Shown piece after piece: positions 1 to 64,000 of a DNA stretch of 64,000 bases (position 1 is the stretch's first letter; the number at the start of each line of letters is the position of its first letter). The DNA is from Acidithiobacillus ferridurans. Its GTDB lineage: Bacteria; Pseudomonadota; Gammaproteobacteria; Acidithiobacillales; Acidithiobacillaceae. Location of the stretch: NCBI RefSeq assembly GCF_003966655.1, contig NZ_AP018795.1, forward strand, positions 2,621,501 through 2,685,500, in the 5' to 3' direction. The translations under genes were made by a program, and so were the position numbers. The notes under the pieces are model-generated. The model saw nothing but the letters and a program-made list of their open reading frames with translations. It ran no database searches and was not told where the DNA came from.

Positions 1-2
1 AC

Positions 3-1082
3 GTGTCTGGCCTTTCGAGACTAGACGTCCAGGCGATCCTAGACAAGATTCCTTCGGGAGTTCAACGGCAATTTTCTAAGAAGTTTCGTGACCCCCTGCG
101 CGCAGACGTTGACCCCACCTTTTTTGAGGTTTTGGATTCAAGTATTGCTGGTCACTTATTGGCAGATAGATTCATTGAGGCACTAAAGGAACTGAAACTA
201 GAAGCGCCGGAGAAACACGATCTACTACTGCTCTCCTGTTACCTTTATTCCTGCAGAGTCCCAACGTCTGTGGACGTAGCGAGTTCATTCCTCTCGAATG
301 TAGTTGGGGATCCGGGCGAGGTCTATAAACTACTAGTCAGCATGAGTTCGCTGCTGTCACCTTATGAAGGTAGCTTTGCTGAAACAGAGCAAGCCTTTTT
401 CGTGCCCCGATCACGGTCGGTTGCTGAGGCAGTAATGAAGCGTGTCGGATCAATCGATCTTCGCCGTTTACTCATCCAGTTCCATTCTGAAGTATCCCCG
501 ACAAAAATCCCGCGATATGACATATTCCGTCGAATGGCCTACGACGCGAACCTAACCAGTCGAGCATTTCCAAAATGGGAAGATGGACTCGATTTCTACG
601 AAAAGTGCTTTGATCGGGACGACTCTCACTCATTTAAACAGCAGGGAGCTATCTATCTATCTCGAAAGAAGCAGTACTCTCTGGCATTCAAGTGGGTCGA
701 CGACGCCATGGCTATCGCGGGCAGACAGGTAGCATCGGTTAAAAATACCTATGCAGTTATTATGTTTAACGCAAACTATGATAAACCGGCTTCTTTGCGT
801 GAGGTTTTAACAACTCTTGATGAGAGCATGCAGATTCTGCAAAAGTGCTACACGGAGGACCTACGCAAAGTCTATCACGCAAAGGTCTTTGCTGATCAAT
901 CCGTTAAATATGCAAATAAATTTCCAGATTCGCCACGCGCGTTGGAGTATCTGGATCAAGCAAGCACGTGGCTCAATGCCGAACTTAGGTCACGGCAGGG
1001 AGACAGGGCGATTAACCAGTTACTGCGCGACCTAAAGTCGAAACGACGTAATCTAACTCACCAGAACGGCTCTAGCCGGTGA
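3..1082 (+). CDS. C-terminal part of a large repeat/STAND-like protein (5' partial)
   Basis: The frame is open to the left edge, so the GTG at position 3 is probably internal and the true start lies outside the window. About 360 residues are visible. They are hydrophilic and helix-rich with no membrane segment. The middle (roughly residues 165-260) carries an aromatic-rich block, including FPKWEDGLDFYEK and QQGAIYLSRKKQYSLAFKW, that looks like a TPR-type helical repeat. From memory this arrangement resembles the C-terminal sensor half of large STAND-type P-loop ATPases found in phage-defence islands. The NTPase and effector domains would lie outside the window, so this is inference. Base composition is lower in GC than the core genes at 36-64 kb, consistent with acquired DNA. 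Confidence 0.5.
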   Translation: MSGLSRLDVQAILDKIPSGVQRQFSKKFRDPLRADVDPTFFEVLDSSIAGHLLADRFIEALKELKLEAPEKHDLLLLSCYLYSCRVPTSVDVASSFLSNVVGDPGEVYKLLVSMSSLLSPYEGSFAETEQAFFVPRSRSVAEAVMKRVGSIDLRRLLIQFHSEVSPTKIPRYDIFRRMAYDANLTSRAFPKWEDGLDFYEKCFDRDDSHSFKQQGAIYLSRKKQYSLAFKWVDDAMAIAGRQVASVKNTYAVIMFNANYDKPASLREVLTTLDESMQILQKCYTEDLRKVYHAKVFADQSVKYANKFPDSPRALEYLDQASTWLNAELRSRQGDRAINQLLRDLKSKRRNLTHQNGSSR

Positions 1083-1315
1083 CGCAACAAGTATGAGCGA
1101 GGAACGCCAGCATCGTTGGAACTCGTCAGCGAAGGCTGATGTACTATAACATTGAGCGACCGTATTCCATCATTCCAAGGGCGGCTTAGAGTCGGATGAT
1201 GCCATTTGCTTTCCCCTGCTAAATGTCTGCAATCAGTCTGCTGCCGACCAACAAACAGGACTCAACGGCGGCAGGGTAGCGGGAGCAGTCCGCAAGTACG
1301 CTGGCGTCGGCTCAG

Positions 1316-2071
1316 TCATGGATGCGTAGGCTCCCATAAAGGGAGCGCACGAGCCTGAATCCCTGGATGGAGATGGTGCCGATTATGAAACATAGTCGCC
1401 CGCACCAGAGTTCGTCCATAGAGCAGCTCGGCTAGCACCTGGAATACTCGGGGCAGTTTCAGGCTGTAGGACCCCGGCTGACCTCCGCGCACGTGAAGCA
1501 GGTAAAAAAATGAAAAGTCCCCCAAAGCGTATACTAGCCGCAAGGGGATCCAGAACCAGAAAAAAGACCAACCACCCACTAAAAGACAAGTGCCAAAAAT
1601 TCCAGCTCGCCACCAGAAGTTTGGTGAATGTTTCAGAATTCCATGAGTCAGTCTTGTCCAGCGGAAAAATGATTGCTCAGGTACGGTTAAGGCACCCAAG
1701 GCCCCCCGCCATGGCCCTCCAAGTATGTGATATGCATCAGGATCTGTAGGCGTCGCTGGGTGCCGATGATGCCGGAAATGAATTTGCCTGAATTCGTCGT
1801 AGCCTAAAGCAAAAGGCGTGAACGGCAAGGGCATCAATCTTGTGATGAAATCTATCTGTTTGGCATTTCGTAAATGAAACAGCTCATGGGTATAGATCAT
1901 CCATCGGGGCAACAAAAGCAGCACGATTACCACCAGTATCCAGTCTGGCATCAGTTTTGCCGTGATAGTCCCGTAGGCACCAAACAATAGCAACACAATG
2001 GCCAAACTTCTAAACTGGTAACGTCGCACGTCGGCAGTGCTGGCGACATATGAATCTTTAGTAATTGTCAT
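1316..2071 (-). CDS. Membrane fatty-acid desaturase / carotene-hydroxylase-type protein
   Basis: This 251-residue membrane protein carries the three histidine boxes of the integral-membrane di-iron desaturase/hydroxylase superfamily: HELFH at residues 62-66, HFRHHRH at 98-104 and HNRHHLH at 229-235. Hydrophobic stretches at about 23-55 and 158-195 fit two membrane hairpins that hold the boxes on the cytoplasmic face. Members use O2 and electrons from a ferredoxin or cytochrome to desaturate or hydroxylate lipids or carotenoids; the substrate cannot be told from sequence. It is short compared with acyl-lipid desaturases (usually 300 or more residues). It stands alone, with no obvious operon partner. 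Confidence 0.8.
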   Translation of the reverse strand: MTITKDSYVASTADVRRYQFRSLAIVLLLFGAYGTITAKLMPDWILVVIVLLLLPRWMIYTHELFHLRNAKQIDFITRLMPLPFTPFALGYDEFRQIHFRHHRHPATPTDPDAYHILGGPWRGALGALTVPEQSFFRWTRLTHGILKHSPNFWWRAGIFGTCLLVGGWSFFWFWIPLRLVYALGDFSFFYLLHVRGGQPGSYSLKLPRVFQVLAELLYGRTLVRATMFHNRHHLHPGIQARALPLWEPTHP

Positions 2072-2380
2072 GGCAGGGGGCTACCACATAAGCAGAGATG
2101 CACAAATTTAACCATCCGATCGATGTGTCACAAGGGTTGCCAATTCTGCAGCACGTATTTATTGGCGTGTCACTCATCATATTTCTCCAGATAAGCAGCA
2201 TTTAGTGGCATGAGGCTCGCGGACGATAACGTCAGCAAGCCATATGATCAACGTCTATGTAGATGAATGCCTGTTGAATGATATTCGACCTATTCAATGA
2301 CCGCAATCAGTCTAATACCGCCCTTTCCGGCAATGATGAGAGAATGACGCTCTACCTTGCCTCATATGGGAGATTGTGTC
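2072..2380. other. Intergenic stretch without a recognisable gene
   Basis: About 310 bases between the divergently placed desaturase and the integrase remnant. No open frame with a ribosome binding site was seen and no tRNA shape was recognised. It should contain the desaturase promoter on the minus strand, but no convincing -35/-10 pair stood out. Confidence 0.5.
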
Positions 2381-2578
2381 ATGCAAACCAAAGACCGTTC
2401 AACCTCTCCGTCCTCCGCACCCTGGAATAAGGGCAAGATCGTTGGCCAAAAACGTCCTTTCAAGTTGCAAGAGGTCTGGGCTATCCGAATTCGTCTGCAG
2501 TGGGCGTCCAGAACCCGTGACCTTGCGCTTTTCGACCTTGCCATCGACAGCAATCTGCTTGGCTGTGATCTGGTGGCC
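2381..2578 (+). pseudogene. Tyrosine-recombinase/integrase, N-terminal remnant
   Basis: An ATG at 2381 with a GGGAG ribosome site opens about 66 residues containing PWNKGKIVGQK, EVWAIRIRLQ and DLALFDLAIDS. These resemble the start of small phage-type integrases common on plasmids and in IS-rich proteobacteria. Homology stops after GCDLVA (about 2578), where the frame runs directly into the end of an IS4-family transposase. The catalytic R-H-R-Y region is absent, so the gene is dead. Inferred history: an IS inserted into the integrase gene and a later deletion removed the rest of both. Confidence 0.6.
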
Positions 2579-2690
2579 GCGTGCCCCGCACCCGCCTTTT
2601 GGGCCGATACCGAAGACCCATCTTGCAAAAACACCACCCGATTCATTTGACCCAGATTTGTCGTGCCATGTCGCCACCCGGGTCGGCAAG
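2579..2690 (+). mobile_element. Right-end remnant of an IS4-family element
   Basis: The translated stretch CPAPAFWADTEDP matches the C-terminus of the intact transposase at 45497-46819 (CPAPAFWADTDDP). DNA similarity continues past the stop region to a shared GCCAT-TCGCCAC block near 2676-2688, the presumed right end. Only about 110 bp survive. Divergence from the intact copy shows it is a related isoform and not a recent copy. It is fused in frame to the integrase remnant and would give a chimeric 89-residue product that is unlikely to be functional. Confidence 0.6.
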
Positions 2691-2707
2691 GGGGCTAAAC
2701 ACTTCAG

Positions 2708-3523
2708 TCATCCAAATTGAACACCGGAGAACGTCTTGCCGAACATTTGTTCGCGGTAAGTGATTTTTCCAGCATCCTCACCAGCCGCTCCGGCGGCCAC
2801 CATCAAGGGAATAAGGTGTTCGCTGCGCGGATGGCAGTCCAGTGCGCCGGGCGCCTCAGTCCAGCCACTCAACAAACGTTCACGCTCTGCTGAGGATGAT
2901 CTGATAGCAGCACCCAACCACGCATCGAATTGTTCGGATGCCTCACTGGCCGTTGCTTTGGTCGAAAAGAATTCGCGCAGATTGTGATAGCTGTTTCCAC
3001 TCCCCACGACCAGCACGCCCTCGTCGCGCAAGGGCCGTAGGGCGTGCCCGATGGCCAAATGTTCGGCAGCATCAAGGTTGTGTTTCAGCGACAACTGCAC
3101 GATAGGCACATCCGCATCTGGATAAATCAGTTTGAATGGCACAAAAACGCCGTGATCCAGTCCGCGTTGATGTTCTGCATCAGCAGATATACCGGCCTGT
3201 CCAAGTAGTTCACGCACTCGTGCTGCGACAGAAATCGAACCGTGTGCCGGATAAGTCAGGCGATAGGTATGATCGGGAAAGCCGTAATAATCAAATAGCA
3301 ATGTATGTTGTTCTGCCATCAGCACAGTAGGCGCCGCACACTCCCAATGCCCGGAAATCACTAACACTGCACGCAGACGTTGTCCGATCGCAGCAGGAAT
3401 GCCACGCAAGTAAGCAGCCAGGTTATCCCACAACCCTGCCGGAAATCCAGGAGGTGGCTCCATGAAGAAGCAAGGCCCGCCACCATGGGGAATGAACAGG
3501 GTCGGCAATCGTTGATTAGTCAT
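2708..3523 (-). CDS. LigB-type (class III) extradiol dioxygenase, YgiD/DODA family
   Basis: A 271-residue cytosolic protein of the LigB/DODA family, which cleaves catecholic rings beside the hydroxyls using a metal held by histidines. The N-terminal LFIPHGGGP (His13), SGHWE (His59), GLDHGVFVP and SGNSYHNL motifs are present. The start at 3523 is chosen because it follows a GAGAGGT site and matches the family N-terminus; a longer open frame upstream overlaps the preceding gene. It lies 29 bp after the Old Yellow Enzyme gene on the same strand, so the two are probably co-transcribed. The substrate in this organism is unknown; quinol or catechol detoxification fits the neighbours. Confidence 0.85.
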   Translation of the reverse strand: MTNQRLPTLFIPHGGGPCFFMEPPPGFPAGLWDNLAAYLRGIPAAIGQRLRAVLVISGHWECAAPTVLMAEQHTLLFDYYGFPDHTYRLTYPAHGSISVAARVRELLGQAGISADAEHQRGLDHGVFVPFKLIYPDADVPIVQLSLKHNLDAAEHLAIGHALRPLRDEGVLVVGSGNSYHNLREFFSTKATASEASEQFDAWLGAAIRSSSAERERLLSGWTEAPGALDCHPRSEHLIPLMVAAGAAGEDAGKITYREQMFGKTFSGVQFG

Positions 3524-3552
3524 TTCAGTATCGTTACCTCTCTTCACCCCGA

Positions 3553-4632
3553 TCAACCCAGCGTCGGGTAATCCGTATATCCTTTGGCTCCGGGCGTATA
3601 GAACGTACTCATATCCGGCGTATTCACCGCAGCGCCGGTCTTCCATCGTGCGACCAGGTCCGGGTTGGCGAGGAACGGTCGGCCCACGGCGATCAGATCA
3701 CATCTTCCCGCGGCAAGATCGCTCTCTGCGCGTGTGGCATCGTAACCGCCGGAGAGGATCAGCGTTCCCTTGAATAATTTGCGGAACGTCGCCTTCATGG
3801 ACGCAGGTACTGGCGGCGCACCCATGGACGAGTGGTCTACCAGGTGGATGTAGACCAGCCCGCGTACGTTGAGTTGTTGCGCCAGCCAAGTGTAATCCGC
3901 CTCCATCGCGTCATACAGCGGCATATCGTTGAACACGCCGAACGGCGACAATCGTATGCCGACCTTGTCCTTGCCGATCGCCTTGGTCACCGCGTCAGCG
4001 ACTTCGAGCACGAAGCGTGCGCGGTTCTCGATAGCGCCGCCATAACGGTCGGTGCGCTGGTTAGAGTTCGGGCGGATGAACTGTTCGAGCAGATAACCGT
4101 TCGCGCCGTGCAGTTCGACGCCGTCGAATCCCGCCGCCACCGCATTCTTTGCGCCTTGGGCGAATTCCTCCATCGCGGTCTTGATGTCAGCCTCGGTCAT
4201 CGCCTGCGGCATGGCATTCGGTTTCATGCCCTCGGCATCGGTGTATATATCCCCGGCCGCTACCACGGCCGACGGCCCGAGCACGCGGGCGCCCGCAGGC
4301 AGGTTGAGCGGATGGCCGATGCGCCCGCAGTGCATGAACTGGATGAACATCTTCCCGCCCTTGGCGTGAACCGCATCAGTGGCGAGTTTCCAACCCGCAA
4401 CTTGCTGGGCAGAAAATATCCCCGGTATGCGCGGATAACCCAGCCCATTGGGAGACGGCGAGGTGCCTTCGGTGATAATGAGCCCCGCAGTTGCTCGCTG
4501 TGCGTAATACTGTGCCATGAGCTCGTTCGGGATATTGCCGGTGGCGCGGTTGCGCGTCATCGGTGACATGACGAAGCGGTTCTTGAGTTGTAGTTTGCCG
4601 AGTGTGGTGGGGGTAAACAGAGTAGTAGTCAT
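3553..4632 (-). CDS. nemA: Old Yellow Enzyme family alkene reductase (NemA-like)
   Basis: A 359-residue FMN-dependent TIM-barrel enzyme that reduces the C=C bond of activated alkenes (enones, maleimides, quinones) with NAD(P)H. Visible signatures are MSPMTRNRA near residue 22, the HCGRIGHP loop at 101-108, and the catalytic pair His175/Asn178 in LHGANGYL with Tyr180, followed by QRTDRYGG. Length is typical of NemA. The ATG at 4632 has a GGAG ribosome site. It precedes the LigB dioxygenase and follows the CDGSH and pirin genes on the same strand, all divergent from an HxlR regulator. In enterobacteria nemA is induced by electrophiles, so that context is fitting. Confidence 0.92.
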   Translation of the reverse strand: MTTTLFTPTTLGKLQLKNRFVMSPMTRNRATGNIPNELMAQYYAQRATAGLIITEGTSPSPNGLGYPRIPGIFSAQQVAGWKLATDAVHAKGGKMFIQFMHCGRIGHPLNLPAGARVLGPSAVVAAGDIYTDAEGMKPNAMPQAMTEADIKTAMEEFAQGAKNAVAAGFDGVELHGANGYLLEQFIRPNSNQRTDRYGGAIENRARFVLEVADAVTKAIGKDKVGIRLSPFGVFNDMPLYDAMEADYTWLAQQLNVRGLVYIHLVDHSSMGAPPVPASMKATFRKLFKGTLILSGGYDATRAESDLAAGRCDLIAVGRPFLANPDLVARWKTGAAVNTPDMSTFYTPGAKGYTDYPTLG

Positions 4633-4863
4633 GTTATTCTCCTCGGTAATTTTTAGATCAAACGATTATAGTTGACTCTAATTTAGGCATGCATGAACTT
4701 GAGCACTCCCAATAAAACCTGAACGACCACGGACAGCGCAAACGACAACTTCGGCCGAAACTATCCAGCATGTTCGATCAAGAGCTACAAAGCCAGCTAC
4801 GCTTTATTGTGAGAAACGCGGCATAATCGGTTTCCTATAACTTGGTGAATCATTATTATAGAC

Positions 4864-5562
4864 TCAGGTTGCATCATCAAATCCGATCGATACGTGTGAG
4901 CCATCGCAGAAAGGCTTGTTCCGGGAAGCACCACATCGGCACAAGGTCATTCGGTTGCGTATCTCGTAAGCGAAGCCATCGGCTCCGACCAATTGCACAC
5001 CACCACGTAACCATGCGGGTCCAGAACACGCCTTTGAAGGGTCTTCAATGAGCGCTATGGATGGCACATATTCTGGCTCAATCGGTTTTCCAGCATTATT
5101 GTCCCAGGCAACTAGCCGCCCAGATGGACAGTCACAGCTCTGGCTTACGAAGTGCTTTTTTTTCTGTGGATTATCTGTTTCGTAGACGAGGTTCCATACT
5201 TGTCCATTCGGATCACAGAAGCGCGCGAACGCGCACAAACTCTCAACATCCATTAAGGACAGATTCGGGCCTCGAAAAATCCTGGCCTGATCTTTATAAG
5301 ATTGGCGAGTGGCAGTTTCTGTGCCATCAAAATCGGCTTTTAAATGTAAACCATCGCAAAATGGCTTGTTTTTGCTGTAGCCACAACGACATAATGCATA
5401 CTGTTCCTGGTAAGGATATTTCGGACCCAACTCCCAGCGCACGGATTCTCTGGTAACGTTTGTGCCGATAATCTCCTTGCTTAGCGGTACGGCTCCCGAG
5501 ACAATATAGGGGCCGTTCTTTGTGATTTGAACTTGCGCGCTCGTGGCTTTACTCTGACTCAT
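4864..5562 (-). CDS. CDGSH-type iron-sulfur protein with two zinc-finger-like motifs
   Basis: A 232-residue soluble protein with two CDGSH modules, CRCGYSKNKPFCDGLH near residue 58 and CRCGASRNKPFCDGSH near 206. Each is expected to bind a [2Fe-2S] cluster through three Cys and one His. The central segment contains SQSCDCPSGRL, typical of the divergent middle domain found in bacterial two-CDGSH proteins. Such proteins are thought to transfer electrons or clusters; no reaction is established. The ATG at 5562 lies after a GGAGGTG sequence. It sits between pirin (64 bp upstream) and the Old Yellow Enzyme gene, suggesting a shared redox-stress role. Confidence 0.9.
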   Translation of the reverse strand: MSQSKATSAQVQITKNGPYIVSGAVPLSKEIIGTNVTRESVRWELGPKYPYQEQYALCRCGYSKNKPFCDGLHLKADFDGTETATRQSYKDQARIFRGPNLSLMDVESLCAFARFCDPNGQVWNLVYETDNPQKKKHFVSQSCDCPSGRLVAWDNNAGKPIEPEYVPSIALIEDPSKACSGPAWLRGGVQLVGADGFAYEIRNRMTLCRCGASRNKPFCDGSHVSIGFDDAT

Positions 5563-5626
5563 CCGTACACCTCCAATTAGTTTTCACGGTGAAACACCCT
5601 TTGGAAAGCTGCGACACCGGTTGCAC

Positions 5627-6325
5627 TCAGACCAGGTCAAAGATCAGAACTTCTGCTCCTGGCGCCCCTGTCACCAGGATGGAGGATTCATTCGTGATAC
5701 CCGCACCATTGCCGACATGGAGGAGCTGACCGTTGACTTCAGCCGTACCCGATGTCAGCTGCAGATAAGCGCGGCGACCGGGCGCCAACATATGAGTCAC
5801 GCTGCTGCTTTTTTCCAGCACACTCGAGTAGATGCGGATATCCTGATGTACGGTGACCGAACCGTTGTGTCCGTCTGGAGACGCCAGAAGGCATAAGCGG
5901 TTGCGTTTTTCGTTGATGGCAAAATACTTCTGCTCATAGCTTGGAGCCAGCCCCAAAGCCTCGGGCAGGATCCAGATCTGGAGAAAATGCACTGGATCGC
6001 TTTGCGACGGGTTATACTCGCTATGGGTAACACCCGTTCCTGCACTCATTCGTTGCACATCGCCAGGGCAGATGATCGAACCGTTCCCCATACTGTCGCT
6101 GTGTTTCAGTGTTCCTTCCAGCACGTAGCTGACGATTTCCATGTCACGGTGGCCATGTGTTCCGAAGCCTTGCCCCGGCTGCACGCGATCTTCGTTAATG
6201 ACGCGCAGGTTACCGAACTGCACATGATCAGGATCATGATACCCGGCAAATGAGAAGGTATGATAGCTTTCGAGCCAGCCATGTTTGGCATGCCCGCGAT
6301 CTTCGCTCTTGCGGATTTCGATCAT
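5627..6325 (-). CDS. Pirin family protein (YhhW-like, putative quercetinase)
   Basis: A 232-residue bicupin. The N-terminal cupin has the full metal set: His57 and His59 in GTHGHRDME, and His101 and Glu103 in VTHSEYN. Bacterial pirins of this type bind Fe or other metals; YhhW shows quercetin dioxygenase activity in vitro, while the physiological role is unsettled. The start at 6325 follows a strong GGAGGAAACCG site; a longer open frame upstream lacks one. It heads a minus-strand series (pirin, CDGSH, OYE, dioxygenase) divergent from the HxlR gene. Remains of a second pirin lie at 7891-7992. Confidence 0.92.
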
Positions 6326-6537
6326 CGGTTTCCTCCGTAGGCCAATGCCCATAAAGTGAGTAGCACATTGAGCTTGAGTTCGTGCTTCTTCCACCGCAGG
6401 AAGCGTCGGCGGAACCTACTTTCAGAGTTTAGCCTATGGTGGACCAGTAGTCTGAACTCATGAGGGAAAGTATGCGCTGGGCAGCATCATCTAGCTAGTA
6501 GATTCCCACAGGATACTTAGTGTAATATTGCTCCTCT

Positions 6538-6873
6538 ATGGATAAACACCGACCTAGACGCCCTCCACCCCCCGAAAACTGCCCGCTGGACACATGCTTG
6601 CGACTGCTTTCTGGAGCGTGGACGCCCAAGGTGCTTTGGTACCTTTGTGACGAGCCCAGACGTTTTGGGGACTTGCGCCGCGACATTGGCACGATCACTT
6701 CGAAGGTGCTTACCACTCGGTTGCGAGAGATGGAAGCCCTTGGCGTCGTCGCAAGGGAAGTCATTCCAAGCTCGCCACCACAGGTATCATATAGCCTGAC
6801 CGCACTCGGGAGAGAACTGGAACCAGTGCTTGAGGCCATGGCACGAGTGGGAGAGAAGCTGGGTGGTAGATAA
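6538..6873 (+). CDS. HxlR-family transcriptional regulator
   Basis: A 111-residue winged-helix regulator. The signature C-P-x-x-x-C-L-x-x-L-x-G-x-W begins at Cys15 (CPLDTC), followed by LRRDIGTITSKVLTTRLREM as the recognition helix region. Family members such as YodB, HypR and QorR sense quinones, diamide or aldehydes through this conserved N-terminal Cys. It is divergent from the pirin-CDGSH-OYE-dioxygenase series and upstream of wrbA, so it is the natural candidate regulator for both. No ribosome site precedes the ATG. A TAATAT element ends 9 bases before it, compatible with a leaderless transcript, though this is only suggestive. Confidence 0.9.
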   Translation: MDKHRPRRPPPPENCPLDTCLRLLSGAWTPKVLWYLCDEPRRFGDLRRDIGTITSKVLTTRLREMEALGVVAREVIPSSPPQVSYSLTALGRELEPVLEAMARVGEKLGGR

Positions 6874-7231
6874 CAAACGGCCTACCCCGTGATAGCGTGT
6901 CTCAGCCCTTTTTCTCGGCCTCCTGTGGGCATTCCCCTTGTCTCCTGGAGATCGGTCCGGAAACCCCACGTCAGCGCTGCATAGGGGAATCAGAATGGTG
7001 GCTTGTTGATTCATCCCAGCAGGCTGTTGCAGCCACCGGTCGTCTATTTGTCCTGTCCAAGCATCCCAAATCTATCCAGTTCCAAGCTGAAGCAGGAAGC
7101 TAATCCCTGCTCCTTAGGCCATGTTCCCTCTATCTCGAAATGCTCATTTAGTTACCTTGAGGTACCTACTTTACAAGATATACTGAATGTCTCTACTCTT
7201 GGAGGACGTTGGCCAACATGAGGAGACCTTC
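6874..7231. other. Intergenic stretch upstream of wrbA
   Basis: About 360 bases between hxlR and wrbA. No frame here has a ribosome site or recognisable homology. It must hold the wrbA promoter; a TACAAGATATACTGAAT segment near 7170-7190 contains a possible -10 (GATATACT) but no good -35 was seen. Confidence 0.4.
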
Positions 7232-7834
7232 ATGAGCAAAATACTGGTGCTATATCACAGCCTTTGGGGGCATATCGAAACCATGGCCGGTTCTATAGCC
7301 GAAGGCGCACGGGATGTCTCCGGCGTGACAGTGGATATTAAGCGGGTGCCGGAAGGCTTGCCAGCAGAGACATTGGCTGCTGTTCACGCCAAAACCGACC
7401 AAGTCGCACAGGAGGCGCACCCCGATGATCTCGCAGATTATGATGCGGTCATTTTCGGCACCCCTACACGCTTCGGTAACATGAGCGGGCAAATGCGTAA
7501 TTTTCTCGACCGTACCGGCAATCTCTGGCAGGAAGGTAAACTGGTCGGCAAGATTGGCAGCGTTTTTGCCAGTACGGCCACGCAGCATGGTGGTCAGGAA
7601 ACTACCATCACTTCTTTCCACACTTTCCTATTCCATCAGGGGATGATCGTGGTTGGTGTCCCCTACAGTTGCCAGGAACTGATGAACATGAGCGAGATCA
7701 GCGGAGGTACACCCTACGGTGCCACGACACTATCCAAAGGAGATGGCAGCCGTCAACCCAGTGCAAACGAACTGGCCATCGCCCGTTTTCAGGGGCGTCA
7801 TGTGGCCGAAATTACTCAAAAGCTGAATGGATAA
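7232..7834 (+). CDS. wrbA: NAD(P)H:quinone oxidoreductase, WrbA type
   Basis: A 200-residue flavodoxin-fold enzyme that binds FMN and performs two-electron reduction of quinones. Family features are the N-terminal [16 protein letters not shown] phosphate-binding loop, [19 protein letters not shown] at about residues 84-102, and [12 protein letters not shown] with the catalytic-loop histidine. Length equals the family norm (about 200). The ATG at 7232 follows AGGAG; an in-frame ATG 45 bases upstream has no better support. It is downstream of and co-oriented with the HxlR gene and complements the Old Yellow Enzyme and dioxygenase in quinone handling. Confidence 0.93.
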
Positions 7835-7890
7835 CCCATGGAGAACATCGGCTTGCCATCGGAATCCGTCCGTCGCGCGAGGACGATTGA

Positions 7891-7992
7891 GCGTATTGTG
7901 GCTGGACAGGCCACCTGCTGATTGCGGGTCGGCCGTTGCATGAGCCATTTGTCCAGCATGGACCATTTGTCATGAATACTCGGGAGGAAATG
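7891..7992 (+). pseudogene. Pirin C-terminal remnant
   Basis: A frame starting right after a TGA at 7888-7890 encodes LLIAGRPLHEPFVQHGPFVMN followed by TREE, the typical C-terminal tail of a longer pirin subfamily with an 'AG-PL-EP--QYGPFVMNT' signature. It has no start codon, and the cupin domains and their metal ligands are missing. The intact pirin in this window (5627-6325) lacks this tail, so the remnant comes from a different pirin gene. It begins about 55 bases after the end of wrbA. Confidence 0.55.
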
Positions 7993-8358
7993 GCTCCTCG
8001 TCAGATCGAGTGGGTAGATCCAGTCCCCATGGGACCAGGTAAGGGATGCATGGGACGCTGTATGGACATCGTGAATCGCCGCCGACACTCACCTTGTAGA
8101 CCAAAACATACCGTTGTTAAACAAGTGGTTCCGCGCCAATGCCTTACCTAGAAGTTCCGGTCACGTGAACGCGGGCAGCAGTCGACCAGAGATTGGCGCG
8201 GCCCCAAAATCGGGTCTGCGGTCTTCAACTTACCCACTCAAAACAGCGGAGAACCGAGGAAATATACCAGGCTTTTGAAGATATGAAGGAAGGCAGGTTA
8301 GTCTAGTACGCATCATTTCCACTTATTTACAAGCTCCAATATGCCTAGGAGAATAGCA
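7993..8358. other. Intergenic stretch with pirin debris at its left edge
   Basis: About 365 bases. The pirin frame runs on to about 8151 without recognisable similarity; the rest shows no ribosome site, repeat or RNA shape. It precedes the DoxX-DsrE pair and should carry its promoter, which was not identified. Confidence 0.4.
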
Positions 8359-8784
8359 GTGAATACGTTCGGTTCAGATAAAATAAAAGACGAAGTAATT
8401 ATGACAGCCAGATTCCTACTCGTTTTGCTGTTTCTCATTTTTGGGTTGGATAAGTTGACAAACTACTCAGGGACAGTTGCTTATATGCAGCAAGTGGGAG
8501 CTCCGATGCCGACAATTTCTACGTTAGTTGCCATTTTCATGGAGTTTTTTGTTTCATGGGCAATAGCGTTAGGGGCATTCACCAGGCCGTTAGCTGTATT
8601 GTTAGCTGTTTATACCCTAGGAACAGCGTTGATAGGCCATCATTACTGGACCATGACAGGCATGGACCGTTTTGAGGCTGAAATCAATTTTTACAAAAAT
8701 ATAAGCATTATAGGCGGATGCTTTCTATTGTACGTCACCGGGGCAGGAAAGTACTCATTAGATGCTAAATTTGGGTTGTATTAG
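8359..8784 (+). CDS. DoxX family membrane protein
   Basis: A protein of about 141 residues with four predicted membrane helices (LLVLLFLIFGLDKL; LVAIFMEFFVSWAIALGA; LAVLLAVYTLGTALIG; IIGGCFLLYV) and the FGLDKL motif of the DoxX/YqjF family. Relatives include the small subunit of thiosulfate:quinone oxidoreductase, but most bacterial DoxX proteins lack an assigned reaction. The GTG start at 8359 is chosen because AGGAGA lies 6 bases upstream; the ATG at 8401 is an alternative giving 127 residues. The stop is 33 bp before a DsrE-family gene on the same strand, so the two are likely one operon with a sulfur or redox role. Confidence 0.8.
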   Translation: MNTFGSDKIKDEVIMTARFLLVLLFLIFGLDKLTNYSGTVAYMQQVGAPMPTISTLVAIFMEFFVSWAIALGAFTRPLAVLLAVYTLGTALIGHHYWTMTGMDRFEAEINFYKNISIIGGCFLLYVTGAGKYSLDAKFGLY

Positions 8785-8817
8785 AGAGCTTTTATCTGAA
8801 ATATAGGAGATTACCAA

Positions 8818-9195
8818 ATGCCTGAAGCACAAGTTGCAGATCTTGTTATAGTCCTTATCGCCGGACCTGAGAATCCCAAGCGATTGCCATCGGCTTTTTT
8901 CCTTGCCGCTACAGCAGCGGCCGCGGAGCAGAATGTGATTATGTACTTCACCGGCCCGGCTACAGAGTTGCTGGGCAAGGGCAAAGCTGAGTCCATCTTT
9001 CCGATGCCAGGCGGGAAGAGCGTAGCGGATTTCATGAAGTTGGCTGAAGATAACGGTGTGCGCATTATCGGCTGCTTGCAATCTCTGGAGCTCAATGGCA
9101 TGACGGCCGATGATCTGAGCAAGCCCATTCCGCTTCTCACCCCCAGTGCAGCGTTACCTTCTTTAGTCGCGGCTGGCCGCGTTCTTACTTGGTGA
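8818..9195 (+). CDS. DsrE/DsrF-like family protein
   Basis: A 125-residue soluble protein of the DsrE/TusD/YrkE-like fold. It shows the pattern of a beta strand (ADLVIVLIAGPE), a helix (LPSAFFLAATAAAAEQ), and a Cys (near residue 87) after a beta strand in VRIIGCLQSLELNGM, the position used for persulfide transfer in sulfurtransferase relatives. The ATG follows AGGAGATTACCAA. Adjacent to doxX and co-oriented. In sulfur oxidisers DsrE proteins act as thiosulfonate or persulfide carriers. Here the partner is unknown, as no tusA or rhodanese gene is beside it. Confidence 0.82.
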   Translation: MPEAQVADLVIVLIAGPENPKRLPSAFFLAATAAAAEQNVIMYFTGPATELLGKGKAESIFPMPGGKSVADFMKLAEDNGVRIIGCLQSLELNGMTADDLSKPIPLLTPSAALPSLVAAGRVLTW

Positions 9196-9432
9196 ACCGA
9201 AGCGCCCAATTTTTAGGCTCCTCGACATTTTGAGTGGGTAAAACAGCATGGCCACCCTGTAGGTTGGGTTGCCTGCTGAGGGAGAGGATGGACCAGGGGG
9301 CCAGCCGACTCGCGCAGTGATTGCTGTGTCGCTAACGATGGTCTGGGATGTGGTCGCCGATATGGCCAGTTACCGTCTATATTTGAAGCCTGCGAAAGAA
9401 ACCAGTTCTTCTGTCTTGTTGAGGACATCAGC

Positions 9433-9623
9433 ATGGATCTCGGCCTGGAGTTGGTGCCCATGCGCTGGGGCTTTTTACCCGGCTGGAGTACCCGTACCCA
9501 CATCCGGCCGATCAATGCGCGGGCCGAGACAGTGGCCACCAACCGCTGTTTCGGGAAGCTTTTAGCGCCAGACGGGCACTGGTACCAGCGGACTGGTATT
9601 TTGAGTGGCCCTTTTGTCGATGA
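9433..9623 (+). pseudogene. SRAP (YedK/HMCES-like) peptidase remnant with frameshift
   Basis: The first frame gives ELVPMRWGFLPGWSTR and PINARAETVATN, a hallmark of SOS-response-associated (DUF159) proteins that crosslink abasic sites in single-stranded DNA. After about 9542 similarity continues in another frame as LFREAFSARRALVPADWYFEW. The catalytic Cys2 region and everything before 'ELVPM' are missing, as is the C-terminal half. It is a fragment of roughly 64 codons from a protein of about 220, and is not functional. Confidence 0.7.
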
Positions 9624-9672
9624 GTGACCTCCATCACCGATGCTGCTTTTGTTGCCATCTGGCCGAAAACGC

Positions 9673-11205
9673 CTATGGCCTCTCCGCCGGGCGCATACCT
9701 ATCACGATGAGTAGGATGGCAACGAAACTCAGCAGGAGAAATGCGAAAGCGTCCTGGATACCAAGCATGGCGGCCTGACGCCCCTGCTCTCTGCCAACGA
9801 TTTGCCAAGCCAGGGGCCCCCTTGTCAACCCTCCAGCCCGCAGATAGCTTTGCAAAGCTGAGTGAAACAGGTTTATGTGGCCACCCATCTGATTCCAGGC
9901 CACCTGCGCCTGCTCCGTAAGAATCGTGGAGACAACGGCAATTCCCACCGATCCTCCCAGGTTGCGCATGAGGTTGAAGATTCCGGAACCAGCCGGCGTA
10001 TGGGCCTTGCTAAGGGTGGTAAACGCCAGGGTGAAAAGTGGGATGGAGACCAAACCCATGCCCAAACCACGCAAAACCCCAGGCCAGACAATCCAGGCTG
10101 GGCTGATCTTCAGGTTGTAACGCAAGCTCAACCAGGTTCCCAGGACACCCAAACTCACACCGGCGATGATCATGAGTCGCGGACTCGCCCCTCGATTTAA
10201 TAGACGCCCGGCAAGCCACATGGAAATCCAGGAACCGATGCCTTGAGGCGCCATTACCAGGCCGGCTGTTTGAGGTTCATAGCCCATATAGCTTTGCAGA
10301 TAGATAGGCAAAACTACCATTGTGCCATAGAGAGCCAAACCAAAAAGGCCTATCCCCAGACTCCCCAGAGTCAATGACCGATCAGCCAGCAGACGCAGAT
10401 CGACTACGGGATCACGCACGCTGAGGCTACGGACCACAAAAAGAAAGAAAGCCAAACTTGCGACCACAGCAGTTGCGACGATGAAACGGGAGCTAAACCA
10501 ATCGTCCTGATCTCCCAGACTCAAAATTAGCTGCAGCCCACCCAAGCCCAAGGTCATCCAGAAAAGCCCCAAGAAATCGAGATGCCGAGGATGATCACTG
10601 CGGCCAAAATCCGGCACATAAAAAAACAACATCAGCAGGGCGATGACGCCAATCGGTAAGTTCACATAAAAGCACCAGCGCCAAGACAGATCTTCCGTCA
10701 GGTAACCACCCAAAACCGGGCCGATAATGGGGCCGAGCATGGTGCCCATACCCAATGTGGCCATAGCGATGCCTCGCTTTTCCCGGGGATAGCTTTGCAC
10801 TAATATCGCCTGACCAACCGGAACAAGAGAGGCGCCAAAGACACCCTGCAAAAACCGCCAAAGGACGATTTCCGGAAGACTATGGGACTGGCCACTCAGT
10901 GCCGAACAGAGCAGAAAACCAGCGATACTCCAAAGAATGAGATGGCGTTGACCAAAACGTTCCACCAGCAGCCCGGTCAGCGGGGTTACTATGACCATCG
11001 CCAGCATATAGGTGGTCAATGCCCAGGTGATCTGATTGCTGTTGGCATGCAGGGAGCCTTCCATATGAGGAAGGGCCACATTGACGATGGTGATGTCCAG
11101 CACATTCAGGATAATGGCTGTCATCACCGCTATCGTGATGGCAAGCAGATGGGGTGTTGGCAAATTCTCCGCGCCTATCGGGTCGGCGTCGGTCGACATC
11201 TCCAT
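9673..11205 (-). CDS. DHA2-family MFS efflux permease (EmrB-like)
   Basis: A 510-residue, 14-helix drug:H+ antiporter. It contains the DHA2 signatures LDITIVNVALPHMEGSL in helix 1, motif A around GLLVERFGQR and motif C GMGTMLGPIIGPVLGG in helix 5. Such pumps export hydrophobic compounds, normally with an EmrA-type membrane-fusion protein, but none is encoded nearby. It is very similar throughout to the permease at 50633-52165 (same length, long identical stretches), so the two are paralogues. The stop of the UspA gene lies 4 bp before its start, so they form an operon. Confidence 0.92.
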   Translation of the reverse strand: MEMSTDADPIGAENLPTPHLLAITIAVMTAIILNVLDITIVNVALPHMEGSLHANSNQITWALTTYMLAMVIVTPLTGLLVERFGQRHLILWSIAGFLLCSALSGQSHSLPEIVLWRFLQGVFGASLVPVGQAILVQSYPREKRGIAMATLGMGTMLGPIIGPVLGGYLTEDLSWRWCFYVNLPIGVIALLMLFFYVPDFGRSDHPRHLDFLGLFWMTLGLGGLQLILSLGDQDDWFSSRFIVATAVVASLAFFLFVVRSLSVRDPVVDLRLLADRSLTLGSLGIGLFGLALYGTMVVLPIYLQSYMGYEPQTAGLVMAPQGIGSWISMWLAGRLLNRGASPRLMIIAGVSLGVLGTWLSLRYNLKISPAWIVWPGVLRGLGMGLVSIPLFTLAFTTLSKAHTPAGSGIFNLMRNLGGSVGIAVVSTILTEQAQVAWNQMGGHINLFHSALQSYLRAGGLTRGPLAWQIVGREQGRQAAMLGIQDAFAFLLLSFVAILLIVIGMRPAERP

Positions 11206-11209
11206 ACGC

Positions 11210-11638
11210 TCAGTTGCGTGCGATGAAAACTGAACAAGGAGCTGATTGGCAGATGGCGAGGGCGACGCTCCCCATCAGGAACTTTGTAATGCCTCGACGA
11301 CCATGGCTACCCAGGATGATAAGATCAGCTTGCTGCCGCGCGATCTCGGCCAAAAGAATGTCGCTGATATGTTTGCCACCTACATCGGTCTCCAGCAGGT
11401 GTGTCTCAATGGTGACCTCTACCTCTGCCGCCCGCTGCACCAGTTTATCCAGCAAGGATTGGCCTTCCTGCCACAGAAACCGGATGGACTCTGGCGTTGC
11501 GTAATAGGCGCCGTAGATATCAACCACAGTGATGACCTGCAGGACCAGTTCATACTCCCGCGCAAGGCTGAACGCACTGGCGACGGCGGCCTCTGAAGCC
11601 TCACTGCCATCAGTGGCCAGTAATATCTTCTTGAACAT
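11210..11638 (-). CDS. Universal stress protein, UspA family
   Basis: A 142-residue Usp-fold protein. FKKILLATDGSEAS opens the first strand and loop, and GSHGRRGITKFLMGSVA supplies the ATP-binding G-x2-G-x9-G-S pattern, so this is a nucleotide-binding type. The ATG at 11638 follows a GAGG site; the longer frame upstream is rejected. It is first in a two-gene operon with the DHA2 pump. The same pairing of uspA with a DHA2 pump recurs at 26.2-28.2 kb. Confidence 0.9.
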   Translation of the reverse strand: MFKKILLATDGSEASEAAVASAFSLAREYELVLQVITVVDIYGAYYATPESIRFLWQEGQSLLDKLVQRAAEVEVTIETHLLETDVGGKHISDILLAEIARQQADLIILGSHGRRGITKFLMGSVALAICQSAPCSVFIARN

Positions 11639-11896
11639 GCAAACCTCATTTTTGGACAACCAAACGCTCTCGCTTTACCTTCACAAAGCATAGCATACAC
11701 GACACGGAAGTTGGTTGACGGCAGTCATCGCCATGAGGCGATAGATTTGGCCTATCGGTGTTTGGCTGACTTGCGCCGCAGTGCCGTTCAGGGGGCTGCG
11801 GTACTGACCATGATCAACATCTGCTTGTCCGGTCTAACTTATGACCCCAACGACCGATGCTCATGCCCCCCTGATGTTTCAAAACTGCAGGGAACC

Positions 11897-12643
11897 CTAA
11901 AACTCCTGACGCGTCGGACGGAACAGGATTTCATTGACGTCCACATCGTCTGGCTGACTTATCGCGTAGCTCACCGCATGGGCAAAGGCGGATGCCGGAA
12001 TGGCTACTTCGTAGACCTTGTGGACGGCCTCGGCAACATCGGGCTCAGTGATGCTGTCCGGCAATTCCGTAGCCACCGCGCCAGGAGAAATGATGGTCGT
12101 GCGAATGTTGTAGGATTTTACCTCCTGGCGCAGGCCCTCGGACAGGGCGCGGACCGCATGTTTGGTCGCCGCATAGACTGCCCCGCCCGCCCGAACTTTG
12201 TGGCCCGCCACCGATGCCACATTGATAATGTGCCCAGACTTTTGCTGCTGCATGTACGGAAGGGCCGCGGCGATACCATAGAGGACGCCCTTAATATTCA
12301 CGTCGATCATCCGATCCCAGTCCTCCACTTTCAGTCGATCCAGGGGGGAACTGGGCATGAGGCCAGCGTTGTTGATCATGACGTCTATCCGGCCAAAGGT
12401 CTTCACCGCACTGTCCACGAGCCGCTGCACCTGTGCCCTTTCGGTCACGTCGGTGACCATCGCCAGTGCCCGCTGACCTTGCTGCTGCAGATGATCGGCC
12501 AAGGATTCAATCCGTTCTCTGCGACGAGCGCCCAAAACCACGATGGCGCCAAGTTCAGCGAGGTGGCGGGCAGTAGCCTCGCCCAGCCCGCTGCTAGCGC
12601 CCGTGATGACCACGACCTTACCTTCGATAGGATGACTCGTCAT
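11897..12643 (-). CDS. Short-chain dehydrogenase/reductase (SDR)
   Basis: A 248-residue classical SDR with the TGASSGLG cofactor loop at residues 14-21, the NNAG motif near 89, catalytic Ser in the VASVAG segment, and the YAATK Tyr/Lys pair near 155-159. Arg residues after the glycine loop (GARRRERI) suggest NADP(H). It ends an operon CMD-AKR-SDR, its start overlapping the aldo/keto reductase stop by 4 bp with GGAGG upstream. The substrate is unknown; the context points to carbonyl reduction. Confidence 0.9.
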
Positions 12644-13683
12644 CCGATACCTCCTTGGGGATGTGTGAATACTACATTTCGCGGGATTCGCCCGGTCACC
12701 GGATACTGGGGATCCGTAAACCCTGGAGTCGAAGGGTGCCCAGGCGCAACCCACTGGTCGACCAGCGCCTCGTCCTCAGCATCAAAAGCCTCCTCGAGAG
12801 CGGCCAAGTAGTCCAACCATTGTTCCAGCGTACGGGGACCAACGATCACCGAATCAATCAGGGCGTTATGCAGCACCCAATTGAGGGCGAAATGCCCGAC
12901 CGTGCTCCCTTTCTGAACCGCATGTACCTGGATCCGCTGGGCCAACTGCAAGGATTCGGGACGGAGTTCGGTCTGTTGGATACGCCGGTCTTGACGAGCC
13001 GCACGACTGCCCTCAGGCAATTCCGACAGGTTGAGATATTTCCCGGTGAGTACCCCTCGGGCGAGGGGGCTATAGGGTACAACGCCAACGCCATAGAACT
13101 GGCAGGCAGGGATCAATTCATTCTCTGCCATCCGGTTCATGGCGTTATACAGAGGTTGGGAGGCCGCCGGACGATCGATGCCGAGCGCGTCCGCCAGGTG
13201 CGCGACTTGCGCGAGTCGCCAAGCGCGAAAGTTGGAAACCCCATAGTACCGGATCTTTCCTTGATGCAGCAGATCCGCCAGGGTGCGCATAGTCTCTTCC
13301 AGGGTCGTGCTTTCGTCATCGTGATGCAGGTAATAGAGATCGATGTAGTCCGTGCCGAGGCGCTGAAGACTTTCCTCTACGGCTTTCAGAATATATTTGC
13401 GGGATAGATCAGCGCCGGTTGGACTGTCGATCCCAGATGGGTAACCCACCTTGCTGGCGACCACCCACCGATCCCGTTCTCCACGAATGGCACGCCCAAT
13501 GATCCGCTCGGATTCCCCCTGACTATAGGCATCGGCGGTGTCCAGGAAATTGATCCCGACCTCGCGGGCATGCGCCATGATGTCGCGGGAGACCGTTTCG
13601 GAGCTGATTCCGCCAAACATCATGGCCCCCAGGCACAAGGGAGAAACCTTCAGGCCGCTGCGCCCCAATCGACGATATTCCAT
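12640..13683 (-). CDS. Aldo/keto reductase
   Basis: A 347-residue AKR (TIM barrel, NADPH). The catalytic tetrad is visible: Asp and Tyr in [15 protein letters not shown], Lys in WVVASKVGY, and His in [24 protein letters not shown] and the C-terminal [10 protein letters not shown] match the cofactor loop. The start at 13683 follows AGGAGGAAAC. It is the middle gene of CMD-AKR-SDR: 8 bp after the CMD gene and overlapping the SDR gene by 4 bp, so translation is probably coupled. Likely role is reduction of reactive aldehydes or ketones. Confidence 0.92.
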
Positions 13684-13691
13684 GTTTCCTC

Positions 13692-14030
13692 CTATAGTGC
13701 CACTATGCCCGCCGCTACCAGCTCTTGAATCTGGTTGATTGCCGACACGGCGCTGGGCCATCCGGCGTAAAAAGCGAGGTGCGTGATGGCTTCGATGAGT
13801 TCCTCCGACGTCACGCCATTCTCCAGGGCGCGAGGGAAATGAAAGGCCATTTGCTCCGTCTTTCCCAGAGCGACCAACGCTGCACAGGTGATAAGACTGC
13901 GGTCCCGTTTGGACAAGGATGGTCGCTCCCAGATATCGCCGAAAAGCACGGTGTCGGTGATTTCAGCGAGCTTTGGTGCAAGATTGCCGAGGGATTGGCG
14001 ACCGTTTTGCGGGGATTCTTTCGGTGACAT
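13692..14030 (-). CDS. Carboxymuconolactone decarboxylase (CMD) family protein
   Basis: A 112-residue, all-helical CMD-family protein with SKRDRSLITCAALVALGK, FHFPRALENGVTSEELIEAI and HLAFYAGWP, matching gamma-carboxymuconolactone decarboxylase-like proteins. The CxxC of AhpD peroxidases is absent. It heads the CMD-AKR-SDR operon. Its ATG lies inside the ACATG target duplication of the transposon at 14032-17363, so the native ribosome site (AGAAGGAG) and promoter now sit 3.3 kb away at 17374 and beyond. Expression therefore depends on the transposon end or is lost. Confidence 0.85.
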   Translation of the reverse strand: MSPKESPQNGRQSLGNLAPKLAEITDTVLFGDIWERPSLSKRDRSLITCAALVALGKTEQMAFHFPRALENGVTSEELIEAITHLAFYAGWPSAVSAINQIQELVAAGIVAL

Positions 14031-14040
14031 GTGTTACGTC
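14027..14040 (+). repeat. Left transposon terminus with target duplication
   Basis: ACATG (14027-14031) is the target-site duplication. It is followed by TGTTACGTC (14032-14040), the perfect 9-bp inverted partner of GACGTAACA at 17355-17363. TG...CA ends with a 5-bp duplication are characteristic of Tn7/Tn5053/Mu-type DDE transposons. Inner repeats carrying TTATCCCA lie at 14057-14067 and 14094-14106. Confidence 0.88.
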
Positions 14041-14134
14041 CCGCAATAAATTAGGTGCTTTATCCCAAGCTGTTTGAGGTCGAAACGACGGGGTTATCCC
14101 ACGGTCTTTCGGCAAGAACACGCACTCGGAGAAG

Positions 14135-14160
14135 CGCGGGACAGCGATGGCTGTCCCGCG
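14135..14160 (-). terminator. Perfect GC-rich hairpin after the transposon operon
   Basis: CGCGGGACAGC-GATG-GCTGTCCCGCG has an 11-bp perfect stem and a 4-base loop. It lies 14 bp beyond the stop of the last transposon gene in the direction of transcription. There is no T run after it on the minus strand, so it may instead protect the 3' end or block transcription into the CMD gene. Confidence 0.45.
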
Positions 14161-14174
14161 CGGGATGGCTATCG

Positions 14175-14378
14175 TCAGAAGGGCTCTTTCTGCGCTTGAG
14201 GGGGACAGTGCCGGGAGTGGCTTATTTGTCGCCCATAACGGCTTTCCATCAGGCTGGACAATGCCGTGACGAACTGACTCAGGGCCGCCGCCGCTTCATC
14301 GGAGAGATCCGGCGGGAACAGCAGCGACCAGTCTTCCATCAGCGCCTCTGCCTCATCCATTTCGTCATGGGCTTTCAT
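14175..14378 (-). CDS. Small transposon-encoded protein of unknown function
   Basis: A 67-residue acidic, helix-rich protein (M-K-A-H-D-E-M-D-E-A-E start). It begins with a 4-bp overlap of the ATPase stop and is the last gene of the transposon operon. No motif is recognisable. Its size and coupling to the ATPase suggest an accessory or regulatory factor of transposition, but this is inference. Confidence 0.65.
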   Translation of the reverse strand: MKAHDEMDEAEALMEDWSLLFPPDLSDEAAAALSQFVTALSSLMESRYGRQISHSRHCPPQAQKEPF

Positions 14379-15175
14379 CGCAACGCCTCGATAGCCGCTT
14401 GCAGCAGATCATCGGGCAGATGGTTGAGTCCCTTGGGGACGGCCAGACGCAGAGCGGTATGGAGGATGTTGCCGGCCTGCCGGGGGAATCCCTTGGATGC
14501 CTGGCGGAGAAGTTCCAGTCCGGAGTCGGATAACAACGTGTGCTGGCATCCGGCGGATTTCAGGGCGTGCAGGACGAGGGCGGTAAAGCGTTCCCGTTCA
14601 AGGACCGGTGCCAGGCGGATGCGCACCTGGATTCGGCTGGCCAGGGCGGCATAGGGCACCCGGTCCAGGGTCTGGGCCAGATGCGGATGGCCCGCCAGCC
14701 AGACGGTGAGCATGCTCCGGGAATCGAAGGCGAAGTTCAGGAAGGCCGGGAAGTCCCGGAAGAATTCGAGCGGCAGGTTCTGCGCCTCGTCGATGACCCA
14801 GACGGGGAGGACCTGCTTGTGGTCCATCAGGTCATGGATATGCTCCTTGATGTCCTTCCAAAGTTGGGCCCGACGGTAACTGGGTTCGACCCCCAGACTC
14901 CGGGCCAGCCCGCGGTAGATGTCGATCCGTCCGAAGTCCGTATCCGCCTGGTAGATCACCAGATAACGGTGCGGATTCAGCGACGCGGTGAGGCTGCGCA
15001 AGGCCGTGGTCTTGCCCACCCCGGGCTCGCCGGTCAACAGGCCCACGCCAGGAGACTGTAGAAGCCATTGGAAGCGTTCCCGCAAAGGCGCCAGGGCACC
15101 ATCATCCCAGAGCTCCGCCGTATCCTTGTCCAGAGGCAGGCGGGTAAAGCCGAAGTGCTGGAGGACCTGGCTCAT
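14375..15175 (-). CDS. AAA ATPase of TniB/ExeA type, transposition helper
   Basis: A 266-residue P-loop ATPase. Walker A is GEPGVGKTT at residues 49-57, and Walker B is WVIDEAQNLP with Asp129/Glu130. The region AGHPHLAQTL with ASRIQVRIRL fits the sensor and arginine-finger part of TniB/TnsC/ExeA-type AAA+ proteins, which select targets and activate the DDE transposase. Its start overlaps the transposase stop by 4 bp (ATGA) and its end overlaps the next gene likewise, indicating coupled translation. Confidence 0.88.
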   Translation of the reverse strand: MSQVLQHFGFTRLPLDKDTAELWDDGALAPLRERFQWLLQSPGVGLLTGEPGVGKTTALRSLTASLNPHRYLVIYQADTDFGRIDIYRGLARSLGVEPSYRRAQLWKDIKEHIHDLMDHKQVLPVWVIDEAQNLPLEFFRDFPAFLNFAFDSRSMLTVWLAGHPHLAQTLDRVPYAALASRIQVRIRLAPVLERERFTALVLHALKSAGCQHTLLSDSGLELLRQASKGFPRQAGNILHTALRLAVPKGLNHLPDDLLQAAIEALR

Positions 15176-16494
15176 TGCTCATCCTCCCCGTAATACTTCT
15201 TATGGGCGATTTCCACGAGGCTGGTCGAATCGGCAGGCTCTTCCACGGCCGTATCGGCTGCACCCGGCTGATGGCGCTTGCGGTGGGCATTGGCTTCCCG
15301 GTCCAGGGGCGTGGCCCGGCCCAGATCTTCTCCTGCGGCGCTTTCTACAGACACCACCCGGCCGGCATGGGCGTCGACCACGAGGGTGACGGTCTTGCCT
15401 ACCAGCGCATAGGGGACTTCGAAGAACTGCCCCAGATAAGAGACGGTCCCATCCTTGCGCACTTTACGGGGCTCGCGGTGATAAAACAGCGCATCCAGGT
15501 GGGCCGCCTGGATGCCGAGGCTGCGAATCCGGGGCAGGTCCTGCTGGTAGCGGAGCAAGGGCGTCAGGCCCTCCAGACCCCCATGGGGCCGCTGGTGGTA
15601 AACCTGCTCCAGCCAGGCCCACAGCCGCGCATTGAGATCGTCCAGATCGCGGATCCGGCGCGTGTCCAGTTCGGTCAGAAACTGATCGCGGAAGGTCCGG
15701 TGCCAGCGCTCGATCTTCCCTTTGGATTCTGGGGTATAAGGGCGACAGTAGATCAGTGATATCCCCAACCGGGCACAAATCCCTTGCAGGGAGCCCGAGC
15801 GATAGGCGGCCCCGTTATCCACGACCAGCTTATAGGGCGCCCCGCGTTTCAACAGGGCCTGCTTGAGTACTCCTTCGATATCCAGCGCCGTCTCGCCCAG
15901 GCAGAAAGCGCTGTGGGTGATGAGCCGCGAGGCATCATCCATCAGGGAGACCAAATACACTTTGCGCGGCTTTCCGTGGAGGGATATCTGCGGGCCATGC
16001 ATCACGTCGCCATACCAGATGGCGCCGGCACAGTCCGCGACGAAGCTGCGCTTCTCCTCAGGCTCGCTGGCCGCACCCGCCGGTCGGGAGAGCCCATGAC
16101 GCTGTAACAGACGATGGATGGCCGAACGGGAAACCGTGCCCTGGGACACCTGCCCCGTAGACTCCAGGGCCTGCAGGATCTGGAGCAGGGAGCGGCGGGG
16201 ATTCTCCCGCTTCAGCCGGAGAATGGCCTCCTGAATCTCGGCTGCCAGTTTGGATTGCCCCTGATCCCGGCGTGGACGGGGAGACAGCCCGTCGATACTG
16301 TCTTTACGCCAGGCATAGTACCAGCCAGCAATGGTTTTATGGCTCAGACGAGTACGCCTTGAACCGGGAATGGCGTACTCCCGCCCGGCCAGCTCCCATA
16401 GGGTCTTCTGAAACTCTCCGCGTTGCAGGGGCCGACTGATCAGCGGGCCCAGTACGGACAGGCGGAACAGGGCGATGGGGTCGATCTGGGTCAT
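15172..16494 (-). CDS. DDE transposase with rve core (DD35E)
   Basis: A 440-residue transposase. An N-terminal helix-turn-helix region (SHKTIAGWYYAWRKDSIDGL, residues 51-70) precedes an integrase core with Asp163 (YGDVMHG), Asp226 (VVDNGAAY) and Glu262 (KGKIERW), giving exactly 35 residues between the last two. A C-terminal beta-rich domain (YLGQFFEVPYALVGKTVTLV) resembles the Mu/TniA/IstA-type C-terminal barrel. The start at 16494 is chosen for its AAGGAA site; an in-frame start 18 bp upstream is less likely. The core is intact. Confidence 0.9.
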   Translation of the reverse strand: MTQIDPIALFRLSVLGPLISRPLQRGEFQKTLWELAGREYAIPGSRRTRLSHKTIAGWYYAWRKDSIDGLSPRPRRDQGQSKLAAEIQEAILRLKRENPRRSLLQILQALESTGQVSQGTVSRSAIHRLLQRHGLSRPAGAASEPEEKRSFVADCAGAIWYGDVMHGPQISLHGKPRKVYLVSLMDDASRLITHSAFCLGETALDIEGVLKQALLKRGAPYKLVVDNGAAYRSGSLQGICARLGISLIYCRPYTPESKGKIERWHRTFRDQFLTELDTRRIRDLDDLNARLWAWLEQVYHQRPHGGLEGLTPLLRYQQDLPRIRSLGIQAAHLDALFYHREPRKVRKDGTVSYLGQFFEVPYALVGKTVTLVVDAHAGRVVSVESAAGEDLGRATPLDREANAHRKRHQPGAADTAVEEPADSTSLVEIAHKKYYGEDEQ

Positions 16495-16627
16495 GATGGG
16501 CATTCCTTGCAAAAAAAAGGGACCCCCATGCCACCAGAATGGGCTCTGTAATGGCAGTGACTAAAGTGTGTGGGGTCGGTTTTTTATGGGGAAGGCGCTC
16601 GTTTCGCGGAGATCCGCTGCATCCATA

Positions 16628-17179
16628 TCATGGGACGCTGACGGCATGATGGTCGAGCCAGGTCATGATGGCGGAAAGGGACCGTTGCCGGAGCGCTGAC
16701 ACCCAGAAATCGGGCCAGCCCACCGCCCGGCCCCAATCGGGAAAAGCACTGCGCAGGCGAAATTCAAATTCTGCACCGCCACCCTGCAACCATCGCCACC
16801 AGCGGCGGCAGGTGCTGCGGCATGGCGGCGAGGTATCCAACAGGGCCGGGAGACTGCTGATCGCATAGAGGGAAAGGCCCGTCCACAACAGCATCAAGAC
16901 CGTCTGCTGCAATGCCCAACCGTACCAGCGCCGCGGCGCGATGCAGGAAGGCAAGCGGGAACAGGTGTGCCCACAGTTGCGGCAAAAGAAACGGGAGATC
17001 GGAACGGGATTCTCCTGCCCGGAAGTCGTCCGATCGGCCTTGCGGGTGTAATGGCCATGCAGCCAGGGATGGCCAAGGCCACAGTGCGGGCATTGGGTGG
17101 GGCGATAGCGTTCAGAATCTCGGGCCAGGGTGTCGCAGTGATGCTTAAGGGTGGGGATACCTGCTACGATACGATGCAA
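16628..17179 (-). CDS. Zinc-ribbon protein, first gene of the transposon
   Basis: A 183-residue protein with paired cysteines CPHCGLGHPWLHGHY and CRNCGHTCSRLPSC, followed by an aromatic-rich stretch with CRSTCRRWWRWLQGG. The N-terminal half looks like the zinc-binding DNA-recognition part of some transposases, but there is no DDE core. I place the start at TTG 17179 because AGGAGGT lies 8 bases upstream; a longer open frame runs almost to the inverted repeat. It lies within the element with its own ribosome site, 133 bp upstream of the transposase. A DNA-binding role at the ends or target is inferred. Confidence 0.7.
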   Translation of the reverse strand: MHRIVAGIPTLKHHCDTLARDSERYRPTQCPHCGLGHPWLHGHYTRKADRTTSGQENPVPISRFFCRNCGHTCSRLPSCIAPRRWYGWALQQTVLMLLWTGLSLYAISSLPALLDTSPPCRSTCRRWWRWLQGGGAEFEFRLRSAFPDWGRAVGWPDFWVSALRQRSLSAIMTWLDHHAVSVP

Positions 17180-17312
17180 GGGCGGACCTCCTATGGGTTT
17201 GGTTGTCGTGAAAGTCTGGTTCACTTCCCACGATAACAAAGGAGATTCCGCCCTTTCTACATCCTCTGCATCCCACCCTCTACAAGAAGCCGTTCTCCAA
17301 ATCCCTCCGAAT

Positions 17313-17328
17313 GACCGTGGGATAAAGC
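17313..17328 (-). repeat. Right subterminal repeat of the transposon
   Basis: GACCGTGGGATAAAGC is the inverted match of the left repeats: 13 of 13 bases with 14094-14106, and GCTTTATCCCA at 14057-14067. It is a probable transposase binding site, 35 bp inside the right end. Confidence 0.7.
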
Positions 17329-17354
17329 GGCACACTCCTACTCAAATAACGAAA

Positions 17355-17368
17355 GACGTAACAACATG
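17355..17368 (+). repeat. Right transposon terminus with target duplication
   Basis: GACGTAACA (17355-17363) is the exact inverse of the left TGTTACGTC and is followed by ACATG (17364-17368), the second copy of the 5-bp target duplication. Confidence 0.88.
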
Positions 17369-18400
17369 GCGCACTCCTTCTGTTGAAATCTCCATACTAT
17401 GCCTGAAATGCAAATGGGATAAGATAGGATAATCGATATATGGTGATGAGATAAATTCAACGATGACCAGTCTGAACGATCTCTTGGCTTTCGTCGTTGT
17501 TGGGTAAGGGCCAATTTGTAGGATCCGGCATCGATCATGGTCGACCTCGTCATTGATCTGAGGGTCAAGATGCAGGACACCCAGAGAGGGGTAGGCGCCA
17601 CCTAATCATGAGTGCCAGCGCTGACAAGCCAGGGTGTGAGCAAGACCCTCCGGCGTCGATATCGTACACGCAATTCGGCACGTAGCGCATCGCGTTCCTG
17701 CTACAGAACTGAAGGATCGAGCCGTTCACCAGGGTGCGTCCTTTCGCTTGTTGGGGATCTCTGGGAGCGGTTTGATCCATGTCCAAGCGGTGAACCGTGG
17801 AGCACGCCAGATGTGCTTACTGGACGAAATGCTCGATCTGGGGTGAAAATATACCAAAGGAATCGGTAGTCATGCAGCGTTTACCGCCATCTGATCCACC
17901 ATTACTTCCAGAATCTCCACCATGGCTTGCTGATATTTTTAGTGCCTTCAGAAAACGGGTTTTTAACCACATAACTGCGCATAGGTGTCCTAAAGAGGCG
18001 CGTTATGGCTTTTGAACCGCACTCAGGACAGGCTAAAAACGTATCCGTATCATCACCATCGAGTAGAAGAGTTTTCTTCCACGTGCATGCAAGACCTAAC
18101 TCAACATAGCTTTGAAGGATGGGATTTTTGATATGGGTTCCTTATGATTAAATGCGACAATTTGTATCATTTTGTCTGGTAAGTTTCTACTCGCCCAATA
18201 GAAATGGAATTATGCGCGGGATCGTTCTGCAGATAACGAATCGTCTCTACCGCGTCCATCTGCGCAAATGTGTGCTTGATCTGATTTAGAACTTCCGTGT
18301 TCCAAACATAGAACGCGCGGAATAAAAAGTCCAGCTGCTTATAACGGCAAAGGGCAGGCCTAGCTTATGCCTTAGTGCCCCGCCGCATCAAGCACAGGCG
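17369..18400. other. 1-kb region without a recognisable intact gene
   Basis: After the stranded CMD leader nothing convincing is coded. Short frames exist on both strands, for example a 63-codon minus-strand frame ending near 18176 (QLDFLFRAFYVWNTEVLNQ and following). It lacks a start codon and looks like the tail of a decayed gene that I cannot name. No RNA gene, array or insertion end was seen. Confidence 0.5.
17374..17381 (-). promoter_or_regulatory. Stranded ribosome binding site of the CMD gene
   Basis: On the minus strand AGAAGGAG lies 6 bases before the ATG contained in the right-hand ACATG duplication (CAT at 17365-17367). Before insertion this was the ribosome site of the CMD gene now starting at 14030. 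The CMD operon promoter should lie just upstream, within about 17385-17480. Confidence 0.7.
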
Positions 18401-19249
18401 CTAACTCCGCAATATTTGCGCATGAAAAGCCAGATGGTCGCTGATAAAACTGGCAATGAAAAAATAGCTGTGGTCATAGCCTTCGTGCCAGCGTAGCCTC
18501 AGGCGATCATCTCTGAGCGCACCTAACCATTCGGTTTTGAGTTCCTTTTCGAGAAAAGGATCGTCCCGCCCCTGATCAATCAGGATAGGGGTATGGTTGG
18601 TCCCGGCACTGTCCTGAAGAAGTTCCAGTCCATCATACCAGCGCCACTGATTTTGGTTTGGCCCGAGGTAATGGCTGAAGGCTTTTTGACCCCATGGTGT
18701 CTGGCTGGGGGCAGAAACTGGAGCAAAAGCCGAGATGGATTGATACTGTTCGGGATGGTGCAAACCGCAGACCAGGGCCCCATGCCCGCCCATGGAATGC
18801 CCGCAGATGCCCTGACGCTGGCTGCTCATGGGAAAGTGTTGGGAGATGAGAGCCGACAACTCTGACGTCACATAATGGTGCATTTGATAATGCTTGGCCC
18901 AGGGCGCCTCGGTGGCGTCCAGGTAAAAACCGGCGCCGCTTCCAAAATCCCAGTCTTTATCCTCTCCAGGAATACGGGTGTTGCGAGGGCTGGTGTCCGG
19001 TGCAACCAAGATCAACCCAAGTTCTGCTGCGTAGCGCTGGGCGCCAGCCTTGGTCATGAAGGTTTCGTCGGTACAGGTCAGGCCTGCCAGAAAGGTGACA
19101 ACCGGTAGTTTATCGCCGCTCTGGTGCGGTGGGATAAACACTGAAAAACGCATGGGAGCCTGACAACTGGCCGAGACATGCTGATAACGTTGCGCAACAC
19201 CGCCGAAGCAGGCGTGCGACTCCAGAAGTTCTAATTCAGTATCGATCAT
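18401..19249 (-). CDS. frmB: S-formylglutathione hydrolase
   Basis: A 282-residue alpha/beta hydrolase that converts S-formylglutathione to formate and glutathione. The nucleophile elbow is GHSMGGHG (near residue 150), the acid is in DQGRDDPF and the histidine in EGYDHSYFF. NTRIPGEDKDWDFGSGAGFY is a strong family signature. It lies 8 bp after frmA on the same strand and completes the glutathione-dependent formaldehyde pathway. Last gene of a minus-strand run that also encodes FdhD and a formate-dehydrogenase-like enzyme. Confidence 0.95.
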   Translation of the reverse strand: MIDTELELLESHACFGGVAQRYQHVSASCQAPMRFSVFIPPHQSGDKLPVVTFLAGLTCTDETFMTKAGAQRYAAELGLILVAPDTSPRNTRIPGEDKDWDFGSGAGFYLDATEAPWAKHYQMHHYVTSELSALISQHFPMSSQRQGICGHSMGGHGALVCGLHHPEQYQSISAFAPVSAPSQTPWGQKAFSHYLGPNQNQWRWYDGLELLQDSAGTNHTPILIDQGRDDPFLEKELKTEWLGALRDDRLRLRWHEGYDHSYFFIASFISDHLAFHAQILRS

Positions 19250-19257
19250 GGGCGCGC

Positions 19258-20400
<1,143 letters not shown>

Positions 20401-21237
20401 TCAGAAATGAACAGGCACCGGCTCGACGCAGTCGCGGACCCGCTCAGCATGTGCATACACGGTCATGCGCCCGTCCCGGGCGTAACCGATCAACGTGAGG
20501 CCGTGACTTTCTGCGAGCTGAATGGCGAAGCTGCTCACTCCCGAAATAGCAGCTACCACCGGGATGCCAAAGCCTAAAGCCTTGAGCGCGATTTCGAAGC
20601 TGAGCCGCGAGGAAACCCCGAGTACAGTTGCGTCACCCAGGGTTAATCCCTGTTGGATGGCCGCGCCGATACTTTTATCGACAGCATTATGGCGTCCGAT
20701 GTCCTCGCGGACCAAAACACCCCGATGTGTCTCAAGAATGGCAGCATGGGCGGTGCCCGTACTGCGGTTCAAAGCTTGTTGTTGCTGCATCCGAGCTAGC
20801 AGGTCATGGATGGACTCTGCATCGGTCAACGCTGCGCGTTGCAGTGGTGCGAAGGGCACCAGCCCCGCAAAGCAGGGGGTTCCGCAAAGTCCGCAGGCAC
20901 TACCGCCTATCACACAGCGGCGTTTCGATTCGACGCGCTGTGCCGCGGGCGGACTGAGTTGCAGGTAAATCGCCCAGCCTTCGCTGACACGTACCGATTC
21001 CCAAGCGATGATCTCGTCGAGTGACTGTAAAAGCCCTTCACTCCACAAAAAGCCTCGAAAGAAATCGTCGAGATGATCGGGAGTGACCATCATCACGGCA
21101 TAAGGCTGGCCGTTGATTACGATGGAGACAGCAGCCTCTTCGAGCACAGCTTCCTCATGCGCAACCGGCGCACAGTGATGGGTGAGTACAGTCGCCGGGG
21201 ACCAGCCTAAACCATCGCGTCCAGCATCTGTGCGCAT
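20401..21237 (-). CDS. fdhD: FdhD, formate dehydrogenase sulfurtransferase
   Basis: A 278-residue protein that transfers sulfur to the molybdenum cofactor of formate dehydrogenases. The GSACGLCGTPC segment holds the CxxC loop, and the N-terminal EEAAVSIVINGQPYAVMMVTP followed by GFLWSEGLL is diagnostic. The ATG at 21237 lies inside the 3' end of the preceding winged-helix gene (31-bp overlap), implying coupled translation; it has only a weak ribosome site. Its position between the FdhF/YdeP-type oxidoreductase and frmA ties formaldehyde oxidation to formate oxidation. Confidence 0.93.
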   Translation of the reverse strand: MRTDAGRDGLGWSPATVLTHHCAPVAHEEAVLEEAAVSIVINGQPYAVMMVTPDHLDDFFRGFLWSEGLLQSLDEIIAWESVRVSEGWAIYLQLSPPAAQRVESKRRCVIGGSACGLCGTPCFAGLVPFAPLQRAALTDAESIHDLLARMQQQQALNRSTGTAHAAILETHRGVLVREDIGRHNAVDKSIGAAIQQGLTLGDATVLGVSSRLSFEIALKALGFGIPVVAAISGVSSFAIQLAESHGLTLIGYARDGRMTVYAHAERVRDCVEPVPVHF

Positions 21238-21485
21238 AATGCTTGTCCTTTTTCGGTAAGAGTAATGACCGGACGACCGCGTTGTTCCTCTTGTGCGACG
21301 TAACCCATACCGCCCCAGCATTCGTCATGACCCAGCAAAAGGAGTAAACGCTCCAGCTGGCTTCGTCGCAGATCGAGTTGTTTGCCGATCCTGGCGAGGG
21401 AGAGTGCTTTCTCGGAACAGAGCGCCTGCATCAGGGCGATGACCAGATCCTCGGTACCGCGCTCCGTGGATATTTCTTCAGCCAC
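21207..21485 (-). CDS. Small winged-helix protein between fdhF-like and fdhD
   Basis: A 92-residue protein from a GTG start at 21485 (GTG GCT GAA). The pattern of helix (LVIALMQAL), helix-turn-helix (SLARIGKQLDLRRSQLERLLLLLG) and wing (GYVAQEEQRGRPVITLTEKG) fits a winged-helix DNA-binding domain. It overlaps the fdhF-like stop by 8 bp and fdhD by 31 bp. From memory similar small proteins accompany fdhD/fdhF-like pairs in proteobacteria; function is unproven. Autoregulation of the formate genes is a reasonable guess. Confidence 0.7.
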   Translation of the reverse strand: MAEEISTERGTEDLVIALMQALCSEKALSLARIGKQLDLRRSQLERLLLLLGHDECWGGMGYVAQEEQRGRPVITLTEKGQALCAQMLDAMV

Positions 21486-23742
21486 TCTGAGCTACCGCCG
21501 CAAAAGTGACCCGGATGGACTTGGAAGTTGGGGTGTTGGCGCGGTCTGCATGGCTGGACAGGGGTACCAGCACGTTCAGTTCTGGGTAGTAACCTGCCAC
21601 ACAACCTTTGGGGATGTCATAGGGTATTAGCACAAAATTTCTGGCGATTCGCTCACCATCAATCCAGTGAGAGGTGATATCCACAAGACTATCTGCCTGC
21701 AGGCCCAGTTCAGCAATGTCATCGGAGTGCATAAAGCAGACATTACGCGCTCCAGACACTCCGCGATAACGATCCTCGAAACCATAAATGGTCGTATTGT
21801 ACTGATCATGGCTGCGGATCGTCATCAAGTTGAAAATCCGGGCGGAGGTCTCGGGTTTAAAACGATCCTGGGTGATGGCACTGAGTTTCTGGGCGATAAA
21901 GTTGGCTTTGCCCGATGCGGTGATCCAGCGCCGTGAACGGGGCGGCAAATCTAGGTGGAACCCACGCGGTTTATGGACTCGGACATTGAAATCCTCGAAA
22001 CCGGCTACCACACGGGAAATACGGTCGCGAATACGGTCATAGTCTTCTACCAATTCCCGCCAGGGCGTTTTGCTCTCAGGCAGGGTTGCCTCGGCGAGTT
22101 CGGCGATGATCGCACATTCGGATTTTAGCGCCGACGAGGCCGGGGCGCGCATCCCTTGAGAAATATGCACCATGCTCATGGAATCCTCGACGGTAACGCC
22201 CTGAGGATGACCATTCTGGACATCTAATTCGGTGCGACCCAGGCAGGGCAGGATCAGCGCATCTTTACCGTGCACAATATGGGAGCGATTGAGCTTGGTG
22301 GTAACGTGGACGGTCAGCGCGCATTGACTCAGTGCCGCGTGGACCCGGGTCGTATCGGGTGTGGCATTGGCAAAATTGCCCCCCATGCCGAAAAACACCT
22401 TAGCTTGTCCTGCTTCCAGAGCCGCGATACTTCCGATTACATCATAACCATGGGCACGAGGTGGCTCAAAATCGAACTCCTGCGCCAGTCGATCCAGAAA
22501 ATCTGTTGCCGGTTGCTCCCAGATGCCCATAGTGCGGTCACCCTGTACGTTACTATGGCCCCGAATCGGACAGGCGCCTGCGCCATCCTTGCCAATGTTG
22601 CCTTTGAGTAACAGCACGTTGACCAGCATCTGAATGGTCGCTACGGCATGTTTGTGCTGGGTAATACCCATTCCCCAGGTGATGATGCTGGCCTTGCCGG
22701 TATCGTAGATTTTGCCGATTTCCATAAACTGCGCATGACTGAGACCACTTTCTGTCTCGATTTCTGCCCAGGGCGTTGCTAGCGCGATAGTCTTGAGTGT
22801 TTCAAAGCCCTGCGTATGGGTGTCGATAAAGTCCTGATCCAGCGTCCCCTGCTCTAGTACATAGCGGGCGATACCCAACGCAATGGCGTAATCACCCCCG
22901 ATACGCGGCTGGTAGTACTGGGTCGCAATTTCTGTGCCGTGATTGGTCAGCATCTCTCCGGCATCCTGTGGATTCACAAAGCGTTGCAGGCCCCGTTCGC
23001 GCAGGGGGTTGAACACCAAAATCCGACAGCCGCGTTTTGCTGCATCGCGGAGGGTACCGAGCATGCGTGGATGATTCGTGCCGGGATTATGCCCAAAGAG
23101 CAGGAGCGTATCGGTGTAATCAAAGTCCTCCAGGGTTACCGTACCTTTACCGATGCCGATGGATTCCGGCATGCCTAAGCTAGTTGGCTCGTGGCACATG
23201 TTGGAGCAATCCGGCATGTTGTTGGTGCCGAACTCGCGGGCGAAAAGCTGGTATAGAAAGGCGGCTTCGTTGGAAGTGCGTCCGGAAGTATAAAATATGG
23301 CCTCATCTGGAGATTTCAGGGCCTGCAGATGGGCAGCGATCTTTGTGAAGGCTGAAGCCCAGGAAATAGGGACGTAATGATCGCCGGTCGCATCATAAAT
23401 CATGGGTTCGGTGAGGCGGCCAAGCTCCTCCAGATAATAATCACTCTGACCAGCCAGCCAGCTTACCGTGTGTTGGGCAAAAAACTCAGCCGTGACGCGC
23501 TTTCTGGTCGCCTCGGCGGCGACGGCTTTTACCCCGTTTTCGCAAAACTCAAAGGTCGAGTGGGCATCCGGATCGGGCCAGGCACAGCCTGGGCAGTCGA
23601 AACCTTCTGCCTGGTTGGATTTGAGTAATAATGCCGTACCTTCGGTCAAGATGCCTTGATGTTGCAGGCTTTGCATGGAGGCGCGAAGCGCTCCCCAACC
23701 TCCTGCTGGTTGTTTGTAAGGATGGAATTTCAGTTCGGACAT
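21478..23742 (-). CDS. FdhF/YdeP-family molybdopterin oxidoreductase
   Basis: A 754-residue molybdopterin oxidoreductase. The N-terminal iron-sulfur motif GFDCPGCAWPDP (Cys50, Cys53) with Cys67 in FEFCENGVKA, plus NMCHEPTSLGMPESIG, mark the FdhF/YdeP family. No selenocysteine UGA is needed; a Cys occupies that region. E. coli YdeP contributes to acid resistance by an unknown reaction. Here the fdhD neighbour and frmA/frmB suggest formate oxidation. The start at 23742 follows GAGGTG; a 93-codon longer frame is rejected. Second intact gene of the run, 85 bp after the frameshifted dehydrogenase. Confidence 0.9.
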   Translation of the reverse strand: MSELKFHPYKQPAGGWGALRASMQSLQHQGILTEGTALLLKSNQAEGFDCPGCAWPDPDAHSTFEFCENGVKAVAAEATRKRVTAEFFAQHTVSWLAGQSDYYLEELGRLTEPMIYDATGDHYVPISWASAFTKIAAHLQALKSPDEAIFYTSGRTSNEAAFLYQLFAREFGTNNMPDCSNMCHEPTSLGMPESIGIGKGTVTLEDFDYTDTLLLFGHNPGTNHPRMLGTLRDAAKRGCRILVFNPLRERGLQRFVNPQDAGEMLTNHGTEIATQYYQPRIGGDYAIALGIARYVLEQGTLDQDFIDTHTQGFETLKTIALATPWAEIETESGLSHAQFMEIGKIYDTGKASIITWGMGITQHKHAVATIQMLVNVLLLKGNIGKDGAGACPIRGHSNVQGDRTMGIWEQPATDFLDRLAQEFDFEPPRAHGYDVIGSIAALEAGQAKVFFGMGGNFANATPDTTRVHAALSQCALTVHVTTKLNRSHIVHGKDALILPCLGRTELDVQNGHPQGVTVEDSMSMVHISQGMRAPASSALKSECAIIAELAEATLPESKTPWRELVEDYDRIRDRISRVVAGFEDFNVRVHKPRGFHLDLPPRSRRWITASGKANFIAQKLSAITQDRFKPETSARIFNLMTIRSHDQYNTTIYGFEDRYRGVSGARNVCFMHSDDIAELGLQADSLVDITSHWIDGERIARNFVLIPYDIPKGCVAGYYPELNVLVPLSSHADRANTPTSKSIRVTFAAVAQSG

Positions 23743-23827
23743 GCGCCGCACCTCATTGTACATACCAGACAGTCGGTTCTTCGTAGGATAGCAGTGGCTC
23801 GGTAATGGCTCAAGACAAGGTTGCCCG

Positions 23828-24714
23828 TTACGACTTGGGCAACAGGCCCGCATCCTCGGCAGCAAGTCCGCCGACTGCAGACCAGTCCCGGATTTCGCCT
23901 CCCCGAGCTGCCAACCTAATGAAGCGATCGCGCAAGATACTTGCGAAAGGTAGGGACACCTCCAACGCCTCGGCAGCAGCCAATACCAGGCGGATATCTT
24001 TCTGACCCAAGGGTGCTGCAAACCCCGGCGGCGTGAATTTGCGGTCAGCGATTAGGGCACCATAATTCTTGTAGAGCGGGATGTTAAAGAGGCTGGAAGT
24101 TAATAATTCCAGATAGGCGTGGCGATTTATGCCCCCTTTTCCACCAGTGCCATGGCTTCGCCGAGTGATTCGATTACCGAAGCGATGAGAAAATTGCCGC
24201 TCAATTTCACAAGATTAGCCTTTTCCGGCTCGGCTGCCACAATAAACGTTCGCTGTCCTACCGCGTCCAGCAATATTTGGAGGCGATCAATGAGTTCCTT
24301 TCTCCCAGCCACGGCCAGAAATAGTTTGCCTGCGGCGGCGGCGTCCGGTCGCCCGAAGACCGGTGCAGAGATATATTCCTGTCCGGCTGCCGCATGCGCC
24401 TCCGCCAATTGCGCAGACAAAGCCACGCTGATCGTGCTGCTGGATATATGCACCGCACCCGGCCGTAAACATTGGAGTAACCTGCCCTCACCCCAAACTA
24501 CCGATTCTACCGCTTGATCTTCTGCCAGCATGGTGAATACCACATCGCTATCGGCAAAATCCGCAAGAGACCGCGCGGCCTGTGCACCTTGAGCGACCAG
24601 GGGCTGCATTCTTTCGGGGGAACGATTGAAGACGGTGAGTTCCTGTCCGGTGGCTAACAGCCTCGCTGCCATACCTGAACCCATTTGTCCCAATCCTACA
24701 AATCCGACTTTCAT
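23828..24714 (-). pseudogene. NAD(P)-dependent beta-hydroxyacid dehydrogenase (GarR/GLYR-like), frameshifted
   Basis: The first frame (24714 to 24127) gives VGFVGLGQMGSGMA, the Rossmann motif, FNRSPERM, and KLSGNFLIAS with the catalytic Lys, then meets a stop right after LVEKGA. The rest of the protein (INRHAYLELLTSSLFNIPLYK to AEDAGLLPKS) continues in another frame to 23828. One extra G in the run at 24132-24136 (C5 on the plus strand) would restore EKGGINRHAYLE and a normal protein of about 295 residues. Family members reduce small semialdehydes such as glyoxylate or succinic semialdehyde. It has a GGAG site at 24714 and heads the formaldehyde-formate run. Confidence 0.8.
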
Positions 24715-24740
24715 TTTGATCTCCAGGCGGCTAGAATTAC

Positions 24741-24758
24741 ATACCGATCAGTTGGTAT
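24741..24758. promoter_or_regulatory. Palindromic candidate operator in the divergent intergenic region
   Basis: ATACC-N8-GGTAT lies between the divergent dehydrogenase (start 24714) and nitroreductase (start 24880) genes. The 18-bp dyad has the size of a TetR- or MarR-type operator. No regulator gene adjoins it, so the binding protein is unknown. Confidence 0.35.
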
Positions 24759-24879
24759 TAAGCTTAGTCAGGATCCGAGGCTCCGTCAAGAAAGAGGGCC
24801 TACATGGCCGACTCTATGCTTGGGGTGCCGGCCGATCAAGATCAAGGTGCTGTATGCATCCCTTTTTCTGGAGTTCATA

Positions 24880-25617
24880 ATGAACGAAACCTTTGCACTA
24901 TTAAAAAACCATCGATCGATCCGACAGTTCACCGATCAACCCATCGAAGTAGCACTGGTACAAGACATCGTGCGTTGCGGCCAACACGCGGCCAGTTCCA
25001 GCAATGTCCAGGCTTGTACCGTACTTCAGATCACGGATGCTGATTTGCGCAGCCAAATTGCCCATTGGGCTGGAGATCAGGACTATGTACGTAGCGCAGG
25101 AGCTTTTCTGGTTTTTTGTGCGGACCTACATCGCTCCTCCGGCATTTGTCATCGAGCCGGAACAGAATTTGTCGCTGGCATGACAGAGCACTTCATTATA
25201 GCCACTGTCGATGTCGCACTGTTTGCACAAAACTGTGTCATTGCGGCAGAGTCCCTGGGACTCGGGACCTGTTACATCGGTGCGGTACGCAACCATCCTC
25301 AGGAAATTAGCACGTTGCTGGAACTGCCTGATCAAGTTTATCCGGTATTCGGGTTGTGCTTGGGTTATCCAAAGCAACACCCCAACTTAAAACCACGCCT
25401 TCCTCTCTCGGTCGTTCTCAAGGAAAATCGATATAATGAAACTGCCGACCCAGGGGATATTGCACACTACGATGCGCGGATGAATGAGTACTATCTACAC
25501 CGGAGTTTTACGCGCAAAGACAGTCATTGGACGCAGGAAGTGGCAGGGTTGTTGGGTCGAGAAGCTCGACCCCATATGCGGGCTTTCCTACAACAGCGCG
25601 GCATGAATAGTCGCTGA
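24880..25617 (+). CDS. Nitroreductase-family NADPH-dependent oxidoreductase (NfsA type)
   Basis: A 245-residue FMN enzyme. LKNHRSIRQFTDQPI is the N-terminal FMN-binding motif, SSNVQACTVLQITD follows near residue 43, and LGLGTCYIGAVRN with VFGLCLGYP supplies the C-terminal flavin loop. Length and order match NfsA/FRP-type reductases that reduce nitro compounds and quinones by two electrons. The ATG at 24880 follows CTGGAG. Divergent from the formaldehyde run with a dyad between. Confidence 0.92.
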   Translation: MNETFALLKNHRSIRQFTDQPIEVALVQDIVRCGQHAASSSNVQACTVLQITDADLRSQIAHWAGDQDYVRSAGAFLVFCADLHRSSGICHRAGTEFVAGMTEHFIIATVDVALFAQNCVIAAESLGLGTCYIGAVRNHPQEISTLLELPDQVYPVFGLCLGYPKQHPNLKPRLPLSVVLKENRYNETADPGDIAHYDARMNEYYLHRSFTRKDSHWTQEVAGLLGREARPHMRAFLQQRGMNSR

Positions 25618-25827
25618 TTCAGATCCAGATATTACCTTAGCTCAAAGCTTCTAGCCATACAAATGCAGTATCTGGGTTATTTTCACTAGCATCTCCAGTT
25701 ATCTGCCAATTTTCTGGCACTGCTGCGTTACATTCTATCAGAAGATGGCCATTGCCGTTTTTGTAATGGTTTTAGTGAGTCCTTGTTACTCAACGCAGGA
25801 ATGAGCCGAGAGAACCTTTAGGCCCCA

Positions 25828-26058
25828 TTGCAAGACCCGCGCAATGGGCCGCTCGAAAGTCGCGAAAACATTTTCCTGAACTATGTAATTCGTGCCGTTC
25901 GTCATCCCCATGCCGTTGCTGACCCCGAAATAAGTACACTCCGGCAACCTGGATGGACAGAACAGGACATCTTTGATGCGGTGGCCCCCACGGAGCTTTG
26001 CACACAGATGTGGATATACTCTTCGAAATATTCCGGATTACACTGTTGGTCGCGGTAA
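25828..26058 (+). pseudogene. Remnant of a CMD/alkylhydroperoxidase-like protein
   Basis: A 76-codon frame contains RHPHAVADPEISTLRQPGWTE followed by QDIFDAV, reminiscent of the C-terminal half of CMD-family peroxidase-related proteins ('D--I--LR--GWSD-DIFDA'). The N-terminal active-site half is missing, no ribosome site is seen, and the frame runs into a group II intron fragment. It is treated as decayed. The remaining space from 25618 to 26230 holds only this and the intron end. Confidence 0.4.
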
Positions 26059-26135
26059 AGACAGTAGTTACCCACCGGCCCCGCACAGATCCGTACGTGC
26101 GGAATTAGCTCATACGGCTCATCCCTCAAACAAAC
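26049..26135 (-). mobile_element. Group II intron 3'-end remnant (domains V and VI)
   Basis: On the minus strand GAGCCGTATGAG...ACGTACGGATC (26120 to 26088) has the length, the GAGCCGUAU opening and the UACGG closing strand of group II domain V. It is followed by a second stem, GGTGGGTAA...TTACCGCGAC (to about 26049), resembling domain VI and the intron 3' end. The rest of the intron and its reverse transcriptase are absent, because a uspA gene begins within 100 bp. The domain V loop is not the usual GAAA, so it is probably degenerate. Confidence 0.55.
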
Positions 26136-26230
26136 GGCCCCACGGACTTTTACCTTGGAAAGGAAAAATCTGCATTAGCCTGAACAGCACCAACCCGCAA
26201 GGGTGGGTTGCTTAGAGGCTGACATTCCAA

Positions 26231-26656
26231 CTATTTCGCCACGAGAATACTACAAGGTAACTCCCGCAAAAGCGCTTTAGCGACGGATCCCTGCAGCCAG
26301 TGCCCCAGCGAAAACTGTGGAATATGTCCGATCACCAGCAGGTCCGTTTTTATCTGTCGCGCGTAATAGGCGATCGCTTCGGCAGGTTGGCCCTCTACGG
26401 CTTCGGTCATGACCTTCAGCCCCTCTGCCCGAAGAGACTCTGAGACTGCCGCCAGCTGCGCACGGATCGCTTCACCCTCCCTGCTCAGCATGTCTTCCGC
26501 GCCCGCAGCCTGACCAATAGCCATCCCCCCAGAGTTGACAATCACGCCGAACAGGTGCAGTTCTGACTGCATCAGGCGGGCAAGATCTGTTGCTTGTTGT
26601 AATGCGATATTGCTGGAAGCGCTACCATCAAAAGCCACCATAATTTTCTGGAACAT
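26231..26656 (-). CDS. Universal stress protein, UspA family
   Basis: A 141-residue Usp-fold protein starting FQKIMVAFDGSASS. The C-terminal loop GHIPQFSLGHWLQGSVAKALL keeps a G-x2-x9-G-S-like nucleotide site, with Pro replacing the second Gly, so ATP binding is less certain than in the paralogue at 11210. The start at 26656 follows AAAGGAGATACCC. Third gene of marR-DHA2-uspA, 14 bp after the pump gene. Confidence 0.9.
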   Translation of the reverse strand: MFQKIMVAFDGSASSNIALQQATDLARLMQSELHLFGVIVNSGGMAIGQAAGAEDMLSREGEAIRAQLAAVSESLRAEGLKVMTEAVEGQPAEAIAYYARQIKTDLLVIGHIPQFSLGHWLQGSVAKALLRELPCSILVAK

Positions 26657-26670
26657 GGGTATCTCCTTTG

Positions 26671-28224
26671 CTATTCCATTGTCAGTTCTGGCATTGATCT
26701 TGTCACATCCCGCTTGGGTGAACGAATAATCAGCAAAAGCGGAAAAATGGCGAGGGTCATCACCAGCATTAACCAAAAATCGTCAATATAGGCGATCATG
26801 CTAGCTTGACGGGTGATTTCAGTATTCAGCAAAAGTTGTCCCAGAGCGGAATGCGGATCATAGGTGCTCGCCACGGCCGGATTTTGATAAGCGGGATTTC
26901 TGCCATCAATGTGGGCGGTCAGAGCTACATGGGCGATTTGGGTATTCCGCGTCAACAGCGTTTCTACCAGAGAAATGCCGAGACTACTCCCGACATTGCG
27001 CACCAGGCTGTAAATGGCGGTACCATTGGCTCGCATTTCCGGACTAAGGGTAGCGAAGGTCGCTGTACTCAAGGGCACAAATACCAGCCCGAGGCCCAAA
27101 CCCTGCCAGACACCCGGCCAGATCACGTTACTTTCACTAATCACCAGACTGTAATTCTGCATCTGCCATAATGAAATGGCCGTGATTCCAAAACCGATAG
27201 CTAGCAACGCGCGTAAATCCACTTTTCCGACCAATCTGCCGACAATAAGCATGGCCAACATGGTGCCGAGCCCGCTCGGGGCGGTTACCCAGCCGGCTGC
27301 TTCGGCGGTATAGCCCATCAAATCCTGTAACATAGTTGGAATCAAGGCGCGGGATGCAAAGAGGACCAGCCCAACAATAAAGATAAACAGCAATCCTGTG
27401 ACATAATTCCGATTGAGAATCAGTCGGTAGTCGAAAAAGGACTGCTCCGATGGCGTCCGCCAGGTATGCCAAATAAAATACAGGGCGGCAAAGCCGGCGA
27501 GATAAGCCTCTACCCAAATCTCTACCGAACTAAACCAGTTCAGATGCTGGCCACGGTCAAGCATCAACTGCAGCGCGCCGATGGCCAAGCTCAAACTGAC
27601 AAAACCCGCCATATCAAAGCGCATGCGCCGCCCTGGTTTATCAGCTGGGAAAGATTTCCAGATACCCCAAAGGGCTAGCATGCCCACCGGCACATTAATA
27701 AAAAACACCCAGCGCCAGCCTATGCTGTCGGTCAGCCAGCCACCCAGAGTGGGGCCGACGATGGGGCCGACCATCACTCCCATGCCCCAGAGCGCCATGG
27801 CAGAGCCTTGCTTTTCGCGGGGATTGATGTCAAGCAGTGTGGTTTGCGACAAGGGCACCAGTGCCGCACCAAATGCCCCTTGAAACACCCGGGCAATGAC
27901 AGTCTCCGCCAGGGAGGTCGAAATGCCGCACCACATGGAGGCCAGCGTAAAACCGGCTACCGAGGCCAGGAAAATATTGCGCCGTCCGAAGCGGTCCACC
28001 AGCCAGCCGGTCAAGGGCGTCGCAATGGCGGTGGCCACAATGTAAGAAGTCAGCACCCAACCAATCTGATTGAGCGAAACCGACAGGCTGCCCTGCATGT
28101 GCGGCAGAGCCACGTTAGCAATGGTGCTGTCCAGCGTTTGCATGATGGTCGCCAGCATAATGGCGAGAGTGATGAGCGGGCGGTTCAGACCCGGAGAATC
28201 AACTCCGGCTGTTGCAATACTCAT
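26671..28224 (-). CDS. DHA2-family MFS efflux permease (EmrB-like)
   Basis: A 517-residue 14-helix pump with LDSTIANVALPHMQGSL in helix 1, GWLVDRFGRRN as motif A and GMGVMVGPIVGPTLGGWL as motif C. It is more distant from the other two DHA2 pumps in the window than they are from each other. Its ATG overlaps the marR stop by 4 bp, so translation is coupled and the MarR protein is its likely regulator. No EmrA partner gene is present. Confidence 0.92.
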   Translation of the reverse strand: MSIATAGVDSPGLNRPLITLAIMLATIMQTLDSTIANVALPHMQGSLSVSLNQIGWVLTSYIVATAIATPLTGWLVDRFGRRNIFLASVAGFTLASMWCGISTSLAETVIARVFQGAFGAALVPLSQTTLLDINPREKQGSAMALWGMGVMVGPIVGPTLGGWLTDSIGWRWVFFINVPVGMLALWGIWKSFPADKPGRRMRFDMAGFVSLSLAIGALQLMLDRGQHLNWFSSVEIWVEAYLAGFAALYFIWHTWRTPSEQSFFDYRLILNRNYVTGLLFIFIVGLVLFASRALIPTMLQDLMGYTAEAAGWVTAPSGLGTMLAMLIVGRLVGKVDLRALLAIGFGITAISLWQMQNYSLVISESNVIWPGVWQGLGLGLVFVPLSTATFATLSPEMRANGTAIYSLVRNVGSSLGISLVETLLTRNTQIAHVALTAHIDGRNPAYQNPAVASTYDPHSALGQLLLNTEITRQASMIAYIDDFWLMLVMTLAIFPLLLIIRSPKRDVTRSMPELTME

Positions 28225-28664
28225 CGTGGTGATTCTTCCAGAACCTGCTGCAGATGCTGAAGGAGCGTGGTTGCTTGGCGTAATGCTTCCTCATCCAGGT
28301 TTTGGAGTTTTTCGTGACGAAAATCAATGGCGATGCGTCGCACTTCGGCGTAAACACCATGACCCTGCTCCGTAAGAACCACCCGGCGGATTCGGCGATC
28401 TGCCGAGTCCATCTCACGGCGCACTAATCCTGCACGCTGCAGACGATCGAGCATCGCGACAACGGTGGGTTGTTCGACAGAGAGGCAATGGGCGAGCTCG
28501 GTCTGTGTCAGAGGCTCTTTAGCACGGGCCAGAAAAGCGATGCTCATCCAACTCGCCTGACTCAAGCCGAGACTTTTGAGCCGTCGGTCCAGGGCGTGTC
28601 GCCAGGACCGAGCAGTATCGTGCAGCGCCAGAGCAAATTTTTCCTGCAATGCATCGTTCCGCAT
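28221..28664 (-). CDS. MarR-family transcriptional regulator
   Basis: A 147-residue winged-helix regulator: LTQTELAHCLSVEQPTVVAM is the recognition helix-turn-helix, and REMDSADRRIRRVVLTEQG is the wing with the conserved D-x-R-x-x. An AAGGAACG site precedes the ATG at 28664. First gene of marR-DHA2-uspA and therefore probably an autorepressor of efflux, released by a phenolic or other aromatic ligand (family knowledge, not shown here). Confidence 0.93.
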   Translation of the reverse strand: MRNDALQEKFALALHDTARSWRHALDRRLKSLGLSQASWMSIAFLARAKEPLTQTELAHCLSVEQPTVVAMLDRLQRAGLVRREMDSADRRIRRVVLTEQGHGVYAEVRRIAIDFRHEKLQNLDEEALRQATTLLQHLQQVLEESPR

Positions 28665-28699
28665 CAGCGTTCCTTGCCAAATAGAATTTAGTTAGCCTT

Positions 28700-28728
28700 A
28701 TTATACTTAGCCGTCTATGTACATGCAA
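28700..28728 (-). promoter_or_regulatory. Sigma70-type promoter of marR-DHA2-uspA with flanking repeats
   Basis: On the minus strand TTGCAT (28728-28723), a 17-base spacer and a perfect TATAAT (28705-28700) precede the marR ATG by about 35 bases. GGCTAA repeats flank the -10 box (28712-28707 and 28697-28692), so a bound MarR dimer would cover the promoter. Confidence 0.75.
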
Positions 28729-28804
28729 GAAAAAACGCACTCAGCCAATTGTCGCGATCTTTTAGCGAGTTAGGCAGCTGATTTTTCCCGGCATGGGGTA
28801 AAAA

Positions 28805-29927
28805 CTGAAGTTTCACCGCATTTCATATTTCCCTGAGCGCCGACCCTCAAGCCACCATACGCATGAGCGCTTGTGTGAATGATTTATGGAGGGGTTGGCA
28901 ATAATCTGGCCAAAACCCCAGAATAAGGATCGGAGAGTGCTTCGTCCGCGATGAGCCTGCGGACATCGGAGAAGGCGAAACTGGTGCGGCCTTTGACTTT
29001 ATGGCGGCGCTCTGGGTCTGGGGTCATACGGTCCGCATAAATCCAGGTCAGGGTGGTGGCCATCAGGCAGAACTGGAGATGATTGGTGACCGCATCGGCG
29101 GTACGGGTCTGGCTGCGAGCGCTGCCGATATCTTGTTTGATTTCCTTGAAACCGGCTTCGATTTTCCAGCGGGCACCATAGTATTCGATGATCTCAGTCA
29201 CCGAGAGGGTCAGGTCCGTAGTGAAGAAGGCCACCCACTGGGTTTTGCGAAAAACCCAGACGACTCGTACGGGGCACCGCAGATTTTTAAGCATGAAAAT
29301 CTGATCGTAGGCGCGTACCTCACGCTGCTTGCCATAGAGTAGCACAGTATAGGTCCGCGCCTGATCGCAGAACGGTGCGGCCAGATCACCTACCGAATCG
29401 CAGCGGTGTCCGTATTTGCGGGGCCGCCCCTGGGTCGTTTGGCTCGGAGCCTCCGGCCGCGCGTACAGGGCTGTATTGCTGCGCAAACGGGAGAGCAGAT
29501 GCACGGGTTGTCCGCTGTGCTGCAGTGGCCCCCACAGGCCATTATTGCCGAACCAGGAATCACAGGAACTCATGGATGAGGTAAAGGGCACGATGACCGC
29601 CAGCAAGGTAAAGATGAACCAGTGCGCCCTCTCCCGACCGAGCCTGGCTTTTGAAAAAGCGGATTGAAAAGGGATAAGCAAATCGCGTAGCATGGACATT
29701 GAACAGGGCCTCTTCCGTTTTATAATCAGCGAGTTGATAGGCCTGATTATATCACAAAAAGCGCTTCTGTTCACTTCTAACAGATTGTTTGTTATCGAAT
29801 AATTATAAAAAATCTGGTTTTCAAATGGCGCGTTAATTGACTTAGTTAATCTATATATAACACAATTATATGTCGGCAATTTTGGTTAAAAAGAAAAATA
29901 ATGCGCTGAAAAAGCGTGAAACTTCAG
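28805..29927 (-). mobile_element. Internally deleted IS4-type insertion sequence
   Basis: The 1,123-bp element has ends CTGAAGTTTCACCGCATTTCA (28805-28825) and its inverse at 29907-29927 (16 of 21 bases or better, identical over the outer 12). A GTAAAAA repeat on both sides (28798-28804 and 29928-29934) is the likely target duplication. It contains a single transposase gene that has lost its central part, so it can move only with help from an intact relative. Confidence 0.78.
28884..29699 (-). pseudogene. IS4-family transposase with internal deletion
   Basis: About 271 codons from the ATG at 29699. The N-terminal segment (MLRDLLIPFQSAFSKARLG to VIVPFTSS) jumps straight into DSWFGNNGLW, the second catalytic Asp motif. 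The first Asp block (expected as ALDDST) and about 150 residues around it are missing, while the YYGARWKIEAGFKEIKQ signature (Y-x2-R-x3-E-x6-K) remains. Frame is kept across the junction, so a shortened protein could be made, but it lacks one catalytic residue. Confidence 0.8.
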
Positions 29928-30181
29928 GTAAAAAAACTTGATGCTGATTTGTAGCTAATGGATTCGGCAGGATTGCGAATGACCGCTTCCAGTCTTGAAC
30001 TGCCGTTCAAGCTGGCCCCGACTCCCCGCGATTTTACCACCGATCATGCGGCATGGAGTAGTCCGATTCAACGATGGCACCAAGTCTTCGGTGTGTGCAT
30101 CCTTCTTCAAGGCATTGCGGTCGTCAGGCATCCTCCTTCCCTCTGGGCTCCACATAAATCAGATTCTGGATCAACGACCCT

Positions 30182-30487
30182 TCATAGCCAAAATACCACA
30201 ACTTTCCTTGGCTTCTCACCTCTTCTGCGGATGCGTTGCTCGATGTGCCCCGAGATCTCTCCCCCAGCGTCAAGCTTTTGCAGCACGGCATCACGGTTGC
30301 CGTCTTTGCGATAGAGCCAACCGATGGGCGTTTTCGGGTGCCCCCCAAGCCAGATCCCCACCGCATCCCGATCATAGGGATTGCCGGTATCCCGAGCAAT
30401 CCGAACCTGGTTATCCGAAGGGATACCGGACAGACCAGAGGCTTCAGGGAACTCCTGATTAAACGCAAGATTTGATAGTCGTCGCAT
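30182..30487 (-). CDS. HIRAN-like domain protein (hypothetical)
   Basis: A 101-residue frame. The block VRIARDTGNPYDRDAVGIWL, then TPIGWLYRKDGNRDAV and GGEISGHIEQ, resembles the HIRAN domain, a small beta-barrel that binds DNA 3' ends in SNF2 helicases and also occurs alone in phage and plasmid proteins. There is no clear ribosome site before the ATG at 30487, and no other domain is attached. It lies alone between the deleted IS and a plus-strand group of unknown genes. The call rests on motif memory only. Confidence 0.4.
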   Translation of the reverse strand: MRRLSNLAFNQEFPEASGLSGIPSDNQVRIARDTGNPYDRDAVGIWLGGHPKTPIGWLYRKDGNRDAVLQKLDAGGEISGHIEQRIRRRGEKPRKVVVFWL

Positions 30488-30728
30488 GGTTACAAGCTGT
30501 AGTGGTTTGCTGTACTGGTCACCGTAGTGTTCGCCCTGGTCCCGTTGCAGTCCAATATTGCTTGTCGGCGTACTGCCATTTGTAGAGCGGTGATGAAAGT
30601 ACCTTGGAACATTGAGTAGTCCTCTATATCAGAAACCGTTTGGGTATAGATCGAAGGATTGGGAGATAAATACGGGGGATCACCCGCGCCTGATCTATAC
30701 CGGACAAGAACCCAGAAAGGGAGTGGTG

Positions 30729-30899
30729 ATGAACTACAAAGAAATCGAAGCGCCCGACGAACTGCTTTGCGGGGCGGCGTTTATCGAGGACGGGGCACCG
30801 GACCTGCTTATCGCTGCAGCCTGGGCTATAAATGGCTATCGCCACCCGGTTGACCATTTGCAGAATGCAGAGCCAGAGGAAGATATTGAAGATGAGTGA
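30729..30899 (+). CDS. Small acidic protein of unknown function
   Basis: A 56-residue protein (start MNYKEIEAPDELL, end AEPEEDIEDE) from an ATG with AAAGGGAG upstream. It is rich in Glu and Asp and has one hydrophobic helix (LLIAAAWAINGY). Its stop overlaps the next gene, so the pair is probably co-translated. Not recognised. Confidence 0.5.
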   Translation: MNYKEIEAPDELLCGAAFIEDGAPDLLIAAAWAINGYRHPVDHLQNAEPEEDIEDE

Positions 30900-31416
30900 T
30901 GCAACTCTCAACACAATCCCGCAAGACTTGGGGAAAGAGCTTGAAATGTTGGCCGACCTGCTTCCAGTGCAAGCTCCATTGCCCTACGAAAAGGCGAGGC
31001 TCTTGGTGTTATCTTGGACGCGCCTCGGCGAGGACGCTCTAGGCTGGGCTGGGGCGAATCTGGTTATCAAGATAGATCCCGACCCATACGAATCCCGAGG
31101 CCGGGCATACGATTCCACGCCTGCGCAACCGGTGAACAGATCGGTTGCGCTTTGGCAGCCATTCACACCGAAGCGCTGGCGTGCGCATGGAACAGAGGTG
31201 AGCCTGTTCGACCTGGCTGTCTATTTGAAGCTGAAGCTGGGGACGTGGGGCACCACTCCAATAGCCCGTCGGCGGCATGTTACTAAAGATCGGCTGAATG
31301 GCCTTGGACTTGGATGTCAGATTCATCCCGCGCACTCAACTGCCTCGATATTCCTGTGCGGTGATCGATCGCTGCTGGAGATCGTCGAAACGGATCTGGC
31401 GGACCAGATCAAATAA
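30892..31416 (+). CDS. Hypothetical protein, possibly shortened by a nonsense codon
   Basis: A 174-residue protein from the ATG at 30892, which overlaps the preceding small gene. No known motif is visible; the composition is that of a soluble globular protein. After its TAA (31414-31416) the same frame stays open for a further 78 codons (DFWQGIERSLAERLGLGLP and RLTRGQYLARLSVDVRNAED), to 31650, with protein-like composition. A single substitution may have split a gene of about 253 codons. Alternatively the extension is a separate small gene without an obvious start. Confidence 0.55.
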   Translation: MSDATLNTIPQDLGKELEMLADLLPVQAPLPYEKARLLVLSWTRLGEDALGWAGANLVIKIDPDPYESRGRAYDSTPAQPVNRSVALWQPFTPKRWRAHGTEVSLFDLAVYLKLKLGTWGTTPIARRRHVTKDRLNGLGLGCQIHPAHSTASIFLCGDRSLLEIVETDLADQIK

Positions 31417-31874
31417 GACTTCTGGCAGGGCATAGAGCGAAGCCTGGCCGAAAGGCTGGGATTAGGCTTGCCGTCCGACGCATTGCCCCTCACCAAGGTT
31501 TCGGTGCGGCTGACGCGCGGCCAATACTTGGCACGGCTGTCTGTGGACGTCCGCAATGCTGAGGACCTGAACAACTTGGATGACAATCGGTTGCGCCAAT
31601 GTGTCGGTCCCACTCCGCAGCCTGTTGCGGCCCACCGGCGACATGATTGAAATACCAAAGTAATGGGGGTATGCCATTCCGATCGTTCGATCTTGCCAAT
31701 CGTGCTGGGCTTGTGAAATACTATCAGAAAGGCTTCGGGCAGGAGCCTGCCACCCGTCATAGCAAAGCTGTTGACAGCACTGTCGGAAAACTCCCTCTCT
31801 TCCTATGCATGCCATGTTCAGGTTCGAGAAGCGGCAGACGGGTGACGTTTCGCCATGAACCGGGAGAACTTGTC

Positions 31875-33191
31875 ATGTCGAGTGAATCCATTCGGCCGTC
31901 CACAATGGACGGCATCAAACGCCTCGCGAAATCGCTCAAGATCGAGCGAGGAATCCAGCATACGCAGGCCTTGGACGCCGCCGCGCAGGCAGCGGGATTC
32001 CAGAACTTCCGTCATGCCGGCAATGTGCTGCGTGCTGCCCCCCAAACGCAGCGTTCCCGCCCCGGCCACAGTGTCTTCCTAACTTCCTACTGGAAGGATC
32101 GCGATGGTGGCGAGACCGGACGCGAGACGCTGACCACTTGGCTGTCCGTGCCGTGGGGTGATCTCATCACTCCGCTCCAGTTGCAGAACCATCGCGCACT
32201 GGCGGACTTCCATACCGAGGGGCCCGACCATCTGGCGCGAGAGCACCTGCAGAGTTCGCAGTCGGCAGCTCGGCGCGCGGTCTGCGCGGCCGCACGCGCC
32301 CTGCATTTCATGGATGCAACGAAGCTGCGTCCGTCCAAGAGTTACAGCCGCGCTTTCCCCAGCGGTCGGTCAAGCAACGCAGTTCCTGGCCGAGACCACT
32401 ACAGCATCTGGTATGACCGCCAGACGAAGCGTTACCTCTTCGCGGACGAGCCCTATGAGAGCGCTGTTGAGGGCAAGGAGAAGGAGCGCGACACCTGGGC
32501 GAAGGAACATGGCTTCACTATCGTCAAGCCTGAGTGGGCGGGCATGTACGCTCCCGATGTCGGTTCCCGCCTCTACCTAATCGCGGATGAGTCGAAAGGC
32601 ATTTCGCTGCAACCCATCGCGGCTGCTCTGGACAAGCTGCCTTCACCCATTGTCGAAGCCGCATGGGACGGGGAGTCCGCGCCAATGATGCCGTTCTTCG
32701 TGAGTCCTGGTGCCATCGTCAAGGCAGCCGCCACGAAGGACAAGCCAGAAATGCCACGTAAGTCAGGCGGACAACGCAATTCAGTTGGCTATGTGCAAAC
32801 CTTCGTTGGTCCGCAGCGCCGTCCGAAGGGCCGGATGCCGATTGAAACGCATGCGCAAGTCGGTCGGCTGCTGAAGTCGGTGCTGGAGGACACTTACTAC
32901 CGCAAGGGTGTCTACAACCGCGTCGATGCGATTCGCAGCGAACTCGATGAATGGACGCAACGTGAGTACAACCACGCCGAACTTCCAAACGAGCAGTTCT
33001 TCGATTTGTACTACAACGAGTCCGGCTCGATGTTTTCGCGGGCGCTGGCTGAAGCCGAACGCGAGCGCCATGTGCAGAGTCTGGCGCAAGCGAAGATACT
33101 CTTGGGCGAGCACTATCCCGACTGCCCGCCGCTGCGGTCACTGCTGAAGAAGGTGGATGCCGCGATCAAGTCGTTGCAGGACTGGAACTGA
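31875..33191 (+). CDS. DUF5623 domain protein
   Basis: A 438-residue soluble protein. The N-terminus (MSSESIRPSTMDGIKRLAKS, then ALDAAAQAAGFQNFRHAGNVL) has the form of DUF5623 proteins found in accessory regions of proteobacteria. The middle has YSIWYDRQTKRYLFADEPYE and the C-terminus is helical. No catalytic motif is recognised. The start at 31875 follows GGGAGAAC; a long upstream extension of the frame has no support. It precedes a toxin-antitoxin pair on the same strand. Function is unknown. Confidence 0.7.
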   Translation: MSSESIRPSTMDGIKRLAKSLKIERGIQHTQALDAAAQAAGFQNFRHAGNVLRAAPQTQRSRPGHSVFLTSYWKDRDGGETGRETLTTWLSVPWGDLITPLQLQNHRALADFHTEGPDHLAREHLQSSQSAARRAVCAAARALHFMDATKLRPSKSYSRAFPSGRSSNAVPGRDHYSIWYDRQTKRYLFADEPYESAVEGKEKERDTWAKEHGFTIVKPEWAGMYAPDVGSRLYLIADESKGISLQPIAAALDKLPSPIVEAAWDGESAPMMPFFVSPGAIVKAAATKDKPEMPRKSGGQRNSVGYVQTFVGPQRRPKGRMPIETHAQVGRLLKSVLEDTYYRKGVYNRVDAIRSELDEWTQREYNHAELPNEQFFDLYYNESGSMFSRALAEAERERHVQSLAQAKILLGEHYPDCPPLRSLLKKVDAAIKSLQDWN

Positions 33192-33359
33192 GGACCATGG
33201 TCGTTGCTCTTGTATACCAGCCCGCCGCGCGCGTGCTGCGGCAGGTGACTATAACGTAAGCGGGTAAGGTCCGAGCGAGCGCTAGGCTTCGATCTGCTGC
33301 CGAATCGCGCAATTCTGGGACGGCGGCGGTCCGGCTGACCGTCTGTCCTTAAATAATTT

Positions 33360-33857
33360 GTGACAAGACTTGATAGGGTGCGGAAATCGCGCACTGTGAT
33401 CGAAACCCCGACATTCCAGAAGCAGGCGGAAAAGCTGTGGTCGGAAGACGAGCGGCTGGTCTTCATCGACTGGATTGCGGCGAATCTGCTAGTCGGGGAC
33501 GTGATCCCCGGTGCGGATGGAGCACGCAGGGTTCGCTGGAGCCGTGCCGGGTCTGGCAAATCTAGCGGTGCGCGGGTGATCTACTTCAACCTGACAGAGC
33601 AGGAAGTGGTGCTGCTGGTAGCGGCGTATGCCAAAGCCGAACGCGCCAATATGCTTCCCGCTGAAATCAAGAAGGTGGTGTTGACATGGGCATCAGGAAA
33701 TTCGACGTTGAGAAGGTGGCAACGGCTATCGAGGCAGATGCCGGTGACGTTCTGCCCGACCTGCGTCAGGCGCTCCCAGAGGCGAAGGCAGGGATTGGGC
33801 GCGTCACCACGCCCGAGCGACTGCTTGTGCGTCAAGCGAGGGAGAAGCCTGGCCTGA
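33360..33857 (+). CDS. RelE/HigB-like toxin with an unusual overlapping C-terminus
   Basis: The core TVIETPTFQKQAEKLWSEDE to KAERANMLPAEIKKV is a RelE-type toxin (mRNA interferase fold) of about 95 residues. The frame then continues past the antitoxin start for another 50 or so low-similarity residues, overlapping the antitoxin by 172 bp. At 33676-33684 removing one T (GTGGTGTTGACATG) would give a stop just before the antitoxin ATG, so the extension may stem from a one-base change. The true start could be GTG at 33378 or 33396; the first GTG is listed. Gene order toxin-antitoxin is of the higBA kind. Confidence 0.78.
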   Translation: MTRLDRVRKSRTVIETPTFQKQAEKLWSEDERLVFIDWIAANLLVGDVIPGADGARRVRWSRAGSGKSSGARVIYFNLTEQEVVLLVAAYAKAERANMLPAEIKKVVLTWASGNSTLRRWQRLSRQMPVTFCPTCVRRSQRRRQGLGASPRPSDCLCVKRGRSLA

Positions 33858-34009
33858 CGCAAGCCGCATTCGCCGATTGCATCGAAACCCCCGTGGCGAC
33901 GCTGCGCGACTGGGAGCAGGGGAGATTTGCGCCGCCGGGTGGAGTGCTGTGCCTGCTTCGGCTTATCATCAAACATCCCGAATTGTCTCAGGAGTTGAAC
34001 GTGGCATAA
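33686..34009 (+). CDS. XRE-family antitoxin (HigA-like)
   Basis: A 107-residue protein with a C-terminal helix-turn-helix, GLTQAAFADCIETPVATLRDW followed by EQGRFAPPG, typical of Cro/C1-type antitoxins paired with RelE/HigB toxins. The N-terminal part (FDVEKVATAIEADAGDVLPDL) would wrap the toxin. The ATG at 33686 follows AAGGTGGTG within the toxin frame. It probably represses the shared promoter upstream of the toxin. Confidence 0.88.
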   Translation: MGIRKFDVEKVATAIEADAGDVLPDLRQALPEAKAGIGRVTTPERLLVRQAREKPGLTQAAFADCIETPVATLRDWEQGRFAPPGGVLCLLRLIIKHPELSQELNVA

Positions 34010-34478
34010 AATCGCTGGGCATGGTATTTTTCATGGCATCGTCAGTAAATATTCTTACAGCTCATTGTATTGCAAAGAATAGTCACACTAGATGATAATC
34101 GAGTGGGAATGACCAGACGGTAAGTAAGTATATATGGCGGCAATTGGGTGTTTCTCTGCGGCCTGAGTTGCCGTTATGTTTTATGAAAAATCCGCCGTTG
34201 CCGACTTTCGACCATGTGCGTCTTCCCTAGCGCTTTTCCGCATCATTTATCGCTTTACGCCATACCGTCTTATGGTTTTCTCGCATTAATTGTTATGCTG
34301 ACATACGCTAATTATTTTGTACATTAAATAGACAGCGTTGACATTTTTTGTAAGAAATGTAATAATAAAAAATATAAATATTCATCAGTAATACATATTA
34401 AAAATATTCGGTGTGGCTGTAACGCGCAATTCCTTGGTCATTCTGCACCGTGATATTCACCACATGTCGGGAGAAATC
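34010..34478. other. AT-rich intergenic region before the permease
   Basis: About 470 bases, distinctly AT-rich in its right half (34240-34420). No gene is evident. It holds the permease promoter candidate at 34338-34365 and otherwise shows no repeat or RNA feature that I can support. Confidence 0.5.
34338..34365 (+). promoter_or_regulatory. Candidate promoter of the permease-proB genes
   Basis: A perfect TTGACA (34338-34343) is followed after 16 bases by TAATAA (34360-34365, 4 of 6 matches to the -10 consensus) in AT-rich DNA. It implies a leader of about 105 bases before the permease ATG at 34479. Confidence 0.5.
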
Positions 34479-36098
34479 ATGGCATCCATAACGCTCCAGA
34501 ATATAAAAAACAGGCTGCGGCGAGAGGGTTCTCTGCAAGGCCTTATACTCGCCTGTGTGGGCGCTTCAATTGGCTCTGGATGGTTGTTTGGACCACTGTA
34601 TACGGCTCAGCAAGCAGGCCCATACGCGGTCGGTTCATGGATGATCGGCGCCTTCGCCATTCTTTTGCTGGCATTGGTTTTTGCGGAACTTGGTCCGCTG
34701 GTTCCCCGGGCTGGAGCAGTGGTTCATCTGGCCCACGTGGGCAACGGCCCGATCATTGGCCATATGTGGAGCTGGATTCTCTTTCTCTCTTACGCCACCA
34801 TCGCGCCTATTGAAGTTACGGCCATACTGACCTACGCCAATAATTACCTGCCGGGATTGCTGCAGCAGCATTCTGACCTGCTCAGCGTCACAGGTTTCGC
34901 CGTCGCGCTGGTGTTGCTGGCCTTCTTTGTTGCCATCAATTTTCTGGTGGTGCACTGGGTGTTGAAGATCAACAATGGCGCCACCTGGTGGAAAATTTCG
35001 ATTCCTGTGCTGACGGTTGGCGTGTTGCTCGCCACATCGTGGCACCCCGGTAATTTCGTGGTGCATACCCAGAATGCCACGGCCGATTTTCACGGGATGT
35101 TCGTTGCCGTAGCCACCAGCGGTGTGATTTTCAGCCTGCTGGGCTTTCGTCATGCTGTCGACCTGGCTGGGGAAAGTAAAAACCCGAAACGGGATATACC
35201 GATCGCCGTTATCGCATCTGTCTTGATTGCATCGGGAATTTATGTCGCCTTACAGATAGCTTTTATCGGTGGGATACATCCTGCCGATTTGGCGGCAGGA
35301 GGCTGGCGACATCTACGTTTTTCTGGAATCAACGGTCCTTTTGCCGCCCTTGCTGCCGCGGTGGGAGCTGGCTGGCTGGCCGTGCTGCTGTACGTCGATG
35401 CGTTTGTATCACCGGGCGGGACCGCATTGATTTATACCACCACCGCAGCCCGGGTTACCCTCGCGACCGCCGATACCGGAGCAGCACCCAAGTGGGTGGC
35501 ACACATCAATCGGCATGGGGTTCCCTGGGCCAGCCTGATTTTGCTGTACGCTGTCGGTGGGCTGTTCTTTTTTCCGTTTCCCTCCTGGCAGAAAATGGTG
35601 GGTTACATCGCTTCTATGACGGTACTGTCCTATGTCATCGGTCCTGTTGCGCTGATTCAGCTGCGTCGTGCAATGCCTGATCTGGAGCGCCCTTTTCGCT
35701 TGTGGGCAGCACCGGTCATCGCCCCGCTCACCTTCGTCGTAGCCAGCTGGATCGTATTCTGGTCGGGTCTGGATACCCTGAATTTTATTTTCGGCACCTT
35801 GTTTGCCCTGCTCATCTTTTATGCCATTACCGGCATCTGGCGGAAAGGCAGATGGTCCGCAATGGGGTGGCAGTATATGTGGTGGATTATTCCGTATTTT
35901 TTGGGTTTGTGGGGAATCAGTTGGCTGAGCCCGGCGGTTCTGGGCGGAACGGGGGTGCTTGGATTTTTTCCCGGCATGGCGGCAGTGGCCGTTTTGAGCC
36001 TGCTGATATTTTATGTGGCCATTCATCAGGCGGTGGCGGACAGTACCATGAGAGCGTACATGCAGCATTTTAGAAAGCGGGAGGCGGATGCGCCGTGA
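34479..36098 (+). CDS. APC-superfamily amino-acid permease
   Basis: A 539-residue, 12-or-more-helix transporter. The first helix carries GLILACVGASIGSGWLFGP, the substrate-binding GxG motif of the amino acid/polyamine/organocation superfamily, and FSLLGFRHAVDLAGESKNPKRDIP is the conserved helix 6-7 loop. The C-terminus is extended compared with typical 450-residue members. The ATG at 34479 follows GGGAG. It precedes proB by 83 bp on the same strand, so its substrate may be glutamate, proline or a relative, but this is inference from context. Confidence 0.88.
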   Translation: MASITLQNIKNRLRREGSLQGLILACVGASIGSGWLFGPLYTAQQAGPYAVGSWMIGAFAILLLALVFAELGPLVPRAGAVVHLAHVGNGPIIGHMWSWILFLSYATIAPIEVTAILTYANNYLPGLLQQHSDLLSVTGFAVALVLLAFFVAINFLVVHWVLKINNGATWWKISIPVLTVGVLLATSWHPGNFVVHTQNATADFHGMFVAVATSGVIFSLLGFRHAVDLAGESKNPKRDIPIAVIASVLIASGIYVALQIAFIGGIHPADLAAGGWRHLRFSGINGPFAALAAAVGAGWLAVLLYVDAFVSPGGTALIYTTTAARVTLATADTGAAPKWVAHINRHGVPWASLILLYAVGGLFFFPFPSWQKMVGYIASMTVLSYVIGPVALIQLRRAMPDLERPFRLWAAPVIAPLTFVVASWIVFWSGLDTLNFIFGTLFALLIFYAITGIWRKGRWSAMGWQYMWWIIPYFLGLWGISWLSPAVLGGTGVLGFFPGMAAVAVLSLLIFYVAIHQAVADSTMRAYMQHFRKREADAP

Positions 36099-36181
36099 GC
36101 AGCATGTAAGTGAGTGACGGTACTACCGGCATGGACTTACCTTTTTCAATAACGAATCTATTTGGTAAACAGGAGAGATGC

Positions 36182-37381
36182 ATGACGGACCGCATCGGGA
36201 AAAAACGGGCAAAAGAACCTAACCGATGGTCAAATCGTTCAAATCTGCAAACGGATGCGAAGCGTTGGGTGATTAAAATTGGCAGCAGTCTGCTGACGAA
36301 TGACGGCCAGCATCTGGACACCACCGCGATACGCGCCTGGGTGCAGCAAATTCTGCAGTTGCATCAGCGTGGTGTAGAAGTGGTACTGGTGTCCTCCGGA
36401 TCAGTAAGCGCTGGAATGCAACGTCTGGGCTGGACAGATCGGCCGGTTTCACTCAAAACCCGACAAGCCGCGGCCAGCGTCGGTCAATCCGCTTTGATAC
36501 ATACCTATGAGAAGATGCTGCAGGAATGCGCGCAGCCCGAAAATGACCGTTTATACTGCGGTCAGGTGTTGTTGACCCACGATGATCTTCGTACCCGTCG
36601 GCGCTACCTGAATGCACGCTCCACGTTACGTACGCTGCTGGACATGAACGTGCTGCCCATCATCAACGAAAATGACGTGGTTTCTTACAGTGCGATCAAT
36701 CTGGGCGACAACGATACCTTGGCGGCATTGGTGAGCAATCTGCTGGATGCCGATATCCTGGTCATTCTTACCGATCAGGCGGGACTGTATGACGCTGATC
36801 CGCGCAGTCATCCCGAAGCAACGCTCCTGACGGAGGTCGGTGCGGGTGATCCGATGCTGGAGCGCATTGCCGGGGGAGGAGGTTCCCGGGTGGGAACGGG
36901 CGGTATGCTGGCAAAGGTGCGTGCTGCTGCACGTGCCGCGCGTTCTGGTACGTCGACGATCATTGCAGATGGACGCGGTCCGGAAGTCTTGCCACGCTTG
37001 CAGCAGGGGGAAGCGATCGGCACCTTCATTCATGCCCGCTTACCTAAACTGGCTGCGCGCAAGCGCTGGCTGGCCGGGCATCTGCGCAGCCACGGAGTGC
37101 TGCATCTGGATCAGGGAGCGGCCCAGGCGATTCTGGAGGAGGGAAGCAGCTTACTGCCGGTGGGCGTTATCGCGGTAGAAGGCACATTCCGGCGGGGCGA
37201 TTTGGTCCTTTGCAAAGATCCGTTGGGGCGGGACATCGCCCGCGGTTTGATCAATCTCGACGCGCCGGTCGCTGCCCGCTGCTGCCGGAAGCAGAGTCAT
37301 GAACTGGCGGATGATCCTGAGGTGCTGGAAGATGTGTTGATTCATCGTGACAACTTGGTAATCAACGACTTGTTACTCTAA
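36182..37381 (+). CDS. proB: Glutamate 5-kinase
   Basis: A 399-residue enzyme phosphorylating glutamate in the first step of proline synthesis. The amino-acid-kinase domain shows WVIKIGSSLLTNDG, VVLVSSGSVSAGM, PIINENDVVSY and VGTGGMLAKVRAA; a C-terminal PUA domain follows from about residue 300 (HGVLHLDQGAAQAI). It has a basic N-terminal extension of about 25 residues before the domain. The ATG at 36182 has CAGGAGAG upstream. It lies beside a permease instead of in the usual obgE-proB or proBA setting. Confidence 0.95.
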   Translation: MTDRIGKKRAKEPNRWSNRSNLQTDAKRWVIKIGSSLLTNDGQHLDTTAIRAWVQQILQLHQRGVEVVLVSSGSVSAGMQRLGWTDRPVSLKTRQAAASVGQSALIHTYEKMLQECAQPENDRLYCGQVLLTHDDLRTRRRYLNARSTLRTLLDMNVLPIINENDVVSYSAINLGDNDTLAALVSNLLDADILVILTDQAGLYDADPRSHPEATLLTEVGAGDPMLERIAGGGGSRVGTGGMLAKVRAAARAARSGTSTIIADGRGPEVLPRLQQGEAIGTFIHARLPKLAARKRWLAGHLRSHGVLHLDQGAAQAILEEGSSLLPVGVIAVEGTFRRGDLVLCKDPLGRDIARGLINLDAPVAARCCRKQSHELADDPEVLEDVLIHRDNLVINDLLL

Positions 37382-37456
37382 AAAGCGGTGAGTCGGCGGA
37401 CAATCCCGAAACGATAGGGCATATACCGATGCGGACCCATCGCGATAACCCGATGG

Positions 37457-39814
37457 CTAATGCGCCCTTGTTGGCTGAGCCACGTTCTCATCCGCAGGTA
37501 AAGTCTGGTCGGGGATAATGTGGACGTCCTGCTGCTGGTGTGCCAGTGTTACGTTATGGCGGAGCAGACTTTCCACCACGGAAGCACGCAGGTCGGTCTG
37601 CACGTTATAACTCTTGTTACAGTCGTCCAGATACACCCGCAGATAGAATTGCAGTGCATTTTCGCTGACATCCAGCAACAGCGCGGTGGGCGGAATGCCG
37701 CGCGGATCATCTTGCAGGACGTCGGGATGATTTTGACCTTCCGCTACCAGCAACTGCTTTACCAGCGGAATATCGGCATCATGGGCAATGCTGAAGGGGA
37801 TCATGAGGCGCAACACGCTATTTGTGTACATCCAATTGGTCACCTGGCCAGAGATCAGTTCAGAATTAGGAACGAAGACTTCAGTGCGGTCAAAAGTAAG
37901 GATCAGGGTATAACGGATGCTCATCTTCTGCACATATCCCTGAGTGGTACCCACCTGAATCCAGTCACCAACACGAATGGGACGCTCCAATAGCAGAATC
38001 AGACCAGACACAAAATTATTGACGATATTTTGCAGGCCAAAGCCAATGCCTACCGATAGGGCGCCGGCGACGATGGCAAGGTTACCGAGTGCGACGCCGG
38101 CCGTGGAGAGCGCAATCAACACCGCGATAATGAATCCAGTATAACGGAGGATGGATAATACGGAGTGGCGAGCTCCGCTTTCCATGTGGCTGATAATCCG
38201 CGAGTTATCAGACAGGTATTTCTGGACCAGGGCGTTGATGTTGAACAGGATGGCGAGCAGTATCGCGGCGATCACCCAGCGGAAGGGCTGGATGTGAAAA
38301 CCGGCAATGGTGAATCCGGTAATAAAATATTTCCAGATCAATGTAAATCCTGTATGGGTCAGGCCCCAGGCATGCAGGACGAAGGCGGCAACCCCCAACC
38401 ATACGGCGGTGTAACTGATTGTGCTGAACCAGGTTATCCACGGCAGCTGCTGATCTTCCTTCAGGCGTAGGCGGCGGCGCAGGAAATGTTGCCAGAGACC
38501 GGATTTTTGTGCCGCCCGCATCCAGAATTCGGCAAGCCCCCAGGACAACAGGAACCCCAGGCTGAGGGCCAGCAGGGACGTCAGCAGGCCGAAGAACAGA
38601 TAATCGGAAAGGTTGCGATAACCGGACAGCGTACATATGGCGGTACCGATCAAGGCCAGAAGTAGGGCCATCCTGGGCAGCGGATAAGCTCGGAAAGGTT
38701 TTTGCACGCCAGTTCGCCAGACCAGCCATAACACCGCGCCGAGGAGGACTAGATGGTATGCGGACACGAAAAAGGCTCGGTCTGCTGCTGACAGGGGATC
38801 CTGAGGGGAAATGCCTATCCACACGAGCCCGAACAGGGAGAAGAGGGCAATGAACCGCAGGGTTCGCAGTGCGGAGCGCAGCGTTTGCTGCTCCCAGGAA
38901 AAATGGCGACCGACGATGCCGGACGACCGCAGGGCCCATGCCAGCAGCATGGAGATAGCGGCATAGGTGCCCCAGGTGCCGAATATGAGGGCAATGAGGG
39001 GCGAAAAAGTGTCTGTAATATAGCTTGAGGCGGCAACTGCGGCGACGCCTCCCAGCAAGGGCGCATAGTGGTAGAAAATACGCTGCGCATCGGACAAATC
39101 CAGCGTGCGGTGTATGGCCTTGGCCAAAGGCACCCGCAGAAACGACAGCAGGGCGAACAGGAAGATGCCGATCCCTGCGGAGAGTTGCAGGCCCTTCTGG
39201 GCAAAAATGGGATGTTCATTCCAGGTAAGCCAGAAATGCTGCTCGTCCACCCAGGTGGTGGCAGAAATAGACAGAAGGGCCATGGCCTGCTGCCAGATAT
39301 TGTGATCATGGCGCAACAGCATTTGGGCCAGTAGCGCATCCCGTTTTTTGCGGATCTGTTGGCTCAGATCCGCGCTCGCAATGGCGAAAATCTTACAGGT
39401 GGCGAGTTCTCCGCTGAGTGTTTTCTGCTCGTTCTGCAGCTTCTGGCGCAAAACCGTCAGATTTTCCGGTTCGCCGGCGACGGCGGGTCCAAGAATGCCC
39501 AGGGCCTTGTCTGTCTGGCTTAGATTGCTGTTTTTTTCGGTCATGCAGGCGTCTGCATCATGGCCAATAGCGGTTACGCTTTTCTGCCAGTTCTGAAGCT
39601 GTCGCGTATCGGCATGCTGTGACAGCCCGCGGTGGATGGCCTGCAGCGTTGCGTTGGCCGTCGAAAGCTGCAGGCTGGATGCCTGGGCCAGCAGCGGAAC
39701 CGTCCAGATTGCAAGAAGCATCCCCAGCAGAAAATAGCCTGAACATGAACATCGCCCGTTGTCAGGCGTGCCATTGTCGATCGGCCCAATGCTTATCCGG
39801 TAGATCACGCGCAT
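37457..39814 (-). CDS. Large MscS-family mechanosensitive channel
   Basis: A 785-residue inner-membrane channel. It has a signal-like N-terminal hydrophobic segment (GYFLLGMLLAIWTVPLLAQA), a periplasmic coiled region (about 45-190), several membrane helices, then the MscS core: AIVAGALSVGIGFGLQNIVN as the pore helix, ERPIRVGDWIQV and the cytoplasmic beta and C-terminal domains. Its architecture resembles MscK/KefA-like or YbdG-like large paralogues. The start at 39814 follows AAGGAAGG. Convergent with proB. It opens under osmotic down-shock to release solutes. Confidence 0.9.
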   Translation of the reverse strand: MRVIYRISIGPIDNGTPDNGRCSCSGYFLLGMLLAIWTVPLLAQASSLQLSTANATLQAIHRGLSQHADTRQLQNWQKSVTAIGHDADACMTEKNSNLSQTDKALGILGPAVAGEPENLTVLRQKLQNEQKTLSGELATCKIFAIASADLSQQIRKKRDALLAQMLLRHDHNIWQQAMALLSISATTWVDEQHFWLTWNEHPIFAQKGLQLSAGIGIFLFALLSFLRVPLAKAIHRTLDLSDAQRIFYHYAPLLGGVAAVAASSYITDTFSPLIALIFGTWGTYAAISMLLAWALRSSGIVGRHFSWEQQTLRSALRTLRFIALFSLFGLVWIGISPQDPLSAADRAFFVSAYHLVLLGAVLWLVWRTGVQKPFRAYPLPRMALLLALIGTAICTLSGYRNLSDYLFFGLLTSLLALSLGFLLSWGLAEFWMRAAQKSGLWQHFLRRRLRLKEDQQLPWITWFSTISYTAVWLGVAAFVLHAWGLTHTGFTLIWKYFITGFTIAGFHIQPFRWVIAAILLAILFNINALVQKYLSDNSRIISHMESGARHSVLSILRYTGFIIAVLIALSTAGVALGNLAIVAGALSVGIGFGLQNIVNNFVSGLILLLERPIRVGDWIQVGTTQGYVQKMSIRYTLILTFDRTEVFVPNSELISGQVTNWMYTNSVLRLMIPFSIAHDADIPLVKQLLVAEGQNHPDVLQDDPRGIPPTALLLDVSENALQFYLRVYLDDCNKSYNVQTDLRASVVESLLRHNVTLAHQQQDVHIIPDQTLPADENVAQPTRAH

Positions 39815-40180
39815 CTCCTTCCTTGAACTCTTCCCCACCTGCCAGTAGCTGGGCTTGGGTAAAAAATCGTTTGTTACGTTATCACAAGGTACGGTGATGT
39901 GCTCCCACCGCATGTAGTTCTGTGGAAACGCTCCAACTATTTATTTATTCACTAAAAATAAATCGGAGAGGATTTTGTGTCGGGGGCTGACGACAGGATT
40001 GCAGGTATTTGGCGCATATGGCAGAAGTTTTGCGTTGCGCGCTGTTTGGTCCGTTGTCCGCAAAAATGCGCATGACCTTGTATATGCATGCGATCTTCGC
40101 CGCTGGCTGCTGTACATTCTGCGCGATGGCACGGTACTTGCTTAATTCACTACGCATCCGACGATCCAAAAGGAACAGCC
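39815..40180. other. Divergent intergenic region
   Basis: About 365 bases between mscS and the small secreted protein. AT-rich near 39935-39965. No gene has a ribosome site. Both flanking promoters should be here; none is clear enough to call. Confidence 0.4.
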
Positions 40181-40459
40181 ATGAAAAAGTCCATCTATAA
40201 TACCCTGTTAACGATGCTGATCGCCGCACCTTTTGTGGCCTTGGGGAGTTTTGTGAATACGGTGACCCCCGTTGCCAGCCCCACGCATAGCGCATCTGCC
40301 CAACCGGTGTTGCAATCCGGTTTGCAGGCAATCAGTGCCGCGGGCCAGGTGGTGGGCCATGTGGAACAGGCTCAGTGGCTGAAGCTGACGCCCGCGTCAC
40401 CGGAGGAAGGGACGCCGGTAGGCGAAACTGCCGGCGTGGTGCGGACCTGGTCCGTATGA
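40181..40459 (+). CDS. Small secreted protein of unknown function
   Basis: A 92-residue protein. The start MKKSIYNTLLTMLIAAPFVA is a lysine-plus-hydrophobic signal peptide, with likely cleavage after AHSASA-type residues near 38-41. The mature part is about 50 residues, Gly/Val-rich, without cysteine (AISAAGQVVGHVEQAQWLK). AAAGGAAC lies before the ATG. It resembles small exported proteins of acidithiobacilli in form only; no family is recognised. Confidence 0.7.
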   Translation: MKKSIYNTLLTMLIAAPFVALGSFVNTVTPVASPTHSASAQPVLQSGLQAISAAGQVVGHVEQAQWLKLTPASPEEGTPVGETAGVVRTWSV

Positions 40460-40486
40460 GTCATACCCGACCGGCGTGTGCCATGC

Positions 40487-41311
40487 TCAGCCGAGTATGG
40501 CGCGGCGTGCGCCGTGGCTGAGCAGGGGGAGTGCCGCCCTTTGCAGCAGGGGGGGCAAGGCGACGGGTTTGAGCAGCATCTTGATGGCCATATCGAAAGG
40601 GTAATAGCGATCTATCCAGCCGCCTATGCGTTTCCGGAACGCGGCAAAGTCCTCTACGAAAAACTTCTCTCCCGGATTTTTCACTTCAAATGCATTTTTG
40701 ATCGCCAGATAACTGTCTTCCTGGTCTGCTTCCACTACTCGTTTCCATAGTTCGCGGCCGATACGCCAGCGCGAATTTTTTTCGGCGGCCTGATATTGCC
40801 TGAAAATTCTATAAAAATATTTGTAGTGGCGAACTTCGTCAGCGCGGATATGTGCGGCGATCTGGCGCAGTACCGGCTCCGGGCTCGCCGCCTGAATCAT
40901 CGTGTAGAAGCTGGCTGTACCCGTCTCGACGACACAACGCGAAGCCATCTCCAGCGCGTGAGTGGGTCCGAGCAACTCCGTGCGGCAGTAGGGCGCATAC
41001 GCTTCCACGAAGCCCTGATACGCACGTTCCCAGTCGAAATCCGGCCAGACAAAGAGCACGTACTGGCGCAGCGCGCGCCCATGCTGTACCTCTTCCATCT
41101 CCCACTCCTGGTGCAACCAAATGGTGGCACCGACATTTTCCTGGTAATACTCCACCAGGTTGCGGGTATAGAGATCGGAGAGCGTTTCTACAAAAGAGGC
41201 GCCGGCTAACAGGTAAAACCAGTCGGCGTTGCCGATGATCTTTTCTTTTTCAACGGTGGCATAGGGAATGTCGGTCAGGGACCAGGTCGGACGAACGCTA
41301 TCTGCGGGCAT
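40487..41311 (-). CDS. Ferritin-like di-iron protein
   Basis: A 274-residue all-helical protein with a four-helix carboxylate di-iron site: Glu42, the Glu73/Glu74-x2-His77 motif (MEEVQHGRAL), Glu129 and Glu159-x2-His162 (ADEVRHYKYF). This is the ExxH/ExxH pattern of ribonucleotide-reductase-like and acyl-ACP-desaturase-like oxygenases. The reaction is unknown. The start at 41311 is preceded by AAGGAGG at a rather long spacing (11 bases). Divergent from the Sua5-like gene. There is no redox partner gene alongside. Confidence 0.8.
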   Translation of the reverse strand: MPADSVRPTWSLTDIPYATVEKEKIIGNADWFYLLAGASFVETLSDLYTRNLVEYYQENVGATIWLHQEWEMEEVQHGRALRQYVLFVWPDFDWERAYQGFVEAYAPYCRTELLGPTHALEMASRCVVETGTASFYTMIQAASPEPVLRQIAAHIRADEVRHYKYFYRIFRQYQAAEKNSRWRIGRELWKRVVEADQEDSYLAIKNAFEVKNPGEKFFVEDFAAFRKRIGGWIDRYYPFDMAIKMLLKPVALPPLLQRAALPLLSHGARRAILG

Positions 41312-41449
41312 TGTGTTGGCCGCCTCCTTGATCTGCGGTTGATAAGACCTGTAACTATAGCGCAGATCTGGCGGGACCGCGCGTGGCTGACGTATTATTC
41401 CCCCGATACCTGCCCAGGGCAGGTAATGTCGCATTTTCAGGAGGTCGTC

Positions 41450-42085
41450 ATGGCGTTGTGTGTGGAGTTGCATCCCGTGAACCCGCAACCGCGATTGCTG
41501 GCGCAAGCGGCTGAAGTGTTGCGCGGCGGGGGCTTGCTGGTTTATCCAACAGATACTTGCTATGCCTTGGGCTGTACGGTGGCGGCACGGGAATCCCAGG
41601 ACCGGCTGCGGCGCATCCGGCAACTGGATTTGCAGCATGACCTTTCGCTACTGTTTTCCAGTATTTCTCAGTTGACCGACTATGCCCAACTGGACGATCG
41701 CGCCTACGCACTGCTGCGGAGAATCCTGCCCGGACCTTATACCTTCATCCTGCCGGCGACCCGGGATGTGCCGCGTCGCCTCGCCGACCCGAAAAAGCGC
41801 AGTATCGGTGTACGCATACCCGCCAGCCCCCTCTGTGAGGGGCTGATTGCGGAGTTGGGAGAACCCTTGATGAGCTCCACCCTGCAGCTCCCCGGTGCAT
41901 CTGCACCGCTGACGGATCCCGATGAAATCTGTAAAACGATGGGCAATCAGGTGGATATGGTGCTGCTGTCCGGCCTTGGCGGGGTGCGCTGTTCAACGGT
42001 GGTGGATTTGCTGCAGTGGCCACCCCGGTTACTTCGCGAAGGTGCCGGTGATCCGGCCGCGCTGGGTCTGGGTGCTGTCGTTTGA
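41450..42085 (+). CDS. Sua5/YciO/YrdC-family protein (YciO-like)
   Basis: A 211-residue protein with the YrdC fold: GGGLLVYPTDTCYALGCTV near residue 26, LPGPYTFILPAT near 92, and IGVRIPASPLCEGLI. YrdC/TsaC members make threonylcarbamoyl-AMP for tRNA t6A; the YciO branch is a paralogue of less certain role. The position before the peptidase-trpS-scpAB genes is typical of the YciO branch in gamma- and betaproteobacteria. The start at 41450 follows CAGGAGGTCGTC. Confidence 0.9.
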   Translation: MALCVELHPVNPQPRLLAQAAEVLRGGGLLVYPTDTCYALGCTVAARESQDRLRRIRQLDLQHDLSLLFSSISQLTDYAQLDDRAYALLRRILPGPYTFILPATRDVPRRLADPKKRSIGVRIPASPLCEGLIAELGEPLMSSTLQLPGASAPLTDPDEICKTMGNQVDMVLLSGLGGVRCSTVVDLLQWPPRLLREGAGDPAALGLGAVV

Positions 42086-42134
42086 GATGTCGGTGTATTA
42101 GGCGGGTGGGTCATTACACTGATATACTCCGGCC

Positions 42135-42794
42135 ATGTCTGATGCCGCGCAATTTATCAAAACCTTGGCCATTTGGGCCATTCCTGTACTGTTCGCCATT
42201 ACCGTGCATGAGGTGGCCCATGGCTGGATCGCCTGGAAGCGGGGCGACCCGACGGCCATGCTCATGGGGCGGCTAACCCTGAACCCCATTAAACACATCG
42301 ATCCCTTCGGAACGATCCTTCTGCCGGGCATACTGCTCCTGTTTCATTCGCCCTTTCTCTTCGGCTATGCCAAACCGGTGCCGGTCAATTTTGGCGGTCT
42401 GAAAGACCCCAAGCGCGATATGGTGCTCGTCGCTATCGCCGGGCCGGCCGCCAACCTGCTGATGGCCTTCCTCTGGACGTTGGTGCTGTGGCTCGGCGGG
42501 CATCTTCCCGGTGCCCTGGCCTATCTGGATGAACCCATGCAGTTGATGGGCAAAGCGGGCATCCTGATCAACGTGATCCTGATCATTTTCAATCTGATTC
42601 CTATCCCGCCGCTGGACGGCGGTCGGGTGGCTGTGGGGCTTTTGCCGCCGTCCGCCAGCATTGCCCTGAGCCGGATTGAACCTTACGGATTCATCATCCT
42701 GATCGTGCTGCTGTTCACCGGCGTGCTCTGGTCTGTGCTGGGTCCCCTTTTTCTGATGATGAGCAACTTTTTTCTGACGATGGGTGGTTGGTGA
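42135..42794 (+). CDS. Site-2-protease-family membrane metallopeptidase (M50)
   Basis: A 219-residue membrane protein with HEVAH at residues 25-29 (zinc ligands His25, His29; base Glu26) and the third-ligand motif PIPPLDGGR with Asp161. The family cleaves substrates within the membrane; the target is unknown. Its stop overlaps the trpS ATG (TGATG), so it is translationally coupled to trpS, as in many proteobacteria. Confidence 0.93.
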   Translation: MSDAAQFIKTLAIWAIPVLFAITVHEVAHGWIAWKRGDPTAMLMGRLTLNPIKHIDPFGTILLPGILLLFHSPFLFGYAKPVPVNFGGLKDPKRDMVLVAIAGPAANLLMAFLWTLVLWLGGHLPGALAYLDEPMQLMGKAGILINVILIIFNLIPIPPLDGGRVAVGLLPPSASIALSRIEPYGFIILIVLLFTGVLWSVLGPLFLMMSNFFLTMGGW

Positions 42795-44005
42795 TGAGAG
42801 AAATCATCGTTTCCGGCATGCGTCCGACGGGCCGCCTGCATCTGGGCCATTATCATGGCGTACTGAAAAACTGGCTGCGTCTGCAGGATGAAGCGGAGTG
42901 CTATTTCTTCGTCGCCGACTGGCATGCGCTGACCACCCATTACGAGACGACCCACGGGATCAGTGATGCGGTTTGGGATCTGCTCATTGAATGGCTGGCC
43001 GTGGGTGTGGACCCGGACAAAGCCGTGCTCTTTATCCAGTCCCATGTGCCAGAGCATGCCGAACTTGCGCTACTGCTGGGAATGCTGACGCCGCTGTCGT
43101 GGCTGGAGCGTGTCCCGACCTTCAAAGATCAGCAGGAAAAATTGCGCGAACGTGATCTTGCCACCTTCGGTTTTCTGGGCTACCCGCTGTTGATGACGGC
43201 AGACATTCTGGTTTATGACGCTCACAAGGTACCTGTGGGCGCCGATCAGGTCGCGCATCTGGAGATCAGCCGGGAGTTGGCGCGGCGTTTCAACAGTTTT
43301 TACGGGCGCAGTGCGGACGCTGCGGCTCAGGTGGAAAAGAGTCTGCAGATCATGGGCAAGCGTGCTGCGAAGACTTTCTTGTCCTTACAGCAGCGCTTCC
43401 AGCAGGATGGCGATGCGCTGGCAGTGAGCGAGGCAGTGGTATTCCTGGGGGCGCAGGCGGGACTGAGCACTGAGATGCGCGAGCAACTCCTGGCCCATCT
43501 GGAAGGCAAAGGCCGCGAAATCCTACGCGAACCACAGGCGCTTTTGACGGCGGCCTCCAAAATGCCGGGGCTTGACGGGCAGAAGATGAGCAAGTCCTAT
43601 GGGAATACCATCCTGTTACGCGAAGCGCCTGAGGTGGTTCAGAAAAAAATCCGTACCATGCCCACCGATCCGGCGCGGGTGGCACGCACGGATCCTGGCA
43701 CGCCGGAAAAGTGCCCGGTCTGGGCCTTGCATCAGGTATATTCCGGGCCTGAGACGCAGGCATGGGTCCGCAACGGCTGTACGACGGCGGGTATCGGCTG
43801 CCTGGATTGTAAACAGCCGGTAATCGAAGCCGTGCTCGCCGAACAGGCCCCGATCCGTGAACGCGCGGAGTACTGGGCCGCACGTCCAGAACAACTCACG
43901 GAAATCGCTCATGCGGGCGCTCAGCGTGCCCGCCAGCGTGCCGCACAGACGCTGGAGCGGGTCCGTGCAGCCATGGGACTGGCCCATGAGCGGCACGACT
44001 GCTGA
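42794..44005 (+). CDS. trpS: Tryptophan-tRNA ligase
   Basis: A 403-residue class I synthetase that charges tRNA-Trp. HLGH at residues 16-19 is the HIGH motif, DWHALTTHYE is typical of TrpRS, and QKMSKSYGN is the KMSKS loop. The protein has an insertion compared with the 330-residue E. coli enzyme, as in the longer TrpRS type. The ATG overlaps the protease stop, and scpA begins inside its 3' end. Confidence 0.96.
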   Translation: MREIIVSGMRPTGRLHLGHYHGVLKNWLRLQDEAECYFFVADWHALTTHYETTHGISDAVWDLLIEWLAVGVDPDKAVLFIQSHVPEHAELALLLGMLTPLSWLERVPTFKDQQEKLRERDLATFGFLGYPLLMTADILVYDAHKVPVGADQVAHLEISRELARRFNSFYGRSADAAAQVEKSLQIMGKRAAKTFLSLQQRFQQDGDALAVSEAVVFLGAQAGLSTEMREQLLAHLEGKGREILREPQALLTAASKMPGLDGQKMSKSYGNTILLREAPEVVQKKIRTMPTDPARVARTDPGTPEKCPVWALHQVYSGPETQAWVRNGCTTAGIGCLDCKQPVIEAVLAEQAPIRERAEYWAARPEQLTEIAHAGAQRARQRAAQTLERVRAAMGLAHERHDC

Positions 44006-44807
44006 ATCCGGCGCTTCGGCTGCGCCTGTAGGGGTTCACGGGCAATCACGGGCAGACCTGCCGGACGGCCTCTTCGTTCCGCCGGATGCCCTGGAACTGT
44101 TGCTGGAAAGCTTCTCCGGCCCGCTGGAGCTGCTGCTCTGGCTGATCCGCCGCAACCGCATGGATATCCGCGATATTCCCGTAGCCGAAGTGACCCGCCA
44201 GTACCTGCATTATCTGCACGAGGCGCGTCGCCGCAATCTGGAACTCGCAGCGGAATATCTGGTGATGGCCGCCTGGCTGGCGGAGATCAAGGCGCGCATG
44301 CTGTTGCCGGTGCGTCCGCTTGGGGACGATGCGGATTTTGATCCCCGGCAGGATCTGGCGCGCCGCCTGGAAGCCCTGGCTATGGTGCAGGCCCAGGCTG
44401 CGGCGCTCCGCGCCCTGCCCCAGGCCGGTCGGGATTTCTGGCCGGTCTGCCCTGCGGTACATCCCGATCCGTTTCCCGCACCTCCTCCAGTGTCCCTCAC
44501 CGATCTGATGAATGCCTGGCGGGCGTTGCTGCTGCGCCCGCTCCGCAGACTATCCCCCGCCCATACCCTGGTGCACCCGCATATGGGACTACGGCAGCGG
44601 ATGGTGGAGGTACTGTTGCTTTGTCGGCGGGAGTCGCGTCCCTGGTATCTCAATGAGCTTCTGCCGTTTCGGGCGGATCGCCTGGCTCTGGCAGTGTCCC
44701 TGTTGGCGGTGCTGGAATTGCTCCGGCAACGGGCATTGGCCCTGGTTGAAAATGAAGATGGGGGCTGGCAGATCGTTGTGCCGGCGGCGCAGGTCTGCGG
44801 TGGCTGA
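43986..44807 (+). CDS. scpA: Segregation and condensation protein A
   Basis: A 273-residue kleisin that bridges SMC heads in chromosome condensation. ESFSGPLELLLWLIRRNRMDI is the N-terminal SMC-neck motif, EYLVMAAWLAEIKARMLLPV follows, and the C-terminal winged helix covers about 200-273. It overlaps trpS by 20 bp and scpB by 1 bp. No smc gene is nearby. Confidence 0.94.
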   Translation: MSGTTAESGASAAPVGVHGQSRADLPDGLFVPPDALELLLESFSGPLELLLWLIRRNRMDIRDIPVAEVTRQYLHYLHEARRRNLELAAEYLVMAAWLAEIKARMLLPVRPLGDDADFDPRQDLARRLEALAMVQAQAAALRALPQAGRDFWPVCPAVHPDPFPAPPPVSLTDLMNAWRALLLRPLRRLSPAHTLVHPHMGLRQRMVEVLLLCRRESRPWYLNELLPFRADRLALAVSLLAVLELLRQRALALVENEDGGWQIVVPAAQVCGG

Positions 44808-45328
44808 TGCGTGAAGCGCTCCTGGCATTGTTTTTATCCAGCGCCGAGCCGCTTACTCGTACGCGCCTGGCCGGTATTTTCGACGGCGACCCCGACTGCG
44901 TGGGATGGGAGGCGGCGCTGAACACGCTGTTGGCTACCGGCGAGGGACCTTTGCAACTCGTCTGTGTAGCGGATGGCTATCGTCTGCAGATTCATCCGCG
45001 TCACAACGCCCTCGTGACGCGCCTCCATGTGGAGCCACCTCGGCCTTTGTCCCGGGCCACGTTGGAAACGCTGGCGGTGATTGCCTATCAGCAGCCGGTG
45101 ACCCGCCCGGAAATAGAGCACTGGCGTGGGGTTGCGGTCAGCGTGCAGATTCTGCAGCAGCTTCAGGAGCGGGGCTGGATTACCATCAGCGGGCACCGGG
45201 ATACACCGGGTCGCCCTGCGCTTTGGGTGACAACACCCGGTTTTCTGGAACATTTTTCATTGCCGTCGCTGGCCGCATTGCCGGAGATCGTGACGGTAGA
45301 CGAGGGACAAATGGATATGCAGGCATAA
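44807..45328 (+). CDS. scpB: Segregation and condensation protein B
   Basis: A 173-residue partner of ScpA with two winged-helix domains. ATLETLAVIAYQQPVTRPEIE and VSVQILQQLQERGWI are diagnostic. The ATG overlaps the scpA stop (TGATG). A terminator follows 40 bp later. In many relatives rluB comes next, but here an IS and sqr intervene. Confidence 0.95.
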   Translation: MREALLALFLSSAEPLTRTRLAGIFDGDPDCVGWEAALNTLLATGEGPLQLVCVADGYRLQIHPRHNALVTRLHVEPPRPLSRATLETLAVIAYQQPVTRPEIEHWRGVAVSVQILQQLQERGWITISGHRDTPGRPALWVTTPGFLEHFSLPSLAALPEIVTVDEGQMDMQA

Positions 45329-45367
45329 CCGACGGAAACCTTATTAAACTGAAGTTTAGACATACAG

Positions 45368-45388
45368 CCCGGCTCCGCCGGGTTTTTT
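45368..45388 (+). terminator. Rho-independent terminator after scpB
   Basis: CCCGGC-TCC-GCCGGG followed by TTTTTT, 40 bp after the scpB stop. It closes the yciO-protease-trpS-scpAB run. Confidence 0.9.
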
Positions 45389-45414
45389 CTATTTTTGCTA
45401 CGAAAGTGCTTGAC

Positions 45415-46860
45415 ACAGTGATAGTGCCGTGCGGCCGACCCTTGTAAAAAAGGGTCGGCCAATGAGAAGCGTTTTAGGCTTCTCGGAATCACTGTCATGC
45501 CCTTTCATCGTCTCGTTGCCCTCCGCCTCTCGGAGTGGATTTCCTACTTTCTGACGGTCGTGCCGCCCCGCTCGCGGCGCAGTTTTGTGGAGCTGCTTTG
45601 CGGTTGCCTGATCTCGCCCGAAGGCTGGGTCACCCGCGCCCTCAGCAGCATCTCCCTCCGCTGCCACTGGACCACCTATTACAAACTCCTGGAGCGTGCG
45701 TCCTTGCGTACACAGGCGTTGGCCATAACCCAGGTACGCTGGCTCCTGCAGTCCTTGCCCAAGCCCCTGATCGTCGAGTTAGTCGTCGACGACACGATGG
45801 TCCTGCGGCACTCTACCAAGGCCCCAGGCGCGGCCATCCGCTTCGACCACAGTCATAAGCACAACCGCCCCAGTTATGTCCTCGCCCAGAATTGGGTGGG
45901 TCTGGCGTTGACCCTGCGTACCCGTTCCGGCAAAGCCATTTCCTTTCCCATCCGCTTGCGCCTGGTGCCCAGTACCGGCAACACCCACAAGCTGAAAATC
46001 GCCGGAGCATTGCTGCGCGCCTTTATACCCCACATCCCCGTACCCGTCCGGTTGCTCACCGATGCTTGGTTCATGCGGCGGCGCCTGCTCTTGCCCCTGT
46101 TGCGTCAGCACGGCCTGCAGCCGGCAGGCCAGTTCATCGGCCAGGTGCGCAAAGATACTGTACTGCTCCGCGACCCACCGCCGAGGACATCCCAACGCGG
46201 GCGTCCTCGGATATATGGAAACAAGTACACCGTGGAAGACATGGCTGCGCTGCCCACCGAGATCGTCTCTCTGGATCTCTATGGGAAACGGCAGAAGGTC
46301 CGTCTTCAATCCATCATCGCCAATGCACGATTCCTGAACGGCCATCCGGTCCGTGCCGTATGGAGTGCGATCTACGATGAAAAGCATCATCGGTGGTCTC
46401 CCACCCGCCTCTATCTCGCTTCCGAGACGGATCTCACCGCCAGCGAAATCGTCGTCCTCTACAGCAACCGCTGGCAGATCGAACCGATCTTCCACAATCT
46501 CAAACGCTGGTGGGGCATCCATAACCTCTGGCAGCAAAAACGCACCGTCTTGGAACGCTGGATGCAAATCCGCTGCATCGCTTGGTCCATGGTGCAACTC
46601 CTCGCCGAAACCCTATCCGAAGATTTCCCCATGACTGCAGTAGCGCCCTGGCGTATCGCTACTCCTGTCACCGCAGGACTCATGGCCCAATGGCTTCATC
46701 TGCAATTTCTGCGGGTTCCATTCTGGAAGGGCTACGACCCGAAGTCCGGGAAATTCCAGTGCCCCGCCCCCGCCTTTTGGGCCGATACCGATGACCCACC
46801 CCGCAAAAAGGTCGCCTGACTCAATCCTGCTCCACATTTACTACGCCATATCGCCACACA
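45415..46860 (+). mobile_element. IS4-family insertion sequence (ends approximate)
   Basis: A full-length transposase gene with about 80 bp before and 40 bp after it. The right end is set near 46856-46860 by comparison with the remnant at 2579-2690, where similarity stops after TCGCCAC. The left end is uncertain; GATAGTGCCGT near 45419 is an imperfect inverted match of the right-end ACGCCATATC. Two perfect stems precede the gene: an 11-bp stem at 45433-45460 and GAGAAGC/GCTTCTC at 45464-45484. These probably limit outside transcripts from reading or translating the transposase. No target duplication was confirmed. Confidence 0.65.
45497..46819 (+). CDS. IS4-family transposase, intact
   Basis: A 440-residue DDE transposase. 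The catalytic acids are Asp98/99 in ELVVDDTMV, Asp189 in RLLTDAWFM and Glu329 in YSNRWQIEPIFHNLK, the last giving the IS4 signature Y-x2-R-x3-E-x6-K (Tyr322, Arg325, Glu329, Lys336). Length is complete and no frame defect is seen. It may supply the protein for related remnants, although the deleted element at 28.8 kb has different ends. Confidence 0.92.
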   Translation: MPFHRLVALRLSEWISYFLTVVPPRSRRSFVELLCGCLISPEGWVTRALSSISLRCHWTTYYKLLERASLRTQALAITQVRWLLQSLPKPLIVELVVDDTMVLRHSTKAPGAAIRFDHSHKHNRPSYVLAQNWVGLALTLRTRSGKAISFPIRLRLVPSTGNTHKLKIAGALLRAFIPHIPVPVRLLTDAWFMRRRLLLPLLRQHGLQPAGQFIGQVRKDTVLLRDPPPRTSQRGRPRIYGNKYTVEDMAALPTEIVSLDLYGKRQKVRLQSIIANARFLNGHPVRAVWSAIYDEKHHRWSPTRLYLASETDLTASEIVVLYSNRWQIEPIFHNLKRWWGIHNLWQQKRTVLERWMQIRCIAWSMVQLLAETLSEDFPMTAVAPWRIATPVTAGLMAQWLHLQFLRVPFWKGYDPKSGKFQCPAPAFWADTDDPPRKKVA

Positions 46861-46882
46861 TAGAAGCTGGCGAGGAGGCTGC

Positions 46883-46924
46883 ATGTCTAAACTTCAGCTT
46901 ATTAAAAATATATTTGGAAAGTAA
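46883..46924 (+). other. Possible 13-residue micro-ORF upstream of sqr
   Basis: ATG TCT AAA... encodes MSKLQLIKNIFGK then TAA, with a strong GAGGAGG site 6 bases before the ATG. It lies just after the IS right end and 136 bp before sqr. It could be a leader peptide or the truncated start of a gene lost at the IS insertion. Confidence 0.3.
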
Positions 46925-46936
46925 CAACAATCTAAT

Positions 46937-46965
46937 TTGACGAATTGGGAATGTACCATAATACT
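46937..46965 (+). promoter_or_regulatory. Candidate sqr promoter
   Basis: TTGACG (46937-46942), a 17-base spacer and AATACT (46960-46965) lie about 95 bases before the sqr ATG. The match is moderate (5 of 6 and 4 of 6). Confidence 0.35.
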
Positions 46966-47024
46966 CCGGCTAGAATATTCAATTGGACTTGGTAAGCGAG
47001 ATCTGGTGTTGCGGCTTACCTTGA

Positions 47025-48365
<1,341 letters not shown>

Positions 48366-48389
48366 TCGTTCCGTTGGTCAGTGAAAATA

Positions 48390-48418
48390 CCCCCGCCTGG
48401 TGCGGGGGTTGTTTTTTT
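48390..48418 (+). terminator. Rho-independent terminator after sqr
   Basis: CCCCCGC-CTGGT-GCGGGGG followed by TTGTTTTTTT, 25 bp after the sqr stop. Confidence 0.93.
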
Positions 48419-48489
48419 ATAGGTGCCGGGGCGCGGACAGGATATGATCCCGGAAGTATTTGCCGCAGATGGACAGGTTCCGGGGAAAC

Positions 48490-49368
48490 ATGGACGAAAA
48501 ATTGCAGAAAGTGCTCGCCCGCTTTGGGCTGGGGTCGCGCCGCCTCATGGAGGAATGGATCGCGGCGGGGCGTGTGGTGGTAAATGGCCAGCCCGCCAAA
48601 CTGGGTGATCGGGTGACAGCACAGGACAAAATTGCCGTGGACGGGGAGGTGTTGCGGGTTCCTTCCTGGGTACGCCCGCGCCTGCGCGTGCTGCGCTACC
48701 ACAAGCCCGCGGGGGAACTCACCACCCGCAACGACCCGGCAGGGCGTCCCACGGTTTTTGACCGGCTACCGCGATTGCGCGGTAGCCGGTGGATTGCGGT
48801 AGGTCGCCTCGACTACAACACCGAAGGCCTGCTGCTACTCACCAATGACGGTGATCTGGCCAACGCGCTGATGCATCCCCGTGCTGGCATCGAACGGGAA
48901 TACGCTGTCCGGGTGCTGGGGGAGGTAAGTCCGGAGCGGCAGGCCCGCCTGTTACAGGGCGTAGTGCTGGAGGACGGCGAAGCGCATTTTGTGACCTTGC
49001 AGGAAGCCGGTGGTGAAGGCGCTAATCGCTGGTATCATGTCACTTTGGCGGAAGGGCGCAATCGTGAGGTAAGGCGACTTTTTGAGGCGGTGGGCCTGAC
49101 CGTGAGCCGCCTGATTCGGGTGCGTTACGGAGTGGTGGAGATGCCGCGCCTGCTCAAGACCGGTTACTTTGACGAATTGTCCGATGAAGAACGTGACGCC
49201 CTGCTCGCCAGTGTACAGTGGGTCAATCCCGCTACACCACCTTCCGACAGCGTGGAACGCGTCACCGCGCCGCTGCCGGAAGCGCGAAAAAATAACCGTC
49301 GCAGGGAAGCTCTGCAAACGCCATCGCGTGGCTGGACGGGACAGGGACGGCGAAAGGTCCGGGATTAG
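48490..49368 (+). CDS. rluB: 23S rRNA pseudouridine synthase B
   Basis: A 292-residue RsuA/RluB-family enzyme. The N-terminal S4 domain (KLQKVLARFGLGSRRLMEEW, VVVNGQPAKLGDRV) is followed by the catalytic GRLDYNTEGLLLLTNDG with the nucleophilic Asp, and GRNREVRRLFEAVG. The basic tail (RKNNRRREAL...GRRKVRD) fits RluB. The start at 48490 matches the S4 domain start; its ribosome site is weak (GGGGAAAC). Followed 9 bp later by an endonuclease-III-like gene. Confidence 0.93.
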   Translation: MDEKLQKVLARFGLGSRRLMEEWIAAGRVVVNGQPAKLGDRVTAQDKIAVDGEVLRVPSWVRPRLRVLRYHKPAGELTTRNDPAGRPTVFDRLPRLRGSRWIAVGRLDYNTEGLLLLTNDGDLANALMHPRAGIEREYAVRVLGEVSPERQARLLQGVVLEDGEAHFVTLQEAGGEGANRWYHVTLAEGRNREVRRLFEAVGLTVSRLIRVRYGVVEMPRLLKTGYFDELSDEERDALLASVQWVNPATPPSDSVERVTAPLPEARKNNRRREALQTPSRGWTGQGRRKVRD

Positions 49369-49377
49369 AGGTCGCCA

Positions 49378-50049
49378 ATGCGGAAACATGGGGGCTGGTC
49401 AGCCGTATTCGGAATTCTGGAGGAGGCCTTCGGCCCCCAGGACTGGTGGCCCGCGCAGTCCCCCTTTGAGGTCATGGTGGGTGCGGTCCTGACTCAGAAT
49501 ACCGCCTGGCGCAATGTCGAAAAGGCGATTGCCAATCTACGGGCGGTCGACGCGCTGAGCGTGCGGGCCCTTCTCGCTCTGCCCGAAGGGGATCTGGAGG
49601 AGCTGCTCCGGCCGTCCGGATTTTACCGGATAAAGACCAGACGCCTGCTGGCCTTGTGCCGGTTTCTGGAGGCTCGGGGTGTGGGCGCTGCGCCGGAACA
49701 GCTTGCGCGGCAGGGGACCGTTCCGACGCTGCGGAAAGACTTGCTGGCGGTCCACGGTATCGGCGCAGAGACGGCGGATTCCATCCTGCTCTATGCCCTG
49801 GGTCTGCCGGTCATGGTGGTAGACGCCTATACCCGCAGGATCGGCGGTCGCCTGGGTCTGCTGGAAGGTGATCTTTCCTACGGCGCAGTGCAGTCCGGGA
49901 TGGAGGCTGAACTGAAGTGCGACGATGTGCAGACACGCAATGCGCTGCATGCGTTGCTGGTCTCGCTCGGCAAGGATTACTGTCGGCCCCGCCCGCGCTG
50001 TGGCATCTGTCCTCTCCATGGGTGCTGCGCCTATGCCGCAGGATCATGA
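49378..50049 (+). CDS. Endonuclease-III-like (HhH-GPD) DNA glycosylase
   Basis: A 223-residue helix-hairpin-helix glycosylase. The hairpin motif is AVHGIGAETADSIL and the catalytic Asp149 lies in VMVVDAYTRR. The position of the lyase Lys in Nth (VGRKTA) is Glu131, as in MagIII-type 3-methyladenine glycosylases, so a monofunctional glycosylase is expected. A C-terminal cysteine cluster (CRPRPRCGICPLHGCC) would hold a [4Fe-4S] cluster. It begins 9 bp after rluB. Confidence 0.88.
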   Translation: MRKHGGWSAVFGILEEAFGPQDWWPAQSPFEVMVGAVLTQNTAWRNVEKAIANLRAVDALSVRALLALPEGDLEELLRPSGFYRIKTRRLLALCRFLEARGVGAAPEQLARQGTVPTLRKDLLAVHGIGAETADSILLYALGLPVMVVDAYTRRIGGRLGLLEGDLSYGAVQSGMEAELKCDDVQTRNALHALLVSLGKDYCRPRPRCGICPLHGCCAYAAGS

Positions 50050-50071
50050 GGGGCGCGCCGCGCCCCAGAGA

Positions 50072-50097
50072 GACTCCTCCCGGAGTCAGATTTTTTT
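50072..50097 (+). terminator. Terminator after the glycosylase gene
   Basis: GACTCC-TCCC-GGAGTC, then AGA and TTTTTTT. It lies 23 bp after the glycosylase stop and overlaps the 3' end of the convergent glsB gene. A 17-base palindrome, GGGGCGCG-C-CGCGCCCC, directly precedes it (50050-50066). Confidence 0.82.
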
Positions 50098-50346
50098 GAT
50101 GAGTTTGATGACGCTGAGAAGGATGACCGCGCCGATGAACGCCACGATGACGGCGCCGATGATGCCCGCCCCGAAAAGGCCGGCCAGACCGAAAAAGAGG
50201 AGGACGAAGCCGCCGATGAACGCGCCGATGATACCCACGATGATATCCCCGACAATTCCGAAGCCGCGTCCCGTGATCAGCAGTCCGGCCAGCCAGCCGG
50301 AGATGCCGCCGACGAGGAGGAAGATGATGATGCTCAAGAGCGTCAT
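50086..50346 (-). CDS. GlsB/YeaQ/YmgE-family small membrane protein
   Basis: An 86-residue very hydrophobic protein with three helices; GGISGWLAGLLITGRGFGIVGDI and GIIGAFIGG are the glycine-rich family signature (transglycosylase-associated, stress-induced). No enzyme activity is proven. Last gene of the minus-strand run from 59176, 6 bp after the 90-residue gene. Confidence 0.88.
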   Translation of the reverse strand: MTLLSIIIFLLVGGISGWLAGLLITGRGFGIVGDIIVGIIGAFIGGFVLLFFGLAGLFGAGIIGAVIVAFIGAVILLSVIKLIKKI

Positions 50347-50352
50347 CAGCGG

Positions 50353-50625
50353 TTACTCAACGATGACTTCCAGCGCGCCGACATCCAGCAACGCGGCTTC
50401 CGCCATCGCAGATTCCTTTTCATCAAAGCCATAGAATTCACAGGAGACGACGTCTTTTTCTGCAAAAACTGCATGCTTCAGATGGGTCTGCTGCTGCAGA
50501 ATCTTGCGCAATACGTCATAGTAATCCGCGCGATCCGGATGGTTTTCCAGCAACGCCTTGCGAATGCTGGAAAATCCCTCCCTGACCGCAATTTCATCAT
50601 TGAATAGCGCTTTTATAGCAAACAT
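50353..50625 (-). CDS. 90-residue protein of unknown function
   Basis: A small soluble protein (MFAIKALFNDEIAVREGFSS, then YYDVLRKILQQQTHLKH). It is acidic at the C-terminus and has one Cys (VVSCEFYGF). TAGGAGCC precedes the ATG at 50625. It lies between the DHA2 pump (7 bp) and glsB. Not recognised. Confidence 0.65.
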   Translation of the reverse strand: MFAIKALFNDEIAVREGFSSIRKALLENHPDRADYYDVLRKILQQQTHLKHAVFAEKDVVSCEFYGFDEKESAMAEAALLDVGALEVIVE

Positions 50626-50632
50626 AAGGCTC

Positions 50633-52165
50633 CTAGGATTTATTCTTCATCAGTAGCGCGATGAGCATCACGACCAAAAAGCTCCAGAACAGGAACATGA
50701 ACGCGTCCAGTATACCACGCATTGCCGCATGCTGCGCCAGAATCTGGCCCAGCACCTGCCAGTTCAGATTTCCCTGACGTAAACCGGCGCCATCCAGATA
50801 ACGCGGCAATGCCGCATTGAAGGGACTGATATGCCCTCCCATCTGGTTCCATGCCTCCTGAGCCTCTTCGGTCATGATGGTGGAGATGATGGCAATGCCC
50901 ACAGAACCGCCCAGATTGCGCATGAGATTGAATATCCCCGATCCCTCCGGCGTCTGCTCCTTGCTGAGGGTCGCAAAAGCCAGCGTAAATAGGGGGATGG
51001 ATACCAGACCGAGACCGAGGCCCCGGATCACTCCGGGCCAGATGATCCAGGCAGGGCTTACCTGCAGGTTGTAAGAGAGGCTGATCCAGGTGCCCGTGGC
51101 ACCCAAAAAAACCCCGGCCATGATCATCCAGCGGGGGTTGACCCCGCGATTGAGCAGGCGTCCCGCCATCCACATGGAAATCCAGGAGCCCAGGCCCTGG
51201 GGAGCCATGGCAAGGCCTGCGGTTTGCGGTTCGTACCCCATATAATCCTGCAGATAGATGGGCAGAATCACCATGGTCCCATAGAGCGCCAGGCCGAATA
51301 ATCCTATACCCGCACTGCCTAGCGTCAGGGAGCGATCCTTGAGCAGGCGCAAGTCGACCAGCGGATGGGCGACGCTGAGCGAACGCAGTACAAAGAGAAA
51401 AATACCCGTGCCAGCCAACAACATCAGGATGATGATGAAGTCGGAGCTCCACCAGCCGTCCTGATCGCCGAGGCTGAGCATCATCTGCAACGCACCCAGC
51501 CCGATGGCCATCCATACGAATCCAAGCCAATCAATCGGTCGGGGATGTTCGCTTTTGCCAAAGCGGGGGATGTAAAAAAGCAGCATGGTAAAGGCGATGA
51601 TGCCAATGGGTATATTGACGTAGAAACACCAGCGCCAGGAGAGGTCTTCGGTGAGATAGCCGCCGAGCACCGGACCGACAATGGGACCGAGCATGGTGCC
51701 CATGCCCAGGGTCGCCATGGCTACCCCGCGTTTCTCCCGGGGATACGCCTGAACCAGAACGGCCTGCCCGACAGGTACCAGAGAAGCGCCCAGTGCTCCC
51801 TGCATGAAACGCCAAAAAACGATTTCCGTGAGGCTGTGGGATTGTCCGCTCATGACCGAGCAGACCAGGAAGCCAGCCACGCTCCACAGGATGAGCCGCC
51901 GTTGTCCGTAACGCTCGACCAGCAAGCCGGTCAAGGGAGTGACGATGACCATGGCCAGCATGTAGGTGGTGAGTGCCCAGGTGATCTGATCGCTGTTGGC
52001 GTGAAGCGATCCCTCCATGTGTGGCAACGCCACGTTGACTATCGTGATGTCCAGAACATTCATGATGATGCAGGCCATTACAGCGACAGTAATGGCGAGA
52101 AGATGCGGGCTACCCGTTTGATCGAAATTCCCGCTTGCGAGCGTTGGCGCGTGAACGCCATCCAT
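50633..52165 (-). CDS. DHA2-family MFS efflux permease (paralogue of the one at 9.7 kb)
   Basis: A 510-residue 14-helix pump. LDITIVNVALPHMEGSLHAN, GLLVERYGQRRL and GMGTMLGPIVGPVLGGYLTE match the permease at 9673-11205 nearly residue for residue, pointing to a duplication. Here it follows hdeD (2 bp) and precedes two small genes, all within a long minus-strand run that begins with sugar-metabolism genes. The first ATG lacks a good ribosome site, so translation may depend on coupling to hdeD. Confidence 0.92.
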   Translation of the reverse strand: MDGVHAPTLASGNFDQTGSPHLLAITVAVMACIIMNVLDITIVNVALPHMEGSLHANSDQITWALTTYMLAMVIVTPLTGLLVERYGQRRLILWSVAGFLVCSVMSGQSHSLTEIVFWRFMQGALGASLVPVGQAVLVQAYPREKRGVAMATLGMGTMLGPIVGPVLGGYLTEDLSWRWCFYVNIPIGIIAFTMLLFYIPRFGKSEHPRPIDWLGFVWMAIGLGALQMMLSLGDQDGWWSSDFIIILMLLAGTGIFLFVLRSLSVAHPLVDLRLLKDRSLTLGSAGIGLFGLALYGTMVILPIYLQDYMGYEPQTAGLAMAPQGLGSWISMWMAGRLLNRGVNPRWMIMAGVFLGATGTWISLSYNLQVSPAWIIWPGVIRGLGLGLVSIPLFTLAFATLSKEQTPEGSGIFNLMRNLGGSVGIAIISTIMTEEAQEAWNQMGGHISPFNAALPRYLDGAGLRQGNLNWQVLGQILAQHAAMRGILDAFMFLFWSFLVVMLIALLMKNKS

Positions 52166-52167
52166 CG

Positions 52168-52725
52168 CTATTTATGGTCTCCGGAGACGGCATTACGGAG
52201 TATCAGCAGAATGACGCCATCAAAAATCAGATTTACGCCGACAAAGATACCGACCAGGATGAGCGAGCCCTGTGGCCAGGTGACAAAAAACAGAATGGCT
52301 ATGACGACATCGATTACCCCGCTGAAAATAAACCAACCCCGTCCGTGGCCAGCGTGGACATTGGACTGGGTGAAGTTGCGGTAGGCATCCATGACGAAAT
52401 ACAGGATGAACATCAGGCCGATGGCGGCGATGCCGGCGTTGGGCAGTGCAATCATCACTCCGCCGGTGGCCAACAGCAGGACCGGCTTGAGCCAGTCCGC
52501 CAAATGATGCTGATGCATCTGATAGCTGTGGATGAACCAAGTGAACCCGGCAATGATCAACAGCGCCGCCAACACGCCATCGGTTGCGGCAGACAGAATG
52601 ACCGGGCTCAGCAGTCCGAAAATACCGATGATGATCAGGACGACGGCGATGGGCAGCACATACTTGCCGAACATTTTCCGTTCGGCCTCGACGACCGTGG
52701 AAAGATCGGGTATCTGGTTGTTCAT
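52168..52725 (-). CDS. hdeD: HdeD-family acid-resistance membrane protein
   Basis: A 185-residue protein with six predicted helices (YVLPIAVVLIIIGIFGLL; GVLAALLIIAGFTWFI; PVLLLATGGVMIAL and others), matching DUF308/HdeD. HdeD aids survival at low pH at high cell density in E. coli by an unknown mechanism. AAAGGAGAG precedes the ATG. It lies 12 bp after glgP and 2 bp before the pump. Confidence 0.9.
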   Translation of the reverse strand: MNNQIPDLSTVVEAERKMFGKYVLPIAVVLIIIGIFGLLSPVILSAATDGVLAALLIIAGFTWFIHSYQMHQHHLADWLKPVLLLATGGVMIALPNAGIAAIGLMFILYFVMDAYRNFTQSNVHAGHGRGWFIFSGVIDVVIAILFFVTWPQGSLILVGIFVGVNLIFDGVILLILRNAVSGDHK

Positions 52726-52737
52726 GGAACTCTCCTT

Positions 52738-55263
52738 TCAGCGATACCAGAGTATCTCTGTACTTTCCAGGGGGACCAGGCATCCCTCGCGATATGGGAT
52801 GATCCTGGGCGTAAAACCCTCCACCGAGTGGCGGGCCGGCACTGCACAGTGGTAATTGTGGCTGTTGATGGCGCCGCTCAGGGCTTCTCCGCGCGTCATG
52901 GTATAGAGGGTCGGGCACTGTCCCCCCTCGCCGTTGGCGAAGAGCTGTACCGCAACGGCGTCTGGGTTAAGGTCATCCAGATATACGGGTACCTGAAAAT
53001 GGTGGGTATCGGTGTCGCTTTGCACATTCAGTTCGCCAAAATGCACGCTTTGCCAGTGCTGGTGAATTTCATGCTGCCATCTGCAGATGCCTTCAACGGT
53101 GTCGCGGTCGCTGCGCGCGGCCAGAAGTCGTGCGGCCGGCACGTAGAGGGTGGATACATATTCCTGCAACATGCGATTGGTGCTGAATTGCGGGGTCAGG
53201 CGGCCCATGCTTTCGCGGATTTTGTCGACCCAGCCGCACGGACAGCCGTTGGCATCGCGTTGGTGGTAAAAGAGCGGCACGACTTCGTCTTCCAGCAGGC
53301 GATAGAGCTGCTGTGCTTCCTGTTGGTCCCATGCCAGATCGGTATCATGTTCCTGCCCATCGCCCAGCGCCCACCCGACCTCCGGGCAATAGGCCTCGGC
53401 CCACCAGCCGTCCAGTTCCGAGAGATTGAGGCCACCATTGACCAATACCTTCATGCCGCTGGTACCGCTCGCTTCCCAGGGGCGGCGCGGCGTATTGATC
53501 CACAGATCGACACCCTGCACCAGATGTTCGGCGACCAGCATGTCATAGTCGGTGATGAAGACGACGCGCCCGGCCAGGTCGGGATACTGGTGGATGAACT
53601 GGGTCCACTGCTGGATCATGGCCTTACCGGCGCCGTCCTGGGGATGCGCCTTGCCCGCGATCAGCAGTTGTACGGGATAGTGCGGATTGTTCAGCAGACG
53701 GTACAGACGATCCGGGTCGCTCAGGAGCATGTTGGGGCGCTTGTAGGCAGCAAATCGGCGTGCGAAACCGATGGTGAGGGTGTTGGGGTCGAGCGCCGTT
53801 TTCGCTTGTTCACATTCCCTTTCGGGCGCATAGGTCGCTGCCAGTTGCTGTTGCAGGCGCTGGCGGGCGAATTGGATCACCTCCTGCCGCGCGACGCTGC
53901 GCAGGTGCCAGATATCGGCATCAGCGGCCTGGCGAAAGTCCGTTTCGATATCCTTCAGGTCCCCAAGCCAGCGGGATTTGCCGCAGTATGTGGTCCACAG
54001 GGCGTCGGCTTCGGCGGAATCCCAGGAGGGCATGTGCACGCCGTTGGTGACGTGGGTGACGGGAACTTCGTCTTCGGGCCAGCGTGGGAACAGAGGCTGG
54101 AATAAGCGACGGCTGACGGCTCCATGCAGACGGCTGACGCCATTGACGGTCAGGCTGCCGTGAATGGCGAGCCACGCCATGTTGAAGGGTTCACGGCGGT
54201 CTTCGGGATGCTCACGGCCCAAGGCAAGGACGGTCTCTATGTCAATCCCGAAAGCCTCGGAGGCACCGGCAACGTAGCGCGTCATCAGTTCCGGCGGAAA
54301 GCGGTCGAAACCGGCGGAGACCGGGGTGTGAGTAGTGAAGATATTGCCTGCGCGGGTGGCGGTGAGGGCGCAGGGGAAGTCGGTACCGTGATCCCGCATA
54401 TGGCTGTAGGCCCGGGCGAGAATGGCGAAGGCTGCATGCCCTTCGTTGAGATGACAGATGTCCGGCTGGATACCCAGGCGGCGCAGCAGCATCCAGCCGC
54501 CGACGCCCAAGCAGATTTCCTGCTGCAGGCGGGTCTCCGGGCCGCCGCCATAGAGCTCGGCGGTAATGCCACGATCGGCGGGGGCGTTGAGGGGATCGTT
54601 GCTGTCGAGCAGATACAGGGTCACCCGGCCGACCTGTGCCTGCCAGGCACGGAGGATGACGGTGCGACCGGGGAATGGCATTTCCAAACGCAGCCATTCG
54701 CCCGCCGCGTCCCGCACCGGGGTGACGGGTATCTGGGTGGGGTCGTTGTACGGATAGAGTTCGATCTGACGACCACACTCATCCAGACTCTGACGAAAAT
54801 AGCCCTGCTGCCAGAGCAGGCCGACACCGAGCAGTGGAACACCAAGATCGCTGGCGGTTTTCAGGCAGTCGCCAGCCAAGATGCCAAGGCCGCCCGAGTA
54901 GATGGGCAGGGACTCGGACAGACCGAACTCCATGCTGAAATAGGCCACCTGACGGAAGGGAGGGTGAGGATAGGTTTTGCCGAACCAGCACGTTTGCGCG
55001 AGGCGGTTGCGGTGCTCGGCGACGAAGGCGTCCAGCTTAGCGATGAAATCTTTATCCTGGGCCAATTGCTGGAGCGTCTCACTGCCGGCGTTCTGCAGAA
55101 TCAGCCATGGATTGTGGGTCTGCTCCCAGAGTTTGGGGGCAATATGCTGCCAGAGGGTGTCGGAGACGTGGCTCCAGGACCAGCGCAGGTCGAGGGCAAG
55201 TTCAGCCAGGCCGGCCAGTGATTCGGGTAGTTGCGGGAGCAGGTAGCAAGGGGCGATGGTCAC
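52738..55263 (-). CDS. glgP: Alpha-glucan phosphorylase
   Basis: An 841-residue phosphorylase releasing glucose-1-phosphate from glycogen or maltodextrin. The N-terminal DUF3417-type region (LALDLRWSWSHVSDTLWQHI) and YFSMEFGLSESLPIYSGGLG identify the bacterial/archaeal alpha-glucan phosphorylase branch. The PLP lysine is in EASGTSGMKVLVNGGLNLS, and GFARRFAAYKRPNM binds phosphate. Its start overlaps the 56-residue ORF by 4 bp. With pyk, the aldolase and (3 kb away) pfkB, it indicates glycogen use for carbon flow. Confidence 0.94.
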   Translation of the reverse strand: MTIAPCYLLPQLPESLAGLAELALDLRWSWSHVSDTLWQHIAPKLWEQTHNPWLILQNAGSETLQQLAQDKDFIAKLDAFVAEHRNRLAQTCWFGKTYPHPPFRQVAYFSMEFGLSESLPIYSGGLGILAGDCLKTASDLGVPLLGVGLLWQQGYFRQSLDECGRQIELYPYNDPTQIPVTPVRDAAGEWLRLEMPFPGRTVILRAWQAQVGRVTLYLLDSNDPLNAPADRGITAELYGGGPETRLQQEICLGVGGWMLLRRLGIQPDICHLNEGHAAFAILARAYSHMRDHGTDFPCALTATRAGNIFTTHTPVSAGFDRFPPELMTRYVAGASEAFGIDIETVLALGREHPEDRREPFNMAWLAIHGSLTVNGVSRLHGAVSRRLFQPLFPRWPEDEVPVTHVTNGVHMPSWDSAEADALWTTYCGKSRWLGDLKDIETDFRQAADADIWHLRSVARQEVIQFARQRLQQQLAATYAPERECEQAKTALDPNTLTIGFARRFAAYKRPNMLLSDPDRLYRLLNNPHYPVQLLIAGKAHPQDGAGKAMIQQWTQFIHQYPDLAGRVVFITDYDMLVAEHLVQGVDLWINTPRRPWEASGTSGMKVLVNGGLNLSELDGWWAEAYCPEVGWALGDGQEHDTDLAWDQQEAQQLYRLLEDEVVPLFYHQRDANGCPCGWVDKIRESMGRLTPQFSTNRMLQEYVSTLYVPAARLLAARSDRDTVEGICRWQHEIHQHWQSVHFGELNVQSDTDTHHFQVPVYLDDLNPDAVAVQLFANGEGGQCPTLYTMTRGEALSGAINSHNYHCAVPARHSVEGFTPRIIPYREGCLVPLESTEILWYR

Positions 55264-55430
55264 GAAGTCCTCCGGTTCGATGGGGTGCGTGATAGGCAGG
55301 GTCGGGTAAAGCCCCCCCAGCCGTGATACGGCGCCCGCCGCGTCGCGGTGATGGTTTCGGTGACCGTATCAATCTGATCGAGTTTGATGAGGGTGGCATT
55401 GGCGATGAGTTCTTGGCTACGGCTGTCCAT
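55260..55430 (-). CDS. 56-residue protein between pyk and glgP
   Basis: A short frame (MDSRSQELIANATLIKLDQI, then DTVTETITATRRAPYHGWGG) with a good GACAGGAGC site. It starts 11 bp after pyk and ends overlapping the glgP ATG by 4 bp (ATGA). The placement suggests a real coupled gene. No family is recognised. Confidence 0.6.
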   Translation of the reverse strand: MDSRSQELIANATLIKLDQIDTVTETITATRRAPYHGWGGFTRPCLSRTPSNRRTS

Positions 55431-55441
55431 AAATGCTCCTG

Positions 55442-56869
55442 TCATTGGATGGCGGGTTGTTCCAGGCGGATGATTTCCAGTCGGTTGGTACCACCGGGGT
55501 GGCCCCTGCTTGGACCCTGGGTAAGGAGAATGAGGCCCTTCTCGACGCCGTGGGTCACCAGCCAGCGGCGGACGGCCTGTTCCCAGCCCTGGTCGGGGCT
55601 GGGCATGGCTACCGCATGCACGCCGTAATGAAAGCACAGGCGCTGGCAAGTGCGGTCCTGCGGGCTGATCGCCAGTATCCAGGGGACCAGCCGGAAGCGT
55701 GCGATGCGGGCCGCGGTGGTGCCCGTTTCGGTGGGGGTGACGATAAACAATGGATTCAAATGCTCGGCGGCGGTGCGTACATCCCAGGCGATGACCGATT
55801 CCACACTGGGCGCGTCGTGCAGGGTATCTGCACTGAGCGGGCTCAGCTCGGATCGGGATTTTTCGGTGATGCGGGCGATTTCGGCCAGCATTTTGACCGC
55901 TTCGACGGGGAAATCGCCCATGGCGGATTCTTCGGAGAGCATGACACAGTCGGTACCGTCGAGGATGGCGTTGGCGACGTCAGTGACCTCCGCGCGGGTG
56001 GGGCGACGATTGTGCACCATGGATTCCAGCATCTGGGTGGCGGTGATGACCGGCTTGCCTGCCGCACGGGCCTTGCGGATGAGGCGTTTCTGAATCAGCG
56101 CGATCTGCCCGATGGGCACTTCCACACCAAGGTCACCGCGCGCTACCATGATGCCATCGGCGGCGGCGATGATGGCATCCATGTGTTTCCAGGCCCGGGC
56201 CCTTTCGATTTTGGCGATTAGAAAGGGCTCATAACCCAAGGCCTGCGCCTCCCGGCGGGCGGCATGCAAATCCTCCGGCGTTTCCACGAAAGAGACACTT
56301 AGCGCGTCGACGCCGGCCTCCAGCGCGAAGGCCAGCAACTCGCGGTCGGCGGGGGTGAGGGCACCGCCTTCCAGTGTCACCCCGGGCAGATTCACGCCCT
56401 TATGGGAGAGGAGCACGCCGCCCACCACCACCCGGCAATGGATACCGGCATGATCATGCTGCTCCACCCGCAACTCGATGAAGCCGTCATTCAGAAATAT
56501 CGTGTCCCCCTTGACCAGAGGATGAGGAAGGCGGGGCAGATCCAGGGGAATCTGCTCCGGGGTTCCGGGTGCATCGGGGGCGAGGAGTACCCGGCTGCCG
56601 CGCTTGAGGGTGACCGGAGCAGGCAAGGTGCCAATGCGGATTTTCGGGCCGGGCAGATCGGCGAGGATGGCTACCCGCTGTCCCGCCCTTTCCGCCGCTG
56701 CCCGGATACGGACAATGCGGGCGCGGTGTTCATCCGGCGTGCCATGAGCGAGGTTCAGGCGCGCCACGTTCATACCGGCGCGGACCATCTGCTCCAGTGT
56801 TTTCGGTGCATCGGACGCTGGGCCGATGGTACAGACGATTTTGCTGCGCTGCGCCGGTAGTTTCATCAT
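55442..56869 (-). CDS. pyk: Pyruvate kinase
   Basis: A 475-residue glycolytic enzyme. SKIVCTIGPASDAPKTLEQM, ARLNLAHGTPDEH, FLIAKIERARAW (active-site Lys and Glu) and VMVARGDLGVEVP followed by ITATQMLESM are all present. The A domain and the inserted B domain (residues about 70-165) are complete, with a regulatory C domain. The start overlaps the aldolase stop by 4 bp. Second-to-last step before pyruvate; it is paired here with a class I aldolase. Confidence 0.96.
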   Translation of the reverse strand: MMKLPAQRSKIVCTIGPASDAPKTLEQMVRAGMNVARLNLAHGTPDEHRARIVRIRAAAERAGQRVAILADLPGPKIRIGTLPAPVTLKRGSRVLLAPDAPGTPEQIPLDLPRLPHPLVKGDTIFLNDGFIELRVEQHDHAGIHCRVVVGGVLLSHKGVNLPGVTLEGGALTPADRELLAFALEAGVDALSVSFVETPEDLHAARREAQALGYEPFLIAKIERARAWKHMDAIIAAADGIMVARGDLGVEVPIGQIALIQKRLIRKARAAGKPVITATQMLESMVHNRRPTRAEVTDVANAILDGTDCVMLSEESAMGDFPVEAVKMLAEIARITEKSRSELSPLSADTLHDAPSVESVIAWDVRTAAEHLNPLFIVTPTETGTTAARIARFRLVPWILAISPQDRTCQRLCFHYGVHAVAMPSPDQGWEQAVRRWLVTHGVEKGLILLTQGPSRGHPGGTNRLEIIRLEQPAIQ

Positions 56870-57786
56870 GCGTTGGGATTCAGCAGCTTGACAGCCTCAT
56901 CGACGCCCTGATTGCGGACGACAATGGCGTGGATGGCCTTGCAGAAGTTGACCGCGTCGGGCTGACTGCGCTGATGGACATTCCGGCCGGTGGCGCAGCC
57001 TTGCGTGCCACCCACATGAATCTGTTCGTAGAGGCGTTGCAGAAACTCCGGCGCATCGGTTTCGGCCCCCCCCGCGCAGACGACCTGGGTGCGCCCGGCA
57101 GCGGCGACGGCTTCACCCAAGAGCGTGCCGTCCATGGCACCCGCCGCGTCGAGTGGTGGGTTGATCTTGACGAAATCCGCCCCGAGACAGGCCGCCAGAC
57201 CCGTGGCACCGGCAATGAGATGCGGGTCCTGCTCGCGTTCACCTACTGCCTTGCCGCGCGGATAGGCCCAGATGACGGCCAGCAATCCCATGGCATGGGC
57301 ATCCTGAATGATGCGTGCGGCTTCGCTGAGCATGGTCGGCTCGAACTCGGAGCCAGGGTAAATGGTGTAACCCACCCCAACCACCCGAAGACCGGAATGG
57401 CGCACAAAATCATGAATCTGCGCCATGCTCTGCCACTGCAGGCTGATCGGATCGCGTTGCGCCGTTTTGATCAGGTGGGTCTTGCTGTTGAGCTTGAGCA
57501 AGTAGGGCGTGTCGCGGTAATCCATGCCATAGCGGGCAATGAGGCCCATCTGTGCGGCAAAGCAGCCTACGGGCGCTTCACTGGCGATGCGGAACAGATG
57601 TTCCGGGTCGGAATCGTCCGTCGCCACGTGACCCCCGATAAAATCATCGTTGAGATGTTCGACCTTCTGATCGCCCGCCATCAGAAACAGGCGTCCGCTG
57701 TCCTGGGTGGCGAGACGATAGTTTTCCGTCCAGCGGTGAGTGCTTTCGGCGGACATGCCGAGTGGTGCTTGGGCGATTTTAGGCAT
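56866..57786 (-). CDS. Class I fructose-bisphosphate aldolase, archaeal/DhnA type
   Basis: A 306-residue Schiff-base aldolase of the DeoC/LacD/DhnA superfamily. The catalytic Lys207 lies in ADFVKINPP, and LLAVIWAYPRGKAV and VVCAGGAETD form the sugar-phosphate pocket. Most likely it interconverts fructose-1,6-bisphosphate and triose phosphates; a related aldol substrate cannot be excluded. Overlaps both neighbours (8 bp with the flavoprotein upstream, 4 bp with pyk). Confidence 0.88.
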   Translation of the reverse strand: MPKIAQAPLGMSAESTHRWTENYRLATQDSGRLFLMAGDQKVEHLNDDFIGGHVATDDSDPEHLFRIASEAPVGCFAAQMGLIARYGMDYRDTPYLLKLNSKTHLIKTAQRDPISLQWQSMAQIHDFVRHSGLRVVGVGYTIYPGSEFEPTMLSEAARIIQDAHAMGLLAVIWAYPRGKAVGEREQDPHLIAGATGLAACLGADFVKINPPLDAAGAMDGTLLGEAVAAAGRTQVVCAGGAETDAPEFLQRLYEQIHVGGTQGCATGRNVHQRSQPDAVNFCKAIHAIVVRNQGVDEAVKLLNPNA

Positions 57787-59176
57787 GAGGATCTCCTGTA
57801 ACGCAGGGATGAAGTGGTTCGTAATGGCGCCGCAGGGCGTCGCCCGCAGCAGCTACCAAGGGGTGCAGGGAGGGTGTCAGGCGGGGCTGGCTGCCGAATT
57901 GCATACTGGCGAGATCGGGTGCGGAGGCATGCATCTGAATGGCCAGGCCGATGGTGTTGACCAGTTCGCCGGTGGTGGCGCCGCCGAGAATTTGGCCGCC
58001 AAGAATCTGCAGGGAGTCGGCGGCGAAGATGATCCGGCAGTAAATCTCCGTGGTGTTGGGCATCGAGGCGGGGTGATGATCAGGCAGACGGGTTTCGCCG
58101 ACCAGAATGGGGAAGCCTTCCAGTTCGGCCTGACGCTGGGTAAGCCCCGCGACGCCGAAGGCCAGACCATCGATTTCGCTGGCGTAGATGCTCACCGATC
58201 CGGCGTTGTAACGGAGTTGACGCAAGCCATAGAGGTTCATACCGGCAATCCGCCCCTCGGCCGCAGCCTGGGAGGCGATCATGGCGTGATTGGCCTTGCG
58301 GGTGAAAAAATCCTGCTTATGGGCGCAATCCCCAACGGCAAATATATTGGGATCTTCGCGGGAACGCTGGAAGGCGTCGACCCAGATCCCGCCGGAACGA
58401 CTGAGGGTCAGGCCCATATCCCTGGCCAGGGCGACCTGGGGGCGGGTACCGATGGCGATGAGCACCGCGTCCACCGTCAGCGCCTCCTGTCCGGCGATCT
58501 GTATTTGTCCGACGCGCTTGCCGCCGGAATCGGGCAGCAGCGCCTCTACCCTGGCTCCAGTATGGATATGAACCCCATGGGCCCGCAACTGCTTCTCCAC
58601 CGCCGCGCAGGCATCCGGGTCAAAGGCCGCCTGCATCAGGTGCGGCAGCATTTCGACGATGTGCACTTCGATGCCGCGTTTACGGATTTCGTCGGCAAAC
58701 TCCACTCCGATGAAGCCACCACCGATAATGGCCAGTTTTTTTATCTGCGGGATGAGAGTACTGAAGAGCGTGTCCAGATAGTCGTAATCTTTACGGATAC
58801 TGAAGACCCCTTCCAGACCGGTGCCGGGAATAGGTGGGATGAAGTTCTCGGCGCCAGTGGCCAGCACCAGACGTTCCCAGCGAATGACATCGCCATTGGC
58901 CAGGGTGGCCGTGTGTGCGACGCGATCTATCTGTTGGGCCGCCCCGATCTGAAGCCGTCCGCCGGCCGCCAGCAGAGGCGCGCGCCCGGCCATATCCTCG
59001 TCGGTGCCGCCCAGAGTGCCAAAAATGTAGGGGATACCGCAGGGAATCACCGCATCCGTCTCCGGGCGGATCACCAGCACTTTCTTGTGCGGCGAGAACT
59101 GGGCGGCGGTGATACCCGTCATCATGCCGGCGGGGCCGCCGCCAACAATCAGGATATCCGTTACTATCTCAGCCAT
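57779..59176 (-). CDS. FAD/NAD(P)-dependent oxidoreductase, CoA-disulfide-reductase/Nox-like
   Basis: A 465-residue flavoprotein. It has an N-terminal FAD loop (ILIVGGGPAGMMT), a second NAD loop (KLAIIGGGFIGVEFA), VFAVGDCAHK before the interface domain and a single redox Cys46 in DAVIPCGIPY. That matches the CoA-disulfide reductase, NADH peroxidase/oxidase and NAD-dependent persulfide reductase group. The exact substrate is unresolved; a persulfide or CoA-persulfide role would suit a sulfur oxidiser. GAGGAG precedes the ATG. First gene of the nine-gene run. Confidence 0.9.
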   Translation of the reverse strand: MAEIVTDILIVGGGPAGMMTGITAAQFSPHKKVLVIRPETDAVIPCGIPYIFGTLGGTDEDMAGRAPLLAAGGRLQIGAAQQIDRVAHTATLANGDVIRWERLVLATGAENFIPPIPGTGLEGVFSIRKDYDYLDTLFSTLIPQIKKLAIIGGGFIGVEFADEIRKRGIEVHIVEMLPHLMQAAFDPDACAAVEKQLRAHGVHIHTGARVEALLPDSGGKRVGQIQIAGQEALTVDAVLIAIGTRPQVALARDMGLTLSRSGGIWVDAFQRSREDPNIFAVGDCAHKQDFFTRKANHAMIASQAAAEGRIAGMNLYGLRQLRYNAGSVSIYASEIDGLAFGVAGLTQRQAELEGFPILVGETRLPDHHPASMPNTTEIYCRIIFAADSLQILGGQILGGATTGELVNTIGLAIQMHASAPDLASMQFGSQPRLTPSLHPLVAAAGDALRRHYEPLHPCVTGDPHA

Positions 59177-59733
59177 CTGTTACTCCTCGTCGGTTGCGGT
59201 TGGAAAGGGGTACTGCGGCCGGCACAGGTTCGCCATCCGGACCTCCCTGGTCGCCTTCGTCCATCAGTATAGAACAGTCGGGGATTTTGAGTGCTCCTGG
59301 GAACGTGGTGAGTCGTCTTCCGGGCATGCTGCGGCGGATAATCTTGTAGCGCCCAAGGAGGGCTGAGCGGTTTCAGCAGAACTGATGTCATGCTAGGTAG
59401 ATTAGTGTAGACAATTGGCCACAATAATAACCTATTGTTTGCTATAATATATTGTTATGTTTCCTTAGGATGGTTGTCGTGCTATAGCGACAAACTTTCG
59501 GGGGATCTCCTTGATCATCCCGGCCAAGCCCAGCATAAAACCGGAAAATCCAAATTCTTATCAGCGCTTATTGATTATGGCACGAATACTGCTTACATAT
59601 TATCGGTGGGAAAATTTCCCACTTACTAGAGCGACAAGGGAGGGTTCCCCTCGCTCGTTACTGAACTCCCGGCCGGGACGCGAACATGCTGGCGAAAACC
59701 TTTTTGGAACCTTTTTTGGAAAAGGAGCACGTT
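59177..59733. other. Divergent intergenic region between the flavoprotein run and a small secreted protein
   Basis: About 560 bases, AT-rich at 59380-59470. No gene was recognised; short frames near 59435-59640 lack ribosome sites. An extended -10 (TGCTATAAT, 59440-59448) reads rightward. The promoter of the nine-gene minus-strand run must also lie here. Confidence 0.5.
59440..59448 (+). promoter_or_regulatory. Extended -10 element
   Basis: TGCTATAAT is a perfect TGnTATAAT extended -10 in AT-rich DNA. No good -35 accompanies it. It points toward the small secreted protein 285 bp away. Confidence 0.4.
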
Positions 59734-60135
59734 ATGTACAAAGGCAAGTTTACAGCATCGATCCTGTTGGCACTCGGTCTCACGGTTCCGGTCCTGTCCT
59801 GGGCCGGAGGGACCCTGCTGAACCTCAGAAACCAGGCAGAAGATTCTCCTGCGGCCTTGCGGCAACTACAGCACCAGGCCGACAGCGGAAACAGGACTGC
59901 CGGATATTATCTGGGGACGCTCTATGACCCCGGCTTGAAATTGGGGCATATCGAAAAGCCCGACTGGGTCCGTGCGACCTACTGGTACCAAAGGTCTGCA
60001 CTGGCCAAAAGGGACCCGGTGACCTGCTATCCCAACAAGGCGGTGGCCAAGACGGCGTCCGGAATCGGGGCCTGGTGGCGCGTCGAAGCGGAAGAGAATA
60101 TGAACGGTGGCGATAACGACAACGGGCATTGCTAA
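59734..60135 (+). CDS. Small exported Sel1-like repeat protein
   Basis: A 133-residue protein. MYKGKFTASILLALGLTVPV and the following LSWAGG form a signal peptide. The mature part has one Sel1/TPR-type unit (LRQLQHQADSGNRTAGYYLG, then ATYWYQRSA), and a Cys pair at CYPNKA and the C-terminal GHC. AAAAGGAG precedes the ATG at 59734. Role unknown; probably periplasmic and binding a partner protein. A terminator lies 92 bp downstream. Confidence 0.75.
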   Translation: MYKGKFTASILLALGLTVPVLSWAGGTLLNLRNQAEDSPAALRQLQHQADSGNRTAGYYLGTLYDPGLKLGHIEKPDWVRATYWYQRSALAKRDPVTCYPNKAVAKTASGIGAWWRVEAEENMNGGDNDNGHC

Positions 60136-60227
60136 AGGCCCGTTCTCCTGATGCGCCGGGAGGGTGCGCGCCAATCACCCCTACTTGATTCGCAGGATGA
60201 ATGATTTATCTCCCATACCTCCCTTTG

Positions 60228-60252
60228 GCCCTCCTCGCGAGGGCTTTTTTTT
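60228..60252 (+). terminator. Rho-independent terminator
   Basis: GCCCTC-CTCGC-GAGGGC followed by eight T. It serves the small exported protein gene and lies 10 bp from the stop of the convergent pfkB gene. Confidence 0.92.
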
Positions 60253-60261
60253 GGGGTACCC

Positions 60262-61221
60262 TCAGATGTCGAGCACACGCGCTTCCGTTGTCTGTAGCAG
60301 TTCGTCCAGATCATTATGGGAGAATATCTCGGTGCCCGGCCGGGCAGCCGTGCCGCTGCCGCAGGCGACGGCGAGGCGCAGGGCCTCTGCCGGACTTTGG
60401 CCGTGGGCCAGCGCGGCGACAAGGCCAGCGACCATGGAGTCGCCAGAGCCGACCGTCGACTTCACCTGAATGGGGGGTGCCTTGGCAAAGTAGCTGCCAT
60501 CGGGTCCGGCCAGCAGTGCTCCGTCGCCCCCCAGGGATACGCAGACATATTGCACCCCTTCCCGCTGTATGGCGCGCGCCTCCTTCGCCACATCCTCCAG
60601 CGTGGGGAGCTCGCGCCGACGCAGGAGGGACAGCTCATAGCGGTTGGGCTTGATCAGGAAGGGGTGATGGGGAAGGGCGTGTTGCAGGAGGGCGCCATGG
60701 GCATCGACAATGGATTGTCCGCCTCCGGCGCGGACACGATCGACCATGTCTCCATAGAAATCATCATCCACGCCAGGGGGGATGGAGCCGGTGAGTACCG
60801 CAAAACCGTCTTTGCACAGGCCCAGAAAGGTTTCCCGGACTTCGGCGAGGATAGGTTCTGAAACCCGCGGCCCGATGCCGGTGATTTCAAACTGGGTGGC
60901 GGGGTCACCCTGCAAAATGGTGGCGTTGACGCGGGTTTCCCCCTCCACATGCACGCAATGCGGATCATCCAGTTGATGCCGCAGCAGTTTCTGTAGCAAT
61001 TCGCCGATATTGCCGGCCACGACACAGCAACTATGGGCGTAGACCAGCAGCTCCTTGAGGGCGCGGGCGACATTGATGCCGTTACCGCCGGGATCGTAAC
61101 GGGTGGATGTGGCATGGCTTTTCTGGTCCGGGATCAGGTGCGGCACTTCGTAGGCGATGTCTACGGCCGGGTTGAGGGTGAGGGTGGCGATGGAAGGGGA
61201 GCGGGTGCTGATTTCGGTCAT
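60262..61221 (-). CDS. PfkB-family sugar-phosphate kinase (1-/6-phosphofructokinase II type)
   Basis: A 319-residue ribokinase-fold kinase. TLTLNPAVDIAYEV and RYDPGGNGINVARAL are the N-terminal signature of the FruK/PfkB/LacC subgroup, and VKSTVGSGDSMVAG holds the catalytic Asp. Either fructose-6-phosphate or fructose-1-phosphate could be the substrate; E. coli PfkB (Pfk-2) is the closest type by motif. Overlaps the acyltransferase stop by 4 bp with GGAG inside that gene. Confidence 0.9.
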   Translation of the reverse strand: MTEISTRSPSIATLTLNPAVDIAYEVPHLIPDQKSHATSTRYDPGGNGINVARALKELLVYAHSCCVVAGNIGELLQKLLRHQLDDPHCVHVEGETRVNATILQGDPATQFEITGIGPRVSEPILAEVRETFLGLCKDGFAVLTGSIPPGVDDDFYGDMVDRVRAGGGQSIVDAHGALLQHALPHHPFLIKPNRYELSLLRRRELPTLEDVAKEARAIQREGVQYVCVSLGGDGALLAGPDGSYFAKAPPIQVKSTVGSGDSMVAGLVAALAHGQSPAEALRLAVACGSGTAARPGTEIFSHNDLDELLQTTEARVLDI

Positions 61222-62141
61222 GACGAGGTCTCCAGCCGGCGATAATGGACGAGGGCGGCCAGGGCGGCGGAAACCAGACGGGCACGGGCAGGGTCGGCAC
61301 GGGAGGTGAGGATGACCGGTACCTTGGCCCCCATCACGATCCCCGCCAGAGTCGCGCCGGCCAGATATTCCAGGTCCTTGGCGAGGATATTGCCGGACAC
61401 CAGATCGGGCACCAGCAGAATATCGGCATCTCCGGCCACGGTACTCCGTATCCCCTTGATCTCCGCCGACTCTTTGGAGATGGCGTTGTCGAAGGCGAGG
61501 GGGCCGTCCACCAGTGCGCCGGTGATCTGCCCGCGTTCTGCCATTTTCGAGAGACAGGCGGCATCCACTGTTGAGACGATGGCGGGGTTGACCACTTCCA
61601 CCGCGGAGAGGATGGCGGCTTTGGGTTGGGCGACCTCCAGAATGTGCGCCAGATCGATGGCATTTTGCAGGATAGCTGCCTTGGTGCCGAGGTCGGGCGC
61701 GATATTGATGGCGGCATCGGTGATGAGCAGGAGTTTCGGGTACGTCTGGATATCCGCAACAAAGACATGGGAAAGACGGCGATCCGTGCGTAGTTTGGCG
61801 AGAATGGGGTGGAGGAAGGCGTCGCTATGCAGGTGTCCTTTCATCAGTGCCTTGGCCTCTCCGGCAAGCACCATTTCGACACCTTTTTTCGCCGCAGCTT
61901 CCGCGCTGTCGGCGTGAATGATATGGAAGTTTGGGCAACTGCCGGAATCGTGCCCCATTTTGAGCAGCAGACTGCGAATCTGTTGTGCGTCGCCGATGAG
62001 GATGGGTTCGATGATGCTCTGACTCTTGGCTTCGCAGGCGCCGCGCAATACATGCTCCTCGGCGGCATCCACTACCGCTACGGGGATGTCGTCCAGGGGC
62101 GCGACATCGGCCAGCAACGCGTCAAAATGGGCATAGGGCAT
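61218..62141 (-). CDS. Phosphate acetyl/butyryl-transferase family protein
   Basis: A 307-residue enzyme of the Pta/Ptb family converting acyl-CoA and phosphate to acyl-phosphate. GEAKALMKGHLHSDAFLHPI, LLITDAAINIAPDLGTKAAI and the C-terminal GNILAKDLEYLAGATLAGIV motif are typical. Lengths near 300 without extra domains fit Ptb or short Pta. With ackA in the same run it probably makes or uses acetyl-phosphate. AAGGAG precedes the ATG. Confidence 0.9.
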   Translation of the reverse strand: MPYAHFDALLADVAPLDDIPVAVVDAAEEHVLRGACEAKSQSIIEPILIGDAQQIRSLLLKMGHDSGSCPNFHIIHADSAEAAAKKGVEMVLAGEAKALMKGHLHSDAFLHPILAKLRTDRRLSHVFVADIQTYPKLLLITDAAINIAPDLGTKAAILQNAIDLAHILEVAQPKAAILSAVEVVNPAIVSTVDAACLSKMAERGQITGALVDGPLAFDNAISKESAEIKGIRSTVAGDADILLVPDLVSGNILAKDLEYLAGATLAGIVMGAKVPVILTSRADPARARLVSAALAALVHYRRLETSS

Positions 62142-62165
62142 GTCTGATCTCCTTCTCGCGATGCT

Positions 62166-63590
62166 TCATTGGGGCAGGGCCGGTCCGTGGTGTTCTTCCA
62201 GCGTCAGGCCGCGGCCCTGCACCCGGAAGTGGTAAGTGAGCACCAGACCCAACAGGCTGACCGTGCCCATCAGCAGCAGGATCACGGTAACGCCCAGCGC
62301 AGACTGAATCACCGGCAGCAGAAAGACGCTGATGGTGGCGCCGATCTTGGCTACGGCGGCAGCGAACCCGGCGCTGAAGGCGCGCACCTGGGTGGGATAC
62401 ATTTCCGTTGGCAGGATGAAGGTCGTCGCGTTGGGACCCGCGGTCATGAACAGATTAAACACCATGAAGCCGCTCAGAATGAGCTGCGGATGCGCAGCGG
62501 TGCCTCCTGCCAGCTCCGTCGCAACATAGAGCAGCCCCATCCCCAGCGTCATGCCGCCAAATCCGATCATCTGCATATGAATCCGTCCCAGCCAGGGTAC
62601 CATCCAGAGGGAGAGTAGCGAACCGAGGAGGAGGAAGATATCCACCTTGCCGCTGTCCAAGGCATTGGCAAGGCCTCTGCCGACACCATTGATGATACCG
62701 ACGTTTTCGCTATTGCGCATGGTGCCGAGCAGGATGGTGGTGAACAGGCCGACACCATAGGTGGCCACATCCATGAAAAACCAGGGCAAGGTTACCAGAA
62801 GGGTGCGGCGCCGATATTCCGGCGAGAACAGGGTCCAAAAGCCCATGTGTCGGCCGGGACGGGTCTTGGCCACATGGTGGATTTTTTTACCCAGACGCTG
62901 GGCCATGGCGGCGAGCATCGCTTTCTGTCGGGGCGCGATGCGTTCAAGGATGCGCGCGGCTTCGGCATTATGACCGCGTCCCATACACCAACGCGCGCTT
63001 TCGGGCAGGGTGAGGCGGCCCAGTAGGTAAGGGAGCACCAGCAGCGCTTCCGCGGCCAGCAACCAGCGCCAGGTGTTGTCCCCGGGATGAGCGCCTTGCA
63101 AAAGAACCAGAGCAAAACCGGCACCCGCCAGCATGCCGATGGATTGCACGGCAATGGAGGCCGCCATCATGCGTCCGCGCCGTCCCTGGGGCATGAACTC
63201 CGCCAGATAACTGCTGCCCACCGGGAAATCCATACCGATACCCACACCGACCAGTAATTCGGCACCGATGAGTATCCTGGCGTCCGGGGCGAGAGCGGTC
63301 AGCAGGGTGGCGATCATGAGCAGGATCATATCCATGATCATGATCGGCTTGCGCCCCAGGCGATCAGCCAGATGCCCACCGATCAGTGCGCCTACCACCG
63401 TGCCACCCATGAGCATGGCGGCCGCGAGGCCGATACTGGTGGCGGGCATGGCAAAAATGGGGATGATGAGTGGTAAGGTCACACCCAGCAGAAACATGGA
63501 GACGCCGCTGAGCAGGGTGCCGCCGGTGGATAATGCCCAGATGCGGTAATGAATGGGTAGCAGAGGACTTTCGTCGAGTATCCGGGTCAT
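62166..63590 (-). CDS. MFS transporter (sugar-porter/metabolite:H+ symporter type)
   Basis: A 474-residue 12-helix carrier. GGHLADRLGRKPIMI is MFS motif A, and PESARWCMGRGHNAEA after helix 6 and PTEMYPTQVRAFSAG are sugar-porter-type signatures. The substrate is probably a sugar or organic acid. The start at 63590 suits the first helix but has a weak ribosome site. It lies between ackA and the acyltransferase gene, so uptake or efflux of a fermentable compound or acetate is conceivable. Confidence 0.88.
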   Translation of the reverse strand: MTRILDESPLLPIHYRIWALSTGGTLLSGVSMFLLGVTLPLIIPIFAMPATSIGLAAAMLMGGTVVGALIGGHLADRLGRKPIMIMDMILLMIATLLTALAPDARILIGAELLVGVGIGMDFPVGSSYLAEFMPQGRRGRMMAASIAVQSIGMLAGAGFALVLLQGAHPGDNTWRWLLAAEALLVLPYLLGRLTLPESARWCMGRGHNAEAARILERIAPRQKAMLAAMAQRLGKKIHHVAKTRPGRHMGFWTLFSPEYRRRTLLVTLPWFFMDVATYGVGLFTTILLGTMRNSENVGIINGVGRGLANALDSGKVDIFLLLGSLLSLWMVPWLGRIHMQMIGFGGMTLGMGLLYVATELAGGTAAHPQLILSGFMVFNLFMTAGPNATTFILPTEMYPTQVRAFSAGFAAAVAKIGATISVFLLPVIQSALGVTVILLLMGTVSLLGLVLTYHFRVQGRGLTLEEHHGPALPQ

Positions 63591-63661
63591 GCTGGCGTGG
63601 TCTGGGTGTACCGGGTGTGGAAGTGCATGCTGCGTCTGGCGGTGGCGCGTTTTGCCGGATT

Positions 63662-64000
63662 TCAACGATGCTGCTCCTGTGCGGGCAGAAGCCGGTGGCA
63701 ATGCCGGGCGATCATCAGGTCTTCATTGGTGGGTATGACGAGAATTTCCACTGGACTATGGGCCACTGATATGCGCGGTTCGGGGCCTTCGTTGGCGACC
63801 GGATCGATCTCCAGGCCAAGTCCCGTCAGGGGGCGGCAGATGGCCCAGCGGATCGCGGCGGCGTGTTCGCCGATGCCCCCCGTAAAGACGAGGCGGTCCA
63901 GTCCGCCCAGCACCGCCATCAGTCCCCCGATGGCCTTGCGCGCACTATAGGCGAAAATCTCGATGGCCTGCGCCGCGTGGGCATCGTCGTTGCGCAGCCC
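63662..64000 (-). CDS. ackA: Acetate kinase, C-terminal part (5' end outside the window)
   Basis: The frame is open to the right edge. LVFTGGIGEHAAAIRWAIC is the ADENOSINE-site signature of acetate kinases and VIPTNEDLMIARH the C-terminal one. About 112 of roughly 400 residues are visible. It interconverts acetyl-phosphate + ADP with acetate + ATP and is first of the visible ackA-MFS-acyltransferase-pfkB run; a phosphoketolase gene might precede it, outside the window. Confidence 0.93.
   Translation of the reverse strand, partial: GLRNDDAHAAQAIEIFAYSARKAIGGLMAVLGGLDRLVFTGGIGEHAAAIRWAICRPLTGLGLEIDPVANEGPEPRISVAHSPVEILVIPTNEDLMIARHCHRLLPAQEQHR

Follow-up and report, generated by a model that had tools for sequence, protein, structure and literature searches.

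A complete, recently inserted ATPase-linked transposon that carries only its transposition machinery in Acidithiobacillus ferridurans

Tn6049, known from Cupriavidus metallidurans CH34 and Pseudomonas aeruginosa pHS87a, is the nearest published relative of the transposon described here. It spans 3,517 bp, carries no cargo, and encodes in order a zinc-ribbon protein, a DDE transposase, an AAA ATPase (named 'gspA') and a small ORF, all between TGT...ACA ends that are flanked by short duplications of variable length (4-7 bp, with no clear mode at 5). Public records label its transposase 'IS481 family', and a 2018 paper states, in one of its passages, that the transposition module 'could not be categorized' (PMC6210171). 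An excerpt of another paper describes a Tn6049-related transposon with an inserted RIT element in Acidithiobacillus ferrooxidans (PMC3414803). This transposon comes from the same genus as the element studied here, and has the same gene plan.

IS481 elements are typically single-gene insertion sequences. Their target duplications measure 2-15 bp, mostly 6 (as given in part of PMC10045372). Among Tn7-like elements, TniQ is near-universal and TnsE is the sole known selector other than TniQ, according to sections of a review, which also list TGT/ACA ends as typical of Tn7-like elements and of IS481 (PMC11406308).

The window, a stretch of 64,000 nucleotides from the Acidithiobacillus ferridurans contig NZ_AP018795.1, contains one complete element with the following features.

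13692..14030, minus strand: host ORF whose start codon lies inside the left duplication; uninterrupted at the empty site of sister genome G012
14027..14031, no strand: target duplication ACATG, left copy (read directly; single copy at the G012 empty site)
14032..17363, genes on the minus strand: complete element, 3,332 bp (read directly from the sequence)
14032..14112, no strand: small-gene-side end, with the TGTTACGTC terminus, degenerate TTTATCCCAAGC at 14059-14070 and TTATCCCACGGTCTTTCGG at 14094-14112 (end alignment of 22 elements)
14175..14378, minus strand: 67-residue protein with no family match, start overlapping the ATPase stop by 4 bp (Pfam, NCBIfam)
14375..15175, minus strand: AAA+ ATPase, 266 aa, TnsC/MuB-like by predicted fold (Pfam, alignment, structure model, PHROGs)
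15172..16494, minus strand: DDE transposase, 440 aa, IS481-like core and sub-threshold Mu C-terminal domain (Pfam, NCBIfam, PHROGs, tree)
16628..17179, minus strand: DUF6431 zinc-ribbon and HTH protein, 183 aa, probable TTG start (Pfam, alignment, relatives)
17307..17363, no strand: zinc-gene-side end, with an inverted TTATCCCACGGTC site and the GACGTAACA terminus (end alignment of 22 elements)
17364..17368, no strand: target duplication ACATG, right copy (read directly; G012 empty site)

The element is a complete ATPase-linked transposon that consists of transposition machinery only and was recently inserted. Its termini are TGTTACGTC, starting at 14032, and GACGTAACA, finishing at 17363. A preliminary description of this DNA had already proposed a precisely bounded element with a 5-bp ACATG duplication and repeated subterminal sites. 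All of this holds, as does the length of 3,332 bp, while the range then given for the element, 14027-17368, takes in both duplications. One copy of the subterminal TTATCCCACGGTC lies at each end, the two inverted relative to each other (14094-14112 and 17307-17325; 19 nt, 95% complementary), and there is a degenerate copy at 14059-14070. The remaining ORFs inside the element are short or overlap the four genes.

Sister genome G012 retains the empty site. There, the matches to the left and right flanks overlap by exactly ACATG, and this single copy at an uninserted flank is what insertion of the element requires. The flanks are 98.9% identical between the two genomes. An empty site in a sister genome supports fairly recent movement, as had been supposed from the intact frames. 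Insertion also parted the host ORF at 13692..14030 from the AAGGAG-like site upstream of it, now found past the right end of the element. The source genome holds one full element and two partial copies, and the single full copy could suggest a degenerate or static element with genes in decay. We regard this as most improbable, since all four frames are intact, the duplication is perfect, and the empty site beside nearly identical flanks contradicts past stasis.

Dozens of loci share this gene order, these ends and the same catalytic residues. Across the 22 clear-ended elements of the lineage, lengths range from 3,259 to 3,453 bp, which leaves no room for cargo, in agreement with the cargo-free reading of the preliminary description. 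That account also expected other copies to keep these ends and the zinc-ribbon gene. Within the lineage they do: the 22 elements align at their ends, and the zinc-ribbon/HTH gene is present in 74 of 79 loci, several of the misses lying at contig ends. Outside the lineage, Tn6049 has the same gene plan with other ends. Of the 79 loci, 44 could not be scored for duplications. Exact direct repeats of 5-8 bp flank 26 of the 34 distinct relative sites that are readable at both ends and both flanks, a share above chance, and 8 have no exact repeat. Repeats of 5 bp, which the preliminary description had proposed searching for, account for 21 of these 34 sites. Target preference is weak: in a count of 21 sites there is an excess at the fourth duplicated base, mostly G (0.85 bits, against a simulated 99.9% level of 0.66 bits per column, with 35 columns inspected). 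No cargo-bearing or non-autonomous derivative with the end pair and both flanks was found in the genus, across 20 of the 28 loci L004-L031.

Judged by its sequence, the element is a member of the Tn6049 kind. It shares with Tn6049 the four-gene order, TGT...ACA ends, absence of cargo, similar size and short duplications of variable length. However, the termini differ (TGTGCATAAGCA in Tn6049, TGTTACGTC here), the transposases are only 30% identical and the ATPases 26%, and the Tn6049 zinc protein aligns to that of the element at 22% and has no DUF6431 match. Tn6049 duplications also lack the clear mode at 5 bp seen in this lineage. The system is not of an unprecedented type, its gene plan being that of Tn6049 and widespread. 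Four other genomes of the genus (G002, G004, G006 and G013) carry eight loci whose transposases share 56-64% identity with that of Tn6049, while identity to the window transposase is 30-32%, with a match found in six of the eight. These loci are closer to Tn6049 and consequently belong to the other lineage. They are presumably the published A. ferrooxidans elements, as far as these are described in the excerpt (PMC3414803).

The transposase residues D163, D226 and E262, named in the preliminary description as a DD35E triad, do not vary across the alignment (41 of 41 transposases). For the catalytic core, the best named family is IS481, whose profile is matched by 41 of 41 family members (E 3.8e-61 for the window transposase). 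Nevertheless, the window transposase scores 207 bits, below the NCBIfam cut-off of 224 that defines IS481 membership (NF033577), and at 440 aa it has an extra C-terminal part, whose Mu-like signals lie under Pfam cut-offs. It also falls below the cut-off of the IS21 model NF033546 (73 bits against 160). Among PHROGs it matches phrog_310 (E 7.5e-51), and the PADLOC defence-system models give weak matches only (mad8, 0.0015; TnsB, 0.0047; TRIP13, 0.0061). In a tree of 16 ATPase-linked rows, 11 IS481 rows and one TniA row, the window transposase groups with other ATPase-linked relatives, beside the IS481 rows. Since the ATPase-linked rows were picked because an ATPase adjoins, their grouping is no independent test, and two of the IS481 rows (L159 and L160) fall under the family cut-off. 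The tree excludes the fragmentary L139, L140 and L142-L149, and L135, a copy of Tn6049.

Could the element be an IS481 insertion sequence, with the ATPase, zinc-ribbon/HTH and small proteins as passengers that play no role in transposition? IS481 is the best named family, public records use that name for the Tn6049 transposase, and the TGT/ACA ends and 4-8 bp duplications fit the IS481 range of 2-15 bp, mostly 6, as quoted in part of PMC10045372. However, the window transposase lies under the family cut-off, and the element is a four-gene module with a partner ATPase and two more genes. The ATPase gene is present in 73 of the 79 lineage loci and adjoins 5 of 5 matches from other genomes in a phylum sample, but lies beside none of the 11 IS481 rows, two of which are followed by just 273 and 549 bases of sequence, insufficient to exclude it. 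Further, the ATPase overlaps the small ORF by 4 bp in 56 of the 61 relatives with enough sequence, and the Walker and zinc residues are invariant. We therefore consider mere passengers unlikely. The coordinates agree with the earlier claim that the transposase, ATPase and 67-residue genes are chained by two 4-bp overlaps, and Tn6049 in pHS87a (L113) likewise has two, at 6404-6407 and 7234-7237. The transposase-ATPase overlap was rejected as a family trait: of 64 relatives in which the two genes adjoin, only 10 have it.

The ATPase retains Walker residues G49, G54 and K55, together with D129 and E130, in 36 of 36 aligned ATPases. Its structure model (pLDDT 90.3) resembles ShCAST TnsC 7plh (Z 20.3, rmsd 2.8, 243 aligned), MuB 8xvc (Z 19.1, rmsd 2.9, 226 aligned) and VchTnsC 7ufi (Z 18.9, rmsd 3.0, 243 aligned), yet it fits the Cdc6/ORC initiator 1fnn equally well (Z 20.9, rmsd 2.6, 250 aligned), so that the fold alone is no proof of a TnsC/MuB role. 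In PHROGs, its sequence matches phrog_296, annotated as 'DNA transposition protein' (E 1.1e-25). Taken with the predicted fold, the pairing of DDE transposase and AAA ATPase supports a Tn7/Mu type of working. It recalls the logic of phage Mu (MuA/MuB, the ATPase model matching the MuB fold) and IS21 (IstA/IstB), which also lack TniQ, although the present element is small and adds zinc-ribbon/HTH and small accessory genes.

The preliminary description had called the element Tn7/Mu-type. The working type stands, consistent with the TnsC/MuB-like fold and the two PHROGs matches, but filing it as Tn7-like does not, given a transposase nearest to IS481 and its place in the tree. A true Tn7-like transposon that has lost TnsA, TniQ and cargo would share with Tn7 and Tn5053-type elements a TnsC-type ATPase (present here at the level of predicted fold only), a 5-bp duplication and inverted subterminal sites. 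The weak PADLOC TnsB match (E 0.0047) points the same way, as do the TGT/ACA ends, which the review sections assign to Tn7-like elements but to IS481 too (PMC11406308). Against this, the IS481 match is far better than that to TnsB, and the lone TniA row sits far from the rest, though its long branch makes the placement unsure. As proposed earlier, the four proteins gave no match to TniQ, TnsA or a resolvase (E up to 1; for the ATPase, the best 25 of 30). The TniQ-free plan is common to Tn6049, which indicates that the absence of TniQ is no recent loss. Such a derivation from Tn7 appears quite improbable.

The zinc-ribbon/HTH gene probably starts at a TTG behind GGAGG, or else, in a longer version, at an upstream GTG. 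Its four zinc cysteines are conserved in 45 of 45 proteins. In Pfam searches (E up to 1), DUF6431 was matched by 43 of 43, HTH_28 by 21 (best 9.5e-6), an ISL3-type HTH by 7 (best 0.002) and the ISL3 zinc ribbon by 5 (best 0.0038), with no TniQ in the best 25 of 39 families. For its structure model, Foldseek returned no PDB match at E up to 0.001 among the best 50 of 94, VIA-align gave a top Z of 4.3 or lower among the best 50 of 72 chains with Z of at least 2, and neither these nor the best 50 of 324 matches in a viral library lent support to a likeness to TniQ.

We think it probable that the element is a Tn6049-type DDE transposon, self-contained and dependent on its ATPase, that works as follows. 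The transposase, with its IS481-like core and MuA-like C-terminal part, would bind the subterminal repeats, bring the two TGT...ACA ends together, cut the 3' ends and join them to the target across a staggered cut of usually 5 bp. The AAA+ protein, like TnsC/MuB, would load on target DNA in an ATP-dependent manner, then recruit and activate the transposase. The zinc-ribbon/HTH protein may be a DNA-binding accessory for target presentation or end shaping, and the small protein an accessory translated together with the ATPase. As neither a second-strand nuclease nor a resolvase was found, the donor is probably processed by copy-out, paste-in and not via long-lived cointegrates. A search for end-to-end junctions in 15 genomes gave one match, adjoining unrelated sequence, below the reversed-pattern control (10 forward, 10 reverse).

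More tentatively, we speculate that the lineage represents an ATPase-controlled branch with a single origin among IS481-like transposases, independently of Tn7. In it, a separate DUF6431 zinc-ribbon/HTH protein, perhaps together with the small one, would take the place of TniQ as the adaptor that presents targets to a TnsC/MuB-like ATPase. No publication on this exact lineage was found among the papers searched, and ISfinder may already name it. The lineage is of a kind that is widespread yet little studied, with Tn6049 as its known example, and helps to place that transposon and the module described, in the passage cited, as uncategorized (PMC6210171). It is of interest for how targets are chosen when the usual targeting protein is missing. 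Compact and cargo-free, with four genes, precisely defined ends, numerous natural copies and a known empty site, the element offers a convenient system for a TnsC/MuB-like ATPase that operates without TniQ.

The element at 14032-17363 is a real, well-bounded transposon. Read directly, it lies between two copies of ACATG, and a 19-nt inverted pair with TTATCCCACGGTC sits inside both ends. Its transposase gene, ATPase gene and 67-residue ORF are joined by two 4-bp overlaps.

14032-17363, minus strand for all genes: complete element, 3,332 bp
16628-17179, minus strand: zinc-ribbon/HTH gene (probable TTG start, GGAGG ahead)
15172-16494, minus strand: transposase gene
14375-15175, minus strand: ATPase gene
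14175-14378, minus strand: 67-residue ORF

Insertion of this element is demonstrated because another genome of the genus, G012 (assembly 85% complete, 5% contaminated), holds the empty site. Among 17 genus genomes, own included, the flanks were found only in the window's own genome and in G012, where the left (C268:2760-3099) and right (C268:3095-3431) matches overlap by five bases. These bases are a single copy of ACATG, and the 1,832 joined flank bases align to the window gap-free at 98.9% identity. The duplicated bases, as they stand in the empty site, include the start codon of a host ORF (13692-14030), which we take to be carboxymuconolactone-decarboxylase-like, and AAGGAG precedes this ORF; insertion separates the ORF from this AAGGAG site.

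The window's own genome carries one full copy and two short matches, besides two partial copies that span element positions 1-1806 at 95% identity. The two left halves (G000:C1:134938-140359) are inverted relative to each other on either side of tyrosine-recombinase ORFs. Both of their outer ends are intact, no duplication is present, and pieces of group II introns lie at both flanks. The arrangement suggests that two interrupted copies recombined. Some DNA match to the element occurs in 11 of the 17 genus genomes, own included, and a match of 74.5% was found on an Acidithiobacillus caldus plasmid. Across the phylum it is rare, with hits (E up to 1e-60) in six of 398 genomes drawn, own included, some of them other lineages. 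Counting fragments, the 15 genomes selected for holding the element have 14 transposase matches (G418), 11 (G425), six (G417), two (G426) or one (each of the other eleven).

Scanning species genomes for encoded relatives yielded 96 candidates; the best 80 were retained, corresponding to 79 loci. By tblastn (E up to 1), matches to the zinc-ribbon/HTH gene turned up at 74 of these loci (in L080 weakly and on the opposite strand), to the ATPase at 73 and to the small protein at 47; contig ends account for some of the misses. Of the 61 loci where the sequence extends far enough, 56 have a small ORF whose start overlaps the ATPase stop by 4 bp. Overlap between transposase and ATPase occurs in just 10 of 64 loci, which rules it out as a conserved trait; elsewhere, these genes are nearly always within a few bases of each other. 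An Accumulibacter copy (L063:4165-9864) is 5,700 bp long and exceeds its relatives by about 2.4 kb; the additional DNA sits between transposase and ATPase, and a 5-bp duplication is retained. A contig labelled Anaerolinea thermophila (L032) consists of exactly one element, its transposase 91% identical to the window's, and is probably a misbinned collapsed repeat. The Geobacillus plasmid pGS18 (L112) carries the trio of DUF6431, transposase and ATPase genes; the gene plan therefore crosses phyla.

The 22 elements with clear ends measure 3,259-3,453 bp; 20 start with TGTTACGTC and all end in ACA. Target duplications were scored where both ends and flanks were readable, leaving 44 of the 79 loci unscored. 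At 34 distinct sites, exact repeats were 5 bp (21 sites), 6 bp (three), 7 bp (one), 8 bp (one) or absent (eight). For Tn6049, the nearest published relative, 12 of 29 places in plasmid records were examined (L113, L118, L123-L132). The 11 distinct sites show 4 bp (five, of which a few may be chance matches), 5 bp (two), 6 bp (two), 7 bp (one) or none (one). The 4-bp repeat reported in a passage on pHS87a (PMC4739549) was observed again, and is one instance of a variable duplication length, not a single fixed length. IS481 duplications are cited, in a passage of PMC10045372, as 2-15 bp, mostly 6.

The window transposase scores 207 bits against IS481, below the cut-off of 224, followed by IS3, ISNCY and IS21; IS481 matches (E up to 0.001) were found in 41 of 41 family members. 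A Mu C-terminal domain falls below cut-off here and above it in the Geobacillus relative, and PHROGs matches are phrog_310 (transposase) and phrog_296 (DNA transposition protein). A 28-row tree, whose long branches leave the deep order unsure, has one branch (support 89/59; 86% of bootstrap trees) that keeps the 16 ATPase-linked rows together and another (91/84) that does so for the 11 IS481 rows. The former grouping is weak support, because its rows were picked for having an ATPase and resembling the window. A less biased test is the ATPase count itself: one lies near five of five phylum-draw hits from other genomes, versus none of 11 IS481 rows, two of which have fewer than 550 bases after the match.

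The predicted ATPase structure (pLDDT 90.3) matches Cdc6/ORC, TnsC and MuB alike. That of the zinc-ribbon/HTH protein (pLDDT 90.0) has two strands at the cysteine-pair region, then helices. Its best matches are weak: a LuxR-type HTH domain (GerE; Z 4.3, rmsd 2.9, 56 aligned) and NrdR (Z 3.5, rmsd 3.0, 45 aligned) for the zinc-ribbon part. Sequence profiles (E up to 1) are consistent with them: DUF6431 in 43 of 43, HTH_28 in 21, ISL3 HTH in seven and ISL3 zinc ribbon in five. The protein may be the DNA-binding half of an ISL3-type transposase, present here as a separate gene product.

The same four genes make up Tn6049, and its copy on pHS87a also shows both overlaps. A passage of PMC2864759 gives the size of this transposon as 3.5 kb and counts 12 copies in strain CH34, each carrying the ATPase gene gspA; according to a passage of PMC6210171, the module of Tn6049 'could not be categorized'. 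Eight loci in four genus genomes (G002, G004, G006, G013) hold the Tn6049 lineage, at 56-64% to Tn6049 and, where matched (six of eight), 30-32% to the window's. The window element is a sister lineage of Tn6049. In G006, Tn6049-lineage transposase genes (L144, L146-L149) are broken close to the catalytic glutamate in two places, each time with the parts about 3.4 kb apart, resembling the RIT element that a passage of PMC3414803 places inside the transposase gene of a Tn6049-related transposon in Acidithiobacillus ferrooxidans.

The window element belongs to a known but unclassified kind. It is of moderate interest in that a TnsC/MuB-like ATPase appears to work without TniQ, the usual target selector of Tn7-like elements, and a zinc-ribbon/HTH gene travels with this ATPase.
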